45,904 nucleotides of DNA from Acidimicrobiia bacterium (GTDB lineage: Bacteria; Acidobacteriota; Terriglobia; Bryobacterales; Bryobacteraceae), in assembly GCA_016871315.1 (NCBI GenBank), contig VFZE01000047.1:1-45904 (forward strand), written 5' to 3'. Positions 1 to 45,904 of this stretch are shown piece after piece (within the stretch, counting starts at the first letter, position 1; the number at the start of each line of letters is the position of its first letter). Under the pieces are notes generated by a model. The model saw only the letters and a program-made list of their open reading frames with translations, ran no database searches and was not told the DNA's origin. A program made the translations under genes and the position numbers.

Positions 1-1
1 A

Positions 2-241
2 CCGCTGAAGGATACCCAGCAGCTTACCGACCTGGTCAGTTTCGCCAGAAGGCTGAAGCTTTCCCCGGATGACAAGCAGGAGGCGTTGCTCCCGAGCACC
101 GCCAAGCGTGTGCTGCTGAATTGCGCGCGCCAGTGGGGCAATTCCACCGTCACCGCGGCCAAGGTCCTCCACGAGGCCCTCCGCGTCCCCGGCAGCCTCA
201 TTGTCGTCGTCAGCCCCAGCGCCCGCCAAAGCGCCGACTTC
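2..241 (+). pseudogene. Phage terminase large-subunit-like ATPase, N-terminal remnant
   Basis: The frame open from the left edge resembles the start of large terminase (DNA-packaging) ATPases found as orphan genes in acidobacterial genomes: a basic segment, then LLNCARQWGNST, then a beta-strand-like stretch ending in VVVSPSARQSADF. In active relatives the motif reads RQWGKST or similar and the Lys is the Walker A lysine. Here bases 140-142 encode Asn. After residue ADF the similarity stops and the frame runs into the rplM promoter and start region, ending at 322. The gene also begins outside the window. I read it as a decayed, truncated remnant, not a working gene. Family assignment is from motif memory only. 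Confidence 0.5.
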
Positions 242-253
242 CCACTCATCCAT

Positions 254-282
254 TTGACACCCGCCACTCCTTCGGCTACCCT
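254..282 (+). promoter_or_regulatory. Putative sigma-70 promoter of the rplM operon
   Basis: TTGACA (254-259) is separated by 17 bases from TACCCT (277-282), which fits the relaxed TAnnnT form of a -10 box in high-GC bacteria. The expected start of transcription is near 289-290, about 30 bases ahead of the rplM ATG at 319. The same -10 hexamer and spacing recur ahead of the ilvB leader (44265-44293). The alternative -10 TAAAAT at 282-287 would need a 22-base spacer and is less likely. Confidence 0.6.
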
Positions 283-318
283 AAAATATTGTAAGTATTG
301 CAGGGAGATCGTCTGTCT

Positions 319-744
319 ATGAGTACCCATTTCCCGTCCGGCACTCAGATTGTGCGCACTTGGCACGTCATTGATGCCGACGGCCTCGTTCTCGGCCGCA
401 TCGCCTCCAAGGCGGCCATGCTCTTGATGGGCAAGCACAAGCCCACCTATACGCCCTTCCTCGACACCGGCGATCATGTCGTCATCATCAATGCCGACAA
501 GGTCCGCCTCACCGGGCAGAAGGAGCGCGACAAAGTCTACCGCCACCATTCCGGCTATCCTGGCGGCCTCAAGGAAATCGGCGCCGCGAAAATGCGCGCC
601 ACCCGTCCCGTCAAAATGGTCGAGCTCGCCATCGCCGGCATGCTCCCCAAGACCAAGCTCGGCAAGCAGATGTACCGCAAGCTCAACGTCTACGCCGGGC
701 CCAAGCATCCTCACCAGGCCCAGAAGCCGCAGCCCATCAGCTAA
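319..744 (+). CDS. rplM: 50S ribosomal protein L13
   Basis: The 141-residue product is a full-length L13, an early-assembly protein of the large ribosomal subunit. Diagnostic stretches are [16 protein letters not shown] near the N-terminus, [13 protein letters not shown] in the middle and [16 protein letters not shown] followed by [14 protein letters not shown] at the C-terminus. I place the start at ATG 319 because it follows a GGGAG element (303-307) and gives the usual N-terminus; an upstream in-frame TTG at 298 would add seven untypical residues. It is the first gene of a run rplM-rpsI-rpsB-tsf-pyrH-frr and is followed by rpsI after 32 bases, the standard L13-S9 pairing. Confidence 0.97.
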
Positions 745-776
745 TTGAAGGAATTGAAGGAAAGGATTTCTACCGA

Positions 777-1172
777 GTGCCAGCGTTAATTCAGCATCTG
801 GGAACGGGGCGCCGCAAAACTTCCGTCGCCCGTGTCATTCTCCGGCCCGGCAGCGGCGAGTTCAAAATCAACGGCCGCTCCATCGATACCTATTTCACCG
901 CCGAAGCCTCTCGCGCTCTCGTGCGCCAGCCCTTGCTGGCCACCGAAACGGCGGACAAGTTTGATGTCTTGGTGAACACCACCGGCGGCGGCTATACCGG
1001 CCAGGCCGGTGCCATCCGTCTCGGGATCGCACGCGCTCTCTGCAACTTCAACGTCGAGCTCCGCGGCAAGCTCAAGCAGCTCGGCATGCTCACCCGCGAT
1101 CCGCGCGCCCATGAAAGAAAGAAGTATGGGCAGAAGGGCGCCCGCAAGAGGTTCCAGTTCTCCAAGCGCTAA
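777..1172 (+). CDS. rpsI: 30S ribosomal protein S9
   Basis: The 131-residue product is S9, whose C-terminal tail reaches the decoding centre. Visible landmarks are [12 protein letters not shown] at the N-terminus, the [19 protein letters not shown] core and the terminal basic tail ending [17 protein letters not shown], where the last Arg is the universally conserved P-site contact. The start is GTG 777, preceded by a purine-rich GGAAAGGA at 758-765. The gene sits immediately after rplM and is presumably cotranscribed with it. Length and termini are normal for the family. Confidence 0.97.
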
Positions 1173-1188
1173 TCCGTTTTCCCGGCCC

Positions 1189-1203
1189 GCCGCCTTGTGC
1201 GGC
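1189..1203 (+). other. Hairpin in the rpsI-rpsB spacer
   Basis: The 125-base spacer between rpsI and rpsB holds GCCGC (1189-1193), a five-base loop and GCGGC (1199-1203). No T-run follows, so it is not a convincing intrinsic terminator. It could be a processing or attenuating structure, or part of a leader for the rpsB-tsf half of the operon. No clear promoter is visible in the rest of the spacer. Confidence 0.3.
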
Positions 1204-1297
1204 CGGCCTTCTGCGCCGCCGGCAAATCTCGCTTTGGACCGCCGGTTCTTGAGGCGCGCAACCGTCGTCAACTTCCGAACACTAAACAGGAGGCAAT

Positions 1298-2161
1298 TTG
1301 CCGTCGATTTCCATGAAGGAATTGCTCGAAGCCGGCGTTCACTTCGGGCACCAGACCAAGCGCTGGAATCCAAAGATGAAGGAATACATCTTTGGCGAAC
1401 GTAACGGGATCTACATCGTCGATCTCCAGAAAACTCTCAAGCTCTTCAAGGACGCCATGCGCTTCGTTGCCGAACAGGCCTCCCAAGGCAAGACCGTCCT
1501 GTTTGTCGGCACTAAGCGCCAGGCCCAGGAAGCCGTTGCCGAAGAGGCTACCCGCTGCGCCATGTTCTATGTCAATCAGCGCTGGCTCGGCGGCCTGCTC
1601 ACCAATTTCTCCACCGTGCAGCGCTCCATCCGCCGCCTCAAGGATCTCGAGGCCATGGTCGCCGAAGGCCACGAAGGCCGCGCCAAGAAAGAAATCGGCC
1701 GCCTCGAGCGCGAGCGCAAACACCTCACCCAGAATCTCGCCGGCATCAAGGAAATGGGCAACCTTCCCGACGTCGTCTTCGTCATCGACTCCAATAAGGA
1801 AGCCATCGCCGTCAAGGAAGCGCGCAAGCTCGGCATCCCCGTCGTCGCCGTCGTCGACACCAACTGCGACCCCGACATGGTCGACTGGGTCATCCCTGGC
1901 AACGACGACGCCCTCCGCGCCATCCGCCTCTTCACCAACAAAGTCTCTGAGGCCGTCATCGAAGGCCGCGCCCTTGCTTCCGAGCACGACTTTGCCGCCG
2001 CCTCCGTCGTCACCGAGGAAACTCCGGTCGAGGAATCCACCGAGTACAGCCAGTACTTCGAACCCCAGTACGCCGAAAAGCTCATGTCGGAATCCCTCTC
2101 CGAGGATGACCTCGCCGCCATGGTCCCCAAGCGCACGCTGCTCGAAGCCGAGGCCGATTAA
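1298..2161 (+). CDS. rpsB: 30S ribosomal protein S2
   Basis: The 287-residue product is S2, a late-assembling small-subunit protein. The N-terminus [24 protein letters not shown] is the family signature; [10 protein letters not shown] and the [19 protein letters not shown] segment are also diagnostic. The start is unusual: TTG 1298 lies four bases after a perfect AGGAGG (1288-1293), whereas the in-frame ATG at 1313 is 19 bases away from it, so TTG is preferred. The C-terminal 50 or so residues form an acidic extension ([17 protein letters not shown]) longer than in E. coli S2. It is followed by tsf after 30 bases, the usual order. Confidence 0.96.
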
Positions 2162-2191
2162 GCCCCGCCTCATCACCGGAAGAAGATTCAC

Positions 2192-2803
2192 ATGCCCGAA
2201 ATTACTGCCGCTCTCGTTAAGCAGCTCCGCGACAAAACCGGAGCCGGAATGATGGACTGCAAAAAGGCCCTCGAAGAGGCCCAAGGCGACGTCGCCGAAG
2301 CCGAAGTTGTCCTTCGCAAGAAGGGAATGTCCTCCGCCGCCAAGCGCACCACCCGCGCCGCCCATCAAGGCCAAATCGGAGCCTACATCCATCCTGGCTC
2401 TCAGCTCGGCGTCCTCGTCGAGATCAACTGCGAAACCGACTTCGTCGCCCGTACGCCCGATTTCACCGAGCTCGTCAAGGACATCGCCATGCACGTCGCC
2501 GCGGCCGACCCGCGCTACCTCCGCCGCGAAAATGTTCCCAACGACGTCCTCGAAAAGGAAAAGGAAATCGCCCGCGACCGCGCCAAGGCCGAAGGCAAAC
2601 CCGAAAAGGTCCTCGACAAGATCGTCGAAGGCCGCCTCGCCAAGTTCTACGAAGAGGTCTGCCTGATGGAGCAGCCCTTCATCAAGGACAACACTGTCAC
2701 CATCGAGCAGCTCCTCAAGGCTCTCAACGCCAAGATGCAGGAGAACATCATCATCTCGCGCTTCTCCCGCTTCAAGGTCGGCGACGCCGCTCCTTCCTCT
2801 TAA
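2192..2803 (+). CDS. tsf: Translation elongation factor Ts
   Basis: EF-Ts is the guanine-nucleotide exchange factor that recycles EF-Tu. The 203-residue product has the N-terminal UBA-like segment with the signature [18 protein letters not shown] and then the [15 protein letters not shown] core motif. At about 200 residues it is a short-form EF-Ts; the E. coli protein is about 280. ATG 2192 follows a weak GGAAGAAG. It sits between rpsB and pyrH, as in most bacteria, and is followed by pyrH after 17 bases. Confidence 0.96.
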
Positions 2804-2820
2804 AGGACGACCAACCGCCG

Positions 2821-3528
2821 ATGCCCAAATACGAGCGCATCCTTCTCAAGTTGAGCGGCGAGGTGCTGGCGGGCTCGGCCGGTTTTGGCATCGACGGCTC
2901 CCGCATTCACTCGCTCGCCGCCGAAGTCGCCGAGGTCGCCCGCGCCGGCCCCCAGATCGGCTTGGTCGTCGGTGGCGGCAACATCTTCCGCGGCGTCTCT
3001 TCCGCCGCCCGCGACATGGATCGCGTCGCCGCCGATCACATGGGCATGCTCGCCACCGTGATCAACGCCATCGCGCTGCAGGACGCTCTCGAACAGCAGG
3101 GCGCTCCCACGCGCGTCATGACCGCCATCCAGATGCACCAGGTGGCCGAACCCTATATCCGCCGCCGCGCGCTGCGCCACCTCGACAAAGGCCGCATCGT
3201 CATCTTCGCCGCCGGCACATCCAACCCCTATTTCTCGACCGACACCGCTGCCACCCTCCGCGCTCTCGAGATCAAGGCGCAGGTCGTCGCCAAGGCCACC
3301 CGCGTCGACGGTGTCTACGACAAGGATCCGCTCAAGCACCCGGATGCTGTCCGCTACGACGAGGTCTCTTATCTGGAAGTGCTCTCCAAGAACCTCGCCG
3401 TCATGGACGCTTCCGCCGTCGCCATGTGCCGCGACAATCGCATGCCGATCCAGGTTTTCCATCTCAACACGCATGGCAATATAATGCGTATGGCGATGGG
3501 CGAACCCATCGGCACCATCATTCGCTAG
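2821..3528 (+). CDS. pyrH: UMP kinase
   Basis: PyrH phosphorylates UMP to UDP using ATP and belongs to the amino-acid-kinase fold family, unlike eukaryotic UMP/CMP kinases. The 235-residue protein starts with [15 protein letters not shown] (phosphate-binding lysine region), has [10 protein letters not shown], and carries [18 protein letters not shown] and [14 protein letters not shown], all typical of bacterial PyrH. Length is normal. It occupies the conserved tsf-pyrH-frr order and is followed by frr 12 bases later. Confidence 0.96.
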
Positions 3529-3540
3529 GGACACCAATTC

Positions 3541-4104
3541 ATGAGCACTGTCAAAGAAATCGAAGCCAACGCAAGAACTCGAATGGGCAAGGTTCTCGCC
3601 GACCTGCAACACGCCATGGCCGCCATCCGCACCGGCCGCGCCTCAATTTCCATCCTCGATAACATTCGCGTCGATTACTACGGCACGCCCACGCCGCTCA
3701 ACCAGCTCGCCACGCTGCACGTTCCCGAGCCTTCGATGATCACCGCCCAGCCCTGGGACGTCTCCCAAATCGGAGCCATCGAGAAGTCCATCCGCGCCTC
3801 CGAGCTCGGCCTCAACCCGATGAATGACGGCAAGCTCATCCGCATCCCCATTCCGCCGCTTACCGAAGAGCGCCGCAAAGAGCTCGTCAAGCATCTTCAC
3901 CACATCACCGAAGAGCACCGCGTCGCTGTCCGCAACATCCGCCGCGACGCCAACGACGCCGTCAAGAAGCTGCTCAAGAACAAAGAGATCAGCGAGGACG
4001 AAGACCGCCGCGCCCACGACGAGATCCAGAAAATCACCGGCTCGGAAATGCAAAAGCTCGAGCAGGCCGCCAAGACCAAGGAGAAAGAGATCCTCGAAAT
4101 CTGA
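3541..4104 (+). CDS. frr: Ribosome recycling factor
   Basis: RRF splits post-termination ribosomes together with EF-G. The 187-residue product is full length: a three-helix bundle with the conserved segment AAIRTGRASISILDNIRVDYYG, the beta-sandwich motif TPLNQLA and the C-terminal helix region RRDANDAVKKLLKNKEISEDE. It is the last gene of the translation operon; beyond its stop the DNA holds only a degraded TonB fragment, so the operon most likely ends here, although I see no clean terminator. Confidence 0.96.
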   Translation: MSTVKEIEANARTRMGKVLADLQHAMAAIRTGRASISILDNIRVDYYGTPTPLNQLATLHVPEPSMITAQPWDVSQIGAIEKSIRASELGLNPMNDGKLIRIPIPPLTEERRKELVKHLHHITEEHRVAVRNIRRDANDAVKKLLKNKEISEDEDRRAHDEIQKITGSEMQKLEQAAKTKEKEILEI

Positions 4105-4141
4105 TCCGTTCCTTGGCTGGAACTTTTCCGCCCCTCCCGGT

Positions 4142-4397
4142 GTGACGCCGCGCCCCTTCGTCGCCCCCACGCCAATCCCGGACCGCATTATGCAGTGGAT
4201 CGAGGATGCGCCGCTGCCGGCCGGGACCTCGGTGATCGGCGACACGCGTGCCACCAGCGTGGGCAGGCGGCCATCCGCTGCTGTCGCCGGCGGCGCTTGA
4301 TGCCGTCCGGCAGTGGCGCTACCGCCCGGCGACGCGGAACGGCGATCCGGTGGATGTCGCGCTCTCCATCGAGATTCACTTCACGCTGAGTCAGTGA
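4142..4397 (+). pseudogene. TonB (energy transducer) C-terminal remnant
   Basis: This gene-poor stretch between frr and the aminotransferase contains two out-of-frame pieces of a TonB-like protein. Bases 4142-4232 read as a Pro-rich linker (PRPFVAPTPIPDRI, then IEDAPLPAGTSVIG). Bases 4269-4394 read GHPLLSPAALDAVRQWRYRP followed by a segment ending in EIHFTLSQ, which is the C-terminal domain that contacts TonB-dependent receptors, closed by a TGA at 4395-4397. A TGA at 4233 separates the second frame from anything upstream, and the expected YPPLAR region is missing. No intact start or transmembrane anchor exists. Family identity of the C-terminal piece is strong; decay is directly visible. Confidence 0.7.
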
Positions 4398-4431
4398 AAA
4401 CGTAGTACCATGGCCTGCTAGGAGGCCATCG

Positions 4432-5529
4432 ATGCTTACTCGCCGTCAACTCGCCGCTCTGGGCGCGACCGTTTTGACCGAAGCCGCCCTCGCGCAGCGC
4501 GCCGCCGTGACCGGACCGATTCCGCCGGGCACCATCTGGCTCAACGCCAATGAGAATCCCGACGGGCCGCCCAAGGCGTCGCTCGAGGCGATGATGAAGG
4601 TGCTTCCGATGGCCGGCCGCTATCACTATCAGCAGTTCCGGCCCTTCTACTCGACGCTCGCCGCCAGCGAGGGATTGGATGCCTCGCAGATTCTGGTCGG
4701 CGCCGGCTCGAGCGAGGTGCTGCAATGCGCGATTCACGCCTTTACCGGACCGGGCCGGCCGCTGATCGCCGCCAACCCGACCTATGAGTCGCCGATGGCG
4801 GTGGCTGAAGCCGCCAACCGGCAAGTGATCCGTGTCGGGCTGACCTCGGCCTATGCCGCCGATGTCAAGAAGATGGTGGCCGAAGCCGACAAGGCCGGCG
4901 GCGGGCTCATCTATTTCTGCAATCCGAACAATCCGACATCGACGGTGACGTCGAAGCCCGACGTCAACTGGCTGATCGATAACCTGCCGCGCAACACCGT
5001 GGCCTTGATCGATGAAGCCTATTACCATTTCTCCGAATCGCCGAATCTGGAAAGCGCCGTCCGGCGGGTGAAGGAAGGCCGCGGCGTGGTTGTCTCGCGC
5101 ACATTCTCGAAGATCTACGGCATGGCCGGCCTGCGCGCCGGCTACGTCTGCGCGCGGCCGGACCTGATCGAAAAGATGACGCCGTTCCGCAACAACGTGA
5201 TCTCGATCGTCACTGTGCACGCGGTGCTGGCGGCACTGGAAAACGCACCGGCGCTGCTGGCCGAGCGCAAGGCGAAGTACAACCGCATCCGCGCCGGGGT
5301 CTGCGATTTTCTGAAGTCGAAAAACGTGCCGTATATCGATCCTCACGCCAACTTCATGATGATCGACATCAAGCGCGACGTACGCACCTTCGCCGGCGGG
5401 CTGCTTGCCAAGGGCGTCGCTGTCGGCCGGCCATTCCCGCCCATGGACGGTTTCCTGCGCGTCTCCATCGGCTCGGCCGAGGACATGGAGAAATTCAAGC
5501 GCGTCTTCTGGGAAGTTTATTCAGCCTGA
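4432..5529 (+). CDS. Exported PLP-dependent aminotransferase, HisC-like
   Basis: A 365-residue fold-type I aminotransferase resembling histidinol-phosphate aminotransferases. Visible motifs are LNANENPDGP near residue 37, the NPNNPT loop at 164-169, IDEAYYHF with the cofactor-binding Asp near 194, SRTFSKIYGMAGLRAGY with the Schiff-base Lys at about 227, and Arg235. The N-terminus, MLTRRQLAALG followed by a short apolar run ending near ALAQ, looks like a twin-arginine export signal, which is unusual for an amino-acid aminotransferase and would fit export of a folded PLP protein. ATG 4432 follows GGAGG (4421-4425). It stands alone, so substrate cannot be inferred; a histidine-biosynthesis role is not supported by context. 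Confidence 0.85.
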   Translation: MLTRRQLAALGATVLTEAALAQRAAVTGPIPPGTIWLNANENPDGPPKASLEAMMKVLPMAGRYHYQQFRPFYSTLAASEGLDASQILVGAGSSEVLQCAIHAFTGPGRPLIAANPTYESPMAVAEAANRQVIRVGLTSAYAADVKKMVAEADKAGGGLIYFCNPNNPTSTVTSKPDVNWLIDNLPRNTVALIDEAYYHFSESPNLESAVRRVKEGRGVVVSRTFSKIYGMAGLRAGYVCARPDLIEKMTPFRNNVISIVTVHAVLAALENAPALLAERKAKYNRIRAGVCDFLKSKNVPYIDPHANFMMIDIKRDVRTFAGGLLAKGVAVGRPFPPMDGFLRVSIGSAEDMEKFKRVFWEVYSA

Positions 5530-5607
5530 TGATAGCTTCAGGCTGCCGCGCGGCTTCGCCTGCTCCTGCTCCACTCATGTGTGGGGGCAGCACGGTGGCG
5601 ACGTCTA

Positions 5608-5731
5608 GTAGGTCGCCTTCGCGGAACCAGACACCGTCTGTGATCTTGCGGACGGAGTTGGGCTGGCCGTTTAAGTAGAGAGCGCTCCCGGCCAGAGAAA
5701 CGAACAGCATGACGAAAAGAAGGCGCCGCAT
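5608..5731 (-). pseudogene. Metallo-hydrolase N-terminal remnant
   Basis: On the minus strand an ATG at 5731 opens a signal-peptide-like segment (MRRLLFVMLFVSLAGSALYL) followed by SVRKITDGVWFREGD. That phrase resembles the opening of exported MBL-fold metallo-hydrolases, but the reading then passes into unrelated sequence and finally antisense to the aminotransferase tail, ending at 5495. No HxHxDH metal site is present. I interpret it as the 5-prime fragment of a lost gene filling most of the 5530-5862 spacer. The family guess is weak; it could also be a short exported orphan peptide. Confidence 0.4.
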
Positions 5732-5741
5732 AAGCAGACAG

Positions 5742-5778
5742 ATTATCACGGTTTGGCCGCAAACCAAGTTGTGATAAT
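5742..5778 (+). promoter_or_regulatory. Nested inverted repeat and extended -10 ahead of the TonB receptor
   Basis: Outer arms ATTATCAC (5742-5749) and GTGATAAT (5771-5778) are perfect complements. Inside them GGTTTG (5750-5755) and CAAACC (5760-5765) form a second perfect pair around a four-base loop. The right outer arm contains GATAAT (5773-5778) preceded by TGT, an extended -10 element, so a protein bound to the dyad would cover the promoter. The predicted start lies near 5785, leaving a leader of about 78 bases to the ATG at 5863. The same structure could instead act as an RNA hairpin if transcription begins upstream. Confidence 0.5.
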
Positions 5779-5862
5779 ATGTCAGCCGGGTTCGCTGAAT
5801 GGTATTGCCAACGACGGGCCGAAACAGGGGTTTGAGTTCAGAGATCAACGGGAGGTTAGGAA

Positions 5863-8800
5863 ATGCACAGCTTGAGAAGCGGAATGCTAATCGCTTTGGC
5901 GACGGCTTGCTTGATGGCGCAGACCGATCGCGGTGTGATCACCGGTACTGTAACGGATTCCTCGGGCGCCGCGGTCCCGGCCGCCAAGGTCGTGGCCACA
6001 CACAGCGCCACCAACGTCGCCTTCACTACCCAAACAACGAGCACAGGCGACTATACCGTGCCGTCGCTGCAAGTGGGCACGTATTCGATTCGCGTGGAGA
6101 AGGAAGGCTTCAAGGCTGCCGTGCGTTCCGGCATTATCGTGAACGCGGGCGCAACCGTATCGATTAACGCGCAGCTGGAGCTAGGCGCGGTTTCCGAATC
6201 GGTGCAGGTGGCGGCGACACTGGAACTGCTGCAAACCTCCACCGCGAAGGTCACCACCGCCGTCTCGAACAAGATGGTGGACGAGTTGCCGCTGGTGGTT
6301 GGCGGCGCCATGCGCGGGGCTTTTGATCTGGCTCTGATCACTCCGGAAGCCAACCAGCCGGGCGATGACAGCTTCAACGTAGGCGGCGGGCAGGGCGGGG
6401 CGTTTGGCGCGACGCTGGACGGTGTCTCGATTCTGACCGGGCGGTTCAATTCGGTGCAGTGGACGAACGTGAACACCCCGTCCGTGGATGCGCTCACCGA
6501 GTTTTCGGTGGAGACGAACGGATTCAAGGCGGAGTTCGGGCGCGGGCAGGGCGGCATGATCACGTTCTCTTCGAAGTCCGGCAGCAACGAGTTTCACGGC
6601 ACGCTGTACGAGTTCCTGCGCAATGACGCGCTGGATTCCCGGCGGTTCTTTGAAGATGCGAAGGCCAAGTACAAGCAGCACGACTTCGGCGGCAGCGTAG
6701 GCGGACCACTGGTGATCCCGAAGCTCTATGACGGACGCAACCGAACCTTCTTCTTCTTGAGCGGCGAGTGGTTCCGCAACCGGGTGGGGGCGGGCAGCGG
6801 GCGATTCTCGATTCCGACGCCGGAGATGTTCAACGGCGACTTCCGCAACTGGGTGGATGGCAGCGGCCGGGCGCTGACCATTTACGATCCTTCGACGACG
6901 CGTCCGAATCCTTCCGGGGCGGGCTTCATCAGAACCCCGTTCGCGAACAACCAAATCCCCACGAGCCGTTTCTCGGCGATCTCGCGCAACTACGTGCAGC
7001 TGGTGCGTGACCTGCTGCGCCCCAACAACGGCGCGGCGCCGGGATCGAGCGACTATGTGCGGAATAACTACATCAACAACGTTGGTACGGCGCTGGATCC
7101 CTGGACCAAGTACAGCGTGAAGGTGGATCACAATGTCACCACGAACGACCGTATCAACTTCCTCTACAACTACGGGTTGCATGAGACACTGCCCGGCGCC
7201 GATGGTTTTCCCGGCCTGCCGGCTCCGCTGGTGGACCGGCGGATCGACAATCAGAACTCGAACGTGATCCGGGCGACCTATGACAAGGTAATCACGCCGA
7301 CCATCGTGAACCACATGTTCGGCGGCTTCAATATGATGCTCGACAGCCATTTTGCGCTAACGCTGGATGGCGGCTGGGAAGCCAAAGGAATCTGTTTGAA
7401 GGGAGCATGGGACTGCAATCGTAATCTGCTGCGCACAGAGTTCTCCGACTACAACACCTGGGTGGCAAACGCCTACGACGGTTCGGAGAACTTCGCTTTC
7501 AGTTTCGGCGATGACGTCACCATCACCAAAGGGAAGCACACGTTCAAGATGGGCTATTTGTGGGAACGGATCCACTACAACGGCTTCGGCCAGCAGACCA
7601 TCGGCGGACTGTTCCGTGGCGACCGGCGGCTAACCAGCGTGCCGAACGACAACAATCTCTCTACCGGCGGCGGCAATGGCTTCGCGTCGTTCCTGCTGGG
7701 CCAGGCCTTCTCCGGCGGAACGGAAAACGACCGTTTCGTAGGGCAGCAGTGGCGGAGTCACTCATGGTATTTCCAGGATGACTACAAGCTGTCGCAGAAG
7801 CTGACGCTCAACTACGGAGTGCGCTACGAGTTTACGCTTCCGCCGATTGAGCAGACGGATAAGTGGAGCGATTTCGATCCGACGCTGCCCAACGCACGAG
7901 CCGACGGGCTTCCAGGCGCTTTGCGTTTCGCCGGCTTCGGCCAAGGACGAGAGAACAAGCGCGCCATTGCCGAAGGCTGGTACGGCGGCATCAGCCCGCG
8001 TCTCGGGCTCGCTTACGCAATGGACTCGAAGACCGTACTCCGATTGAGCGGCGGGCGTAGCTTCGGCGTTGCCAAGACCATTACCGGCAGCACCCACTTT
8101 GAAGGCGCGGTTTTGATTTTCCGGCCACAGAGTCTGAACAACGGCGTGACCGAGGCTTTCACCATGGACGGAGGTTTGCCGCCCTACACGAGACCGCCCG
8201 TAATCGACTCGACCTTCTCCAACGGCAACAACACAGCCTACTGGGATGGGGAAGCAGTGCGGCTGCCGGAGAACTATCAATACTCGTTCTCGATCCAGCG
8301 CCAGGTGACGGGCACAACAGTCTTCGAGGCGAACTATCACGCCACGATCGGCGCCCATCTGGTGGCGGGCTTGAAGCGCTACAACCAGCTTCCGTTCAGC
8401 CTGCTGGAGCGCTACGGCCGCAACGTTTTGGCAAGCTCGGTGACTTCGGCGGCGGCGGTGAACGCGGGGATCCGGCGCCCGTATAGGGACATTGATTGCC
8501 AGTTTTCGCTGGTGTGCAATCCGGTGAGCGTGGCGCAGGCGCTGCGGCCGTTCCCGCAGTTCCTCAACATCGATACATCCTCTGGCACCGGGGATAAGAG
8601 CGGGCATGCCAGCTACCACGCGCTGCTGCTCAAGGTCGACAAGCGCTATGCCGAAGGGGTGACGCTGCAAGGTTCCTACGTGTTATCGAAGTTGCTCACC
8701 GACGCAGACGGATATCAACCTGACAACGCGACGCTGGACCATTACAACCGCCGTTTGGAGAAATCGATCGGGGAGTTCGACCTCACGCACAACTTCAAGA

Positions 8801-9345
8801 TGACCTACATCTACGAGCTGCCGTTCGGAAAAGGGAAGCGGTGGCTGTCGTCGGGGGCGGGCGCGTGGGTGCTGGGCGGATGGCGAATCGCGGGCAGCCA
8901 GTTTTATTCGAGCGGGTATCCGCTGCCGTTGGGCAACAGCGCGGCCCTGGGCGGCGTGCTGTTCAATGGGCGCAGCGCGGCGACGATCAGCACCTACGAC
9001 GGCTGGCTGTCGACGACAAGCAATCCGGACTGGAAAGGGAGCGACCGGTTCTTCGTTCCGGAGGCGGCATTCGGACCGCAACCGAATGACCGGGCCGGCA
9101 ATGCGACCCGTCACAATCCGAAGGCGCGGCAGCGGGGCAACTTCAATGAGAACTTCTCGCTGGCAAAGTCGTTTCAGATTTCCGAAGCGGTGCGTTTCGA
9201 TTTCCGCTGGGAGATGTTCAACGCGTTTAACCGGTTCCGGCCGGCCACGGGCAGCACGAATGTGCAAGACCCGAACTTTGGGCGGGTACAGGGACAGTTG
9301 AACGAGCCGCGGCGAATGCAGCTAGGGGCCAAGCTGTATTTCTAA
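5863..9345 (+). CDS. TonB-dependent receptor, Oar-like, with carboxypeptidase-regulatory domain
   Basis: An outer-membrane protein of 1160 residues of the large acidobacterial Oar/CarA-like class. A signal peptide (about 1-19, ending CLMAQT) precedes a carboxypeptidase-regulatory-like Ig domain (about 22-105; GVITGTVTDSSGAAVPAAKV, then GDYTVPSLQVGTYSIRVEKEGF). A plug-like region follows (about 115-240; TLDGVSILTGRFN, EFGRGQGGMITF), then a long beta-barrel ending in LGAKLYF, the terminal aromatic expected for outer-membrane insertion. Substrate is unknown; such receptors are usually assumed to take up oligosaccharides or other large ligands. GGAGG (5851-5855) precedes ATG 5863. It is monocistronic: its own promoter region lies upstream and a strong terminator follows. 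Confidence 0.92.
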   Translation: MHSLRSGMLIALATACLMAQTDRGVITGTVTDSSGAAVPAAKVVATHSATNVAFTTQTTSTGDYTVPSLQVGTYSIRVEKEGFKAAVRSGIIVNAGATVSINAQLELGAVSESVQVAATLELLQTSTAKVTTAVSNKMVDELPLVVGGAMRGAFDLALITPEANQPGDDSFNVGGGQGGAFGATLDGVSILTGRFNSVQWTNVNTPSVDALTEFSVETNGFKAEFGRGQGGMITFSSKSGSNEFHGTLYEFLRNDALDSRRFFEDAKAKYKQHDFGGSVGGPLVIPKLYDGRNRTFFFLSGEWFRNRVGAGSGRFSIPTPEMFNGDFRNWVDGSGRALTIYDPSTTRPNPSGAGFIRTPFANNQIPTSRFSAISRNYVQLVRDLLRPNNGAAPGSSDYVRNNYINNVGTALDPWTKYSVKVDHNVTTNDRINFLYNYGLHETLPGADGFPGLPAPLVDRRIDNQNSNVIRATYDKVITPTIVNHMFGGFNMMLDSHFALTLDGGWEAKGICLKGAWDCNRNLLRTEFSDYNTWVANAYDGSENFAFSFGDDVTITKGKHTFKMGYLWERIHYNGFGQQTIGGLFRGDRRLTSVPNDNNLSTGGGNGFASFLLGQAFSGGTENDRFVGQQWRSHSWYFQDDYKLSQKLTLNYGVRYEFTLPPIEQTDKWSDFDPTLPNARADGLPGALRFAGFGQGRENKRAIAEGWYGGISPRLGLAYAMDSKTVLRLSGGRSFGVAKTITGSTHFEGAVLIFRPQSLNNGVTEAFTMDGGLPPYTRPPVIDSTFSNGNNTAYWDGEAVRLPENYQYSFSIQRQVTGTTVFEANYHATIGAHLVAGLKRYNQLPFSLLERYGRNVLASSVTSAAAVNAGIRRPYRDIDCQFSLVCNPVSVAQALRPFPQFLNIDTSSGTGDKSGHASYHALLLKVDKRYAEGVTLQGSYVLSKLLTDADGYQPDNATLDHYNRRLEKSIGEFDLTHNFKMTYIYELPFGKGKRWLSSGAGAWVLGGWRIAGSQFYSSGYPLPLGNSAALGGVLFNGRSAATISTYDGWLSTTSNPDWKGSDRFFVPEAAFGPQPNDRAGNATRHNPKARQRGNFNENFSLAKSFQISEAVRFDFRWEMFNAFNRFRPATGSTNVQDPNFGRVQGQLNEPRRMQLGAKLYF

Positions 9346-9367
9346 GTAGGCGGTCAGCGTAGTAAGT

Positions 9368-9393
9368 AAGGGGAGGCCAGTTGGCCTCCCCTT
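9368..9393 (+). terminator. Intrinsic terminator after the TonB receptor
   Basis: A perfect 12-base-pair inverted repeat: AAGGGGAGGCCA (9368-9379), two-base loop, TGGCCTCCCCTT (9382-9393), located 22 bases after the receptor stop. The trailing T-tract is short (CTTGACGCATTT). The AA/TT flanks make it potentially bidirectional. It separates the receptor from the downstream GGDEF gene. Confidence 0.8.
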
Positions 9394-9444
9394 GACGCAT
9401 TTGGGCGTTCATCGTGACGGCATTTTCGCCGATAAGGGGTAGCG

Positions 9445-10458
9445 ATGATCTCCCTTAAAAAGCACATCGAATCCAGCCAAGGTGAGGTATTGAGGGCCGC
9501 CCTGGACTCCTACCGCAGATCGCTGGCGGCGATGGCCAATTCCACCGCCGAGGCCTGTCCCCATCTGGGCAAGCCGTTGAAGCAGATTCTGAATTCGGTG
9601 AGCCAGGGGTTGACGGAGGAGGCGGCACCGGCGGCGCTGGAGCGGGCCGGGGCGGCGGTGGAGGCGCGGCTGGGCTCTTGGGGGCGCGAGACGGCGGAGT
9701 ACTTGGCGCACAAGGCGCAGGAGGTGAAGGAGATCATACTGATCCTGGTGCATACGGCGGATGAATTGGGCAAGCGCGATCAGCGCTACTCAAGCCAGTT
9801 GGAGGATTTCACCGCGCGGCTGGAAACCGTTGCCGGACTGGACGACCTCACACTGATGCGTCAGTCGCTCGTGCGCAGCGCCACCGAACTTCGCTCCTGC
9901 GTCTTGAACATGACCAGGGATGGAGGAAGCGCGGTCGCCCAGTTGCGCGCCGAGCTGACCGAATATCAGACGAAGCTGGAGGAGACCGAACGGCTGGCGT
10001 TGGTCGACCCGCTGACGCAGCTGGACAGCCGCGTGCAACTGGAGCGGCATCTGCAAGGCCGCGCCGCTACAGGGAAAGGCTTCTGCGTGATGGTGATCGA
10101 CCTGAACGGCTTCAAGCCGATTAACGACACGCACGGCCATCTGGCAGGCGATGAGCTGCTGAAGCTGTTCGCCATCGAGCTCAAGAACCAGTTCCGGCCC
10201 GGGGATGTAGTCGGGCGCTGGGGCGGCGATGAGTTTCTGGCGATCGCCGAATGCACGCTGGCGGATGCTCATACCCGCACGGCTTCCATCAAGAAGTGGG
10301 CCTGCGGGGAATACACGATCAAGCCGAAGGGCAAGCCGGTAAAGGTGGAGATCGGCGCGGCGATCGGGGTGACCCACTGTAAGCCGCCGGAATCTCCGGA
10401 CGCCGTGGTGCAGCGCGCGGATGCGGCGATGTATAAGGACAAGGCCGCCAGCCGCTAG
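9445..10458 (+). CDS. GGDEF-domain diguanylate cyclase
   Basis: A 337-residue cytosolic protein. Residues 1 to about 175 are helical and lack a recognisable sensor domain. A linker helix (about 165-185) leads to a GGDEF domain from about 186. It keeps VIDLNGFKPINDTHGHLAGD (217-236; substrate and metal binding), the intact active site WGGDEF (GGDEF at 260-264) and an inhibitory-site motif RPGD at 251-254, exactly five residues before GGDEF. It should therefore make cyclic di-GMP from GTP with product inhibition. No transmembrane segment or EAL domain is seen. The helical N-terminus probably carries the input or dimerisation function. Confidence 0.9.
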   Translation: MISLKKHIESSQGEVLRAALDSYRRSLAAMANSTAEACPHLGKPLKQILNSVSQGLTEEAAPAALERAGAAVEARLGSWGRETAEYLAHKAQEVKEIILILVHTADELGKRDQRYSSQLEDFTARLETVAGLDDLTLMRQSLVRSATELRSCVLNMTRDGGSAVAQLRAELTEYQTKLEETERLALVDPLTQLDSRVQLERHLQGRAATGKGFCVMVIDLNGFKPINDTHGHLAGDELLKLFAIELKNQFRPGDVVGRWGGDEFLAIAECTLADAHTRTASIKKWACGEYTIKPKGKPVKVEIGAAIGVTHCKPPESPDAVVQRADAAMYKDKAASR

Positions 10459-10473
10459 GCGAGCGGTAGAAAC

Positions 10474-10512
10474 CTATCGATTGAATAATCGTGCTACGAT
10501 ATAGCTATCGAT
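10474..10512 (+). promoter_or_regulatory. Operator-like repeats ahead of the VapBC-type locus
   Basis: CTATCGAT occurs at 10474-10481 and again at 10505-10512, directly abutting the antitoxin ATG at 10513. A variant CTACGATA lies between them at 10494-10501. The outer copies are 31 bases apart, about three helical turns. TACGAT (10495-10500) could serve as a -10 box, which would put the transcript start almost at the ATG. No Shine-Dalgarno sequence precedes the ATG. The pattern fits autorepression by the antitoxin or toxin-antitoxin complex. Confidence 0.45.
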
Positions 10513-10719
10513 ATGAGCAGCGTAAAGGTATCGCCGAAGTTCCAAGTGGTGATCCCCAAAGAGGTTCGCGATACTCTTCACATTAAACCTGGCCAGAGGC
10601 TTCAGATTCTCTCCGATGAGGGCAGTATCCGCCTCGTGCCTGTGCCAAGCGTCGAACAGCTGCGCGGGCTGGCCAAAGGCGGTCCGGCGTTGGAGAGAGA
10701 CTCTGACCGGGATCTATGA
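10513..10719 (+). CDS. AbrB/MazE-type antitoxin
   Basis: A 68-residue protein with the swapped-hairpin AbrB DNA-binding fold: VSPKFQVVIPKEVRDTLHIKPGQRLQILSDEGSIRLVP is the hallmark. The C-terminal 20 residues would wrap the toxin. It overlaps the downstream PIN toxin gene by four bases (ATGA at 10716-10719), giving translational coupling. It lacks a visible ribosome binding site and may be translated from a leaderless message. Function as antitoxin is inferred from fold and pairing. Confidence 0.88.
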   Translation: MSSVKVSPKFQVVIPKEVRDTLHIKPGQRLQILSDEGSIRLVPVPSVEQLRGLAKGGPALERDSDRDL

Positions 10720-11090
10720 ACTTGGTCGACTCCTCTGCCTGGATGGAATTCCTGACCGGGGCGCCGAATGCGTCCCGTTACGAAACGCCGATCAAAAAGA
10801 CAACCCAGCTGGTTGTGCCCACGATTGTGCTGATGGAAGTGTGGCGATACATGACCCGCTGGCATGGGCGCCAGAAAGCAGACCTTGCTGCGGCCTACAT
10901 GATGGAAGGGCTCGTGATTCCGCTGGATGAAACTTTGGCCTTGAGCGCGGCCCAGATGGGACTGGATCATAAACTGCCACTGGCCGACAGCGTAGTTTTG
11001 GCGACAGCCCGCACGTGCGAGGCTGTGCTGTGGACACAGGATTCGCACTTTTCCGGTATCGCGGGCGTGAAGTACTTCGCGAAAAGCTAG
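10716..11090 (+). CDS. PIN-domain ribonuclease toxin, VapC-type
   Basis: A 124-residue PIN-domain protein. The acidic quartet expected for magnesium-dependent RNA cleavage is visible: Asp5 (LVDSSAW), Glu41 (LMEVWRY), Asp91 (LADSVVLA) and Asp109 (TQDSHF), so the nuclease site looks intact. The partner is the AbrB-type antitoxin, with the start codon inside its end. Likely target is tRNA or another structured RNA, as for characterised VapC proteins. Its stop shares the palindrome CTAG (11087-11090) with the stop of the convergent DUF1501 gene. Confidence 0.9.
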   Translation: MNLVDSSAWMEFLTGAPNASRYETPIKKTTQLVVPTIVLMEVWRYMTRWHGRQKADLAAAYMMEGLVIPLDETLALSAAQMGLDHKLPLADSVVLATARTCEAVLWTQDSHFSGIAGVKYFAKS

Positions 11091-12517
11091 GCGAACAAGC
11101 CCAGCGCGGGCTCGGCTTCGACGAGTTTGCGAGGCTGCTTCAGATCGTTCAGCACTTCCAGGGCGGGGTCGATGCCTAGTGAGTAGTAGATCGTTGCCAC
11201 GAGTTCGGCCGGATGCAGAGCCTTCTCAGTGGGCGCTGAAGCCGTGGCATCGGAAGCGCCATACTGAACGCCGCGCTTCATGCCGCCGCCGGCAACCACG
11301 GCGGTGTAGCAGTAGGGCCAGTGGTCGCGTCCGTCGGGCGAGTTCACGTTGCCGGAGGTGGAGACGCCGAGTTTCGGGCTGCGGCCGAACTCGCCGGTGA
11401 CCACAACGAGGGTCTCCTTCAGCAAACCGCGGGTGTCCATGTCTTCGAGAAGCGCCGACAGCGCGCGGTCGAGCTTGGGGCAGTGAAGATTCTTGAGCGG
11501 GCCGAAATTGGCGGCGTGCGTGTCCCAGGCGTCGGTTTCCGGATTTCCGTTGGCGACGGAGGGCCAGTTCACCTGCACAAAGCGCGTGCCGGCTTCAATC
11601 AGACGGCGTGCCATGAGGCAGCTTTGCCCGAAGGTGTGGCGGCCGTAGCGTTCGCGCATATTGCCGGGCTCCTTAGCCAGATCGAAAGCATCGCGCGCCT
11701 TGCCGGAGAGGACAAGATCGTAAGCCTTCTCGTAATATTCGTTCAACGCGTAGCTTGAGACGGCCTTCTCCAGATCCTTCATCGAGCCGTTAATGCCCTT
11801 GAGCAACTCAAAGCGGTCCTTTAAGCGGTCTTGGGAAACTTCGGTGCGCATGGACAGATCGTCGAGCTTCACCTCTTTGTTCGGATCCTGATAGAGCCGG
11901 TAGGGATCGTGCGCCTTGCCGAGAAAGCCGGCGGCGCCGCCCTTGCCGATGACTTGGGATTCCTGAAGCGGGCGCGGCATTTCGACGAACGGGAACATCG
12001 GCCCCGAAGGCGGCAGCATCTGGCCGATGTGGCAGCCCATGTGGGGAAAGTCGCGGGGAGAAGGCGGCTCGAGTTGCCCGGAAGGAGAAACCTTATCGGG
12101 CGCCCAGCCGGTCATCATCTGGTACATGGCGGCGGTGTGATTGAACAAACCGACGGGCGTGTAGCTCATCGAGCGGATGAGGGTGACCTTGTCCATCACC
12201 TTGGCGAGCATCGGCATGGTTTCACTCACCTGGATGCCGTCTACCTTGGTGGGGATCGCGCTGAACTCACCGCGGATGTTGGCGGGCGCGTCCGGTTTGG
12301 GGTCCCAGATGTCGAGATGCGAAGGGCCGCCTTGCAGGAAGATCATGATCACCTGCTTGGCGCGTGGCGTGATCTTGGTCTGACTGGTGGAGGAGGCCTG
12401 GAGCCGAAGAAATTCGGGCAAGCTGAGCCCGAGCAGGCTCAATCCGCCGGCGCGCAGCAGTTCGCGGCGGCTGGTTCCATCACAGGTTCTTACGGGACGT
12501 CCAGGTAACGAAAGCAT
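11087..12517 (-). CDS. DUF1501 exported protein (sulfatase-like fold)
   Basis: A 476-residue protein of the DUF1501 family. The N-terminus contains a twin-arginine signal (TSRRELLRAGGLSLLGLSL, with the Arg pair at 17-18). Typical family motifs follow: QVIMIFLQGGPSHLDIWDPKP, SMSYTPVGLFNHTAAMYQM, and VVVTGEFGRSPKL near the C-terminus, which resemble metal-binding loops of alkaline-phosphatase/sulfatase folds. The biochemical role is not established. It is the last gene of a four-gene minus-strand operon and lies 35 bases after the DUF1549/DUF1553 gene, the usual pairing in Planctomycetes and Solibacter-like bacteria. Confidence 0.9.
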   Translation of the reverse strand: MLSLPGRPVRTCDGTSRRELLRAGGLSLLGLSLPEFLRLQASSTSQTKITPRAKQVIMIFLQGGPSHLDIWDPKPDAPANIRGEFSAIPTKVDGIQVSETMPMLAKVMDKVTLIRSMSYTPVGLFNHTAAMYQMMTGWAPDKVSPSGQLEPPSPRDFPHMGCHIGQMLPPSGPMFPFVEMPRPLQESQVIGKGGAAGFLGKAHDPYRLYQDPNKEVKLDDLSMRTEVSQDRLKDRFELLKGINGSMKDLEKAVSSYALNEYYEKAYDLVLSGKARDAFDLAKEPGNMRERYGRHTFGQSCLMARRLIEAGTRFVQVNWPSVANGNPETDAWDTHAANFGPLKNLHCPKLDRALSALLEDMDTRGLLKETLVVVTGEFGRSPKLGVSTSGNVNSPDGRDHWPYCYTAVVAGGGMKRGVQYGASDATASAPTEKALHPAELVATIYYSLGIDPALEVLNDLKQPRKLVEAEPALGLFA

Positions 12518-12552
12518 GTCAGCACCTCTCCGTTGACTCTCATTATGTCATC

Positions 12553-14700
12553 TCATCGGTTAAACAGGAACGCATTGCTGTTGAGCAGGGCCCATAAAAG
12601 ATCCTGCGCGCGCTCGCCTCGCGAAGCGCCTTTGCCGATATAGGTCAGCGCCTGATCCAATTCCTGGCTATCCGGCGCGCGGCCGAGCGCGGCGAAGTAG
12701 AGCTCCTCGACAAGTTCACGATCCTTGGCGCCTCGAAGCAGCAAGCGGGCGATGCCCCCATCGGGATCGGCAATCGCGTCGGCGATCGTCGCCCCGTTCA
12801 GTAGATTCAGCGCCTGCACCAGGCTCATGTCACTCCGCCGTTCGCATTCGCAGCTGGTTTGGCGTTCGGGGCGTCCGAAGACGTCGAGGAAACTTCCACG
12901 CAGGATCGACGGATCGGGGATATCCTGAGCGAGGGATCCATCGGGCACTTGCGGGAATTTCGGGCGGCTGCCTGTGGCGATGTGCACGGCGTCGAAAAGT
13001 TGCTCGGCGGACAGCCGGCGGGGAAGGGCATGGGAGAAGTTGGTCTCATCCTCCGCGTTCCAGGAGTTGGCGCGATAACTCAGCTGGTAGGTGCGCGAGT
13101 TCACGATCGTTCGGATCATGTGCCGCAGGTCGTAGTTCTGGGCCAGGAAGTCGGCAGTCAGCGCGTCGAGCAGCGCAGCGTTTGACGGCGGATTGCTGGC
13201 GCGGATGTCATCGACAGGCTCAATGATGCCGCGTCCGAAGAAATAGCTCCACAGCCGGTTGGACATCGATTTTGCAAACAGCGGGTTTTGCTTCGAGGTC
13301 AGCCACTCGGCCAGGCTATCGCGAGGATCGGTTTCCGAGATGCCCACCTTACCTGCTTCGTAGAGGAACTTGGCGGGCATGACGCGGCCATCCTTGGGGT
13401 GCAGGATCTCGGCCTCTTCCCGTTTGTCGTAAAGAACCTGCTCGTCGGAATCCTCGCCGCCCTTCAGCGCCATCGCGCCGAAGAAGGCGCTGAGATTGAA
13501 GTACTGATTCTGCGTCCATTGCTCAAAGGGGTGATCGTGGCATTGCGCGCAAACCATACGCACGCCGAGGAACAGCTGCGTAGTAGTTTCCATGGCGAGC
13601 TTGGGCTCGCCGGTGAAGCGGAAGAAGTTGGCCGGCGGATTCTTGAAAGTGCTGCCGCGCGCGGTAATCAGCTCGCGTACCATCCTGTCGTAGGGCTTGT
13701 TGGTTGCGAGCGACTCCTGAATCCATTCGCGGAAGGCCCAGACGCCCTTGTCGCCGAGCTTGGCGCGGTTGACTTGCAGCAGGTCGCTCCATTTCACCGT
13801 CCAGTGGTTGACGAACTCCTCGCGCGCCATCAGCTTTTCCACGAGCGCCGCGCGCTTCTTTCTGGTATCCGTGCGGTCGGCGAGGAAAGCGCGCACCTCG
13901 GCCGGCGTCGGCGGCAGGCCGATCAAATCGAACGAGACGCGCCGCAAGAACTCGGCATCGCCGGCGAGTTCCGATGGAGGAGTCTTCAGCCGTTGCAGCT
14001 TCGCGTTGACATGCCGGTCAATGTAGTTCCATTCGGGAACCGGCTTCCAGTCGACCGCGTCCTTACGCACGGTGGTGACGTTGATCACCGCCAACTTGCC
14101 TTCATAGCGCACCAGCAGCGGCGCTTCGCCGCGGCGCAATGTCTTGATCACGCCGTCGTCGTTGACGTTCGCGATCTCGGGCAAGTTCGAGCTGTACTGC
14201 GCCTCGCGCGTCACCTCGCGGCGGGAGCCATCGGCGTAATGGGCCACCACTTTCAACGCCTGCGTGGCGCCAACCTCATCGGTGAAGAGTTCGGCAGGCT
14301 CAACGTCCAGCTTCGTCACCATGCCCCCGACCGGGTCACCGTAAGGAGCGCCAGCGCGGATCCAGTTGAGCACGATCTCGTGGTAGCGGCCGCTGGCTTC
14401 AAGGCGCAGTCCGCCGCCGTGGCCCAGTTGATTGGTCGGCTTGAGCAGCAGCAGGCTCTGCGCAGGCTCGGTACGGTTCACGCGACGGCCAGCCACCTCA
14501 TGCACGATGGCACGGTAATCGAATTCCGGATCGTAGCCGCGGAGGGAAAGCTTGAATCCGTTCTTGCCTTTCGCACCGCCGTGGCAAGGCCCCGAGGTGC
14601 AGCCGGCCTTGTTCAGCACAGGCATCACATCCTTGATAAAGGAGATGCTTTCGGCGTGCGCGCCCCAGGTGATCAACAGAACTGCCGCGAGAATCCTCAT
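12553..14700 (-). CDS. DUF1549/DUF1553 protein with cytochrome-like and Ig-like domains
   Basis: A 715-residue exported protein. A signal peptide (1-17) precedes a planctomycete-type cytochrome-like region with a CX4CH motif (Cys34, Cys39, His40; GCTSGPCHGG). Next comes a bacterial Ig-like (BIG2) domain (about 115-205), then DUF1549 (about 225-420; FLRRVSFDLIGLPPTP and CAQCHDHPFEQWTQNQY, the latter a CxxCH motif) and DUF1553 (about 455-700; MSNRLWSYFFGRGIIEPVDDIR). The ATG overlaps the stop of the upstream PPC-domain gene by four bases. Such proteins are thought to be periplasmic heme proteins acting with DUF1501 partners; the reaction is unknown. Confidence 0.9.
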   Translation of the reverse strand: MRILAAVLLITWGAHAESISFIKDVMPVLNKAGCTSGPCHGGAKGKNGFKLSLRGYDPEFDYRAIVHEVAGRRVNRTEPAQSLLLLKPTNQLGHGGGLRLEASGRYHEIVLNWIRAGAPYGDPVGGMVTKLDVEPAELFTDEVGATQALKVVAHYADGSRREVTREAQYSSNLPEIANVNDDGVIKTLRRGEAPLLVRYEGKLAVINVTTVRKDAVDWKPVPEWNYIDRHVNAKLQRLKTPPSELAGDAEFLRRVSFDLIGLPPTPAEVRAFLADRTDTRKKRAALVEKLMAREEFVNHWTVKWSDLLQVNRAKLGDKGVWAFREWIQESLATNKPYDRMVRELITARGSTFKNPPANFFRFTGEPKLAMETTTQLFLGVRMVCAQCHDHPFEQWTQNQYFNLSAFFGAMALKGGEDSDEQVLYDKREEAEILHPKDGRVMPAKFLYEAGKVGISETDPRDSLAEWLTSKQNPLFAKSMSNRLWSYFFGRGIIEPVDDIRASNPPSNAALLDALTADFLAQNYDLRHMIRTIVNSRTYQLSYRANSWNAEDETNFSHALPRRLSAEQLFDAVHIATGSRPKFPQVPDGSLAQDIPDPSILRGSFLDVFGRPERQTSCECERRSDMSLVQALNLLNGATIADAIADPDGGIARLLLRGAKDRELVEELYFAALGRAPDSQELDQALTYIGKGASRGERAQDLLWALLNSNAFLFNR

Positions 14701-17003
14701 TGAGCCGTTACCTTTATTTTAACCGGATAATCCGGAATCTTGTACGTGTCCTTGGCCTTGCTGCCCGTTTCGGGGGCCTCGGAGTTGATGCGGATCTCAT
14801 AAACACCCGGCTCTGCTCCGGCTTTCGCCTCACAGGAAAGCGAGAACCTGGTTTGTTCCGCCGGTACGTCCGCCGGCGCGCAACTGACCGCTTCGGGCAG
14901 ATCCAGCGCCTGAATCTTTACGAGCCCGCCTTCGAATGTCGGTTCACGATAAACAGTGCCTGCGATCTCGATCTTGCCAGGGCTTTTCACCGCGAACTGC
15001 TCCGCGGCCAGCCGCAACTGATAGCCGAGGGCAACCTCGATCGTGACCATCGGAGCGGTCACCGTCTCCGTCTTGCCTTCCATCTCGACGGTGGCATCCA
15101 GGAGCATGTCGAACTTTTCGGCGGGAGTTTCAAAATTCGTGCTGACCAGGAAGGAGCCGGAATCCGGCGTTTTGCCCGGCGGCCCCTGCAAGATACGGAG
15201 GTTCCCGAGCGACGTGGCGATGTTATTGCGCGGCCTGCCGCGCAGTTGCACGCCCTGGGCGCGCTCGACGCGATAGCCGAGGGGGAACTCGACACCTTGC
15301 GCGATCCTCACCAGCGGTATGGGAGAGCTCATGCGCGCCAGGGCCGGCGCGGTCACCGCCGCGGGAAGCTGCATTTCCAGCCATGGCGCCGTCACGGATT
15401 TTTGCCGGAGCCCGGCCACCCCCACCACCATCGCCGGCGTTTCGGCCTTGCGTACGATCTTGCCGTTCCGGGTTAGCGCCGTGCCCACCACTTCAAGCGC
15501 CATTGCTTGTGGCAGCGCGTCGGCGTCGGCCGTGATGGTGATCGTGCTGCGGGTTGCGCTGAACCGCGGATTCGGATCGTCGAACCGCTGCTGCGCCGCC
15601 GCCGTCGCCACGGTGCCGCCGGATTGATGAAGCCCCGGCGGAAGATTCGGAATCGTCAACCGGAGGGCTCCGTCATAACCGCGGCGCTGCACCTGCAAAT
15701 CCACTTTCGCCGTTCCTCCGGCCGGAACGTTGACGTACGGCGTGACGACGTTCACCAGGAAATCGGCCGGTGCGTGCCGGGCGACCAGGCGGTAGCCGTA
15801 ATCGGGTCCCCCGCGCCCCAGCAGGTCTTCGAGTTCGACCGTAACTTCCTTTACGCCCTCCGGGGCTTCAAACGGCAGCACTGGATCGGCGCCGCCCAAA
15901 TCGTCGCGCGAGGCCAGTTTCTTTCCCTCCCCATCCCGCACCGTCAGCAGCGCATCCAGGCGCGAGGTTCCCAGTTTGGAAGCCATCACTTCCAGCACCC
16001 AGTGCTCACCAGGCTTCACCGCAAGCTTATACTTGTCCACCTTCTTCGGCGAGGAGATCCGGCCATTCACGGCCACTTCCGGTTTCAGCTCGGTGGCCGA
16101 CGACTCTTCCAGGTCGCTCAACTCCACAAGCATCGGCAGGCTTTGGGAACCAGGGAGCATGACTTGCGCGTACCGGCGCTCCGAGTTGGTGTTGACTTCT
16201 ACTTCCGCCTGCTGCGGCAGGTTGCCGCCGGAAAGCGTCACCTTCGCGGGCTTGCCGCGCTGCACCGCCAGCGGATACATGGCATCGGCGAACGGATAAC
16301 TGCCCGCCTTCAGCCGGTAGTGATTCACGCGCTGGTTGCTGTACTTGGAATCGTGCACGCGCGCGAAGTAGGCGCCTGCTTTGGCGAAGCTCACCTCCAT
16401 GCGGACATCGACTCCCACGCCCGGCGCATCGTCGTTCTTCGCCACCGTCTTGCCCGCGCTGTCGAGAATTTCCAGCGCCGGGTCAATCGCCGATCCGATC
16501 GACGCCCCCTCCACCTCGAACACGATCTTTTGCCCAGCCTGCGCGGTGAATTTGTAGAAGTCGATATCGGCCTCGGTGAGCGTGCCGTTCATTACACCAG
16601 GTATGCGCAATGCCTGTGCCGCTTCAGTGCCGCCGTTGGATTGCTTGGGCTCCTTCGATTCAATCTCCTCCTGCTCCTCCAGACCGCTGATCGAAAACAG
16701 CACGACGTTGGAGAGCCCATCTTTCGTAGAAACGCGAACCGGGTAGACGCCGACAGGCGCGTCCTTGCGGATCTCCAACAGGAACGGCAGCTCCGTACCG
16801 GGCCGCATCAGGTCCGCCGCCGGCGCAAGGCGCGACACGGCTCCAGGCACCGTGGTGATCATCTGCGCTCCGCTCTCCAGGCCCGAACCGGTCAGCAGCA
16901 GTTTGATAGTCTGGCCCGGCATGGCGCCGCGGGGCGCCAGGTCGCGGATCACCGGCTCGGCCAGCAATCCGCCCGCGAAGATCAACATTACCGCGATTCG
17001 CAT
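14697..17003 (-). CDS. Exported pre-peptidase C-terminal (PPC) domain protein
   Basis: A 768-residue secreted beta-rich protein. Signal peptide 1-15 (MRIAVMLIFAGGLLA). An IPT/Ig-like domain (about 17-107; PRGAMPGQTIKLLLTGSGL) is followed by a PPC-type domain (about 120-240; GTLTEADIDFYKFTAQAGQKIVFEV, then YFARVHDSKYSNQRVNHYRL) and further PPC/Ig-like modules to the end. No catalytic motif is visible, so it probably binds or presents a polymer. It is translationally coupled to the downstream DUF1549 gene (ATGA) and starts four bases after the stop of the WD40 gene, so the four proteins are presumably made together. Confidence 0.85.
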   Translation of the reverse strand: MRIAVMLIFAGGLLAEPVIRDLAPRGAMPGQTIKLLLTGSGLESGAQMITTVPGAVSRLAPAADLMRPGTELPFLLEIRKDAPVGVYPVRVSTKDGLSNVVLFSISGLEEQEEIESKEPKQSNGGTEAAQALRIPGVMNGTLTEADIDFYKFTAQAGQKIVFEVEGASIGSAIDPALEILDSAGKTVAKNDDAPGVGVDVRMEVSFAKAGAYFARVHDSKYSNQRVNHYRLKAGSYPFADAMYPLAVQRGKPAKVTLSGGNLPQQAEVEVNTNSERRYAQVMLPGSQSLPMLVELSDLEESSATELKPEVAVNGRISSPKKVDKYKLAVKPGEHWVLEVMASKLGTSRLDALLTVRDGEGKKLASRDDLGGADPVLPFEAPEGVKEVTVELEDLLGRGGPDYGYRLVARHAPADFLVNVVTPYVNVPAGGTAKVDLQVQRRGYDGALRLTIPNLPPGLHQSGGTVATAAAQQRFDDPNPRFSATRSTITITADADALPQAMALEVVGTALTRNGKIVRKAETPAMVVGVAGLRQKSVTAPWLEMQLPAAVTAPALARMSSPIPLVRIAQGVEFPLGYRVERAQGVQLRGRPRNNIATSLGNLRILQGPPGKTPDSGSFLVSTNFETPAEKFDMLLDATVEMEGKTETVTAPMVTIEVALGYQLRLAAEQFAVKSPGKIEIAGTVYREPTFEGGLVKIQALDLPEAVSCAPADVPAEQTRFSLSCEAKAGAEPGVYEIRINSEAPETGSKAKDTYKIPDYPVKIKVTAQ

Positions 17004-17007
17004 AGGT

Positions 17008-18348
17008 TCAATCCCTCTTGGCCGCCGTTATTGGTGCAGCCACAAATGCCCTTGCCAGCTTGCCGCCCGCTTCATAGAGCCGCATCGTTCCGTCATAACC
17101 GCCCACGGCGAGCAGCGTGCCGTCGGGAGAAAACTCTACTGCATAGGCGCCGCCTTCATGTCCGGTGCAGGACGCCTTCAAGTCACCGGTTTCGGCGTCA
17201 TAGATGCGCACCGGTCCGATTTCGCCCGCCACCGCCACGCGTGTGCCGTCAGGGGAAACAGCCATTGCCAGAATCGGCCCGTCCTGTTTTTCAAACTTTC
17301 GGATCAGGGTGGAATCATCGGCGATGCGCATCGCGCGCGGCCGGTCCATCCGGTACAGGTAGGGAATGCGTTCCGCGCCTCCGATGGCGATCCAGTCGCG
17401 CTTGGGATGACGGGCCACGGCGGTGAGAGAATCGCGCAGCAGGTTGACGTTTTCGATGAAGCGTCCCGTGGACACTTCACTGACCTTCGCCGCGCGGTCG
17501 CGGCCGACCGAAACCAACCGCTTGCCGTCGACGCCCCAAACGGTGCCCATCACCCAATCCTCGTGATGATCCATCCTGCGAATCTCCTTGCCCGTGGCCA
17601 CGTCGAAAATACGAATCGATTTGTCAGGCGAGCCGCAGGCCAGCAGCTTCCCGTCCGGAGACAGAGCGCCGCCGAACAGCGTATCGTTACCCACCACAAC
17701 GGAATGCTTCTGCCGCCGGGCTTCCACATCCCAGATCTGCACTTCGCCGAACCGTGCCGGATCGCCTCCCACTGCCACCAGTGTCTTGCCGTCCGGCGTG
17801 AAGCTAAGACTGTGGAGGCGCTTGCTCAGCCCCGGCAGCCGCGCCTGCAAGTTGCCTTCGGCGTCGACCAGCAGGATCTCGCGGTAACCGGCCACCGCCA
17901 TGCTCTTGCCGTTAGGCGCGAATGTGAACGTGGTCACTGGCGGCGCTGTTGCGTACGCCACCGGTTTCAATTCCGCCGCTGTTTCCACCGCCGCGCCGCC
18001 GTCGTTGCGCGCCCCTTCGCGGATCCAGCGGCGGAACAGTTCGATCTCCTCTTCGGCCAGCGGTTTTCCGCCGAACGGCATCCGCGGCTCGATCTTGCCG
18101 GCCACGTATTGGATCACCAGGCTCTCGTCCGGCTTGCCGGGCAGGAATCCGGCGCCCTTGCGGCCGCCCTTTTGAAACTCCGCGTGGCTGGTCAGCAGCA
18201 GGTCGGCTTGCTTGGATTGCGGCTGGTGACAGCCGATGCAGTGGCGCCGCAGCAGCGGCTGTATCTGACGCGCGTAGCTGACCGGCTCTTGCGCCGCCAA
18301 TCCGGAAATGAGGCACACGAAGCCGATGCCCAGACGAAAAGGACTCAT
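17008..18348 (-). CDS. Cytochrome c-like/WD40-repeat exported protein
   Basis: A 446-residue protein and first gene of the minus-strand operon. I choose ATG 18348 because it opens a clean signal peptide (MSPFRLGIGFVCLISGLAAQ); longer readings extend into the divergent gene. After the signal lies a planctomycete-type cytochrome c-like domain with CxxCH (Cys37, Cys40, His41; HCIGCHQPQ) and the MPFGGKPL segment supplying a possible Met ligand. From about 140 to 440 there are WD40-like repeats (SFTPDGKTLVAVGG, ALSPDGKLLACGSPDKSIRIFD, EFSPDGTLLAVGGYDGTMRLYE) forming a propeller. No ribosome binding site is evident, so the message may be leaderless. Confidence 0.88.
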   Translation of the reverse strand: MSPFRLGIGFVCLISGLAAQEPVSYARQIQPLLRRHCIGCHQPQSKQADLLLTSHAEFQKGGRKGAGFLPGKPDESLVIQYVAGKIEPRMPFGGKPLAEEEIELFRRWIREGARNDGGAAVETAAELKPVAYATAPPVTTFTFAPNGKSMAVAGYREILLVDAEGNLQARLPGLSKRLHSLSFTPDGKTLVAVGGDPARFGEVQIWDVEARRQKHSVVVGNDTLFGGALSPDGKLLACGSPDKSIRIFDVATGKEIRRMDHHEDWVMGTVWGVDGKRLVSVGRDRAAKVSEVSTGRFIENVNLLRDSLTAVARHPKRDWIAIGGAERIPYLYRMDRPRAMRIADDSTLIRKFEKQDGPILAMAVSPDGTRVAVAGEIGPVRIYDAETGDLKASCTGHEGGAYAVEFSPDGTLLAVGGYDGTMRLYEAGGKLARAFVAAPITAAKRD

Positions 18349-18395
18349 TGTTGAACAATATATCATCCACGGCCCTGACGTATTACACTGAATGG
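18349..18395. promoter_or_regulatory. Divergent promoter region, WD40 operon / selenoprotein operon
   Basis: Only 47 bases separate the divergent start codons at 18348 (minus) and 18396 (plus). The segment is AT-richer than its surroundings (AACAATATATCATCC) and contains -10-like TATTAC at 18381-18386 for the plus direction and an ATATAT core (18358-18363) usable toward the minus strand. Neither gene has a Shine-Dalgarno sequence, so both transcripts may start at or very near the initiation codon. Exact start sites cannot be fixed from sequence. Confidence 0.35.
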
Positions 18396-19625
18396 ATGCG
18401 TTGGTCTGTTCTCGCTTTGTCGCTTTCACTGTTTCCCGCCGCCGCCGAAGATGACGGTTTGAGGTGGCTCTCCAACTACAAAGAGGCCCTTGCCGAGGCC
18501 CGCCAAACCAACAAGCCCATCTTCTTGGAATACCGCTGCGAGCCTTGAACGGCCGGACGTATTTTTGACGCACAGGTTGTGCTGTCACCGAAATCCTCGC
18601 CCCGCGGAAAGCTGTTGACCCAGTACGTGCTGGCTCGTATCACGCGCATGGACGATGTCGACATCGGCCTGTTTGAATATGACCGCAACAACACGCTCTA
18701 CTTCTTTTTCCTGAACGCCGACGAGCAGGTTTATATGCGCTACGGCGGCCGGGACGCCACCTCGCCCGACGCTTACTTGAATTTGAGCAGTCTGGAGGTG
18801 GCGCTGGCGAAGGGCCTCGAGCTGCACCAGCGCTACCAGCGCGGTGAAATTCCCAAAGCGGCGCGTCCGCAGCCGGTGTTCCCGCGGCAGATTCCGCTGC
18901 TGGTGGAGCGCACATTCGCGCGAAACAACTGCGTGGAGTGCCACCTGATTGGTGATTTCCAGAACATCCACCGCGAGCTGGACGGTACGCTGGATAAGCC
19001 GGTGCACGTGTACCGCTCGCCGGACATCAAGACGCTCGGCATTCATCTCGACGTGCCGAAAGGGATTGTCGTGAAGGAGGCCATTGGCCCAGCGCAGGCC
19101 GCGGGCATGAGCGCCGAGGATCTCATCACGCACTGGAACCGTGTGCCCGTATACACCTTCGGCGATTTGCAACAGCAGCACGACAAGCTTGACCGCAAGG
19201 CCGCGAGTGTCGTGGTTACGGTGGAACGCGCTGGTCAGGCAAGGGATCTGACCATCGCTCTTCCCATCCGCTGGTGGATTACCGATATCCGCTGGCGGCA
19301 ATCCTCGGTGGACCCGCGCGTCTATTTCGATTCACGCCCGCTCAGCGCCGAGGAGAAACGCAAGCTCAACCTCGCACCCGGCGGCTTTGCCGGAGAAGTT
19401 ACCCACGTCGATATGTTCGCGCAAGTGGTCAAGAGCCACGAGCTGAAGACGGGCGACATTGTCTACGCCGTTGACAATGCCGAGACCGATGAGATCGCCG
19501 ACTCGCCGGAGTTGTACATCAAGCTACGCCGCAAGTCCGGCGACTCTGTTACGCTGCATGTGATCCGTGACGGCAACCGCATGCAGATGCCGCTTAAAAC
19601 TTTCCAAATGAGTTTCCGCAAATGA
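18396..19625 (+). CDS. Thioredoxin-like/CxxCH/PDZ selenoprotein (Sec at residue 51)
   Basis: Read through the in-frame TGA at 18546-18548, this is a 409-residue exported protein. Signal peptide about 1-17 (ending FPAAAE). A thioredoxin-like segment follows (NKPIFLEYRCEP-U-TAGRIFDAQVV), where U51 takes the place of the second Cys of CxxC, giving C48-E-P-U51. The frame continues without a break, through a CxxCH heme-type motif (Cys179, Cys182, His183; NNCVECH) and two PDZ-like regions (about 208-285 and 320-400; GIVVKEAIGPAQAAGMSAEDLI, ELKTGDIVYAVDNAE). A stem-loop with a GGU loop lies just downstream of the TGA. Stopping at the TGA would leave a 50-residue fragment; starting after it would lose the signal peptide and the active site. 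I recall a thioredoxin/PDZ selenoprotein family from database names, unchecked here. The gene overlaps the DsbD-alpha-like gene by ATGA. Confidence 0.85.
18566..18587 (+). promoter_or_regulatory. Putative bacterial SECIS element
   Basis: Downstream of the TGA, TGACGCACA (18566-18574) pairs with TGTGC (18578-18582) and, after one bulged T, GTCA (18584-18587). The apical loop is GGT (18575-18577). The loop G is 27 bases after the TGA, within the 16-37 base range I recall for bacterial SECIS searches, and the GGU at the tip matches the SelB-contacting bases of E. coli fdhF. The hairpin is inside the coding frame, as bacterial SECIS elements are. Confidence 0.75.
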
Positions 19626-20149
19626 TACTGTTTTTCCTCGCCGCTTCTCTTGCCATGGCCCAGGCTCCCTCCTGGACCGAGCCGATCATCGTCCGCCACG
19701 ACACCACGCCCTGCATCTCCTACCGCGCGCGGCTGCAAGGCCAGACCCTCGTCTTGCATGCAAAGATCGAGCCTGGCTGGCACACGTTCTCGATGGACAA
19801 CAAGCTCCGCGCCGAGGAAAAACTCGCGGGCAAGCAGTCGCTCGGCATCGATGCGCCGACGGAAATCCGGCTATCCGGCGCGCTGGAGACCACCGGCGGC
19901 TGGCGTCAAACCGAACCGAAGGATTTTTCCAAACCGGACCTGCGGTGGTACAGCTGGGGTTTTGAGAATGAGGCTCTGTTTGCTGCGCCGGTTCGAGTCA
20001 GCGGGGCCGGCCCCGCTTCCATCCGCGTCCGCGGCCAAGCCTGTACGGAAACCATCTGCAAGCAGATTGACGTTACGATTTCGGTGCCGCTGAATGCAGG
20101 CGCCGCCGGGCCGGAAGTCGACCTCCAATCATTGGTGGCCGTCCGCTAG
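19622..20149 (+). CDS. DsbD alpha-domain-like exported protein
   Basis: A 175-residue protein with a signal peptide (MILFFLAASLAMAQA) and one immunoglobulin-like domain resembling the N-terminal domain of the thiol:disulfide interchange protein DsbD. Family features are the central LHAKIEPGWHTFSM strand pair, the WYSWGFENEALFAAPV segment and a paired cysteine motif near the end (Cys141 and Cys146; GQACTETICKQIDV) that would form the reactive disulfide. No membrane or C-terminal thioredoxin domain is present, so it must receive electrons from another protein. Its ATG overlaps the stop of the selenoprotein gene (19622-19625), strongly suggesting that the two work together. Confidence 0.82.
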   Translation: MILFFLAASLAMAQAPSWTEPIIVRHDTTPCISYRARLQGQTLVLHAKIEPGWHTFSMDNKLRAEEKLAGKQSLGIDAPTEIRLSGALETTGGWRQTEPKDFSKPDLRWYSWGFENEALFAAPVRVSGAGPASIRVRGQACTETICKQIDVTISVPLNAGAAGPEVDLQSLVAVR

Positions 20150-21066
20150 GGTTTTGCCCGAAACCCAAACCGGAACCCGTTCCCCGCCACTTCCTCCAAC
20201 TCCCGCTCGCAAAACCCCAGCCGCGCCGCCAGCTCATACTCGCGCACCAGCGAGGTATGGAACATGGCCGGATCGTCCGTGTTCAACACAATCGGCACGC
20301 CGGATTCGTAGAGTTTCCGTGCTGGATGTTCCTCCAACCTAGTGACAACCCCGGTCGCGAGGTTGCTGGATATGCATACTTCAAGGGGGATCTTCTGGTC
20401 ACGAAGATGCCGCATTAACGCCGGATCCTCCACCGCGCGAATTCCGTGCCCGATACGATCCGCGCCAAACCGCAGCGCGCCCCAGATCGACGGCGGCCCC
20501 GCCGTCTCGCCCGCATGCGGCGCCAGGCGCAATCCGCGCGACCGCGCGAAAGCGAAGACTTCCGCGAACATCTCCGGCGGCGCTGCCGCCTCATCTCCGC
20601 CGATGCCGAATGCGACTACACCATCCGCGGCCCGCTCGGCCGCCAGCCGCGCCACTTCCATCGCTTTCTCCGCGCCGAACTGCCGCACCGCGTCGAGCAC
20701 CCACCACACCTGCACCGTGGATCGCGCCGCCTCCCGCCGCACCGCTTCATACACCGGCGCGAACTCCTGTCCGCGCCACAATGTGACGCCCGCCGACAGC
20801 GTGATCTCGGCATAACGCACGTTCTGCGCCGCCAACCGCTCGAGCAGGCGCCGCGCCGCCAGCGCGTAACCCTCGGGTGACCGCAGCCGCTCCACGACCC
20901 ATTGGAAAGCCTGCAAAAAGCCGAGGAAATTCTCGTACCGGTAACGCGCGCGGATCTCCTCCAGACTCAGTTCCGGCGCCAGTTCCCGCACCGTTTCCGG
21001 CTCCAGCGAGCCTTCCAGGTGCAAATGCAATTCCGCTTTCGGCAACTGCTCGATGAAACCGGTCAT
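20146..21066 (-). CDS. Adenosine deaminase family protein
   Basis: A 306-residue metal-dependent deaminase. The zinc-site motifs are present: HLHLEG near residue 13, PHAGE with the third His, and NTDDPAMF near the C-terminus; SSNLATGVV is a further family segment. I use ATG 21066, which gives the usual opening [19 protein letters not shown]. The family includes adenosine deaminase, adenine deaminase and aminodeoxyfutalosine deaminase of the menaquinone pathway; the sequence alone does not decide, so no symbol is given. It is divergent from glgB with a 19-base spacer and convergent with the DsbD-like gene, sharing the stop palindrome CTAG (20146-20149). Confidence 0.88.
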
Positions 21067-21085
21067 TGTTACGATAATAACTGCG
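21067..21085. promoter_or_regulatory. 19-base divergent leaderless promoter between deaminase and glgB
   Basis: Plus strand: GATAAT at 21073-21078 ends seven bases before the glgB ATG (21086). Minus strand: TATTAT (21079-21074) ends seven bases before the deaminase ATG (21066). The two -10 hexamers overlap on the same AT core, and each would place the transcript start at the initiation codon. No Shine-Dalgarno sequence fits in either direction. Confidence 0.45.
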
Positions 21086-23278
21086 ATGGTTCCAACCGCA
21101 GTCGAAGCGCACGAGATAGAAGCCGTCATCGGCGGCTATCATGGCGACCCTTTCCGCATCCTCGGCCCTCATGCCGTCAAACGCGATTTCCAGTCCGATG
21201 CCTGGGAGATCCGCGCCTTCCTGCCGCAGGCCGAATCGGCTGAAGTGATTCTGGACAACGCCCAGGTTCCCCTGACCCGCATCGAGGACGCGGGATTCTT
21301 TCAGGCCCGCTTCGACGCTCAGCCGGGGGCCTACCGATTCCGCATCCGCCGCCACGGAGGTCACGAAGAAACCATCGCCGATCCGTACCGCTTCCAGCCG
21401 CTGCTCACCGACTACCAGTTGCACCTGCATGGCGAAGGTTCGAACTTCGATGCCTACTTGATGCTCGGCGCTCATCCGGTGGTCCACCAAGGTGTCGCCG
21501 GCACGCGTTTCGCTGTCTGGGCTCCCAACGCACTGATCATCTCCGTGGTCGGAGATTTCAATGATTGGGACAGCCGCCGCCACCCGATGCGCCAACGCAC
21601 CGGCGGAGTATGGGAGATCTTCCTGCCCGATGTCGGTGAAGGCGCCATCTACAAGTACTTCATCCGCTCGCGCCATCGAAGCTACCAGGAAATGAAGTCG
21701 GACCCTTACGCTTTCGCTTGCGAAGCGCCGCCGCGGTCCGGCTCCATCGTCACGCGGCTCGACGCCTACACATGGTCCGACGAGGCGTGGATGCAGACCC
21801 GCGCGAAAACAGACTGGCTGCAACGGCCCATCTCCATCTACGAGGTTCACCTCGGCTCCTGGCTGCGAGGCGAGCATCACCGCGTGCTGGGCTACCGGGA
21901 ACTGGCCGACAAGCTCGTCCCGTACGTCAAGGAGATGGGCTACACGCATATTGAGCTGCTGCCGATTCTGGAGCATCCGTTCACCGGCTCCTGGGGCTAT
22001 CAGGTCACCGGCTTCTTCTCCCCCACAGCACGTCACGGCTCGCCCGCCGATTTCCAATACCTGGTGGACCGCTGCCACCAGGAAGGCATCGGCGTCCTGC
22101 TGGACTGGGTGCCCGCGCATTTTCCCAAGGACGCCCACGGCCTGGCCTTCTTCGACGGCACCGCCCTTTATGAGCATGAAGATCCGCGGATGGGGGAACA
22201 TCGCGACTGGGGCACGCTCATTTTCAACTTCGGCCGCAACGAGGTCCGCACTTTCCTCATCTCGAGCGCCTTGTTCTGGCTGAAGCAATATCACATCGAC
22301 GGGCTGCGCGTGGACGCCGTCGCCTCCATGCTGTACCTCGATTATTCACGCGAGCCAGGCGACTGGATCCCGAACATGTACGGCGGCAACGAGAATCTGG
22401 AGGCGATCAATTTCCTGAAGCGCTTCAACGAAGAGGCCCACAAGGTGGCAGGCGCCATCACGATCGCCGAGGAGTCCACCGCATTTCCCGCGGTCTCGCG
22501 CCCCGTCTACACCGGCGGACTCGGCTTCACTTTCAAATGGAACATGGGCTGGATGCACGACATGCTGGACTACTTCAGCAAGGATCCGGTGCACCGCAAG
22601 TATCATCACCACAACCTCACCTTCAGCCTCCTGTACGCCTTCACGGAAAACTTCATCCTTCCCATTTCGCACGATGAGGTGGTCCATGGGAAACGCTCGC
22701 TGCTGTCGAAGATGCCCGGCGACGAGTGGCGGCGCTTTGCCGGCGCGCGCGCCTTTCTCGCCTACATGTACGGCCACCCCGGCAAGAAGCTGCTGTTCAT
22801 GGGTTCCGAACTCGGCCAGTATGAAGAGTGGAGCGTCGATGCCTCGCTGCGTTGGGATCTGTTGCAGTATGGCTACCACCGCAAGCTTCAAGCGCTGAAC
22901 CGCGAACTGAACCGCTTCTACCGGGCCCATCCTTGTTTGTACGAAGTCGACTATCACTACTCCGGCTTTGACTGGGTGGATTTCCATGACGTCGAAGCTT
23001 CCGTCATCTCGTTCCTGCGCTGGTCCGCGGACCGCAAACAATGCCTGCTGTTCGTGTGCAATTTCACCCCGGTGCCGCGCTACCGCTACCGCATCGGCGT
23101 TCCATCGGCCGGCATGTACCGGGAAGCCTTCAATACGGACGCGGAGATGTTTGGCGGCAGCAACGTCGGCAACGCGGGCGCCGTCTCCGCCGACCCTGTC
23201 GCGCATCACAACCAGCCCGCCCGCATCGAGATCACCCTGCCGCCGCTGGCGGTAGTTGTGTTCGAAAAGATGAGTTGA
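21086..23278 (+). CDS. glgB: 1,4-alpha-glucan branching enzyme
   Basis: A 730-residue GH13 enzyme that creates alpha-1,6 branches in glycogen. An N-terminal carbohydrate-binding module (about 1-110) precedes a second module ([19 protein letters not shown] near 150) and the TIM-barrel domain. Catalytic residues appear as Asp410 ([12 protein letters not shown]), the Glu pair at 462-463 (AEEST) and Asp530 ([13 protein letters not shown]), closely matching the E. coli spacing. Start chosen at ATG 21086, just behind a -10-like box, since upstream in-frame codons run into the divergent gene. It is followed after five bases by a PYROXD2-like oxidoreductase. No other glycogen genes are in view. Confidence 0.94.
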
Positions 23279-23283
23279 TCCAC

Positions 23284-24876
23284 ATGAACCTTTACGACGT
23301 CATCGTGGCCGGCGGCGGCCACAACGGGTTGGTGACTGCCGCCTATCTCGCGCGCGCCGGTTACCGCGTGCTGGTGCTGGAGCGCCGGCCCATGGTCGGC
23401 GGCTGTTCCGTCACCGAGGAACTGTGGCCGGGCTATCGCGTCTCCACCGCCGCGTATCTCTCCAGCCTCATGCAACAGTCGATCGTTGACGAGCTGGAAT
23501 TGGTGCGCCACGGCTATCATGTCGAGCCCAAGGAGCCGCCATTCTTCTCTCCCTTTCCCGGCGGCCGCTACCTGTTCATGTGGCAGGACGAGCAGAAAAC
23601 CCTCGCCGAGATTGCCAAGTTCAGCCGCCGCGATGCGGATCGTTTCGCGGCCTACGAGAGCCACCTGGAAAAACTGGCGGTGATCGTGGAGTCGCTGCTT
23701 CTTGTGACGCCGCCGGAGATGCCTCCCGCCGGCGCCGGCGATTTTCTCGAGTACCTGAAGCTGCTGGGCCGCTTCCGCAAGCTGGGAGCGGCCGACATCG
23801 GCGCGCTGGTCAAGATCTTCACGCAGTCGGCTTCCGATTTCCTCGACGAATGGTTCGAATCGCCGGAGCTCAAGGTCACGCTTGTCACCGATGGCGTTAT
23901 CGGCGCCAACGGCGGTCCACGCTCGTCGGGCACTGCTTATATCCTGATGCACCACGTCATGGGCGGCGTCGGTGGTCGCCGCGGCGTCTGGGGCTTCGTC
24001 CGCGGAGGCATGGGAGCCGTCTCGGAATCGATCGCCTCCTCGGCGCGGGCGCACGGCGCGGAGATCCGCACCAACGCAACGATCGCGAGAATCCTTGTCC
24101 GCAACGGCCGTGCCACGGGCGTTCAACTGGAATCCGGAGAAGAAATCGGCGCGCGCGTTGTCGCCAGCAACCTCGACCCGAAGGCGACGTTTCTTTCGTT
24201 GGTGGAGGAAAACCAGATCCCTGAAGAGTTCCTCACCGCCATCCGCCGCTTCCGCTGTGAAGGCACCTCCTGCAAGATCAACCTCGCTCTGAACGGTCTG
24301 CCCGATTTCACCTGCCTGGCCGGCACGCCCGGCCCGCAGCATCGCGCCACCATGCACTTGTGTCCGGACATCGACTACGTCGAGCGCGCCTGGGATGATG
24401 CCAAGTACGGCCGCCCTTCCCAGTCGCCTCTGCTCGAGATGACCGTGCCCTCGCTTTATGACCCTTCGCTCGCCCCGGCGGGCAAGCACGTCATGGGCAT
24501 CTTCCTGCAGTACGCGCCCTATACATTGCGCGAAGGAAATTGGGACCAGCTCCGCGAACCCTTCGCCCAGCGCGTATTCGAGATCATCGAAAGCTACGCA
24601 CCCGGCTTCCGCTCCCTGATCGAACATTCGCAGATCCTCACCCCGCTCGATCTGGAGCGCACCTTCGGCATCACCGGCGGCAACATCTTTCATGGGGAAA
24701 TGAGCCTCGACCAGATGTTCCTCATGCGCCCCGTCGCAGGCTGGGCTCGCTATCGCACTCCCATCGTTGGTCTTTATTTATGCGGCTCCGGTGCGCATCC
24801 TGGCGGCGGCGTGATGGGCGCGCCCGGCTACAACGCGGCACGCGAAATCGGGAAGGATATCGCCCGCTTTTCTTAA
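23284..24876 (+). CDS. FAD-dependent oxidoreductase, phytoene desaturase/PYROXD2-like
   Basis: A 530-residue flavoprotein. The N-terminal Rossmann fold is visible as DVIVAGGGHNGLVTAAYLARAG with the acidic end of strand two at LVLERR, followed by VGGCSVTEELWPGYRVS, typical of the phytoene-desaturase superfamily. The C-terminal FAD motif is LYLCGSGAHPGGGVMGAPGYNAA. The best match I can recall is the group annotated as pyridine nucleotide-disulfide oxidoreductase domain protein 2. Substrate is unknown; no other carotenoid gene is nearby. It lies five bases after glgB. Its TAA shares the palindrome TTAA (24873-24876) with the convergent ribE stop. Confidence 0.85.
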   Translation: MNLYDVIVAGGGHNGLVTAAYLARAGYRVLVLERRPMVGGCSVTEELWPGYRVSTAAYLSSLMQQSIVDELELVRHGYHVEPKEPPFFSPFPGGRYLFMWQDEQKTLAEIAKFSRRDADRFAAYESHLEKLAVIVESLLLVTPPEMPPAGAGDFLEYLKLLGRFRKLGAADIGALVKIFTQSASDFLDEWFESPELKVTLVTDGVIGANGGPRSSGTAYILMHHVMGGVGGRRGVWGFVRGGMGAVSESIASSARAHGAEIRTNATIARILVRNGRATGVQLESGEEIGARVVASNLDPKATFLSLVEENQIPEEFLTAIRRFRCEGTSCKINLALNGLPDFTCLAGTPGPQHRATMHLCPDIDYVERAWDDAKYGRPSQSPLLEMTVPSLYDPSLAPAGKHVMGIFLQYAPYTLREGNWDQLREPFAQRVFEIIESYAPGFRSLIEHSQILTPLDLERTFGITGGNIFHGEMSLDQMFLMRPVAGWARYRTPIVGLYLCGSGAHPGGGVMGAPGYNAAREIGKDIARFS

Positions 24877-25514
24877 AATCCCTCTTCGCGCAGCTTCTCG
24901 ACACTCAAGCCGGAGTCCGTCTCCAGCCTCCCCACCAGCTTCTCGACGTACTTGGCGATGATGTCGCATTCCAGGTTCACCAGATCGCCGGCCCGCCGCG
25001 TGCGCAGATTGGTGTTCTCAAAAGTGTGGGGAATAATCGTCACCCCCATCACGCCGGCTGCGATGTCCGCCACCGTCAGACTGATGCCGTCGATCGTAAT
25101 CGACCCTTTGAATACCAGGTAGCGGTCCAGTTCCTGGGGCGCACGCACCTTCAGCCACCAGTTGCCTGCTCCCAGCGGCTCGAGCGACACTAGCTCGCCG
25201 GCGCCGTCTACGTGTCCTTGCACGATGTGGCCGCTCAACCGTCCACTGGGCGACATCGGCCGTTCCAGGTTCACCAGCGAGCCCGCCTTCAGCTGCCCGA
25301 GATTGCTGCGCTTCAGCGTCTCCGGGGCCAGATCCGCGGCGAAGCTGCCGTCGCGGATATCCACCGCCGTCAGGCAGACGCCGTTGACGGCAATGCTTGA
25401 GCCGGTGTGGGAATCTTCCAGCACCTTCCGGCACGCAACGCGCATCCTTGCTCCGGCGGCATGTGTTTCCAGACTCTCCACGCGCCCCAGCTCTTCAATG
25501 ATCCCGGTGAACAT
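24873..25514 (-). CDS. ribE: Riboflavin synthase alpha chain
   Basis: The enzyme dismutates two 6,7-dimethyl-8-ribityllumazine molecules into riboflavin. The 213-residue protein has the expected two lumazine-binding barrels: MFTGIIEELGRV with VNGVCLTAV in the first, and GHIVQGHVDG with IDGISLTVADI in the second, followed by the C-terminal trimerisation helix. The ATG at 25514 overlaps the stop of ribD by one base (TGATG), so translation is coupled. Upstream in-frame codons are internal to ribD and not needed. The gene is called ribE or ribC in different species. Confidence 0.95.
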   Translation of the reverse strand: MFTGIIEELGRVESLETHAAGARMRVACRKVLEDSHTGSSIAVNGVCLTAVDIRDGSFAADLAPETLKRSNLGQLKAGSLVNLERPMSPSGRLSGHIVQGHVDGAGELVSLEPLGAGNWWLKVRAPQELDRYLVFKGSITIDGISLTVADIAAGVMGVTIIPHTFENTNLRTRRAGDLVNLECDIIAKYVEKLVGRLETDSGLSVEKLREEGF

Positions 25515-26632
25515 CAGCTCTTCTCCAGCCACGCCTCAACGGCGAATTCATCCGGCGGAATCGGATGCAGCTTCACATCGCGGAACACAAGCGCGTCCTT
25601 CCGGCTCAACCGCCCCGTGCCTCCCGCCACCGGCAGCGACTGCGTGCCGCCGAGAATCTTCGGCGCGTAATAGAAAAACACCTTGTCCACGACGCCCGCT
25701 TCCAGCGCTGCCCAATTGATCTTGCTGCCGCCTTCCATCATCAGCGACTGGTGTTTCCGCACCGCCAGCGCTTCCACCAGCAATCCGAGATCGGCCCGCC
25801 CGTTTGCCCCGTCGCACACCAGCACCTCGACGCCCCGCTCTTCCAACGCGCGCCGCCGCTCGGCGGAAGCCGCCGACGTCGTCACCACCAATACATCGCC
25901 CTGCGCGCTTTCCACCATCCGCGATTGCAACGGAATCCGGAGTTGCGAATCCATCACGATCCGCAGCAGCGGCCTGTGCCTCGGCTTCAAGCTGCGGTCC
26001 GTCAGCAGGCAGTCATCGGCCAGCAGCGTGCCGATCCCGGTGAGAATGGCATCGCTCGCATGCCGAAGCTCCTGCACATGCGCGCGCGAGCGTTCCGATG
26101 TGATCCATCCGCGGTTATCTTCCGGCGCGGCGATCTTGCCGTCCAGCGTCAGCGCCGCCTTCAGCATCACCAGCGGCCGTCCGGTGCGCATGAAATGCAC
26201 GAACGGTTCGTTGAGCTTCTCGGCTTCCGGTGTGCAGGACTTGTCGATCTCCACCTCGACGCCGGCCTTGCGCAGTTCGGCGAAGCCCTTGCCGGAGACG
26301 AGCGGATTCGGGTCGGCCATCGCCGCCACCACGCGCTTCACGCCGGCATCGATCAGCGCCTGTGTGCAGGGCCCGGTGCGGCCCTGGTGGCAGCACGGTT
26401 CCAGGTTGATGTACATCGTGGCCCCGCGAGCCAGCTCGCCGGCTTGCTCCAGCGCCAGAACCTCGGCGTGCTTCATTCCCTCCCACGTATGATGGCCCCG
26501 CCCCACTACGCGGCCGTTGTGCACCAGCAGGGCCCCCACCATAGGATTCGGACTGGTCAGGCCCGTGCCCTTGCGGGCTTCGACTAGCGCTTCCTCCAAA
26601 AACGAATTGGCCGGCGCGGTCTCTGCCATCAT
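25514..26632 (-). CDS. ribD: Bifunctional riboflavin deaminase/reductase
   Basis: RibD performs the pyrimidine deaminase and reductase steps of riboflavin synthesis. The 372-residue protein has an N-terminal cytidine-deaminase-like domain (about 10-150) with the zinc motifs HAE (55-57) and PCCHQGRTGPC (79-89), and a C-terminal dihydrofolate-reductase-like domain (about 155-370) with MLKAALTLDGKIA, RGWITSERSR and LMMEGGSKINW. Either ATG 26632 or the adjacent ATG 26629 could start it; both overlap the ftsY stop. The order ftsY-ribD-ribE with overlaps means a single message; ribBA and ribH are not in the window. Confidence 0.95.
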   Translation of the reverse strand: MMAETAPANSFLEEALVEARKGTGLTSPNPMVGALLVHNGRVVGRGHHTWEGMKHAEVLALEQAGELARGATMYINLEPCCHQGRTGPCTQALIDAGVKRVVAAMADPNPLVSGKGFAELRKAGVEVEIDKSCTPEAEKLNEPFVHFMRTGRPLVMLKAALTLDGKIAAPEDNRGWITSERSRAHVQELRHASDAILTGIGTLLADDCLLTDRSLKPRHRPLLRIVMDSQLRIPLQSRMVESAQGDVLVVTTSAASAERRRALEERGVEVLVCDGANGRADLGLLVEALAVRKHQSLMMEGGSKINWAALEAGVVDKVFFYYAPKILGGTQSLPVAGGTGRLSRKDALVFRDVKLHPIPPDEFAVEAWLEKS

Positions 26633-27594
26633 GCGAATAGTGTTTCGATGAATCGCGATGCGTCAAACGGCAGCAGGTCTGCCGCCTGCTCACCCACTCC
26701 GATGTAGCGGATGGGCAGGTTCAGCTCGCGCGCGATCGCCACCACCACTCCTCCCTTCGCCGTGCCGTCCAGCTTGGTTAGTACGATGCCCGACACACCG
26801 GCCGATTCGGTGAAGCGCCGGGCCTGCTCCAGACCGTTCTGTCCCGTGGTTGCGTCCATCACCAGCAGAACCTCGTGCGGCGCCTCGGGAATCACCCGCG
26901 CCGCGGTGCGCTGCATCTTTTCCAGTTCCGCCATCAGGTTCGACTTGGTGTGCAGCCTCCCCGCTGTGTCGATAATCACGTGGTCCAGCCCGCGCGCCTT
27001 GGCCGATTGCAGCCCGTCGAACAACACCGCTGAAGGATCGGCGCCGGAGCCTTGCCTTACCACCTCGACGCCGGTTCGCTTGCCCCACACCTCCAGCTGC
27101 TCAATGGCCGCCGCGCGGAACGTATCGGACGCGCACAGCAGCACGCTCTTGTTCCGCTCCCGCAGCAGATGCGCCAGCTTGCCGATGGTGGTTGTCTTTC
27201 CCACGCCGTTCACTCCCACCACCATCACCACGCGCGGACCAGATTCTGGCTGAACCGGCGCCCGCTCCACCGCCTGCAGAATCTCCAGCAGTTGTTCCCG
27301 GATCAGGTTCTTCAACTCCGCCGCGTCATTCACCAGACGCCGGTCCACCCGCTGGCGGATGCGCTCCAGGATCTCGGTGGAGGTGCGCACGCCGATGTCG
27401 GCCGAAATCAGCGCGTACTCCAGCTCCTCCAGCAGCTCGGCGTTGATCTCCTTGCGGCCGGAGATCGTATCCTCGATACGGTCCACCAGCCCGGCTCGTG
27501 TTTTCTGAATGCCTTGCTTGAGACGGTCGAGGAGACTGGTTTTGGGCGGCTCGGCTTTTTCCGCGTCCTGCTTTCCGAATAGCGATGGAAACAT
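26629..27594 (-). CDS. ftsY: Signal recognition particle receptor FtsY
   Basis: FtsY docks SRP-ribosome complexes at the membrane. The 321-residue protein has an N-domain helical bundle (about 20-110), then the SRP-type GTPase domain: GVNGVGKTTTIGKLA (127-141, P-loop), DTFRAAAIEQL, DTAGRLHTKSNLM and TKLDGTAKGG. ATG 27594 gives the normal short form without the long acidic A-domain of E. coli. It heads the ftsY-ribD-ribE operon and overlaps ribD by up to four bases. The divergent DUF2490 gene begins close by, so both promoters must lie in very compact DNA. Confidence 0.95.
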   Translation of the reverse strand: MFPSLFGKQDAEKAEPPKTSLLDRLKQGIQKTRAGLVDRIEDTISGRKEINAELLEELEYALISADIGVRTSTEILERIRQRVDRRLVNDAAELKNLIREQLLEILQAVERAPVQPESGPRVVMVVGVNGVGKTTTIGKLAHLLRERNKSVLLCASDTFRAAAIEQLEVWGKRTGVEVVRQGSGADPSAVLFDGLQSAKARGLDHVIIDTAGRLHTKSNLMAELEKMQRTAARVIPEAPHEVLLVMDATTGQNGLEQARRFTESAGVSGIVLTKLDGTAKGGVVVAIARELNLPIRYIGVGEQAADLLPFDASRFIETLFA

Positions 27595-27663
27595 GGTGAA
27601 ATGAGGCCTGAAAACCCCATTTTTGCACATGTTCCGTGCAGTTGTGGCGTGTTAGGATGGAAG

Positions 27664-28392
27664 TTGCTTCGGAATCTTCGGTTTCTCTCTCTCAGTCTGC
27701 TAGTGATTGGGTTGGCGGCTCGTGGTAATGCCCAGACTCGCGTCAATGACCGCAACGGAAACGGCTGGTTCATGTATTTCGGCGACCATCCCGTATCCGA
27801 AAATTGGGAGCTTCATCTGGAAGGCCAGTGGCGGCGTCACGACTTTGCCTCCAAGTGGCAGCAGTTCCTCATCCGGCCCGCTGTAAACTATCGCCTCTCG
27901 AAAGACGTTACCCTCACAGGCGGTTACGCTTTTGTCGACACCCACCGCTACGGCGACTTCCCCGTTTCCTCCAAGTTCCCCGAACACCGGCTCTACCAGC
28001 AGGCGATTGTCGCCCACCGCGCCGGCAAGGTCGGCTTCAGCCACCGCTACAGATTAGAGCAGCGCTGGATCGGAACCCAGCCTGGCTGGCGGCTCCAGCA
28101 CCGGTTCCGTTATCTGGTTCGCGCCAACGTGCCTCTCGGCAAAACGCCCGCCCGTTGGTATCTCGGACTCTACGATGAAGTCTTCATCCACTTCGGCTCC
28201 GGCGCGCCAGCCAACCTGTTTGACCAGAACCGCGCCTATGCCGCACTTGGCCGTCACGTTTCGCCATCCACACGGGTCGAGGTCGGGTACATGCATCAGG
28301 CGCTGGTCCAGCGCAATGCCGTGGTCGTGGAGCGCAATCACACCTTCCAGCTGGCGGTCTTTTCCAACTTCTCTTTCCGCGGCAAAAAGTAG
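27664..28392 (+). CDS. DUF2490 family outer-membrane protein
   Basis: An exported protein of about 242 residues resembling the DUF2490 family, thought to form small outer-membrane beta-barrels. After a signal peptide (LRNLRFLSLSLLVIGLAARGNAQ) it has alternating strands such as WELHLEGQWRRHDF, LIRPAVNYRLSKDVTLTGGYAFV and TRVEVGYMHQALVQ, ending in a Phe-rich NFSFRGKK. The start is uncertain: TTG 27664 has an AGGA at 27654-27657 at good distance and gives the best signal peptide; GTG 27649 and ATG 27601 are in frame upstream. It is separated from the rpmI promoter by only about 15 bases. Confidence 0.7.
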   Translation: MLRNLRFLSLSLLVIGLAARGNAQTRVNDRNGNGWFMYFGDHPVSENWELHLEGQWRRHDFASKWQQFLIRPAVNYRLSKDVTLTGGYAFVDTHRYGDFPVSSKFPEHRLYQQAIVAHRAGKVGFSHRYRLEQRWIGTQPGWRLQHRFRYLVRANVPLGKTPARWYLGLYDEVFIHFGSGAPANLFDQNRAYAALGRHVSPSTRVEVGYMHQALVQRNAVVVERNHTFQLAVFSNFSFRGKK

Positions 28393-28404
28393 CTTTCACG
28401 CCCG

Positions 28405-28455
28405 TGCTATACTGAAACAGTTCACATCTGCGCCCGCGGAGTTTCCTCGGCGGGC
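28405..28455 (+). promoter_or_regulatory. Extended -10 promoter and leader hairpin of rpmI-rplT
   Basis: TGCTATACT (28405-28413) is an excellent extended -10 element (TATACT at 28408-28413). The leader then contains GCCCGC-GGA (28432-28440), a three-base loop, and TCC plus GCGGGC (28444-28455) forming a hairpin about 18 bases ahead of the rpmI start. Leaders of this operon often bind L20; whether this one does cannot be told from its short length. Confidence 0.6.
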
Positions 28456-28473
28456 AAATCCAAAAGGAATCGT

Positions 28474-28668
28474 ATGCCCAAGCTGAAAACACACAAGGGC
28501 GCGGCAAAGCGTTTCAAGAAGACCGGGACCGGCAAAATCGTGCGGCGGCACTCCTTCGCGCGTCACATCCTGACTGCGAAAACGCGTTCCCGCAAGCGCA
28601 GGCTTCGCAAGAGCGTCGTCGTCGATGACGCGAATTTCGAGGCACTGAAGGACATGCTGCCCTACTAG
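28474..28668 (+). CDS. rpmI: 50S ribosomal protein L35
   Basis: The 64-residue basic protein is a complete L35: [20 protein letters not shown] at the N-terminus and [17 protein letters not shown] in the middle are diagnostic. ATG 28474 follows AAGGA (28464-28468). The usual infC gene is not upstream; instead a DUF2490 gene precedes it. It is followed by rplT after 69 bases and presumably cotranscribed with it. Confidence 0.97.
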
Positions 28669-28737
28669 AGGGCGATTTTTCCGGTGCGGCCGGGCCCCAT
28701 TGCACGTGCCTGTTCCGCCCATATAAGGAGATGAAAC

Positions 28738-29094
28738 GTGCCTAGAGTCAAACGTGGTACCACCCGCACCGATTCGCGGAAGAAGGTGCTCAAAAAAGCA
28801 AAAGGTTATTTTCTTACCAAGAGCAAGCTCCACCGCTCCGCTCAGGAAGCCGTGGAGAAGGCTGGGCGTTACGCCTTCGTCGGGCGCCGCCGCAAGAAGC
28901 GCGACTTCCGCCGGCTGTGGATCGTCCGCATCGGCGCCGCCTGCAAGGCCAACGGCCTCTCCTACAGCCGCTTCATGGATGGGCTGAAAAAGGCCGGCAT
29001 TGAGCTGAACCGCAAGATGCTGTCCGAGCTGGCCATCGCCGACGAAGCCGCATTCGCCAATCTCGTCGCCCAGGCCAAGGCCGCCCTCGGCTAA
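28738..29094 (+). CDS. rplT: 50S ribosomal protein L20
   Basis: The 118-residue protein is L20, needed for early 50S assembly and often the autoregulator of its own operon. Landmarks: [45 protein letters not shown] and [22 protein letters not shown]. The start is GTG 28738, six bases behind a strong AAGGAG (28726-28731). The next gene, a small coiled-coil protein, starts four bases after the stop, so the operon continues into cell-division genes. Confidence 0.97.
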
Positions 29095-29098
29095 GGAC

Positions 29099-29344
29099 AT
29101 GGACCCTTCCCCCGCCGACGCTCTGCCTCAGTTGGAGGAAAAAATCCGCCGCGCGGTGGAGTTGGTCACCCAGCTTCGCCGCGACAAGGAAGCCGCGCTC
29201 CAGATGGCCGCGGATTCCGGTCCGCTGAAGGCCAAAGTGGAGGAGTTGACGCGCGAGGTGGAATCGCTGCGTGCCGAGCGCGACGAGGTCCGCAAGCGCA
29301 TCGGTAAGCTGCTGGAACAGATCGACTCGCTGCATACGCTATAG
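29099..29344 (+). CDS. Small coiled-coil protein, ZapB-like
   Basis: An 81-residue protein that is almost entirely one coiled coil: QLEEKIRRAVELVTQLRRDK and VEELTREVESLRAERDEVRK show regular heptads of Leu, Val and Ile. Its position directly before zapA, with only 36 bases between, suggests a ZapB-type partner in Z-ring stabilisation. Sequence identity to ZapB cannot be judged for such low-complexity helices, so the functional label rests on position and shape. Confidence 0.7.
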   Translation: MDPSPADALPQLEEKIRRAVELVTQLRRDKEAALQMAADSGPLKAKVEELTREVESLRAERDEVRKRIGKLLEQIDSLHTL

Positions 29345-29380
29345 GCGCCGCAACCTGCCGAGATTTGATAGCCTTTCAAA

Positions 29381-29659
29381 GTGGAGCCCGAATCCCCCGA
29401 TAAGCAGCAGGTTAAGGTTACGATCCTGAACCAGAGCTTCACGTTGCTCACCAGCGGCGATCCTAAGGAAATGATCGAGCTGGCTCAGCACGTCGATGAC
29501 CTGATGGATTCCATCGCGCGCCAATCGCCGAACCTTGACTCCACACGCGTCGCCGTGTTCGCCTGTCTGCATCTGGCCGACCAGATCCGCAGCCAGCAAT
29601 CCGAGGTGAACCTGAAGATCAAAGAGTGCGCCGGATTGCTTGAAAAGGTCCTCGAGTGA
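29381..29659 (+). CDS. zapA: Cell division protein ZapA
   Basis: ZapA bundles FtsZ filaments at the division site. The 92-residue protein has the family head QVKVTILNQSFTLLTSGDPKEMIELAQHVDDLMDSIA (strand-strand-helix) followed by an ALD-like region (VAVFACLHLADQI) and a long C-terminal helix. The start is GTG 29381. Its end overlaps the start of the cytochrome gene by four bases (GTGA, 29656-29659), an odd pairing that joins division and respiratory genes in one message. Confidence 0.88.
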   Translation: MEPESPDKQQVKVTILNQSFTLLTSGDPKEMIELAQHVDDLMDSIARQSPNLDSTRVAVFACLHLADQIRSQQSEVNLKIKECAGLLEKVLE

Positions 29660-30474
29660 AACTGATTGACATGAGACTGCCGATGTGTGTGCTCGCGCTG
29701 GCCGCATTCACATTGGCTCCAGCTCAGGAGGAAGAGAAAGAAAAAGATATCGACAACCCGCACCACGGCAAGCAGGAGATGGTGGAGGCCGGCCGAAAAC
29801 TGTATCTGAACTCGTGCAGCGCCTGCCACGGCCCCACCGGCGAAGGCGGCCGCGGTCCGGGGCTCATCAAGAGCGGCATGATCCGCGGCGCGAGCAACCG
29901 GCGGCTGTTCACCACGATCAAGGACGGCGTGCGCGGCTCCGACATGCCGCCATCGACGCTCGACGACGGCAAGATCTGGCAGATCGTCACCTTTGTGAAG
30001 TACCTCAACGCGCCGGCCTATGAGACCAGTGCCGCGGGCAATGCCGATGCAGGTGAGCGGCTTTTCTTCGGCAAGGCCGGTTGCGTCGAGTGCCACTCGA
30101 TCCGGGGCCGGGGCGGCGTGCTGGGGCCGGATCTGTCGGGCGCCGGCCTGACCCGCACCTACGCCCACCTGCGCGAATCCCTTTTGAACCCCGATGAACG
30201 TCCCACCGACGGCTACCAGGGAGTGAGCATACAGCTTAAATCCGGCCGCCGCGTGGAAGGCGTGGCACGGAACCAGACCAACTATTCCCTGCAAGTGCTC
30301 GATGCCAAGGGCGGTCTTCACCTACTGAGCAGCCTGGACATCGAACAGGTCAGCTTCCGCAAAGGCTCGCTGATGCCCGGCGATTACAAAACCCGATTGT
30401 CGAAATCCGAGATCGACGATCTGCTGGCCTTTCTCAGCCGCCAGGTAATCCGCGTCCCGGAGAAGGAGAAGTGA
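29656..30474 (+). CDS. Diheme c-type cytochrome
   Basis: A 272-residue exported cytochrome. The signal peptide (about 7-23, MRLPMCVLALAAFTLAPAQ) is followed by an acidic linker and two cytochrome c domains. Heme sites are CSACH (Cys54, Cys57, His58) with a likely Met97 ligand in GSDMPP, and CVECH (Cys143, Cys146, His147). A C-terminal region (about 185-265) with KSGRRVEGVARNQTNYSLQVLD resembles the tail of membrane-bound dehydrogenase-associated hemes. It overlaps the PQQ dehydrogenase gene, so it is the probable electron acceptor for that enzyme. Confidence 0.9.
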   Translation: MKLIDMRLPMCVLALAAFTLAPAQEEEKEKDIDNPHHGKQEMVEAGRKLYLNSCSACHGPTGEGGRGPGLIKSGMIRGASNRRLFTTIKDGVRGSDMPPSTLDDGKIWQIVTFVKYLNAPAYETSAAGNADAGERLFFGKAGCVECHSIRGRGGVLGPDLSGAGLTRTYAHLRESLLNPDERPTDGYQGVSIQLKSGRRVEGVARNQTNYSLQVLDAKGGLHLLSSLDIEQVSFRKGSLMPGDYKTRLSKSEIDDLLAFLSRQVIRVPEKEK

Positions 30475-32084
30475 TGTCCGCCCGCTGTTGGATGCTGCTC
30501 GCCGCCGCCGCGGTTTTATCCGCGCAGGTACGCTACGAAGATATTCTCAAGGGGCCGTCGGCGGACTGGATCACCTACGCCGGCGATTATGCCGGGCAGC
30601 GCCATTCGCCGCTGAAGCAGATCACCGTGGAAAACGCCGGCCACGTCGTGCCCAAGTGGTTCCACAGCCTGGAGGGCGCCAAGCGCCTGGAGTGCGTGCC
30701 GCTGGTGAAGGACGGCGTCATGTACTTCACCGACTCCAACACCGTCGTCGCGCTCGATGCCCGCACCGGACGCCGCATCTGGCGCTACAAGGACGAACAA
30801 GTGAAACGACAGGACGTCAATCGCGGCGTCGCGCTGCTGGGCAGCCGCCTTTACTTCGTCACCTCCGACGCGCACCTGGTGGCGCTCGACGCCAAGACCG
30901 GCGGCGTGCATTGGAGCGTCTCCTATGCCGAAACCAAGAAAGGCTATTTCGCGACTGTCGCGCCTTTCGCAGTGAAGAACCTCATCATCGTCGGCGTTTC
31001 CGGCGGCGATAGCGGCATGCGCGGCTTCGTCGCTGCCTATCATGCCGAGACGGGCAAGGAAGTCTGGCGCACCTACACGATTCCCGCGCGCGGCGAGCCG
31101 GGGTCGGAAACGTGGGGCGATCTCACCGTGGATTGGGGCGGCGCCGGCACATGGCTGAGCGGCACCTACGATCCCGCGCTCAACCTCATCTACTGGACCA
31201 CCGGCAATCCCTGGCCCGATTTCTACGGCGGCGACCGCAAGGGCGACAACCTTTACTCGGATTCCGTGATCGCGCTCGACCCGGACAGCGGCAAAATGAA
31301 ATGGTATTTCCAGTTCACTCCGCACGACGTCTGGGACTGGGATGCGCAGTCCTGGCCCGTGCTGATCGACATGGAGTTCAACGGCCGCATGCGCAAGGTG
31401 CTGCTGCATGCCAACCGCAACGGCTTCTTCTATGTACTCGACCGTGTCACCGGCGAATTCCTCCGCGCCACACCCTATCTCGATAAACTCACCTGGGCCA
31501 GCGGCGTCGATGCCAAGGGCCGCCCCATTCTCGTCCCCGGCATGGAGCCGACGCCCAACGGCAAGGTTGTCTGCCCCTCCATCCGCGGCGGCACCAACTG
31601 GATGTCGCACTCCTACAACCCGGCCACCGGCTTGCTCTACTTTCCGACAGTGGAGCAGTGTGACGTCTTCACCAGTTCCTCGAAACATCCCGAGCCGATG
31701 AAGAACTTCGCCGGCACGGGCGTCGAAGCCATACCCAAGGATCCCGGAAAGTTCTACCTGCGTGCTCTCGATCCCAAGACGGGCAAGCGGCGCTGGGAAT
31801 ACCCGATGACTGGAGACACCAGCATGTGGGCAGGAACGGTCTCCACCGCCGGCGGAGTCGTCTTCTTCGGCGATGACGATGGCCACCTGGTTGCCGTCGA
31901 CGCCCGCGACGGCCGCCACCTGTGGCACTTCAACACCGGCCAGCGTCTCACGGCATCGCCCATCACCTATGAAGTGGGCGGCAAGCAGTATGTCGCGATC
32001 GCGGCAGCCAGTGGTGTGTTTGCCTTCGGGTTGTTCGAGCCGGCCGTCTCCGTGCCTCCGCTCAAGATTTCTGATTCCCGCTGA
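30474..32084 (+). CDS. PQQ-dependent dehydrogenase, alcohol/sugar type
   Basis: A 536-residue exported quinoprotein with an eight-bladed propeller: repeated blade ends such as [30 protein letters not shown] and [15 protein letters not shown]. Signal peptide about 1-18. TTGN (Asn245) and the acidic pair Asp269-Pro-Asp271 lie where cofactor-metal ligands and the catalytic Asp are expected. Two deviations from methanol dehydrogenase: the adjacent Cys-Cys pair before the DVNRGVA segment is absent (KRQ instead), and the usual metal-ligand Glu is Asp179 (SGGD). Substrate is undefined. ATG 30474 overlaps the cytochrome stop by one base, with AAGGAG at 30463-30468; GTG 30471 is an alternative start. 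Confidence 0.88.
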
Positions 32085-34053
32085 GCGCCTTGCGCCCCGC
32101 TTCAATCACTTTGAGGATCGCTTCGGCGTCATAGACAGCGCCGCCCCAGCTGCCGCCGGAGACCTGCTGCAATGCCGCCCAGACGCGCGTATGCTCTGGC
32201 AAGTCGGGATCGGGCGCGAGGTCGGCGCGCGGCTGACGTTCGGCGAGAATCCGGTTGCCTTCCTGCTCCGAAACCACGGCGCCGGCTTCGCCCACAAGAT
32301 CCACGCGCCCCTCCAGCCGGTTGCGGTCAACGGTGATGCGGATCATGTCGCCGTCGCGCAACTTGCCCACGGGTCCGCCCGCCAACGCCTCCGGCGACAC
32401 ATGCCCGATGCAGGCGCCGGTGGAAACGCCCGAAAACCGAGCATCGGTCAGCAGCGCGATCTGCTTGCCGAAGCTGAGATGCTTCAAGGCAGAGGTGATC
32501 TGGTAGGTCTCCTCCATTCCCGAACCCATCGGGCCGCGGCAGATCAACACCATGATGTCGCCCGGCTGCACGCGTTCCGTTCCCGTGGATTTCAGCGCGG
32601 CGATCGCGTCACGCTCGGATAGAAAGACCCGCGCGCGACCGGTTTTGCGGTAAACCCCGTCTGCATCCACCACCGCCGGATCGATCGAGGTGCTCTTCAC
32701 CACGGAGCCTTCCGGTGTGAGATTACCCACCGGGAAACAGACGGTCGGCGTCAGTCCCGCCTTGCGCGCCGCATCGGGATCCATGATCACCTGCGCCGGA
32801 TCCACGCCGTCGCGCTCCTTCAGCACGGCGCGCAGACGGGTGCGCCGCTCACTCGATTCCCACCAGTTGAGAATCTCATCCACGGTGAGTCCGCTCACCG
32901 TGCGAGCCTGCAACTCCAGCAGCCCGGCGCGACGCAGATGCAGCATCACCTCTGGCACCGCCCCTGCCAGAAAGGCCTGCGCCGTGATGAAATGGCGCGG
33001 ACCATTCGGCAGCACGTCGACCAGCCTGGGCGTGGCCCGGTTCACGCGGTTCCAATCCTCCACCTTCGGCCGCGCCACGCCCGCCGCGTGAGCGACCGCG
33101 GAAAGGTGCAGAATCAGGTTCGTCGAACCGCCGAAAGCCGCGTGCACCGCCATGGCGTTGTGCACCGAGTGCGGCTCGAGAATATCGCGCATCGTCGTTC
33201 CCGCTTGGATCAGCTGCAACAACGCGCGCGCGGAACGCTTCGCCGCATCCAGCCAGATCGGTTGCCCTGACGGCGCCAGCGCCGTGTGCGGCAGCGACAT
33301 GCCCAGCGCCTCGCCCACCACTTGCGACGTGGCGGCCGTTCCGAGAAACTGGCAGCCGCCGCCCGGTGAGCCGCACGCCTTGCAGCCCATCTCCGCCGCG
33401 TAGTCGAGCGTGATCTCCCCATGTGCGAAACGGGCGCCCAGCGTCTGCACCTTGCCCGCGTCTTCGCCGTCGCTCGGCCCCAGCGTCGTGCCGCCGGGCA
33501 CCAGCACGCAGGGTAGGGAAGTGGCCCCGGCCAGCGCCATCATCATCGCCGGCAGTCCCTTGTCGCAGGTGCCGACGCCGATCACTCCGCGCCGCGTCGG
33601 CAGCGAGCGGATCAGCCGCCCCAGCACCACAGCCGCGTCATTGCGGTACGGCAGGCTGTCGAACATGCCGGCTGTGCCTTGCGTTCGTCCGTCGCAAGGG
33701 TCGGTCACCGCTCCGGCGAATGGTACCGCCTTGCGCGCCGACAACTCGCGCGCTGCCTCCTCCACCAGCAGACCGACCTCCCAATGTCCCGTGTGATAAC
33801 CCAGCGCCACCGGCGTTCCATCCCGATTGCGCACACCGCCATGCGTCGACAGCAGCAGCACGTCGGGCCCGCCCAACTTCGCCGGATCCCACCCCATGCC
33901 CGCATTCTGCGTCCAGCCGAACAAATCGCCGGACGGCCGGCTCATCAGCATCTCGGCTGTGACCGGCAGCATGCCTTTGGGCCCGGGGGCGGAGGTGCGG
34001 ATGTCGTAGAGGGAGGGGTCGTCGGAGTCGAGGGTTTCGAGTGGTTTGGGCAC
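32062..34053 (-). CDS. D-xylonate dehydratase-like protein, YjhG/YagF family
   Basis: A 663-residue member of the IlvD/Edd family, closest by eye to E. coli YagF/YjhG, which dehydrate xylonate to 2-keto-3-deoxyxylonate. Shared stretches are GNLFG-like [51 protein letters not shown] and LWAALQ-like [11 protein letters not shown]. Candidate Fe-S ligands are Cys120 (PCDGRTQG), Cys163 (TCDKG) and Cys234 ([10 protein letters not shown]). It is longer than IlvD (about 560), as expected for this subfamily. The start is GTG 34053 with only a weak distant ribosome binding site. It converges on the PQQ dehydrogenase, overlapping its 3-prime end by 23 bases. Confidence 0.88.
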
Positions 34054-34100
34054 GGTGAGGAGTTACCTTCTTTTGTTGTAGCACCTGGGGCGAGCGGCGT

Positions 34101-34115
34101 TGTTATACTTGTATA
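34101..34115 (+). promoter_or_regulatory. Extended -10 with operator-like palindrome, RelBE-type locus
   Basis: TGTTATACT (34101-34109) is an extended -10 element. The -10 hexamer is embedded in TATAC-TT-GTATA (34104-34115), a perfect five-base inverted repeat. A ribbon-helix-helix antitoxin dimer typically binds such a short palindrome, so autorepression of the downstream pair is likely. The antitoxin ATG follows at 34129. Confidence 0.5.
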
Positions 34116-34128
34116 GCAGGAATTCGGC

Positions 34129-34341
34129 ATGCTGGCCCTTCGACTACCCAAACATATTGAGAAACGGCTGGAGCGACTGGCCACTAGAACGGGCCGCACC
34201 AAGAGCTACTACGCCAAACAGGCGATCGTGGAGTTCCTAGAAGCCGAGGAAGACTACCTGCTCGCCCTCGCTCGACTGGAACGGCAGCGGCCAGGAATCC
34301 CGCTGGAGGAACTGGAGCGCCGGCTTGGTCTGGCGGATTGA
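34129..34341 (+). CDS. Ribbon-helix-helix antitoxin, RelB/DUF6290-type
   Basis: A 70-residue protein: the N-terminal strand LALRLPKHIEKRLERLATRTGRTKSYYAKQAIVEFLE is a classic ribbon-helix-helix DNA-binding unit, and the C-terminal part (LALARLERQRPGIPLEELERRLG) is the toxin-binding tail. It has its own promoter with a palindrome. The downstream toxin frame starts inside its end (TTG 34325), showing the usual overlap, but the toxin is broken. Confidence 0.88.
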   Translation: MLALRLPKHIEKRLERLATRTGRTKSYYAKQAIVEFLEAEEDYLLALARLERQRPGIPLEELERRLGLAD

Positions 34342-34592
34342 GTTCGACCCGGACGCGGCCGAGGAATTCAGGCGACTCGATTCGGAGATTCAGCGACGCG
34401 TCATACGATATCTTCGCGAACGGATCGCCACTGCGGAGGATCCCCGCCGGTTCGGCAAACCCCCTTCATGGAGGTCTCAAGGGGCTGTGGCGTCACAGGG
34501 TTGGGGACCATCGGCTCGTCTGCCAGATCCAAGACGATCGGCTGGTCGTACTGGTGGTTCGAGTTGGTCATAGAAGCCACGTTTATGAATGA
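34325..34592 (+). pseudogene. RelE/ParE-family toxin with a one-base frameshift
   Basis: The first part, from TTG 34325, reads VWRIEFDPDAAEEFRRLDSE and continues to EDPRRFGKP, a normal RelE/ParE N-terminus. The remainder is found in the next frame: LHGGLKGLWRHRVGDHRLVC, then QIQDDRLVVLVVRVGHR ending HVYE, a normal C-terminus with the expected Arg residues. The switch lies at a run of five C (34460-34464) where four would keep the frame. Repaired, the protein would be about 88 residues. It may be a true inactivating mutation, a phase-variable homopolymer, or a sequencing error. Confidence 0.85.
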
Positions 34593-34606
34593 TCGTCAGC
34601 CTGGAT

Positions 34607-35968
34607 TTACAGCTTCTTGCCCTCCTCCTCGAACATGCGCGCGAGGAAGTGGGTGTCGATTTTGGCGGAAATGAAATCGGGGTGAGCGAGGATGCGCTGG
34701 TGGAGCGGAATGGTGGTGTAGATGCCCTCCACGACGAACATCTCCAGCGCCCGCTGCATGCGCGTGATCGCCTCCAGCCGGTTGGCGCCGTGGGAGATCA
34801 GTTTTGCCGCAAGCGAGTCGTAGTAAGGCGGAATCACGCCATCGGTGTAGCAGGCCGTGTCGACGCGGATGCCGATGCCGCCGGGCAGATTCAGCGCGGT
34901 GATGCGGCCCGGCGACGGGGTGAACTTCTCCGGGTGTTCGGCGTTGATGCGGCATTCAATGGAGTGGCCGCGCGGTACCAAATCGCGCTTGGGCAGAATG
35001 TCGGACAGTTTCTCACCGGAGGCGACCAGGATCTGACTCTTCACCAGGTCGATGCCGGTGACCATCTCCGTCACCGGATGCTCCACCTGGATGCGGGCGT
35101 TCACTTCGATGAAGTAGAGGTTGCCCTTTTCATCCATCAGAAACTCGACCGTGCCGGCGTTGGAATAACCGACCTCCTTCATCGCCGTGGCAAGCCGTTC
35201 GCACATTTCTCGGCGCAGCTCGGGGGTGACGACGGGTGAGGGAGCCTCTTCGATCAGCTTCTGGTGCCTGCGCTGAATGGAGCATTCGCGCTCGCCCAGC
35301 ACTTCCACATCGCCGTGCTCGTCTCCGAGCACCTGAAACTCGATGTGGCGCGGCGCCTTGATGAATTTCTCGATATAGACGTCGCCGCAGGAAAAAGCGA
35401 TCTGCGCCTCCTGCTGCGCCTGGGCCAGCAGGTTGGGCAGCTCATCGGGGTGCTCGACGATCCTCATGCCGCGCCCGCCGCCGCCCGCCGATGCCTTGAT
35501 CAGCACCGGGTAGCCGATCTTTTCGGCCACCGTGTGCGCCTGCTCGACGGTACCGACGATGCCGTCCGACCCGGGCAGGATGGGGATGCCGGCCTGCTTC
35601 ATCGCCGCCCTGGCCTGCTGCTTGAGTCCCATCAGCCGCGTCACCTCCGGCTTCGGGCCGATGAAGCGGATGCCGGAGGTTTCGCAGACTTCGGCGAAGT
35701 TGGCGTTCTCGCTGAGGAAGCCGTATCCGGGATGGATGGCGTCGACGTTGGTGATTTCGGCGGCGCTGATCACGGAAGGAATGTCGAGGTAGCTGCGCGC
35801 GCTCTTGGCCGGGCCGATGCAGACGGCTTCGTCGGCAAAGCGCACGTGGAGGCTGTTGCGGTCGGCTTCGGAATAGACGGCCACGGTCTTGATGCCGAGG
35901 TCCTTGCAGGCGCAAATCACGCGCAGGGCGATTTCGCCGCGGTTCGCGATAAGGATCTTTTCAAACAT
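34607..35968 (-). CDS. accC: Acetyl-CoA carboxylase, biotin carboxylase subunit
   Basis: AccC carboxylates biotin on AccB using ATP and bicarbonate, the first step of fatty-acid synthesis. The 453-residue protein is full length: [28 protein letters not shown], the ATP-grasp glycine loop [14 protein letters not shown] and [25 protein letters not shown]. It lies 12 bases after accB in the usual accB-accC order. The carboxyltransferase genes accA and accD are not in the window. It is the last gene of the long minus-strand cluster that starts at ilvB. Confidence 0.96.
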
Positions 35969-35980
35969 GGGTGCTCAGGT

Positions 35981-36442
35981 TCAGGCGGGCCGGATGGAGA
36001 AGATGGCTTCGCCGTATTCGACAGGCTTGCCGGACTCCACCAGCATCGCGACGATGGTGCCGGCGATCTCGGACTCGATTTCGTTCATCAGCTTCATCGA
36101 TTCGATGATGCACAGCACTTGGCCGGCCTTTACCGAATCGCCCACTTTGACAAACGCCGGAGCGCCGGGGCTGGGTGAGGAATAAAAAGTTCCGACGATG
36201 GGAGATTTCACAAGGTAGAGCGAAGGGTCGGCGGTGACGGCCGTCTGCGTGGCTTCCGGCATCGGCGGCGGAGCCAGCTGGGGCGCCACTGCGTAGGACG
36301 GAACGGAAGGAATGACATACTCCTGATTGGAGGCCGCGGCGCGGCGGATGCGGACGCGGTTGCCTCCACGTTCTACTTCAATCTCGGCCACACCGCTCTC
36401 GTTGGCGAGTTCTATAATCTGCTTGATCTCTTCAATGGTCAT
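35981..36442 (-). CDS. accB: Biotin carboxyl carrier protein of acetyl-CoA carboxylase
   Basis: A 153-residue BCCP. An N-terminal helix (MTIEEIKQIIELANESGVAEIEVERGG) and a Pro/Ala-rich linker precede the biotinyl domain (about 78-152). The biotin-accepting lysine is Lys117 in IESMKLMNEI, a normal ESMK variant of the EAMK motif. SPIVGTFYSSPSPG is the conserved thumb region. It follows the M24 peptidase gene by 33 bases and precedes accC by 12. Confidence 0.95.
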   Translation of the reverse strand: MTIEEIKQIIELANESGVAEIEVERGGNRVRIRRAAASNQEYVIPSVPSYAVAPQLAPPPMPEATQTAVTADPSLYLVKSPIVGTFYSSPSPGAPAFVKVGDSVKAGQVLCIIESMKLMNEIESEIAGTIVAMLVESGKPVEYGEAIFSIRPA

Positions 36443-36475
36443 GTTGTCAACGCTTGTCCGCAGCCCGGGTCAAGG

Positions 36476-37561
36476 CTAGCGGACAAGGATCTCCTTGGCA
36501 GTTGGGGTGAGGACTTCACAGCCGTCCTTGGTGACCAGGACGGTGTCCTCAATGCGGATGCCGCCTTTGCCCTCCAGGTAAACGCCGGGCTCGATGGTAA
36601 TCACCATGCCCTCCGCGAGCAGGGCCGGCTGTTTGCGGGCCACGCGGGGAGGTTCGTGGATTTCCAGACCAAGACCGTGTCCGGTGGAATGGACGAAGAA
36701 TGTATCAACCTTATGAGATTCTAAGACAGTGCGGGCGGCTTTGTCGATTTCCCCACACGCGGCTCCGGGGCGCACGGCGGCCACGGCGGCCAGTTGGGCC
36801 TCCAGAACGGCGCGATGCAGGCGCTGCCAGCGCGCCGGAACCGGCCCCAACGAGGCGATGCGCGTCATGTCGGAGCAGTAGCCTGCGTAACGCGCGCCCA
36901 TGTCGATGAGGCAGAGCTGGCCCGGCTTGATGGGCGCATTGGTGGGCCGGGCGTGGGGCAGGGCGGAGCGGGGGCCGGAGGCGACGATAGTTTCAAAGGC
37001 CGGACCGTCGGCGCCGAAGGTAAGCATGGAATGGTCCAGCTCTGCGGCCAGGCGGCGCTCACTCCAGCCCGATTTGAGCCGGGCGAGCGCGCGGTCCAGG
37101 GCCTTGGAGTTCAGCTGGACAGCGCCGCGGATGGCTTCGATTTCCCGGCGCGACTTGATCAGCCTCAACTGTTCGACGAGGCCACCGCCGGGTTTGACGC
37201 GGGTGGATTTGGGCAACTCGTCGACGAGCCAATGGAAGCTTTCGACGGTGAGATGGCCGGGTTCGTAGCCGAGGTTGCGGATCCGCTGGCGGGTCAGAAT
37301 GGGGTGGACCTTCTTGAGCAGCGGGCCGTTGACGATCGTGGTTTTGCAGTCGGATTCCTGGGAGGCCTGGATGGTGTAGCGCGGATCGGTGAGCAGCCAG
37401 GAGTGACCGGAGGTGACCAGCAGCAAGGCGTTGGAGCCGGTGAAGCCGGAGAGGTAGCGGATATTGGCCGGGGAGGAGACGAGCAGGGCGTCCAGGCGCG
37501 CGGCGTCGAGAGAGACGAGCAGCTTGGCGCGGCGGGCTTTCAGCTCCGGCGAGGGCTTCAT
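36476..37561 (-). CDS. M24 family Xaa-Pro aminopeptidase
   Basis: A 361-residue dimetal peptidase that cleaves residues preceding proline. An N-terminal creatinase-like domain (about 5-135; NIRYLSGFTGSNALLLV) precedes the pita-bread domain with all five metal ligands: Asp220 (LIDMGARY), Asp231 (CSDMTR), His295 (GHGLGLEIHE), Glu324 (IEPGVYL) and Glu338 (RIEDT). Cytosolic; no signal peptide. Its ATG overlaps the stop of the quinone-oxidoreductase gene by four bases. PepP/PepQ distinction cannot be made by eye. Its place just before accB is common in many bacteria. Confidence 0.9.
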   Translation of the reverse strand: MKPSPELKARRAKLLVSLDAARLDALLVSSPANIRYLSGFTGSNALLLVTSGHSWLLTDPRYTIQASQESDCKTTIVNGPLLKKVHPILTRQRIRNLGYEPGHLTVESFHWLVDELPKSTRVKPGGGLVEQLRLIKSRREIEAIRGAVQLNSKALDRALARLKSGWSERRLAAELDHSMLTFGADGPAFETIVASGPRSALPHARPTNAPIKPGQLCLIDMGARYAGYCSDMTRIASLGPVPARWQRLHRAVLEAQLAAVAAVRPGAACGEIDKAARTVLESHKVDTFFVHSTGHGLGLEIHEPPRVARKQPALLAEGMVITIEPGVYLEGKGGIRIEDTVLVTKDGCEVLTPTAKEILVR

Positions 37562-38532
37562 GCCGAGGGGATGAGCAGCAGCTTGCCGGTGGTCTTGCGG
37601 CCGGCGAGATCGATGTGAGCCTGGGCGGCCTCCGACATCGGGTAGCTGTTTTCAATGTGCAGCTTGAGCTTGCCGGCGGCGATCCAGCCGAGCACGTCGC
37701 CGGAGCGTTGCAATAGCTCCTCGCGCGTGGCGCAGTAGCTGGCAAGCGTCGGACGGGTGAGGAACAGCGAGCCCTTGGTGCTGAGCAGCAGCGGCTGGAT
37801 GGGCGGAACCGCACCGCTGGCGTTGCCGTAGGTGACCATCATGCCGCGCGGGCGCAGCGAGTTGATGCTCTTCTCGAAGGTGGCCGCGCCGACCGAATCG
37901 TAGACGACACCGACACCCTTGCCGCCGGTGAGCTGTTTCGTTTCGGCCTCAAAGTCTTGTTCGGTGTAAAGAATGATGTGATCGGCACCGGCGGCGCGGG
38001 CTTTATCGGCTTTAGCCTGGGTGGAGGTGGTGCCGATGACGGTGGCGCCAAGCATCTTCGCCATCTGCGTGAGCAGGAGGCCGACACCGCCGGCGGCGGC
38101 GTGGACCAGACAGGTGTCGCCCTTCTTGAGCGGAAAGGTGGAGTGGGTCAGGTAGTGCGCGGTCGTGCCTTGGAGCATGGCGGCGGCGGCCTGGTTGAGG
38201 TCGAGCGAACCGGGCACCTTGACCAACTGCCAGGAGGGCACGACGGAGTACTCGGCGTAGGAGCCGCGATTCATCGAATAGGCGACGCGGTCGCCGGGCT
38301 TAACCTCGGTGACGCCGGGCCCAACCGATTCGACGACACCGGCGGCTTCCATGCCGAGCGAGATGGGCGGGTCGGCTTTGTAGAGTCCGGTGCGGAAGTA
38401 GATGTCGATGAAGTTGACGCCGGAGGCGGCGATCTTGACCAGCGCCTGGCCTTCGCCGGGCGTGGGCACGGCGACATCCTCGAGACGCATTTGCCCGGGA
38501 CCTCCGCATTCATGAACAAGGATGGCTTTCAT
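37558..38532 (-). CDS. Zinc-independent quinone oxidoreductase, QOR type
   Basis: A 324-residue medium-chain dehydrogenase/reductase of the NADPH:quinone reductase group. Start taken at ATG 38532 (MKAILVHECGGPGQM), giving the normal N-terminus. Motifs: GVNFIDIYFRTGLY, the substrate-domain loop, and the NADPH site LVHAAAGGVGLLLTQMAKMLGA. No structural-zinc cysteines are seen, as expected for QOR. It overlaps its neighbours at both ends by four bases (38529-38532 and 37558-37561), so it is firmly inside the operon, though its link to amino-acid or fatty-acid synthesis is unclear. Confidence 0.88.
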   Translation of the reverse strand: MKAILVHECGGPGQMRLEDVAVPTPGEGQALVKIAASGVNFIDIYFRTGLYKADPPISLGMEAAGVVESVGPGVTEVKPGDRVAYSMNRGSYAEYSVVPSWQLVKVPGSLDLNQAAAAMLQGTTAHYLTHSTFPLKKGDTCLVHAAAGGVGLLLTQMAKMLGATVIGTTSTQAKADKARAAGADHIILYTEQDFEAETKQLTGGKGVGVVYDSVGAATFEKSINSLRPRGMMVTYGNASGAVPPIQPLLLSTKGSLFLTRPTLASYCATREELLQRSGDVLGWIAAGKLKLHIENSYPMSEAAQAHIDLAGRKTTGKLLLIPSA

Positions 38533-39077
38533 GACGTGACCTTTCTCCGCAGATGAACCGCAGCAGCATAGAGTAACAGATAAAGCAATGTGAACGGAAA
38601 CAACGCCAGCCGCGCGATGGTGCGCACGGCGCCGGCGCCGGACAGTCCGGCGCGGAACAGAATGAAGTGGCGGATGGTGGACCAGTTGGAACGGTCCAGC
38701 CAAAAGTAGTCGCCGTTCTCATTCAGGACGTAAACCTTGGCCGGTGTGCGTGCGGCGAGCACCCATTTCCACTTGGTCATGATCGGCTCACCGGAGCAGA
38801 TCATGCCCATGACGGTATGACGCCGCCCGGCGAGCAGCTGATAGAGCCGCTTGCGGCCCTGGCGGCCTTGATAATCGGTGACGCGAAAGACCTGGCCGCG
38901 CGATTCCAGGAAACCCTTGGGCAGGCCGGCGTAGCAGGTGACGAGATCGACCTGGATATCGGGGCCGTGAATCTCGTAGATATCCGGGAACAGCTCATCG
39001 AACAGGTAGCGCGAGCCGCTTTCGACAAGCAGGACACGATCGAACGGCGGAATGTGGCGGCGGAAAAAGTAGCGCAA
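38529..39077 (-). CDS. Conserved protein of unknown function with C-terminal membrane segment
   Basis: A 182-residue protein that I do not recognise firmly. The first half looks like a Rossmann-type half (FDRVLLVESGSRYLFDELF, then IQVDLVTCYAGLPKG), reminiscent of glycosyltransferase or LPS-heptosyltransferase N-terminal domains. The middle has IMTKWKWVLAARTPAKVYVLNENGDYF, and the C-terminus has one hydrophobic segment (about 155-175, LALFPFTLLYLLLYAAAV) followed by basic residues. The start is TTG 39077 with an AAGAG about five bases upstream; the first in-frame ATG would lose the first half. It lies 11 bases after cimA and overlaps the quinone-oxidoreductase gene by ATGA. Confidence 0.72.
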   Translation of the reverse strand: MRYFFRRHIPPFDRVLLVESGSRYLFDELFPDIYEIHGPDIQVDLVTCYAGLPKGFLESRGQVFRVTDYQGRQGRKRLYQLLAGRRHTVMGMICSGEPIMTKWKWVLAARTPAKVYVLNENGDYFWLDRSNWSTIRHFILFRAGLSGAGAVRTIARLALFPFTLLYLLLYAAAVHLRRKVTS

Positions 39078-39088
39078 ACGCTCTTATT

Positions 39089-40696
39089 TTAGACGCCCCA
39101 GCAGTAGTCTTCCAAAGCCTTGTCGAGGGTCTCGTCTTTTTCGGTGAGGCGCATCAGTTCCAGACGGATAGCGTCGAGCAGGGCGAGCCAACTGGCTTCG
39201 ATGACGTTGTCGGAGACGCCGACGGTCGCCCAGCTGCGGCGGTTGTCGGACCATTCGACCAATACGCGGACCTTGGCGGCGGTGCCCTTTTTCGGCTCGA
39301 GGACGCGGACCTTGTAGTCGGTGAGGCGGACGATAGAGATTTCCGGGTATAGAGCGCTAAGGCATTGGCGGAGGCAGAGGTCGAGGGCGTTCACGGGACC
39401 GTGTCCGGAAGCGGTGGCGGTGTGGACGCCGTCCTGCGCCTTGAGGTTGACGGTGGCGGTGTTGAGGGAGCGGTTGCCGGTCATCTTCGTGGTCACTTCG
39501 AAGCTGATCACGTCGAAGAAACTGGCGCCGGGGTGGAGGGCTTCGCGGACGAGCAGCTCGAAGGTGCCTTCGGCGGCTTCCAGTTCATATCCGAGGTATT
39601 CGATGTGCTTGATGCGCTCGAGCAGCTCGCGGCGGGCGGCTTCGGTGAGGCGGTCATCGAGGCCATGCTGCTTGAGCTTGTAAAGGATGTTGCCGCGGCC
39701 GGAGAGGTCGCTCAGCAGAACGCGCTGGCGGTTGCCGACCTTTTCCGGGGCGATGTGCTCATAAGTGGCCGAATCCTTGAGCACGGCGCTGACGTGAACG
39801 CCGCCCTTGTGCGCGAAGGCGGAGTGTCCGACATAAGGCTGATCATTGCGCATGGGCAGATTGGCGAGCTCGGCGATGAAGCGGGCGACCTGGGTGAGGG
39901 CGGTGAGCCGGTCCGGGCCGATTGTGGTGTGGCCGAGCTTGAGTTCGAGGTTGGCGATGATGGAGGCGAGGTTGGCGTTGCCGCAGCGCTCGCCGTAGCC
40001 GTTCATGCAGCCCTGGACGTGGGTGGCTCCGGCTTCGATGGCGGCGAGGGAGTTGGCGACGGCGACATCGGAGTCGTTGTGGGTATGGATGCCGAGGATG
40101 CCGTCCAAGCGGGCGCGGACATCGGCGAAGATCTCTGTGAGGCGGGAGGTGATGGTTCCGCCGTTGGTGTCGCAGAGGCAGAGGACGTCGGCGCCGGCGT
40201 TCTTGGCGGCTTCGAGCGTGCGGAGGGCGAAGTCGGGGTTGGCGGTGTAGCCGTCGAAGAAATGCTCGGCGTCGTAGATGACCTCGCGGCCGTGGTCCTT
40301 GAGGAACTTCACGGTGTCGGCGATCAACTTCAGGTTTTCTTCTTCGGTGACGCCGAGGGCGCGGTGGACGTGGAGATCCCAACTCTTGCCGAAGATGGAG
40401 ACGGCGGGTGTGCCGGCCTCCACCAACGACAGAGTGTTTGGGTCGCGCTCGACCGGGTTACGGGCAAAGCGCGTAGAACCGAAGGCGGTGAGCCTTGCAT
40501 GGTTCAACTGAATGGAGCGCGCGCGCGCAAAGAACTCTTTATCCTTCGGGTTGGAGCCGGGCCAGCCGCCTTCAATATAGTCAATGCCGAGCTCATCGAG
40601 CTTCTGCATGATGGTGAGCTTGTCGTCGACGGAGAACGAAACAGCTTCGCCTTGCGTGCCGTCGCGGAGCGTGGTGTCGAAGGTAAAGATGCGCAT
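39089..40696 (-). CDS. cimA: (R)-citramalate synthase
   Basis: CimA condenses pyruvate and acetyl-CoA to citramalate, giving a threonine-independent route to 2-ketobutyrate and isoleucine. The 535-residue enzyme has the DRE-TIM barrel opening FDTTLRDGTQGE, the HTHNDSDVAVANS metal site and GCMNGYGERCGNANL. A C-terminal regulatory LeuA-type domain (about 400-520) follows and probably senses isoleucine. The length and GDxQ-to-GTQGE opening fit the CimA group more than 2-isopropylmalate synthase. It starts 15 bases after the stop of ilvC, consistent with isoleucine synthesis from pyruvate. Confidence 0.9.
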   Translation of the reverse strand: MRIFTFDTTLRDGTQGEAVSFSVDDKLTIMQKLDELGIDYIEGGWPGSNPKDKEFFARARSIQLNHARLTAFGSTRFARNPVERDPNTLSLVEAGTPAVSIFGKSWDLHVHRALGVTEEENLKLIADTVKFLKDHGREVIYDAEHFFDGYTANPDFALRTLEAAKNAGADVLCLCDTNGGTITSRLTEIFADVRARLDGILGIHTHNDSDVAVANSLAAIEAGATHVQGCMNGYGERCGNANLASIIANLELKLGHTTIGPDRLTALTQVARFIAELANLPMRNDQPYVGHSAFAHKGGVHVSAVLKDSATYEHIAPEKVGNRQRVLLSDLSGRGNILYKLKQHGLDDRLTEAARRELLERIKHIEYLGYELEAAEGTFELLVREALHPGASFFDVISFEVTTKMTGNRSLNTATVNLKAQDGVHTATASGHGPVNALDLCLRQCLSALYPEISIVRLTDYKVRVLEPKKGTAAKVRVLVEWSDNRRSWATVGVSDNVIEASWLALLDAIRLELMRLTEKDETLDKALEDYCWGV

Positions 40697-40711
40697 CGCG
40701 GATATAAGGGG

Positions 40712-41752
40712 CTAGGAGCCGGCCGCTACGGGCTGGTCCTGGGAACCCCTACCCTCCTTTTTCTTTTTGAGGAACGTCATCATCTCTCGGAGTTCGCGGC
40801 CGACGACTTCGATCTTGTGCTGGCGGGCGGCTTCGCGCATGGACATGAACTTGCCGCGGCCGGAGCGGTTTTCCTCCATCCATTCCTTGGCGAACTGGCC
40901 GGACTGGATTTCGGCGAGGATCTTTTTCATCTCCTGGCGGGTCTGATCGTTGATGATGCGGGGGCCGCGGGTGTAGTCGCCGTATTCGGCGGTGTCGGAG
41001 ACGGAGTAGCGCATGTAGCCGAGGCCGCCTTCATAGATGAGGTCGACGATGAGCTTGAGCTCGTGGAGGCATTCGAAGTAGGCGATCTCGGGGGCGTAGC
41101 CCGCCTCGACGAGCGTGTCGAAGCCTGCGCGGATGAGCTCGGCGGCGCCGCCGCAGAGAACGGACTGTTCGCCGAACAGGTCGCTTTCGGTCTCTTCGCG
41201 GAAGGTGGTGGAGATGACGCCGGCCTTGAGGCAGCCGAGGCCGAGCGCGTAGGCGAGTGCGTTTTGGAGAGCCTGGCCGGAGGCATCCTGATGGATGGCG
41301 ACGAGGCCTGGAACGCCAACGCCTTCGGTGAACAGCTCGCGGACGCGGTGGCCGGGGGCCTTGGGGGCGATCATGGAGATGTCGACACCGGCGGGGGGGG
41401 TGATGAAGCCGAAGTGGATGTTGAAGCCGTGGGCGAACATGAGGGTTTTGCCGGGCTTCATGGCCGGGGCGATCTCTTTGTTGTAGAGGCCGGCCTGGAT
41501 GTGATCGGAGACGAGGATCATGATCATGTCGGCGGCCTTGGCGGCTTCGGCGACGGTCATGACGCGGAGTCCGGCATCCTTGGCCTTGTCCCAGCTCTTG
41601 CTGCCTTCATAGAGGCCGACGACGACGTTGCAGCCGGAATCGCGCAGGTTGAGCGCGTGGGCATGGCCCTGGCTGCCATAGCCGACGATGGCGATGGTCT
41701 TTCCGCTGAGCAGGCTCAGGCTTCCGTCTTTTTCATAGTAGCGATCAGGCAT
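40712..41752 (-). CDS. ilvC: Ketol-acid reductoisomerase
   Basis: IlvC isomerises and reduces acetolactate or acetohydroxybutyrate with NADPH. The 346-residue, class I enzyme has the cofactor loop [20 protein letters not shown] near residue 20 and the metal-binding region with [13 protein letters not shown], then [15 protein letters not shown]. The C-terminal tail is slightly extended with a Lys-rich stretch ([12 protein letters not shown]). Its start overlaps the ilvN end by eight bases, so translation is coupled. Confidence 0.96.
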
Positions 41753-42305
41753 TGAGGACTCCGTTATCGATAGTGGTTTGTGGATTGGTAGCGTTCTTGG
41801 TGGGCACGGGCGAGGAGAGCCGCAGGCGGCGCGCCTCCATCATGACGGCGACGGTGCCGGAGCGGGTGACTTCGATCTCGCCGTAGCTGCGCATGACGTC
41901 GATGAATTCGTCGAGCTTTTCCGAGTCGCCCGTTGCTTCCAGTGCGAAGCCTTCGAGCGAGGAGTCGATGACGCGGGCGCCGAAGATTTCGGCCTCCTTG
42001 AGCACGGCGGGGCGCGACTCCATGGGAGCGCGGACGCGCATGAGGATGAGTTCGCGGGCGACGCTGGGAGAATCGGTGAGGTCGGCCACTTGGAGGACAT
42101 TGATGAGCCGGTTCATCTGTTTGATGACCTGCTTGCGCAGATGGGGCTCAACGTCAACGACGATGGTCATGCGCGAGAGTTCGGGATCGGTGGTGCGTGC
42201 GACGGTGAGGCTTTCAATGTTGTAAGCGCGCGCGCTGAGCAGCCCGGTGATGCGCATAAGAGCGCCGGGCTTGTTTTCGACGAGCAGGGAGATGACTTGA
42301 AGCAT
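41745..42305 (-). CDS. ilvN: Acetolactate synthase small subunit
   Basis: The regulatory subunit confers valine feedback inhibition on IlvB. The 186-residue protein starts at ATG 42305 with an ACT domain ([35 protein letters not shown]) and has a second ACT-like half ([29 protein letters not shown]) plus a C-terminal tail. It lies 10 bases after ilvB and overlaps ilvC. The gene is also named ilvH in other species. Confidence 0.95.
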
Positions 42306-42315
42306 GGCTGGATTC

Positions 42316-44049
42316 CTATTTAGCGGCGGCCATTGGCTGGGTGGATTCGCCGAGCACCATTTCGTTGATGGCGCCGCCGGCGGGGACCATGGGGAAGACG
42401 TTTTCGAACGGGGTGACCTTGACATTGAGCAGGTAGGGGCCGGGCTCTTTGACAGCTTCCTGGAGAGCGGGCGTAAGGTCAGCGGGCGATTCGATCGTGC
42501 GGCCCTTGAAGCCGTAGGCTCCGGCGAGCTTTTCGGCGTCGGGGAAGCAATCGAGGGTGACGGCGTTGAGGCGGTTGTTGTAGAACAGCTCCTGCCACTG
42601 GCGGACCATGCCCAAATAGCCGTTGTTCATGACGATGATCTTGATGGGGAGTCCGTAGCTGGCGATGGTGGCGAGTTCCGGCAGCGACATCTGGAAGCCG
42701 CCGTCGCCGCTGATGGAGAAGACGAGCTTGTCGGGGTTGGCAAACTGGGCGCCGATGGCGGAGGGGAGGCCGAAGCCCATGGCTCCGAGTCCGCCGGAGT
42801 TGATCCACAGGCGTGGCGAGTTGAAGCGGATAAACTGCGCGGCCCACATCTGGTGCTGGCCGACGTCGGCGGTGACGACGGCCTTGCCGCCGGAGATGCG
42901 GTCGATTTCGCGCATCAGGTGCTGGGGCTTGATCTCGGAGGTGGAGATTTCCGGGGTGAGCGGATGCTCTTCCTTCCATTCGCGGACCTGGTTCCACCAG
43001 GCTTTTCTAGAGTCGGCGTGGATGGGGGCGTGAGCGGGGGCGAGCTCGAGGAGGATCTTGTTGAGCTTGCTGAGTACGCGCTTGACGTCGCCGACGATGG
43101 GGAGGTCGGCGGCGCGGTTCTTACCGATCTCGGCGGGGTCGATGTCGACGTGGATGACCTTGGCGTGGGGTGCGAAGGCGGCCAGGCGGCCGGTGACGCG
43201 GTCATCGAAGCGGACGCCGAGGGCGATGATGAGATCGGTGTGGGTCATGCCCATGTTGGCGGCGTAGCTGCCGTGCATGCCGGGCATGGAGATGAAGTTG
43301 GGATGTTCGCTGGAGAGCGCGCCGAGACCCATGAGGGTGCAGACGGCGGGCGCGTCGAGGGTTTCGACAAGCTGGGTGAGTTCGAGCGAGGCTTCCGAGG
43401 CAATGACGCCGCCGCCGGCGTAGATGAAAGGCCGCTTGGCCTCCCACATCATGTGCGCGGCGCGGCGGATCTGTCCGGCGTGGCCGTCGGTGTGGACCTT
43501 ATAGCCGGGCAGGTGGATCGCGTTGACGGGGGCGTAGTGGCCCTGGGCCTGGAAGACATCCTTGGGAACGTCGACGAGGACGGGGCCGGGGCGTCCGGTG
43601 GAGGCGATGTAAAAGGCTTCGTGAATGATCTGTGGCAGATCGTTCAAGGTCTTCACAAGATAGTTGTGCTTGGTGCAAGAGCGCGTGATGCCGAAGGTAT
43701 CGGCCTCCTGGAAAGCGTCGCTGCCGATGAGCTTGGTGGAAACCTGTCCCGTAAGGGCGACAATGGGGATGGAGTCCATCATGGCGTCGACCAGACCGGT
43801 GGTGAGGTTGGTGGCTCCGGGCCCGGAGGTGGCGCAGCAGACGCCGACCTTGCCGGTGGAGCGGGCGTAGCCTTCGGCGGCGAAGCAGGCGTTTTCTTCA
43901 TGGCGTACCAGGACGTGACGCAATGGATGGTCATACATGGCGTCGTAGAAGGGCAGGGTGACGCCGCCGGGGTAACCGAACATGCAGTCGACGCCTTCGC
44001 GGACCAGGCACTCGAGCAGGATCTTCGAACCGCTCATCAGGTTAGACAT
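42316..44049 (-). CDS. ilvB: Acetolactate synthase large subunit
   Basis: A thiamine-diphosphate enzyme, 577 residues, forming acetolactate (for Val/Leu) or acetohydroxybutyrate (for Ile). Motifs: FGYPGGVTLPFYDAM, HEENACFAAEGYARSTGKVG with the catalytic Glu, SGPGATNLTTGLVDAMMDSIP, and the ThDP-binding SGDGGFQMSLPELATIASYG through VMNN. GGAGGATAG lies just ahead of ATG 44049. It is the first gene of the cluster and is preceded by a leader peptide plus attenuator at 44088-44194. Confidence 0.96.
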   Translation of the reverse strand: MSNLMSGSKILLECLVREGVDCMFGYPGGVTLPFYDAMYDHPLRHVLVRHEENACFAAEGYARSTGKVGVCCATSGPGATNLTTGLVDAMMDSIPIVALTGQVSTKLIGSDAFQEADTFGITRSCTKHNYLVKTLNDLPQIIHEAFYIASTGRPGPVLVDVPKDVFQAQGHYAPVNAIHLPGYKVHTDGHAGQIRRAAHMMWEAKRPFIYAGGGVIASEASLELTQLVETLDAPAVCTLMGLGALSSEHPNFISMPGMHGSYAANMGMTHTDLIIALGVRFDDRVTGRLAAFAPHAKVIHVDIDPAEIGKNRAADLPIVGDVKRVLSKLNKILLELAPAHAPIHADSRKAWWNQVREWKEEHPLTPEISTSEIKPQHLMREIDRISGGKAVVTADVGQHQMWAAQFIRFNSPRLWINSGGLGAMGFGLPSAIGAQFANPDKLVFSISGDGGFQMSLPELATIASYGLPIKIIVMNNGYLGMVRQWQELFYNNRLNAVTLDCFPDAEKLAGAYGFKGRTIESPADLTPALQEAVKEPGPYLLNVKVTPFENVFPMVPAGGAINEMVLGESTQPMAAAK

Positions 44050-44087
44050 TCGCTATCCTCCAAGGATCGTCAAAACAGAAGCTGAAT

Positions 44088-44133
44088 ATTAGAAAGGGCC
44101 ACCGGCTGAGGTTGGTTACCCCGCCGGTGGCCC
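44088..44133 (-). terminator. Attenuator terminator in the ilvB leader
   Basis: Read on the minus strand, GGGCCACCGGC (44133-44123) pairs perfectly over 11 base pairs with GCCGGTGGCCC (44106-44096), with a 16-base loop, and is followed by TTTCTAAT. Located 39 bases ahead of the ilvB start. Its position after the Ile/Val-rich leader peptide makes it a transcription attenuator, not an end-of-operon terminator. Confidence 0.8.
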
Positions 44134-44134
44134 T

Positions 44135-44167
44135 CGGATCTTCGATCCGGGACCCGCCTTAGGCGGG
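44135..44167 (-). promoter_or_regulatory. Two leader hairpins preceding the ilvB attenuator
   Basis: Two further perfect stem-loops lie between the leader peptide and the terminator: CCCGCC-TAA-GGCGGG (44167-44153), which has the leader stop codon in its loop, and CGGATC-GAA-GATCCG (44149-44135). The leader CCCCGCC is also complementary to GGCGGGG at the inner edge of the terminator stem and loop (44125-44119). They are candidates for the pause and antitermination structures. Confidence 0.55.
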
Positions 44168-44194
44168 GCCGGTTACGATGACTACCGGAATCAT
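44159..44194 (-). CDS. ilvB leader peptide (attenuator peptide)
   Basis: An 11-codon frame, ATG 44194 to TAA 44159, encoding MIPVVIVTGPA: five of eleven residues are Ile or Val, the end-product amino acids of the downstream genes. Its stop codon lies in the loop of the first leader hairpin. Ribosome stalling on the Val-Val-Ile-Val codons when charged tRNAs are scarce would alter folding and favour read-through into ilvB. No strong Shine-Dalgarno sequence is visible, a weakness of the call. Too short for ordinary gene finders. Confidence 0.7.
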   Translation of the reverse strand: MIPVVIVTGPA

Positions 44195-44250
44195 CGGCAG
44201 GCGAACGGGCGGCGTAGCGATCCAGGTAAGGGGAAGACGCTGCGCCGAGA

Positions 44251-44293
44251 GGTTCACAGGAACCAGGGTACTGGAAAAGCGAATCAAATGCAA
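44251..44293 (-). promoter_or_regulatory. Promoter of the ilvB-accC cluster, with a dyad at the start site
   Basis: On the minus strand TTGCAT (44293-44288) and TACCCT (44270-44265) are separated by 17 bases, matching the rplM promoter arrangement. Immediately downstream, GGTTC-CTGT-GAACC (44264-44251) forms a perfect dyad covering the expected transcript start, a possible operator or 5-prime hairpin. The leader peptide begins about 60 bases later. Confidence 0.6.
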
Positions 44294-44294
44294 T

Positions 44295-44700
44295 AGGCTT
44301 CTCCCATAAATTCTATTGATTTATATATTGGTAGGACGCGGGTTGGGCTGTTGGCCGTAGTTTATTGAAAAAGCAGCATGTTGTTCCGCGCTTGGGTTCG
44401 ATCCGTTATTTTTGTATGGGCGGCACGGGGAGTCCCGGCTAGCCCGGCTTGGGTTCGTTTCTTCATTTTTAGTTTCGTCGGGTTGGCGGATTCGAGAAAC
44501 TGTCGAATTGGGTCCAAGCCCTTGGCAGGGATCGGTAGCCGCACCCGGGATGAGAGTAGCAGAGCCGTCAAGAGTTCCGCGAGACGCGGGAGCGGAAGTG
44601 GTTGGTGGGGAAGGGAAAAAGGAATGTGGGCGGCAGTGACCGGGTCAGCTTTTGCGCAGACTAATCGATGGAGGAATCCGGCACCGGGGTATCCTTGTTC
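44295..44700. other. Gene-poor stretch with degenerate 23-base direct repeats
   Basis: No convincing gene is seen between the ilvB promoter and the insertion sequence. Frames on either strand lack family motifs. Two 23-base segments at 44391-44413 and 44448-44470 match at 19 positions; both begin CTTGGGTTCG and end in TTTTT, 57 bases apart. A weaker partial copy lies near 44506-44514. Read in one plus frame they give WVRS-VIF and WVRF-FIF; I recall phrases of this kind as short repeats in intergenic DNA of Solibacter-like genomes, which is unverified. Confidence 0.4.
44391..44470 (+). repeat. Pair of imperfect 23-base direct repeats
   Basis: Copies at 44391-44413 and 44448-44470 share the first ten bases and the terminal T-run and differ at four positions. 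Their spacing (57 bases) keeps frame. They may be members of a dispersed intergenic repeat family. Confidence 0.45.
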
Positions 44701-44723
44701 CGGTTCAGTTGGAAATGGAGAAG

Positions 44724-44756
44724 GCGTTCTCCCAGTAAGGTACAAGGAGAGAACGC
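44724..44756 (+). promoter_or_regulatory. Hairpin sequestering the transposase start
   Basis: GCGTTCTC (44724-44731) is a perfect complement of GAGAACGC (44749-44756), which ends at the OrfA ATG (44757) and includes the last base of the AAGGAG ribosome binding site (44744-44749). A competing hairpin, GGAGAA-GGCG-TTCTCC (44717-44732), uses the same left arm. Transcripts entering from outside would form the start-blocking structure, a known way for insertion sequences to limit transposase made by read-through. Confidence 0.5.
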
Positions 44757-45194
44757 ATGAAGAAGCCACGGAAGCACTACTCGCCGGAAGAGAAGGTCGC
44801 CATCCTCAGGCGGCATTTGCTGGAGCACGAGCCGATCTCGAAGCTGTGCGATGAACTCGGCTTGCAGCCCACGGTCTTCTATCGCTGGCAGAAGGAGTTC
44901 TTCGAGAACGGCTCGGCCGCCTTCGAGCAGAAGGCGCGACCGAACCACTCAGCCAACGAGGAGCGAATCGCCTACCTGGAGAAGAAGATCCAGACGAAGG
45001 ACGAGGTTCTGGCCGAACTGATGGCCGAACATGTTGCCCTAAAAAAACGCTTGGGGAACTCTGACCGGGGTCTGGGTTCCGCACGACAGGCGGGACCAGA
45101 TCGTGGATTTCGTCCGGCGCTGGTCGGAGAAGACCGAGATCAGCGCCGGGCGGTTCATCGAGTGGCTCGACATCACCGCCAGCAAGTTCTATGA
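44757..45194 (+). CDS. IS3-family transposase OrfA
   Basis: OrfA begins MKKPRKHYSPEEKVAILRRHLLE, with a helix-turn-helix (ISKLCDELGLQPTVFYRWQKEFF) and a coiled helix (ERIAYLEKKIQTKDEVLAELMAEHVALKK). The open frame runs to 45194, but after the A-run at 45041-45047 it reads through OrfB sequence in the wrong frame and is not meaningful. In the -1 frame the segment after the A-run would read TLGEL and stop at TGA 45062-45064, which looks like the true family C-terminus. Either one A has been lost (8 to 7) or the slippery A AAA AAA is used for frameshifting. Confidence 0.8.
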   Translation: MKKPRKHYSPEEKVAILRRHLLEHEPISKLCDELGLQPTVFYRWQKEFFENGSAAFEQKARPNHSANEERIAYLEKKIQTKDEVLAELMAEHVALKKRLGNSDRGLGSARQAGPDRGFRPALVGEDRDQRRAVHRVARHHRQQVL

Positions 45195-45904
45195 CTGGCG
45201 AGAACGCTACGGCAAGGTGAACGAGCACAACGGCTGGGTTCCCCGCGATTTTTGGCTGGAGGAGTGGGAGAAGCAGGCCATCGTCGGGTTCCACCTGAAG
45301 AACCCACTGGAGGGCTACCGCCGGCTGACGTTCATGATGCTCGATGCCGATATCGTGGCGGTCAGCCCGTCCAGTGTGTGGCGAGTGCTCGGCCAGGCCG
45401 GCCTCTTGTCGAAATGGAACGGGAAGCCGTCGAAGAAGGGCACAGGCTTTGCGCAGCCGCTGGTCGCGCATGAGCACTGGCACATCGACGTCTCCTACCT
45501 CAACATCGGCGGGACGTTCTACTACCTGTGCGGCATCCTGGATGGCTTCAGCCGGTACATCGTGAACTGGGACATCCGGGAGTCGATGACCGAGGCCGAC
45601 ATCGAGATCATCTTACAGGGAGCCAGAGAGAAGTACGCGGAGGCGCGGCCCCGGATCATCTCCGACAACGGGCCGCAGTTCATCGCCAAGGACTTCAAGG
45701 AGTTCATTCGGGTCTCGGGCATGACGCACGTCAGAACCTCGCCGTACTATCCGCAATCGAACGGGAAAATCGAACGCTGGCACAAATCGCTCAAAGGCGA
45801 GTGCATCCGGCCGGGAACGCCACTGTCGCTGGACGATGCCCGGCTTCTGGTGCAGGGTTACGTTGAGCACTACAACAACGTCCGCCTGAACAGCGCGGTT
45901 GGCT
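45043..45904 (+). CDS. IS3-family transposase OrfB, partial (3-prime end outside window)
   Basis: The frame opens after TAA 45040-45042 and runs to the window edge without a stop. It holds the rve integrase core: HWHIDVSYLNIGG (first Asp), IISDNGPQFIAKDF (second Asp, codon 45664-45666) and PYYPQSNGKIERWHKSLKGE (Glu); exactly 35 residues separate the second Asp from the Glu. The N-terminal part (WLDITASKFYDWRERYGK, EGYRRLTFMMLDADI) is the usual HTH_21-like region. A possible independent start is GTG 45103; expression as an OrfAB fusion would need a +1 shift from the OrfA frame. Confidence 0.88.

Follow-up and report, generated by a model that had tools for sequence, protein, structure and literature searches.

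The window, as we call the whole stretch of DNA analysed, comprises 45,904 nucleotides of contig VFZE01000047.1. Its organism is placed by GTDB in the order Bryobacterales of the phylum Acidobacteriota. On the plus strand a frame runs from the ATG at 18396 to the TGA that ends at 19625, and it is interrupted once, by a TGA at 18546-18548, around which C48-E-P-U51 is encoded. Frame, codon and motif are as they were given in an earlier note on this DNA. Mechanical ORF calling splits the frame in two, one ORF ending at TGA 18548 and the other starting at GTG 18579. The features of the locus are listed below.

18396..19625, +, Trx7/PDZ selenoprotein of 409 residues with the UGA read through (NF041199, 430.4 bits; terminal TGA at 19623-19625)
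18462..18641, +, Thioredoxin_7 domain, residues 23-82 by Pfam (26.6 bits, cut-off 27; fold matches to about residue 150)
18537..18539, +, Cys48, likely resolving residue (Cys in 45/45 loci; three residues before the predicted Sec)
18546..18548, +, UGA codon almost certainly read as selenocysteine U51 (TGA in 45/45 distinct loci)
18566..18587, +, bSECIS-like hairpin with GGU loop at 18575-18577 (loop begins 26 nt past the UGA)
18825..18827, +, His144, candidate second heme ligand (invariant, 45/45)
18930..18944, +, C179-V-E-C-H183, heme-c type motif, heme predicted (each of the five residues 45/45)
19086..19226, +, first PDZ domain (PF17820, 22.8 bits, under the cut-off of 27; profile matches to PDZ chains of the PDB)
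19434..19595, +, second PDZ domain (PF13180, 47 bits, cut-off 27; DegQ Z 10.8, HtrA Z 10.6)
19622..20149, +, DsbD-alpha-like partner, overlapping the selenoprotein gene in ATGA (DsbD_N, 30 bits, cut-off 25)

Upstream, two gene stretches lie on the minus strand (12553-17003 and 17008 to about 18350). We take them to resemble large CxxCH and WD40-repeat proteins, which presumably often occur together in the phylum.

The read-through product matched NCBIfam NF041199, 'Trx7/PDZ domain-containing (seleno)protein', over residues 23-401 (cut-off 300), and this model was over its cut-off in none of 14 named control genomes. The earlier view that the active site would escape standard annotation was too strong in general, as NF041199 covers the read-through protein. 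A 2026 review (PMC13188914) tabulates the family as Trx7/PDZ domain-containing protein with CxxU (MCX6587993.1), and at the level of this table entry the full-length architecture of the window protein is alike, with no difference in kind. The entry in PMC9312934 of a PDZ domain-containing protein with Thioredoxin_7 and CxxU (MBM3766709.1) probably belongs to NF041199. A passage of a 2021 study of ocean metagenomes (PMC9402790) mentions a 'MucD' protein with CxxC/U and a fused PDZ domain, which may be of the same family as the window protein. The window gene is a member of an already listed, predicted family and is not new; novelty is low because of this listing. The rows and passages of PMC13188914 and PMC9312934 that concern the family hold no mechanism, partner gene or residue-level placement of Sec. 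Neither 'PDZ' nor 'Trx7' occurs in the main text of the deep-Sep paper (PMC12013277), and the open-licence PMC literature yielded no paper on the function of the NF041199 family.

Conservation of the in-frame TGA

Relatives were collected in several searches. The first, in 61 genomes, gave matches in 25, and 19 of these (that of the window included) span most of the protein with one TGA each. A scan of genome contigs for close relatives, which reached beyond the phylum, gave five loci, all with TGA. In all 24 loci of the first reading (one contig appears twice) TGA was found at the Sec codon. Addition of 30 loci from the order and two from the phylum brought the number to 56, and 11 of these were set aside, nine as duplicates and two for their short frames. 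The 45 distinct full-length loci that remained, that of the window among them, invariably had TGA as the internal codon. The two from the phylum are relatives above 250 bits from a draw of 396 of its genomes, and both have TGA.

Within the order, NF041199 was over its cut-off in 63 of 257 genomes and the internal TGA was present in 63/63, one of these members having a TAG in addition. Among the 63 no Cys form was encountered; the order matches under the cut-off, among the matches listed, comprised the PDZ part only. Beyond the phylum the scope for Cys forms was the single contig scan (five loci), plasmids and the 14 control genomes, and the plasmids searched gave no match. The two loci from the draw of the phylum, both outside the order (L056 in G369, L057 in G265), have the identical 18-base hairpin core and damaged frames: L056 spans the full length and carries an additional TAG, and L057 is partial with a broken frame, its match ending at residue 234.

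These comparisons bear on how the TGA is to be read. Both ORFs of the mechanical split exist, so that the locus could be taken for two separate genes, a short one up to TGA 18548 and another from GTG 18579. However, the Thioredoxin_7 match of Pfam crosses the TGA, the frame is kept in all 45 loci with invariant residues on either side of the codon, and the internal TGA recurs in every order member over the cut-off. Homologues that end or begin at this point had been named in the earlier note as evidence against selenocysteine, and the relatives do neither. Two genes are therefore scarcely credible. A single TGA within an open frame could also mean that the lineage has reassigned the codon to an ordinary amino acid, or that it is a sequencing or assembly error for TGC or TGT. 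Against the former, TGA terminates the same gene in 38 of the 45 loci (TAG in six, TAA in one) and for this reason remains a stop codon. Against the latter, the identical TGA is shared by 45 distinct loci and is hence very unlikely to be a local sequencing error. Reassignment or error has next to no chance of being right, and this reading, like that of two genes, is contradicted by the comparative data. The UGA at 18546-18548 is almost certainly read as selenocysteine. This insertion, which had been proposed before, we infer from the 45 conserved TGA codons, the constraint on the hairpin and the selenocysteine machinery.

The hairpin and the selenocysteine machinery

The hairpin with a GGU loop that had been noticed at 18566-18587 is present and its pairing was confirmed. 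TGAC/GTCA and GCACA/TGTGC enclose the GGU, giving a stem of 5 bp, a bulge and 4 bp, in which one T is bulged on the 3' side. The bSECIS model, as set out in a passage of PMC13188914, has a loop of 3-9 nt, a stem of 4-16 bp, a G at the first or second loop position, a UGA-to-loop spacing of 16-37 nt and a minimum free energy (MFE) of at most -7.5 kcal/mol. The window hairpin lies within the limits for loop, stem, loop G and spacing, and the spacing of 26 nt is identical in 47/47 loci (gap-free alignment). The MFE of the bare 24-nt hairpin was -7.1 kcal/mol, slightly short of -7.5, and became -11.1 kcal/mol with the best flank of many windows tried. By this best-window measure -7.5 was reached in 38 of 47 loci, and nine missed it in every window; loci with a GGTG variant account for six of these. 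The 63-nt fold was unremarkable (z -0.84; 37 of 200 shuffles as stable). Rfam, searched at E up to 5 over 18300-19000, returned no selenocysteine element; its sole match was a weak CRISPR repeat below the gathering score.

Covariation was absent from the stem in the 47-locus alignment because the stem pairs hardly vary, and synonymous constraint was examined in its place. A codon column was regarded as conserved when the same residue was present in at least 90% of the 45 loci, which gave 130 columns. The least synonymous variation among them was found at codons 58, 59, 60, 62 and 63, all within the hairpin. Ala59 is GCA in 45/45 loci, while GCA makes up 11% of the Ala codons in these genes. 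Third-position changes relative to the window's gene amounted to 3.4% of codons in the hairpin versus 48-59% elsewhere. In this test codons were ranked against others of the same genes only, and the kinship of the sequences was uncorrected. The strongest evidence for the putative insertion signal is this codon-level constraint on the hairpin.

The window's own genome is 98.3% complete. A search of it for selA, selB, selC and selD had been advised, and all four were over cut-off: selA with 485 bits, selB with 382 bits and selD with 353 bits (also over cut-off in one, two and two of the 14 control genomes, respectively), and a selC candidate with 69.5 bits by the tRNA-Sec model, which ARAGORN also called tRNA-Sec with anticodon tca. 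The tRNA-Sec model was over its cut-off in 5/14 controls as well, and a further site of the window's genome just exceeded it (48.4 bits). The selD gene (C12:114032-114955, L045) contains one internal TGA of its own, so that SelD of this genome is probably a second selenoprotein.

Among the matches listed, selA was over cut-off in 59 of the 63 genomes positive for the family and in 147 of the 194 others (Fisher p 0.0017, kinship uncorrected). The positives lacking selA, a set drawn from E-values, are G543, G581, G636 and G646, with completeness 83, 74, 73 and 91. This co-occurrence is weak evidence. In a sister family (f3), 14 genomes are positive for the gene, and in 12 of these, among the matches listed, selA lies within 1 kb of it on the same strand. 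Three f3 regions were opened (L115, L116 and L117, in G040, G047 and G045), and in each the row is selA, selenoprotein, DsbD-alpha-like gene. In two of the three one small gene, which presumably resembles YjbQ, stands between selA and the selenoprotein.

Position of the predicted selenocysteine and the remaining domains

In the structure comparisons the thioredoxin part matched 3f9u, the C-domain of a cytochrome c biogenesis-related protein, with Z 13.2, and cDsbD (2fwf) with Z 10.2. Across this part 15 remote matches could be aligned. The residue opposite U51 is Cys in 15/15, and that opposite residue 48 is Gly in 13 and Ala in two. The family profile (first 136 columns) was compared with nine proteins, namely eight of the 15 remote matches and the window genome's own DsbD; in 9/9 the first Cys of CxxC fell on U51 and the second on residue 54, which is Gly in 45/45 loci. 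By these alignments the predicted Sec occupies the attacking (first Cys) position of a DsbD-gamma-like domain that no longer has its usual resolving Cys, and C-x-x-U-x-x-G, in which Sec is the putative attacking residue, describes the motif better. The earlier note was right to place Sec at the CxxC site of a thioredoxin domain, but had given it the position of the second Cys. The homologues with Cys at position 51 whose existence it had asked about are found among the remote relatives, but not among the 63 family members of the order.

As Cys48 is conserved in all 45 loci, three residues ahead of the Sec codon, it is the likely resolving partner of U51. The model of the selenoprotein has a pLDDT of 91.6 overall and of 79 for the ten-residue block holding the active-site loop, and because of the latter value the C48-U51 pairing is something that we infer.

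Beyond the thioredoxin fold, C179, C182, H183 and H144 are each invariant in the 45 loci, and H144 and H183 sit in two predicted helices of the model. CVECH together with His144 would fit a heme c ligated by two His, although the presence of heme at CxxCH is a somewhat less than even bet. Neither a cytochrome c family nor a serine protease domain was matched by Pfam in the selenoprotein. The protein is probably secreted to the periplasm.

The PDZ domains are shared with HtrA, DegP, DegQ and MucD, whose protease domain is absent from the Pfam matches of the selenoprotein. The NCBIfam degP model gave 40.6 bits where 416.2 are called for, with its best stretch at residues 218-398. A PDZ domain near a CxxCH, the magnetochrome layout, is also found in the magnetosome proteins MamP and MamE. 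MamP gave a structure match of Z 10.2, and relative to it the thioredoxin domain and the predicted Sec are extra; the curated cut-offs were far from reached (MamP 31.8 of 300, MamE 16.3 of 800).

The partner gene and a possible electron relay

The gene that follows the selenoprotein gene was searched for across the loci with a pattern restricted to ORFs 140-240 long that contain C-x4-C. Such an ORF, of 167-217 residues, comes next in 39 of the 45 loci and has the four-base overlap in 38 of them. The C-x4-C pair is formed by C141 and C146 in the window's copy and is invariant in 30 aligned copies. By the same pattern no partner ORF was found in 6/45 loci. In five of these six (L088, L109, L110, L111 and L113) another ORF is next, which we take to resemble phytanoyl-CoA dioxygenase.

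Two other copies were just under the DsbD_N cut-off (24.4 and 22.7 bits), so that two of the three copies scanned fall below it. The model of the partner (pLDDT 91.6) matched the N-domain of ScsB with Z 13.4 (rmsd 2.8 over 140) and nDsbD with Z 10.7 (rmsd 2.4 over 108), the next, unrelated fold having Z 7.8. Its sequence profile scores DsbD-alpha weakly (7.7 bits for the window genome's own DsbD) and had no sequence match in the PDB at E up to 1. The assignment thus rests on Pfam and the model.

The three remote relatives scanned all have DsbD_N, DsbD_TM and Thioredoxin_7 in a single chain, and DsbD_TM is present in the window genome's own DsbD as well. This implies that the selenoprotein gene and its neighbour are the counterparts of the gamma end and the alpha end, respectively, of a single known protein. 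With DsbD and ScsB the selenoprotein shares the gamma-like Thioredoxin_7 domain, whereas the alpha-like domain, also shared, is encoded here in the next gene. DsbD carries alpha, transmembrane part and gamma in one chain; here there are two separate proteins, in neither of which Pfam matched DsbD_TM. In place of the CxxC of DsbD gamma the selenoprotein has Sec first and Gly54 second, with C48 in addition, and to the DsbD plan it adds two PDZ domains and the CxxCH.

These features suggest that the selenoprotein works together with the DsbD-alpha-like partner, as we consider probable, and that together they quite likely form the gamma/alpha pair of a periplasmic electron relay of the DsbD type, soluble and based on selenium. 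SelB on the GGU hairpin would deliver Sec-tRNA to the UGA at 18546-18548, and translation would continue as far as TGA 19623. The protein so made would consist of a DsbD-gamma-like thioredoxin domain, with Sec attacking and C48 as its partner, a linker with CxxCH and two PDZ domains. In E. coli the exchange of electrons between cDsbD and nDsbD is established. The selenol may trade electrons with the alpha-like partner in a similar way, and the pair would reduce periplasmic disulfides or other oxidised substrates held by the PDZ domains.

The PDZ domains could also point to a redox-active periplasmic chaperone, in which they would, as in HtrA-type proteins, catch damaged proteins whose disulfides or sulfenic acids are repaired by the selenol, with the alpha-like protein as reductant or incidental. 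Their likeness to DegP, DegQ and HtrA speaks for this, as does the 'MucD' CxxC/U-PDZ protein in the passage of PMC9402790, possibly of the same family. On the other hand, a protease domain is absent among the Pfam matches, and the DsbD-alpha-like neighbour in 39/45 loci suggests an electron relay. A chaperone, which in part overlaps with the relay, is a tentative proposal that we hold to be about one step above unlikely. Somewhat better placed, if still short of even, is the possibility that CVECH binds heme c and that the selenol exchanges electrons with a cytochrome chain, possibly in the oxidising direction. The invariance of the two Cys and two His residues and the setting of the two His in predicted helices are in its favour; that Pfam matched no cytochrome domain and that CxxCH may alternatively be a disulfide or metal site argue against it. 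Such a heme is compatible with the partnership of the two proteins. The electron relay of selenoprotein and partner remains the reading that we prefer. In its most far-reaching form, which we regard as unlikely, it would be a soluble rebuilt DsbD: a Sec-containing gamma-like protein with its own heme c and two PDZ arms, and a separate alpha-like protein. A heme-coupled selenol, and not a membrane thiol channel, would be the point at which electrons enter or leave the thiol network of the periplasm. Sec would have become the attacking residue, and in place of the lost resolving Cys a new one would have arisen on the opposite side.

Since annotation easily cuts selenoprotein genes in two, the present case, with machinery, a constrained hairpin and 45 loci, provides a clean reference. 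To the family, as the published tables list it, are added the placement of the predicted Sec as attacking residue in a DsbD-gamma-like fold, the DsbD-alpha-like partner gene, the adjacency of selA in one sister family and the absence of a Cys form among 63 members of the order. Together these additions make the function of the family testable with two purified proteins.
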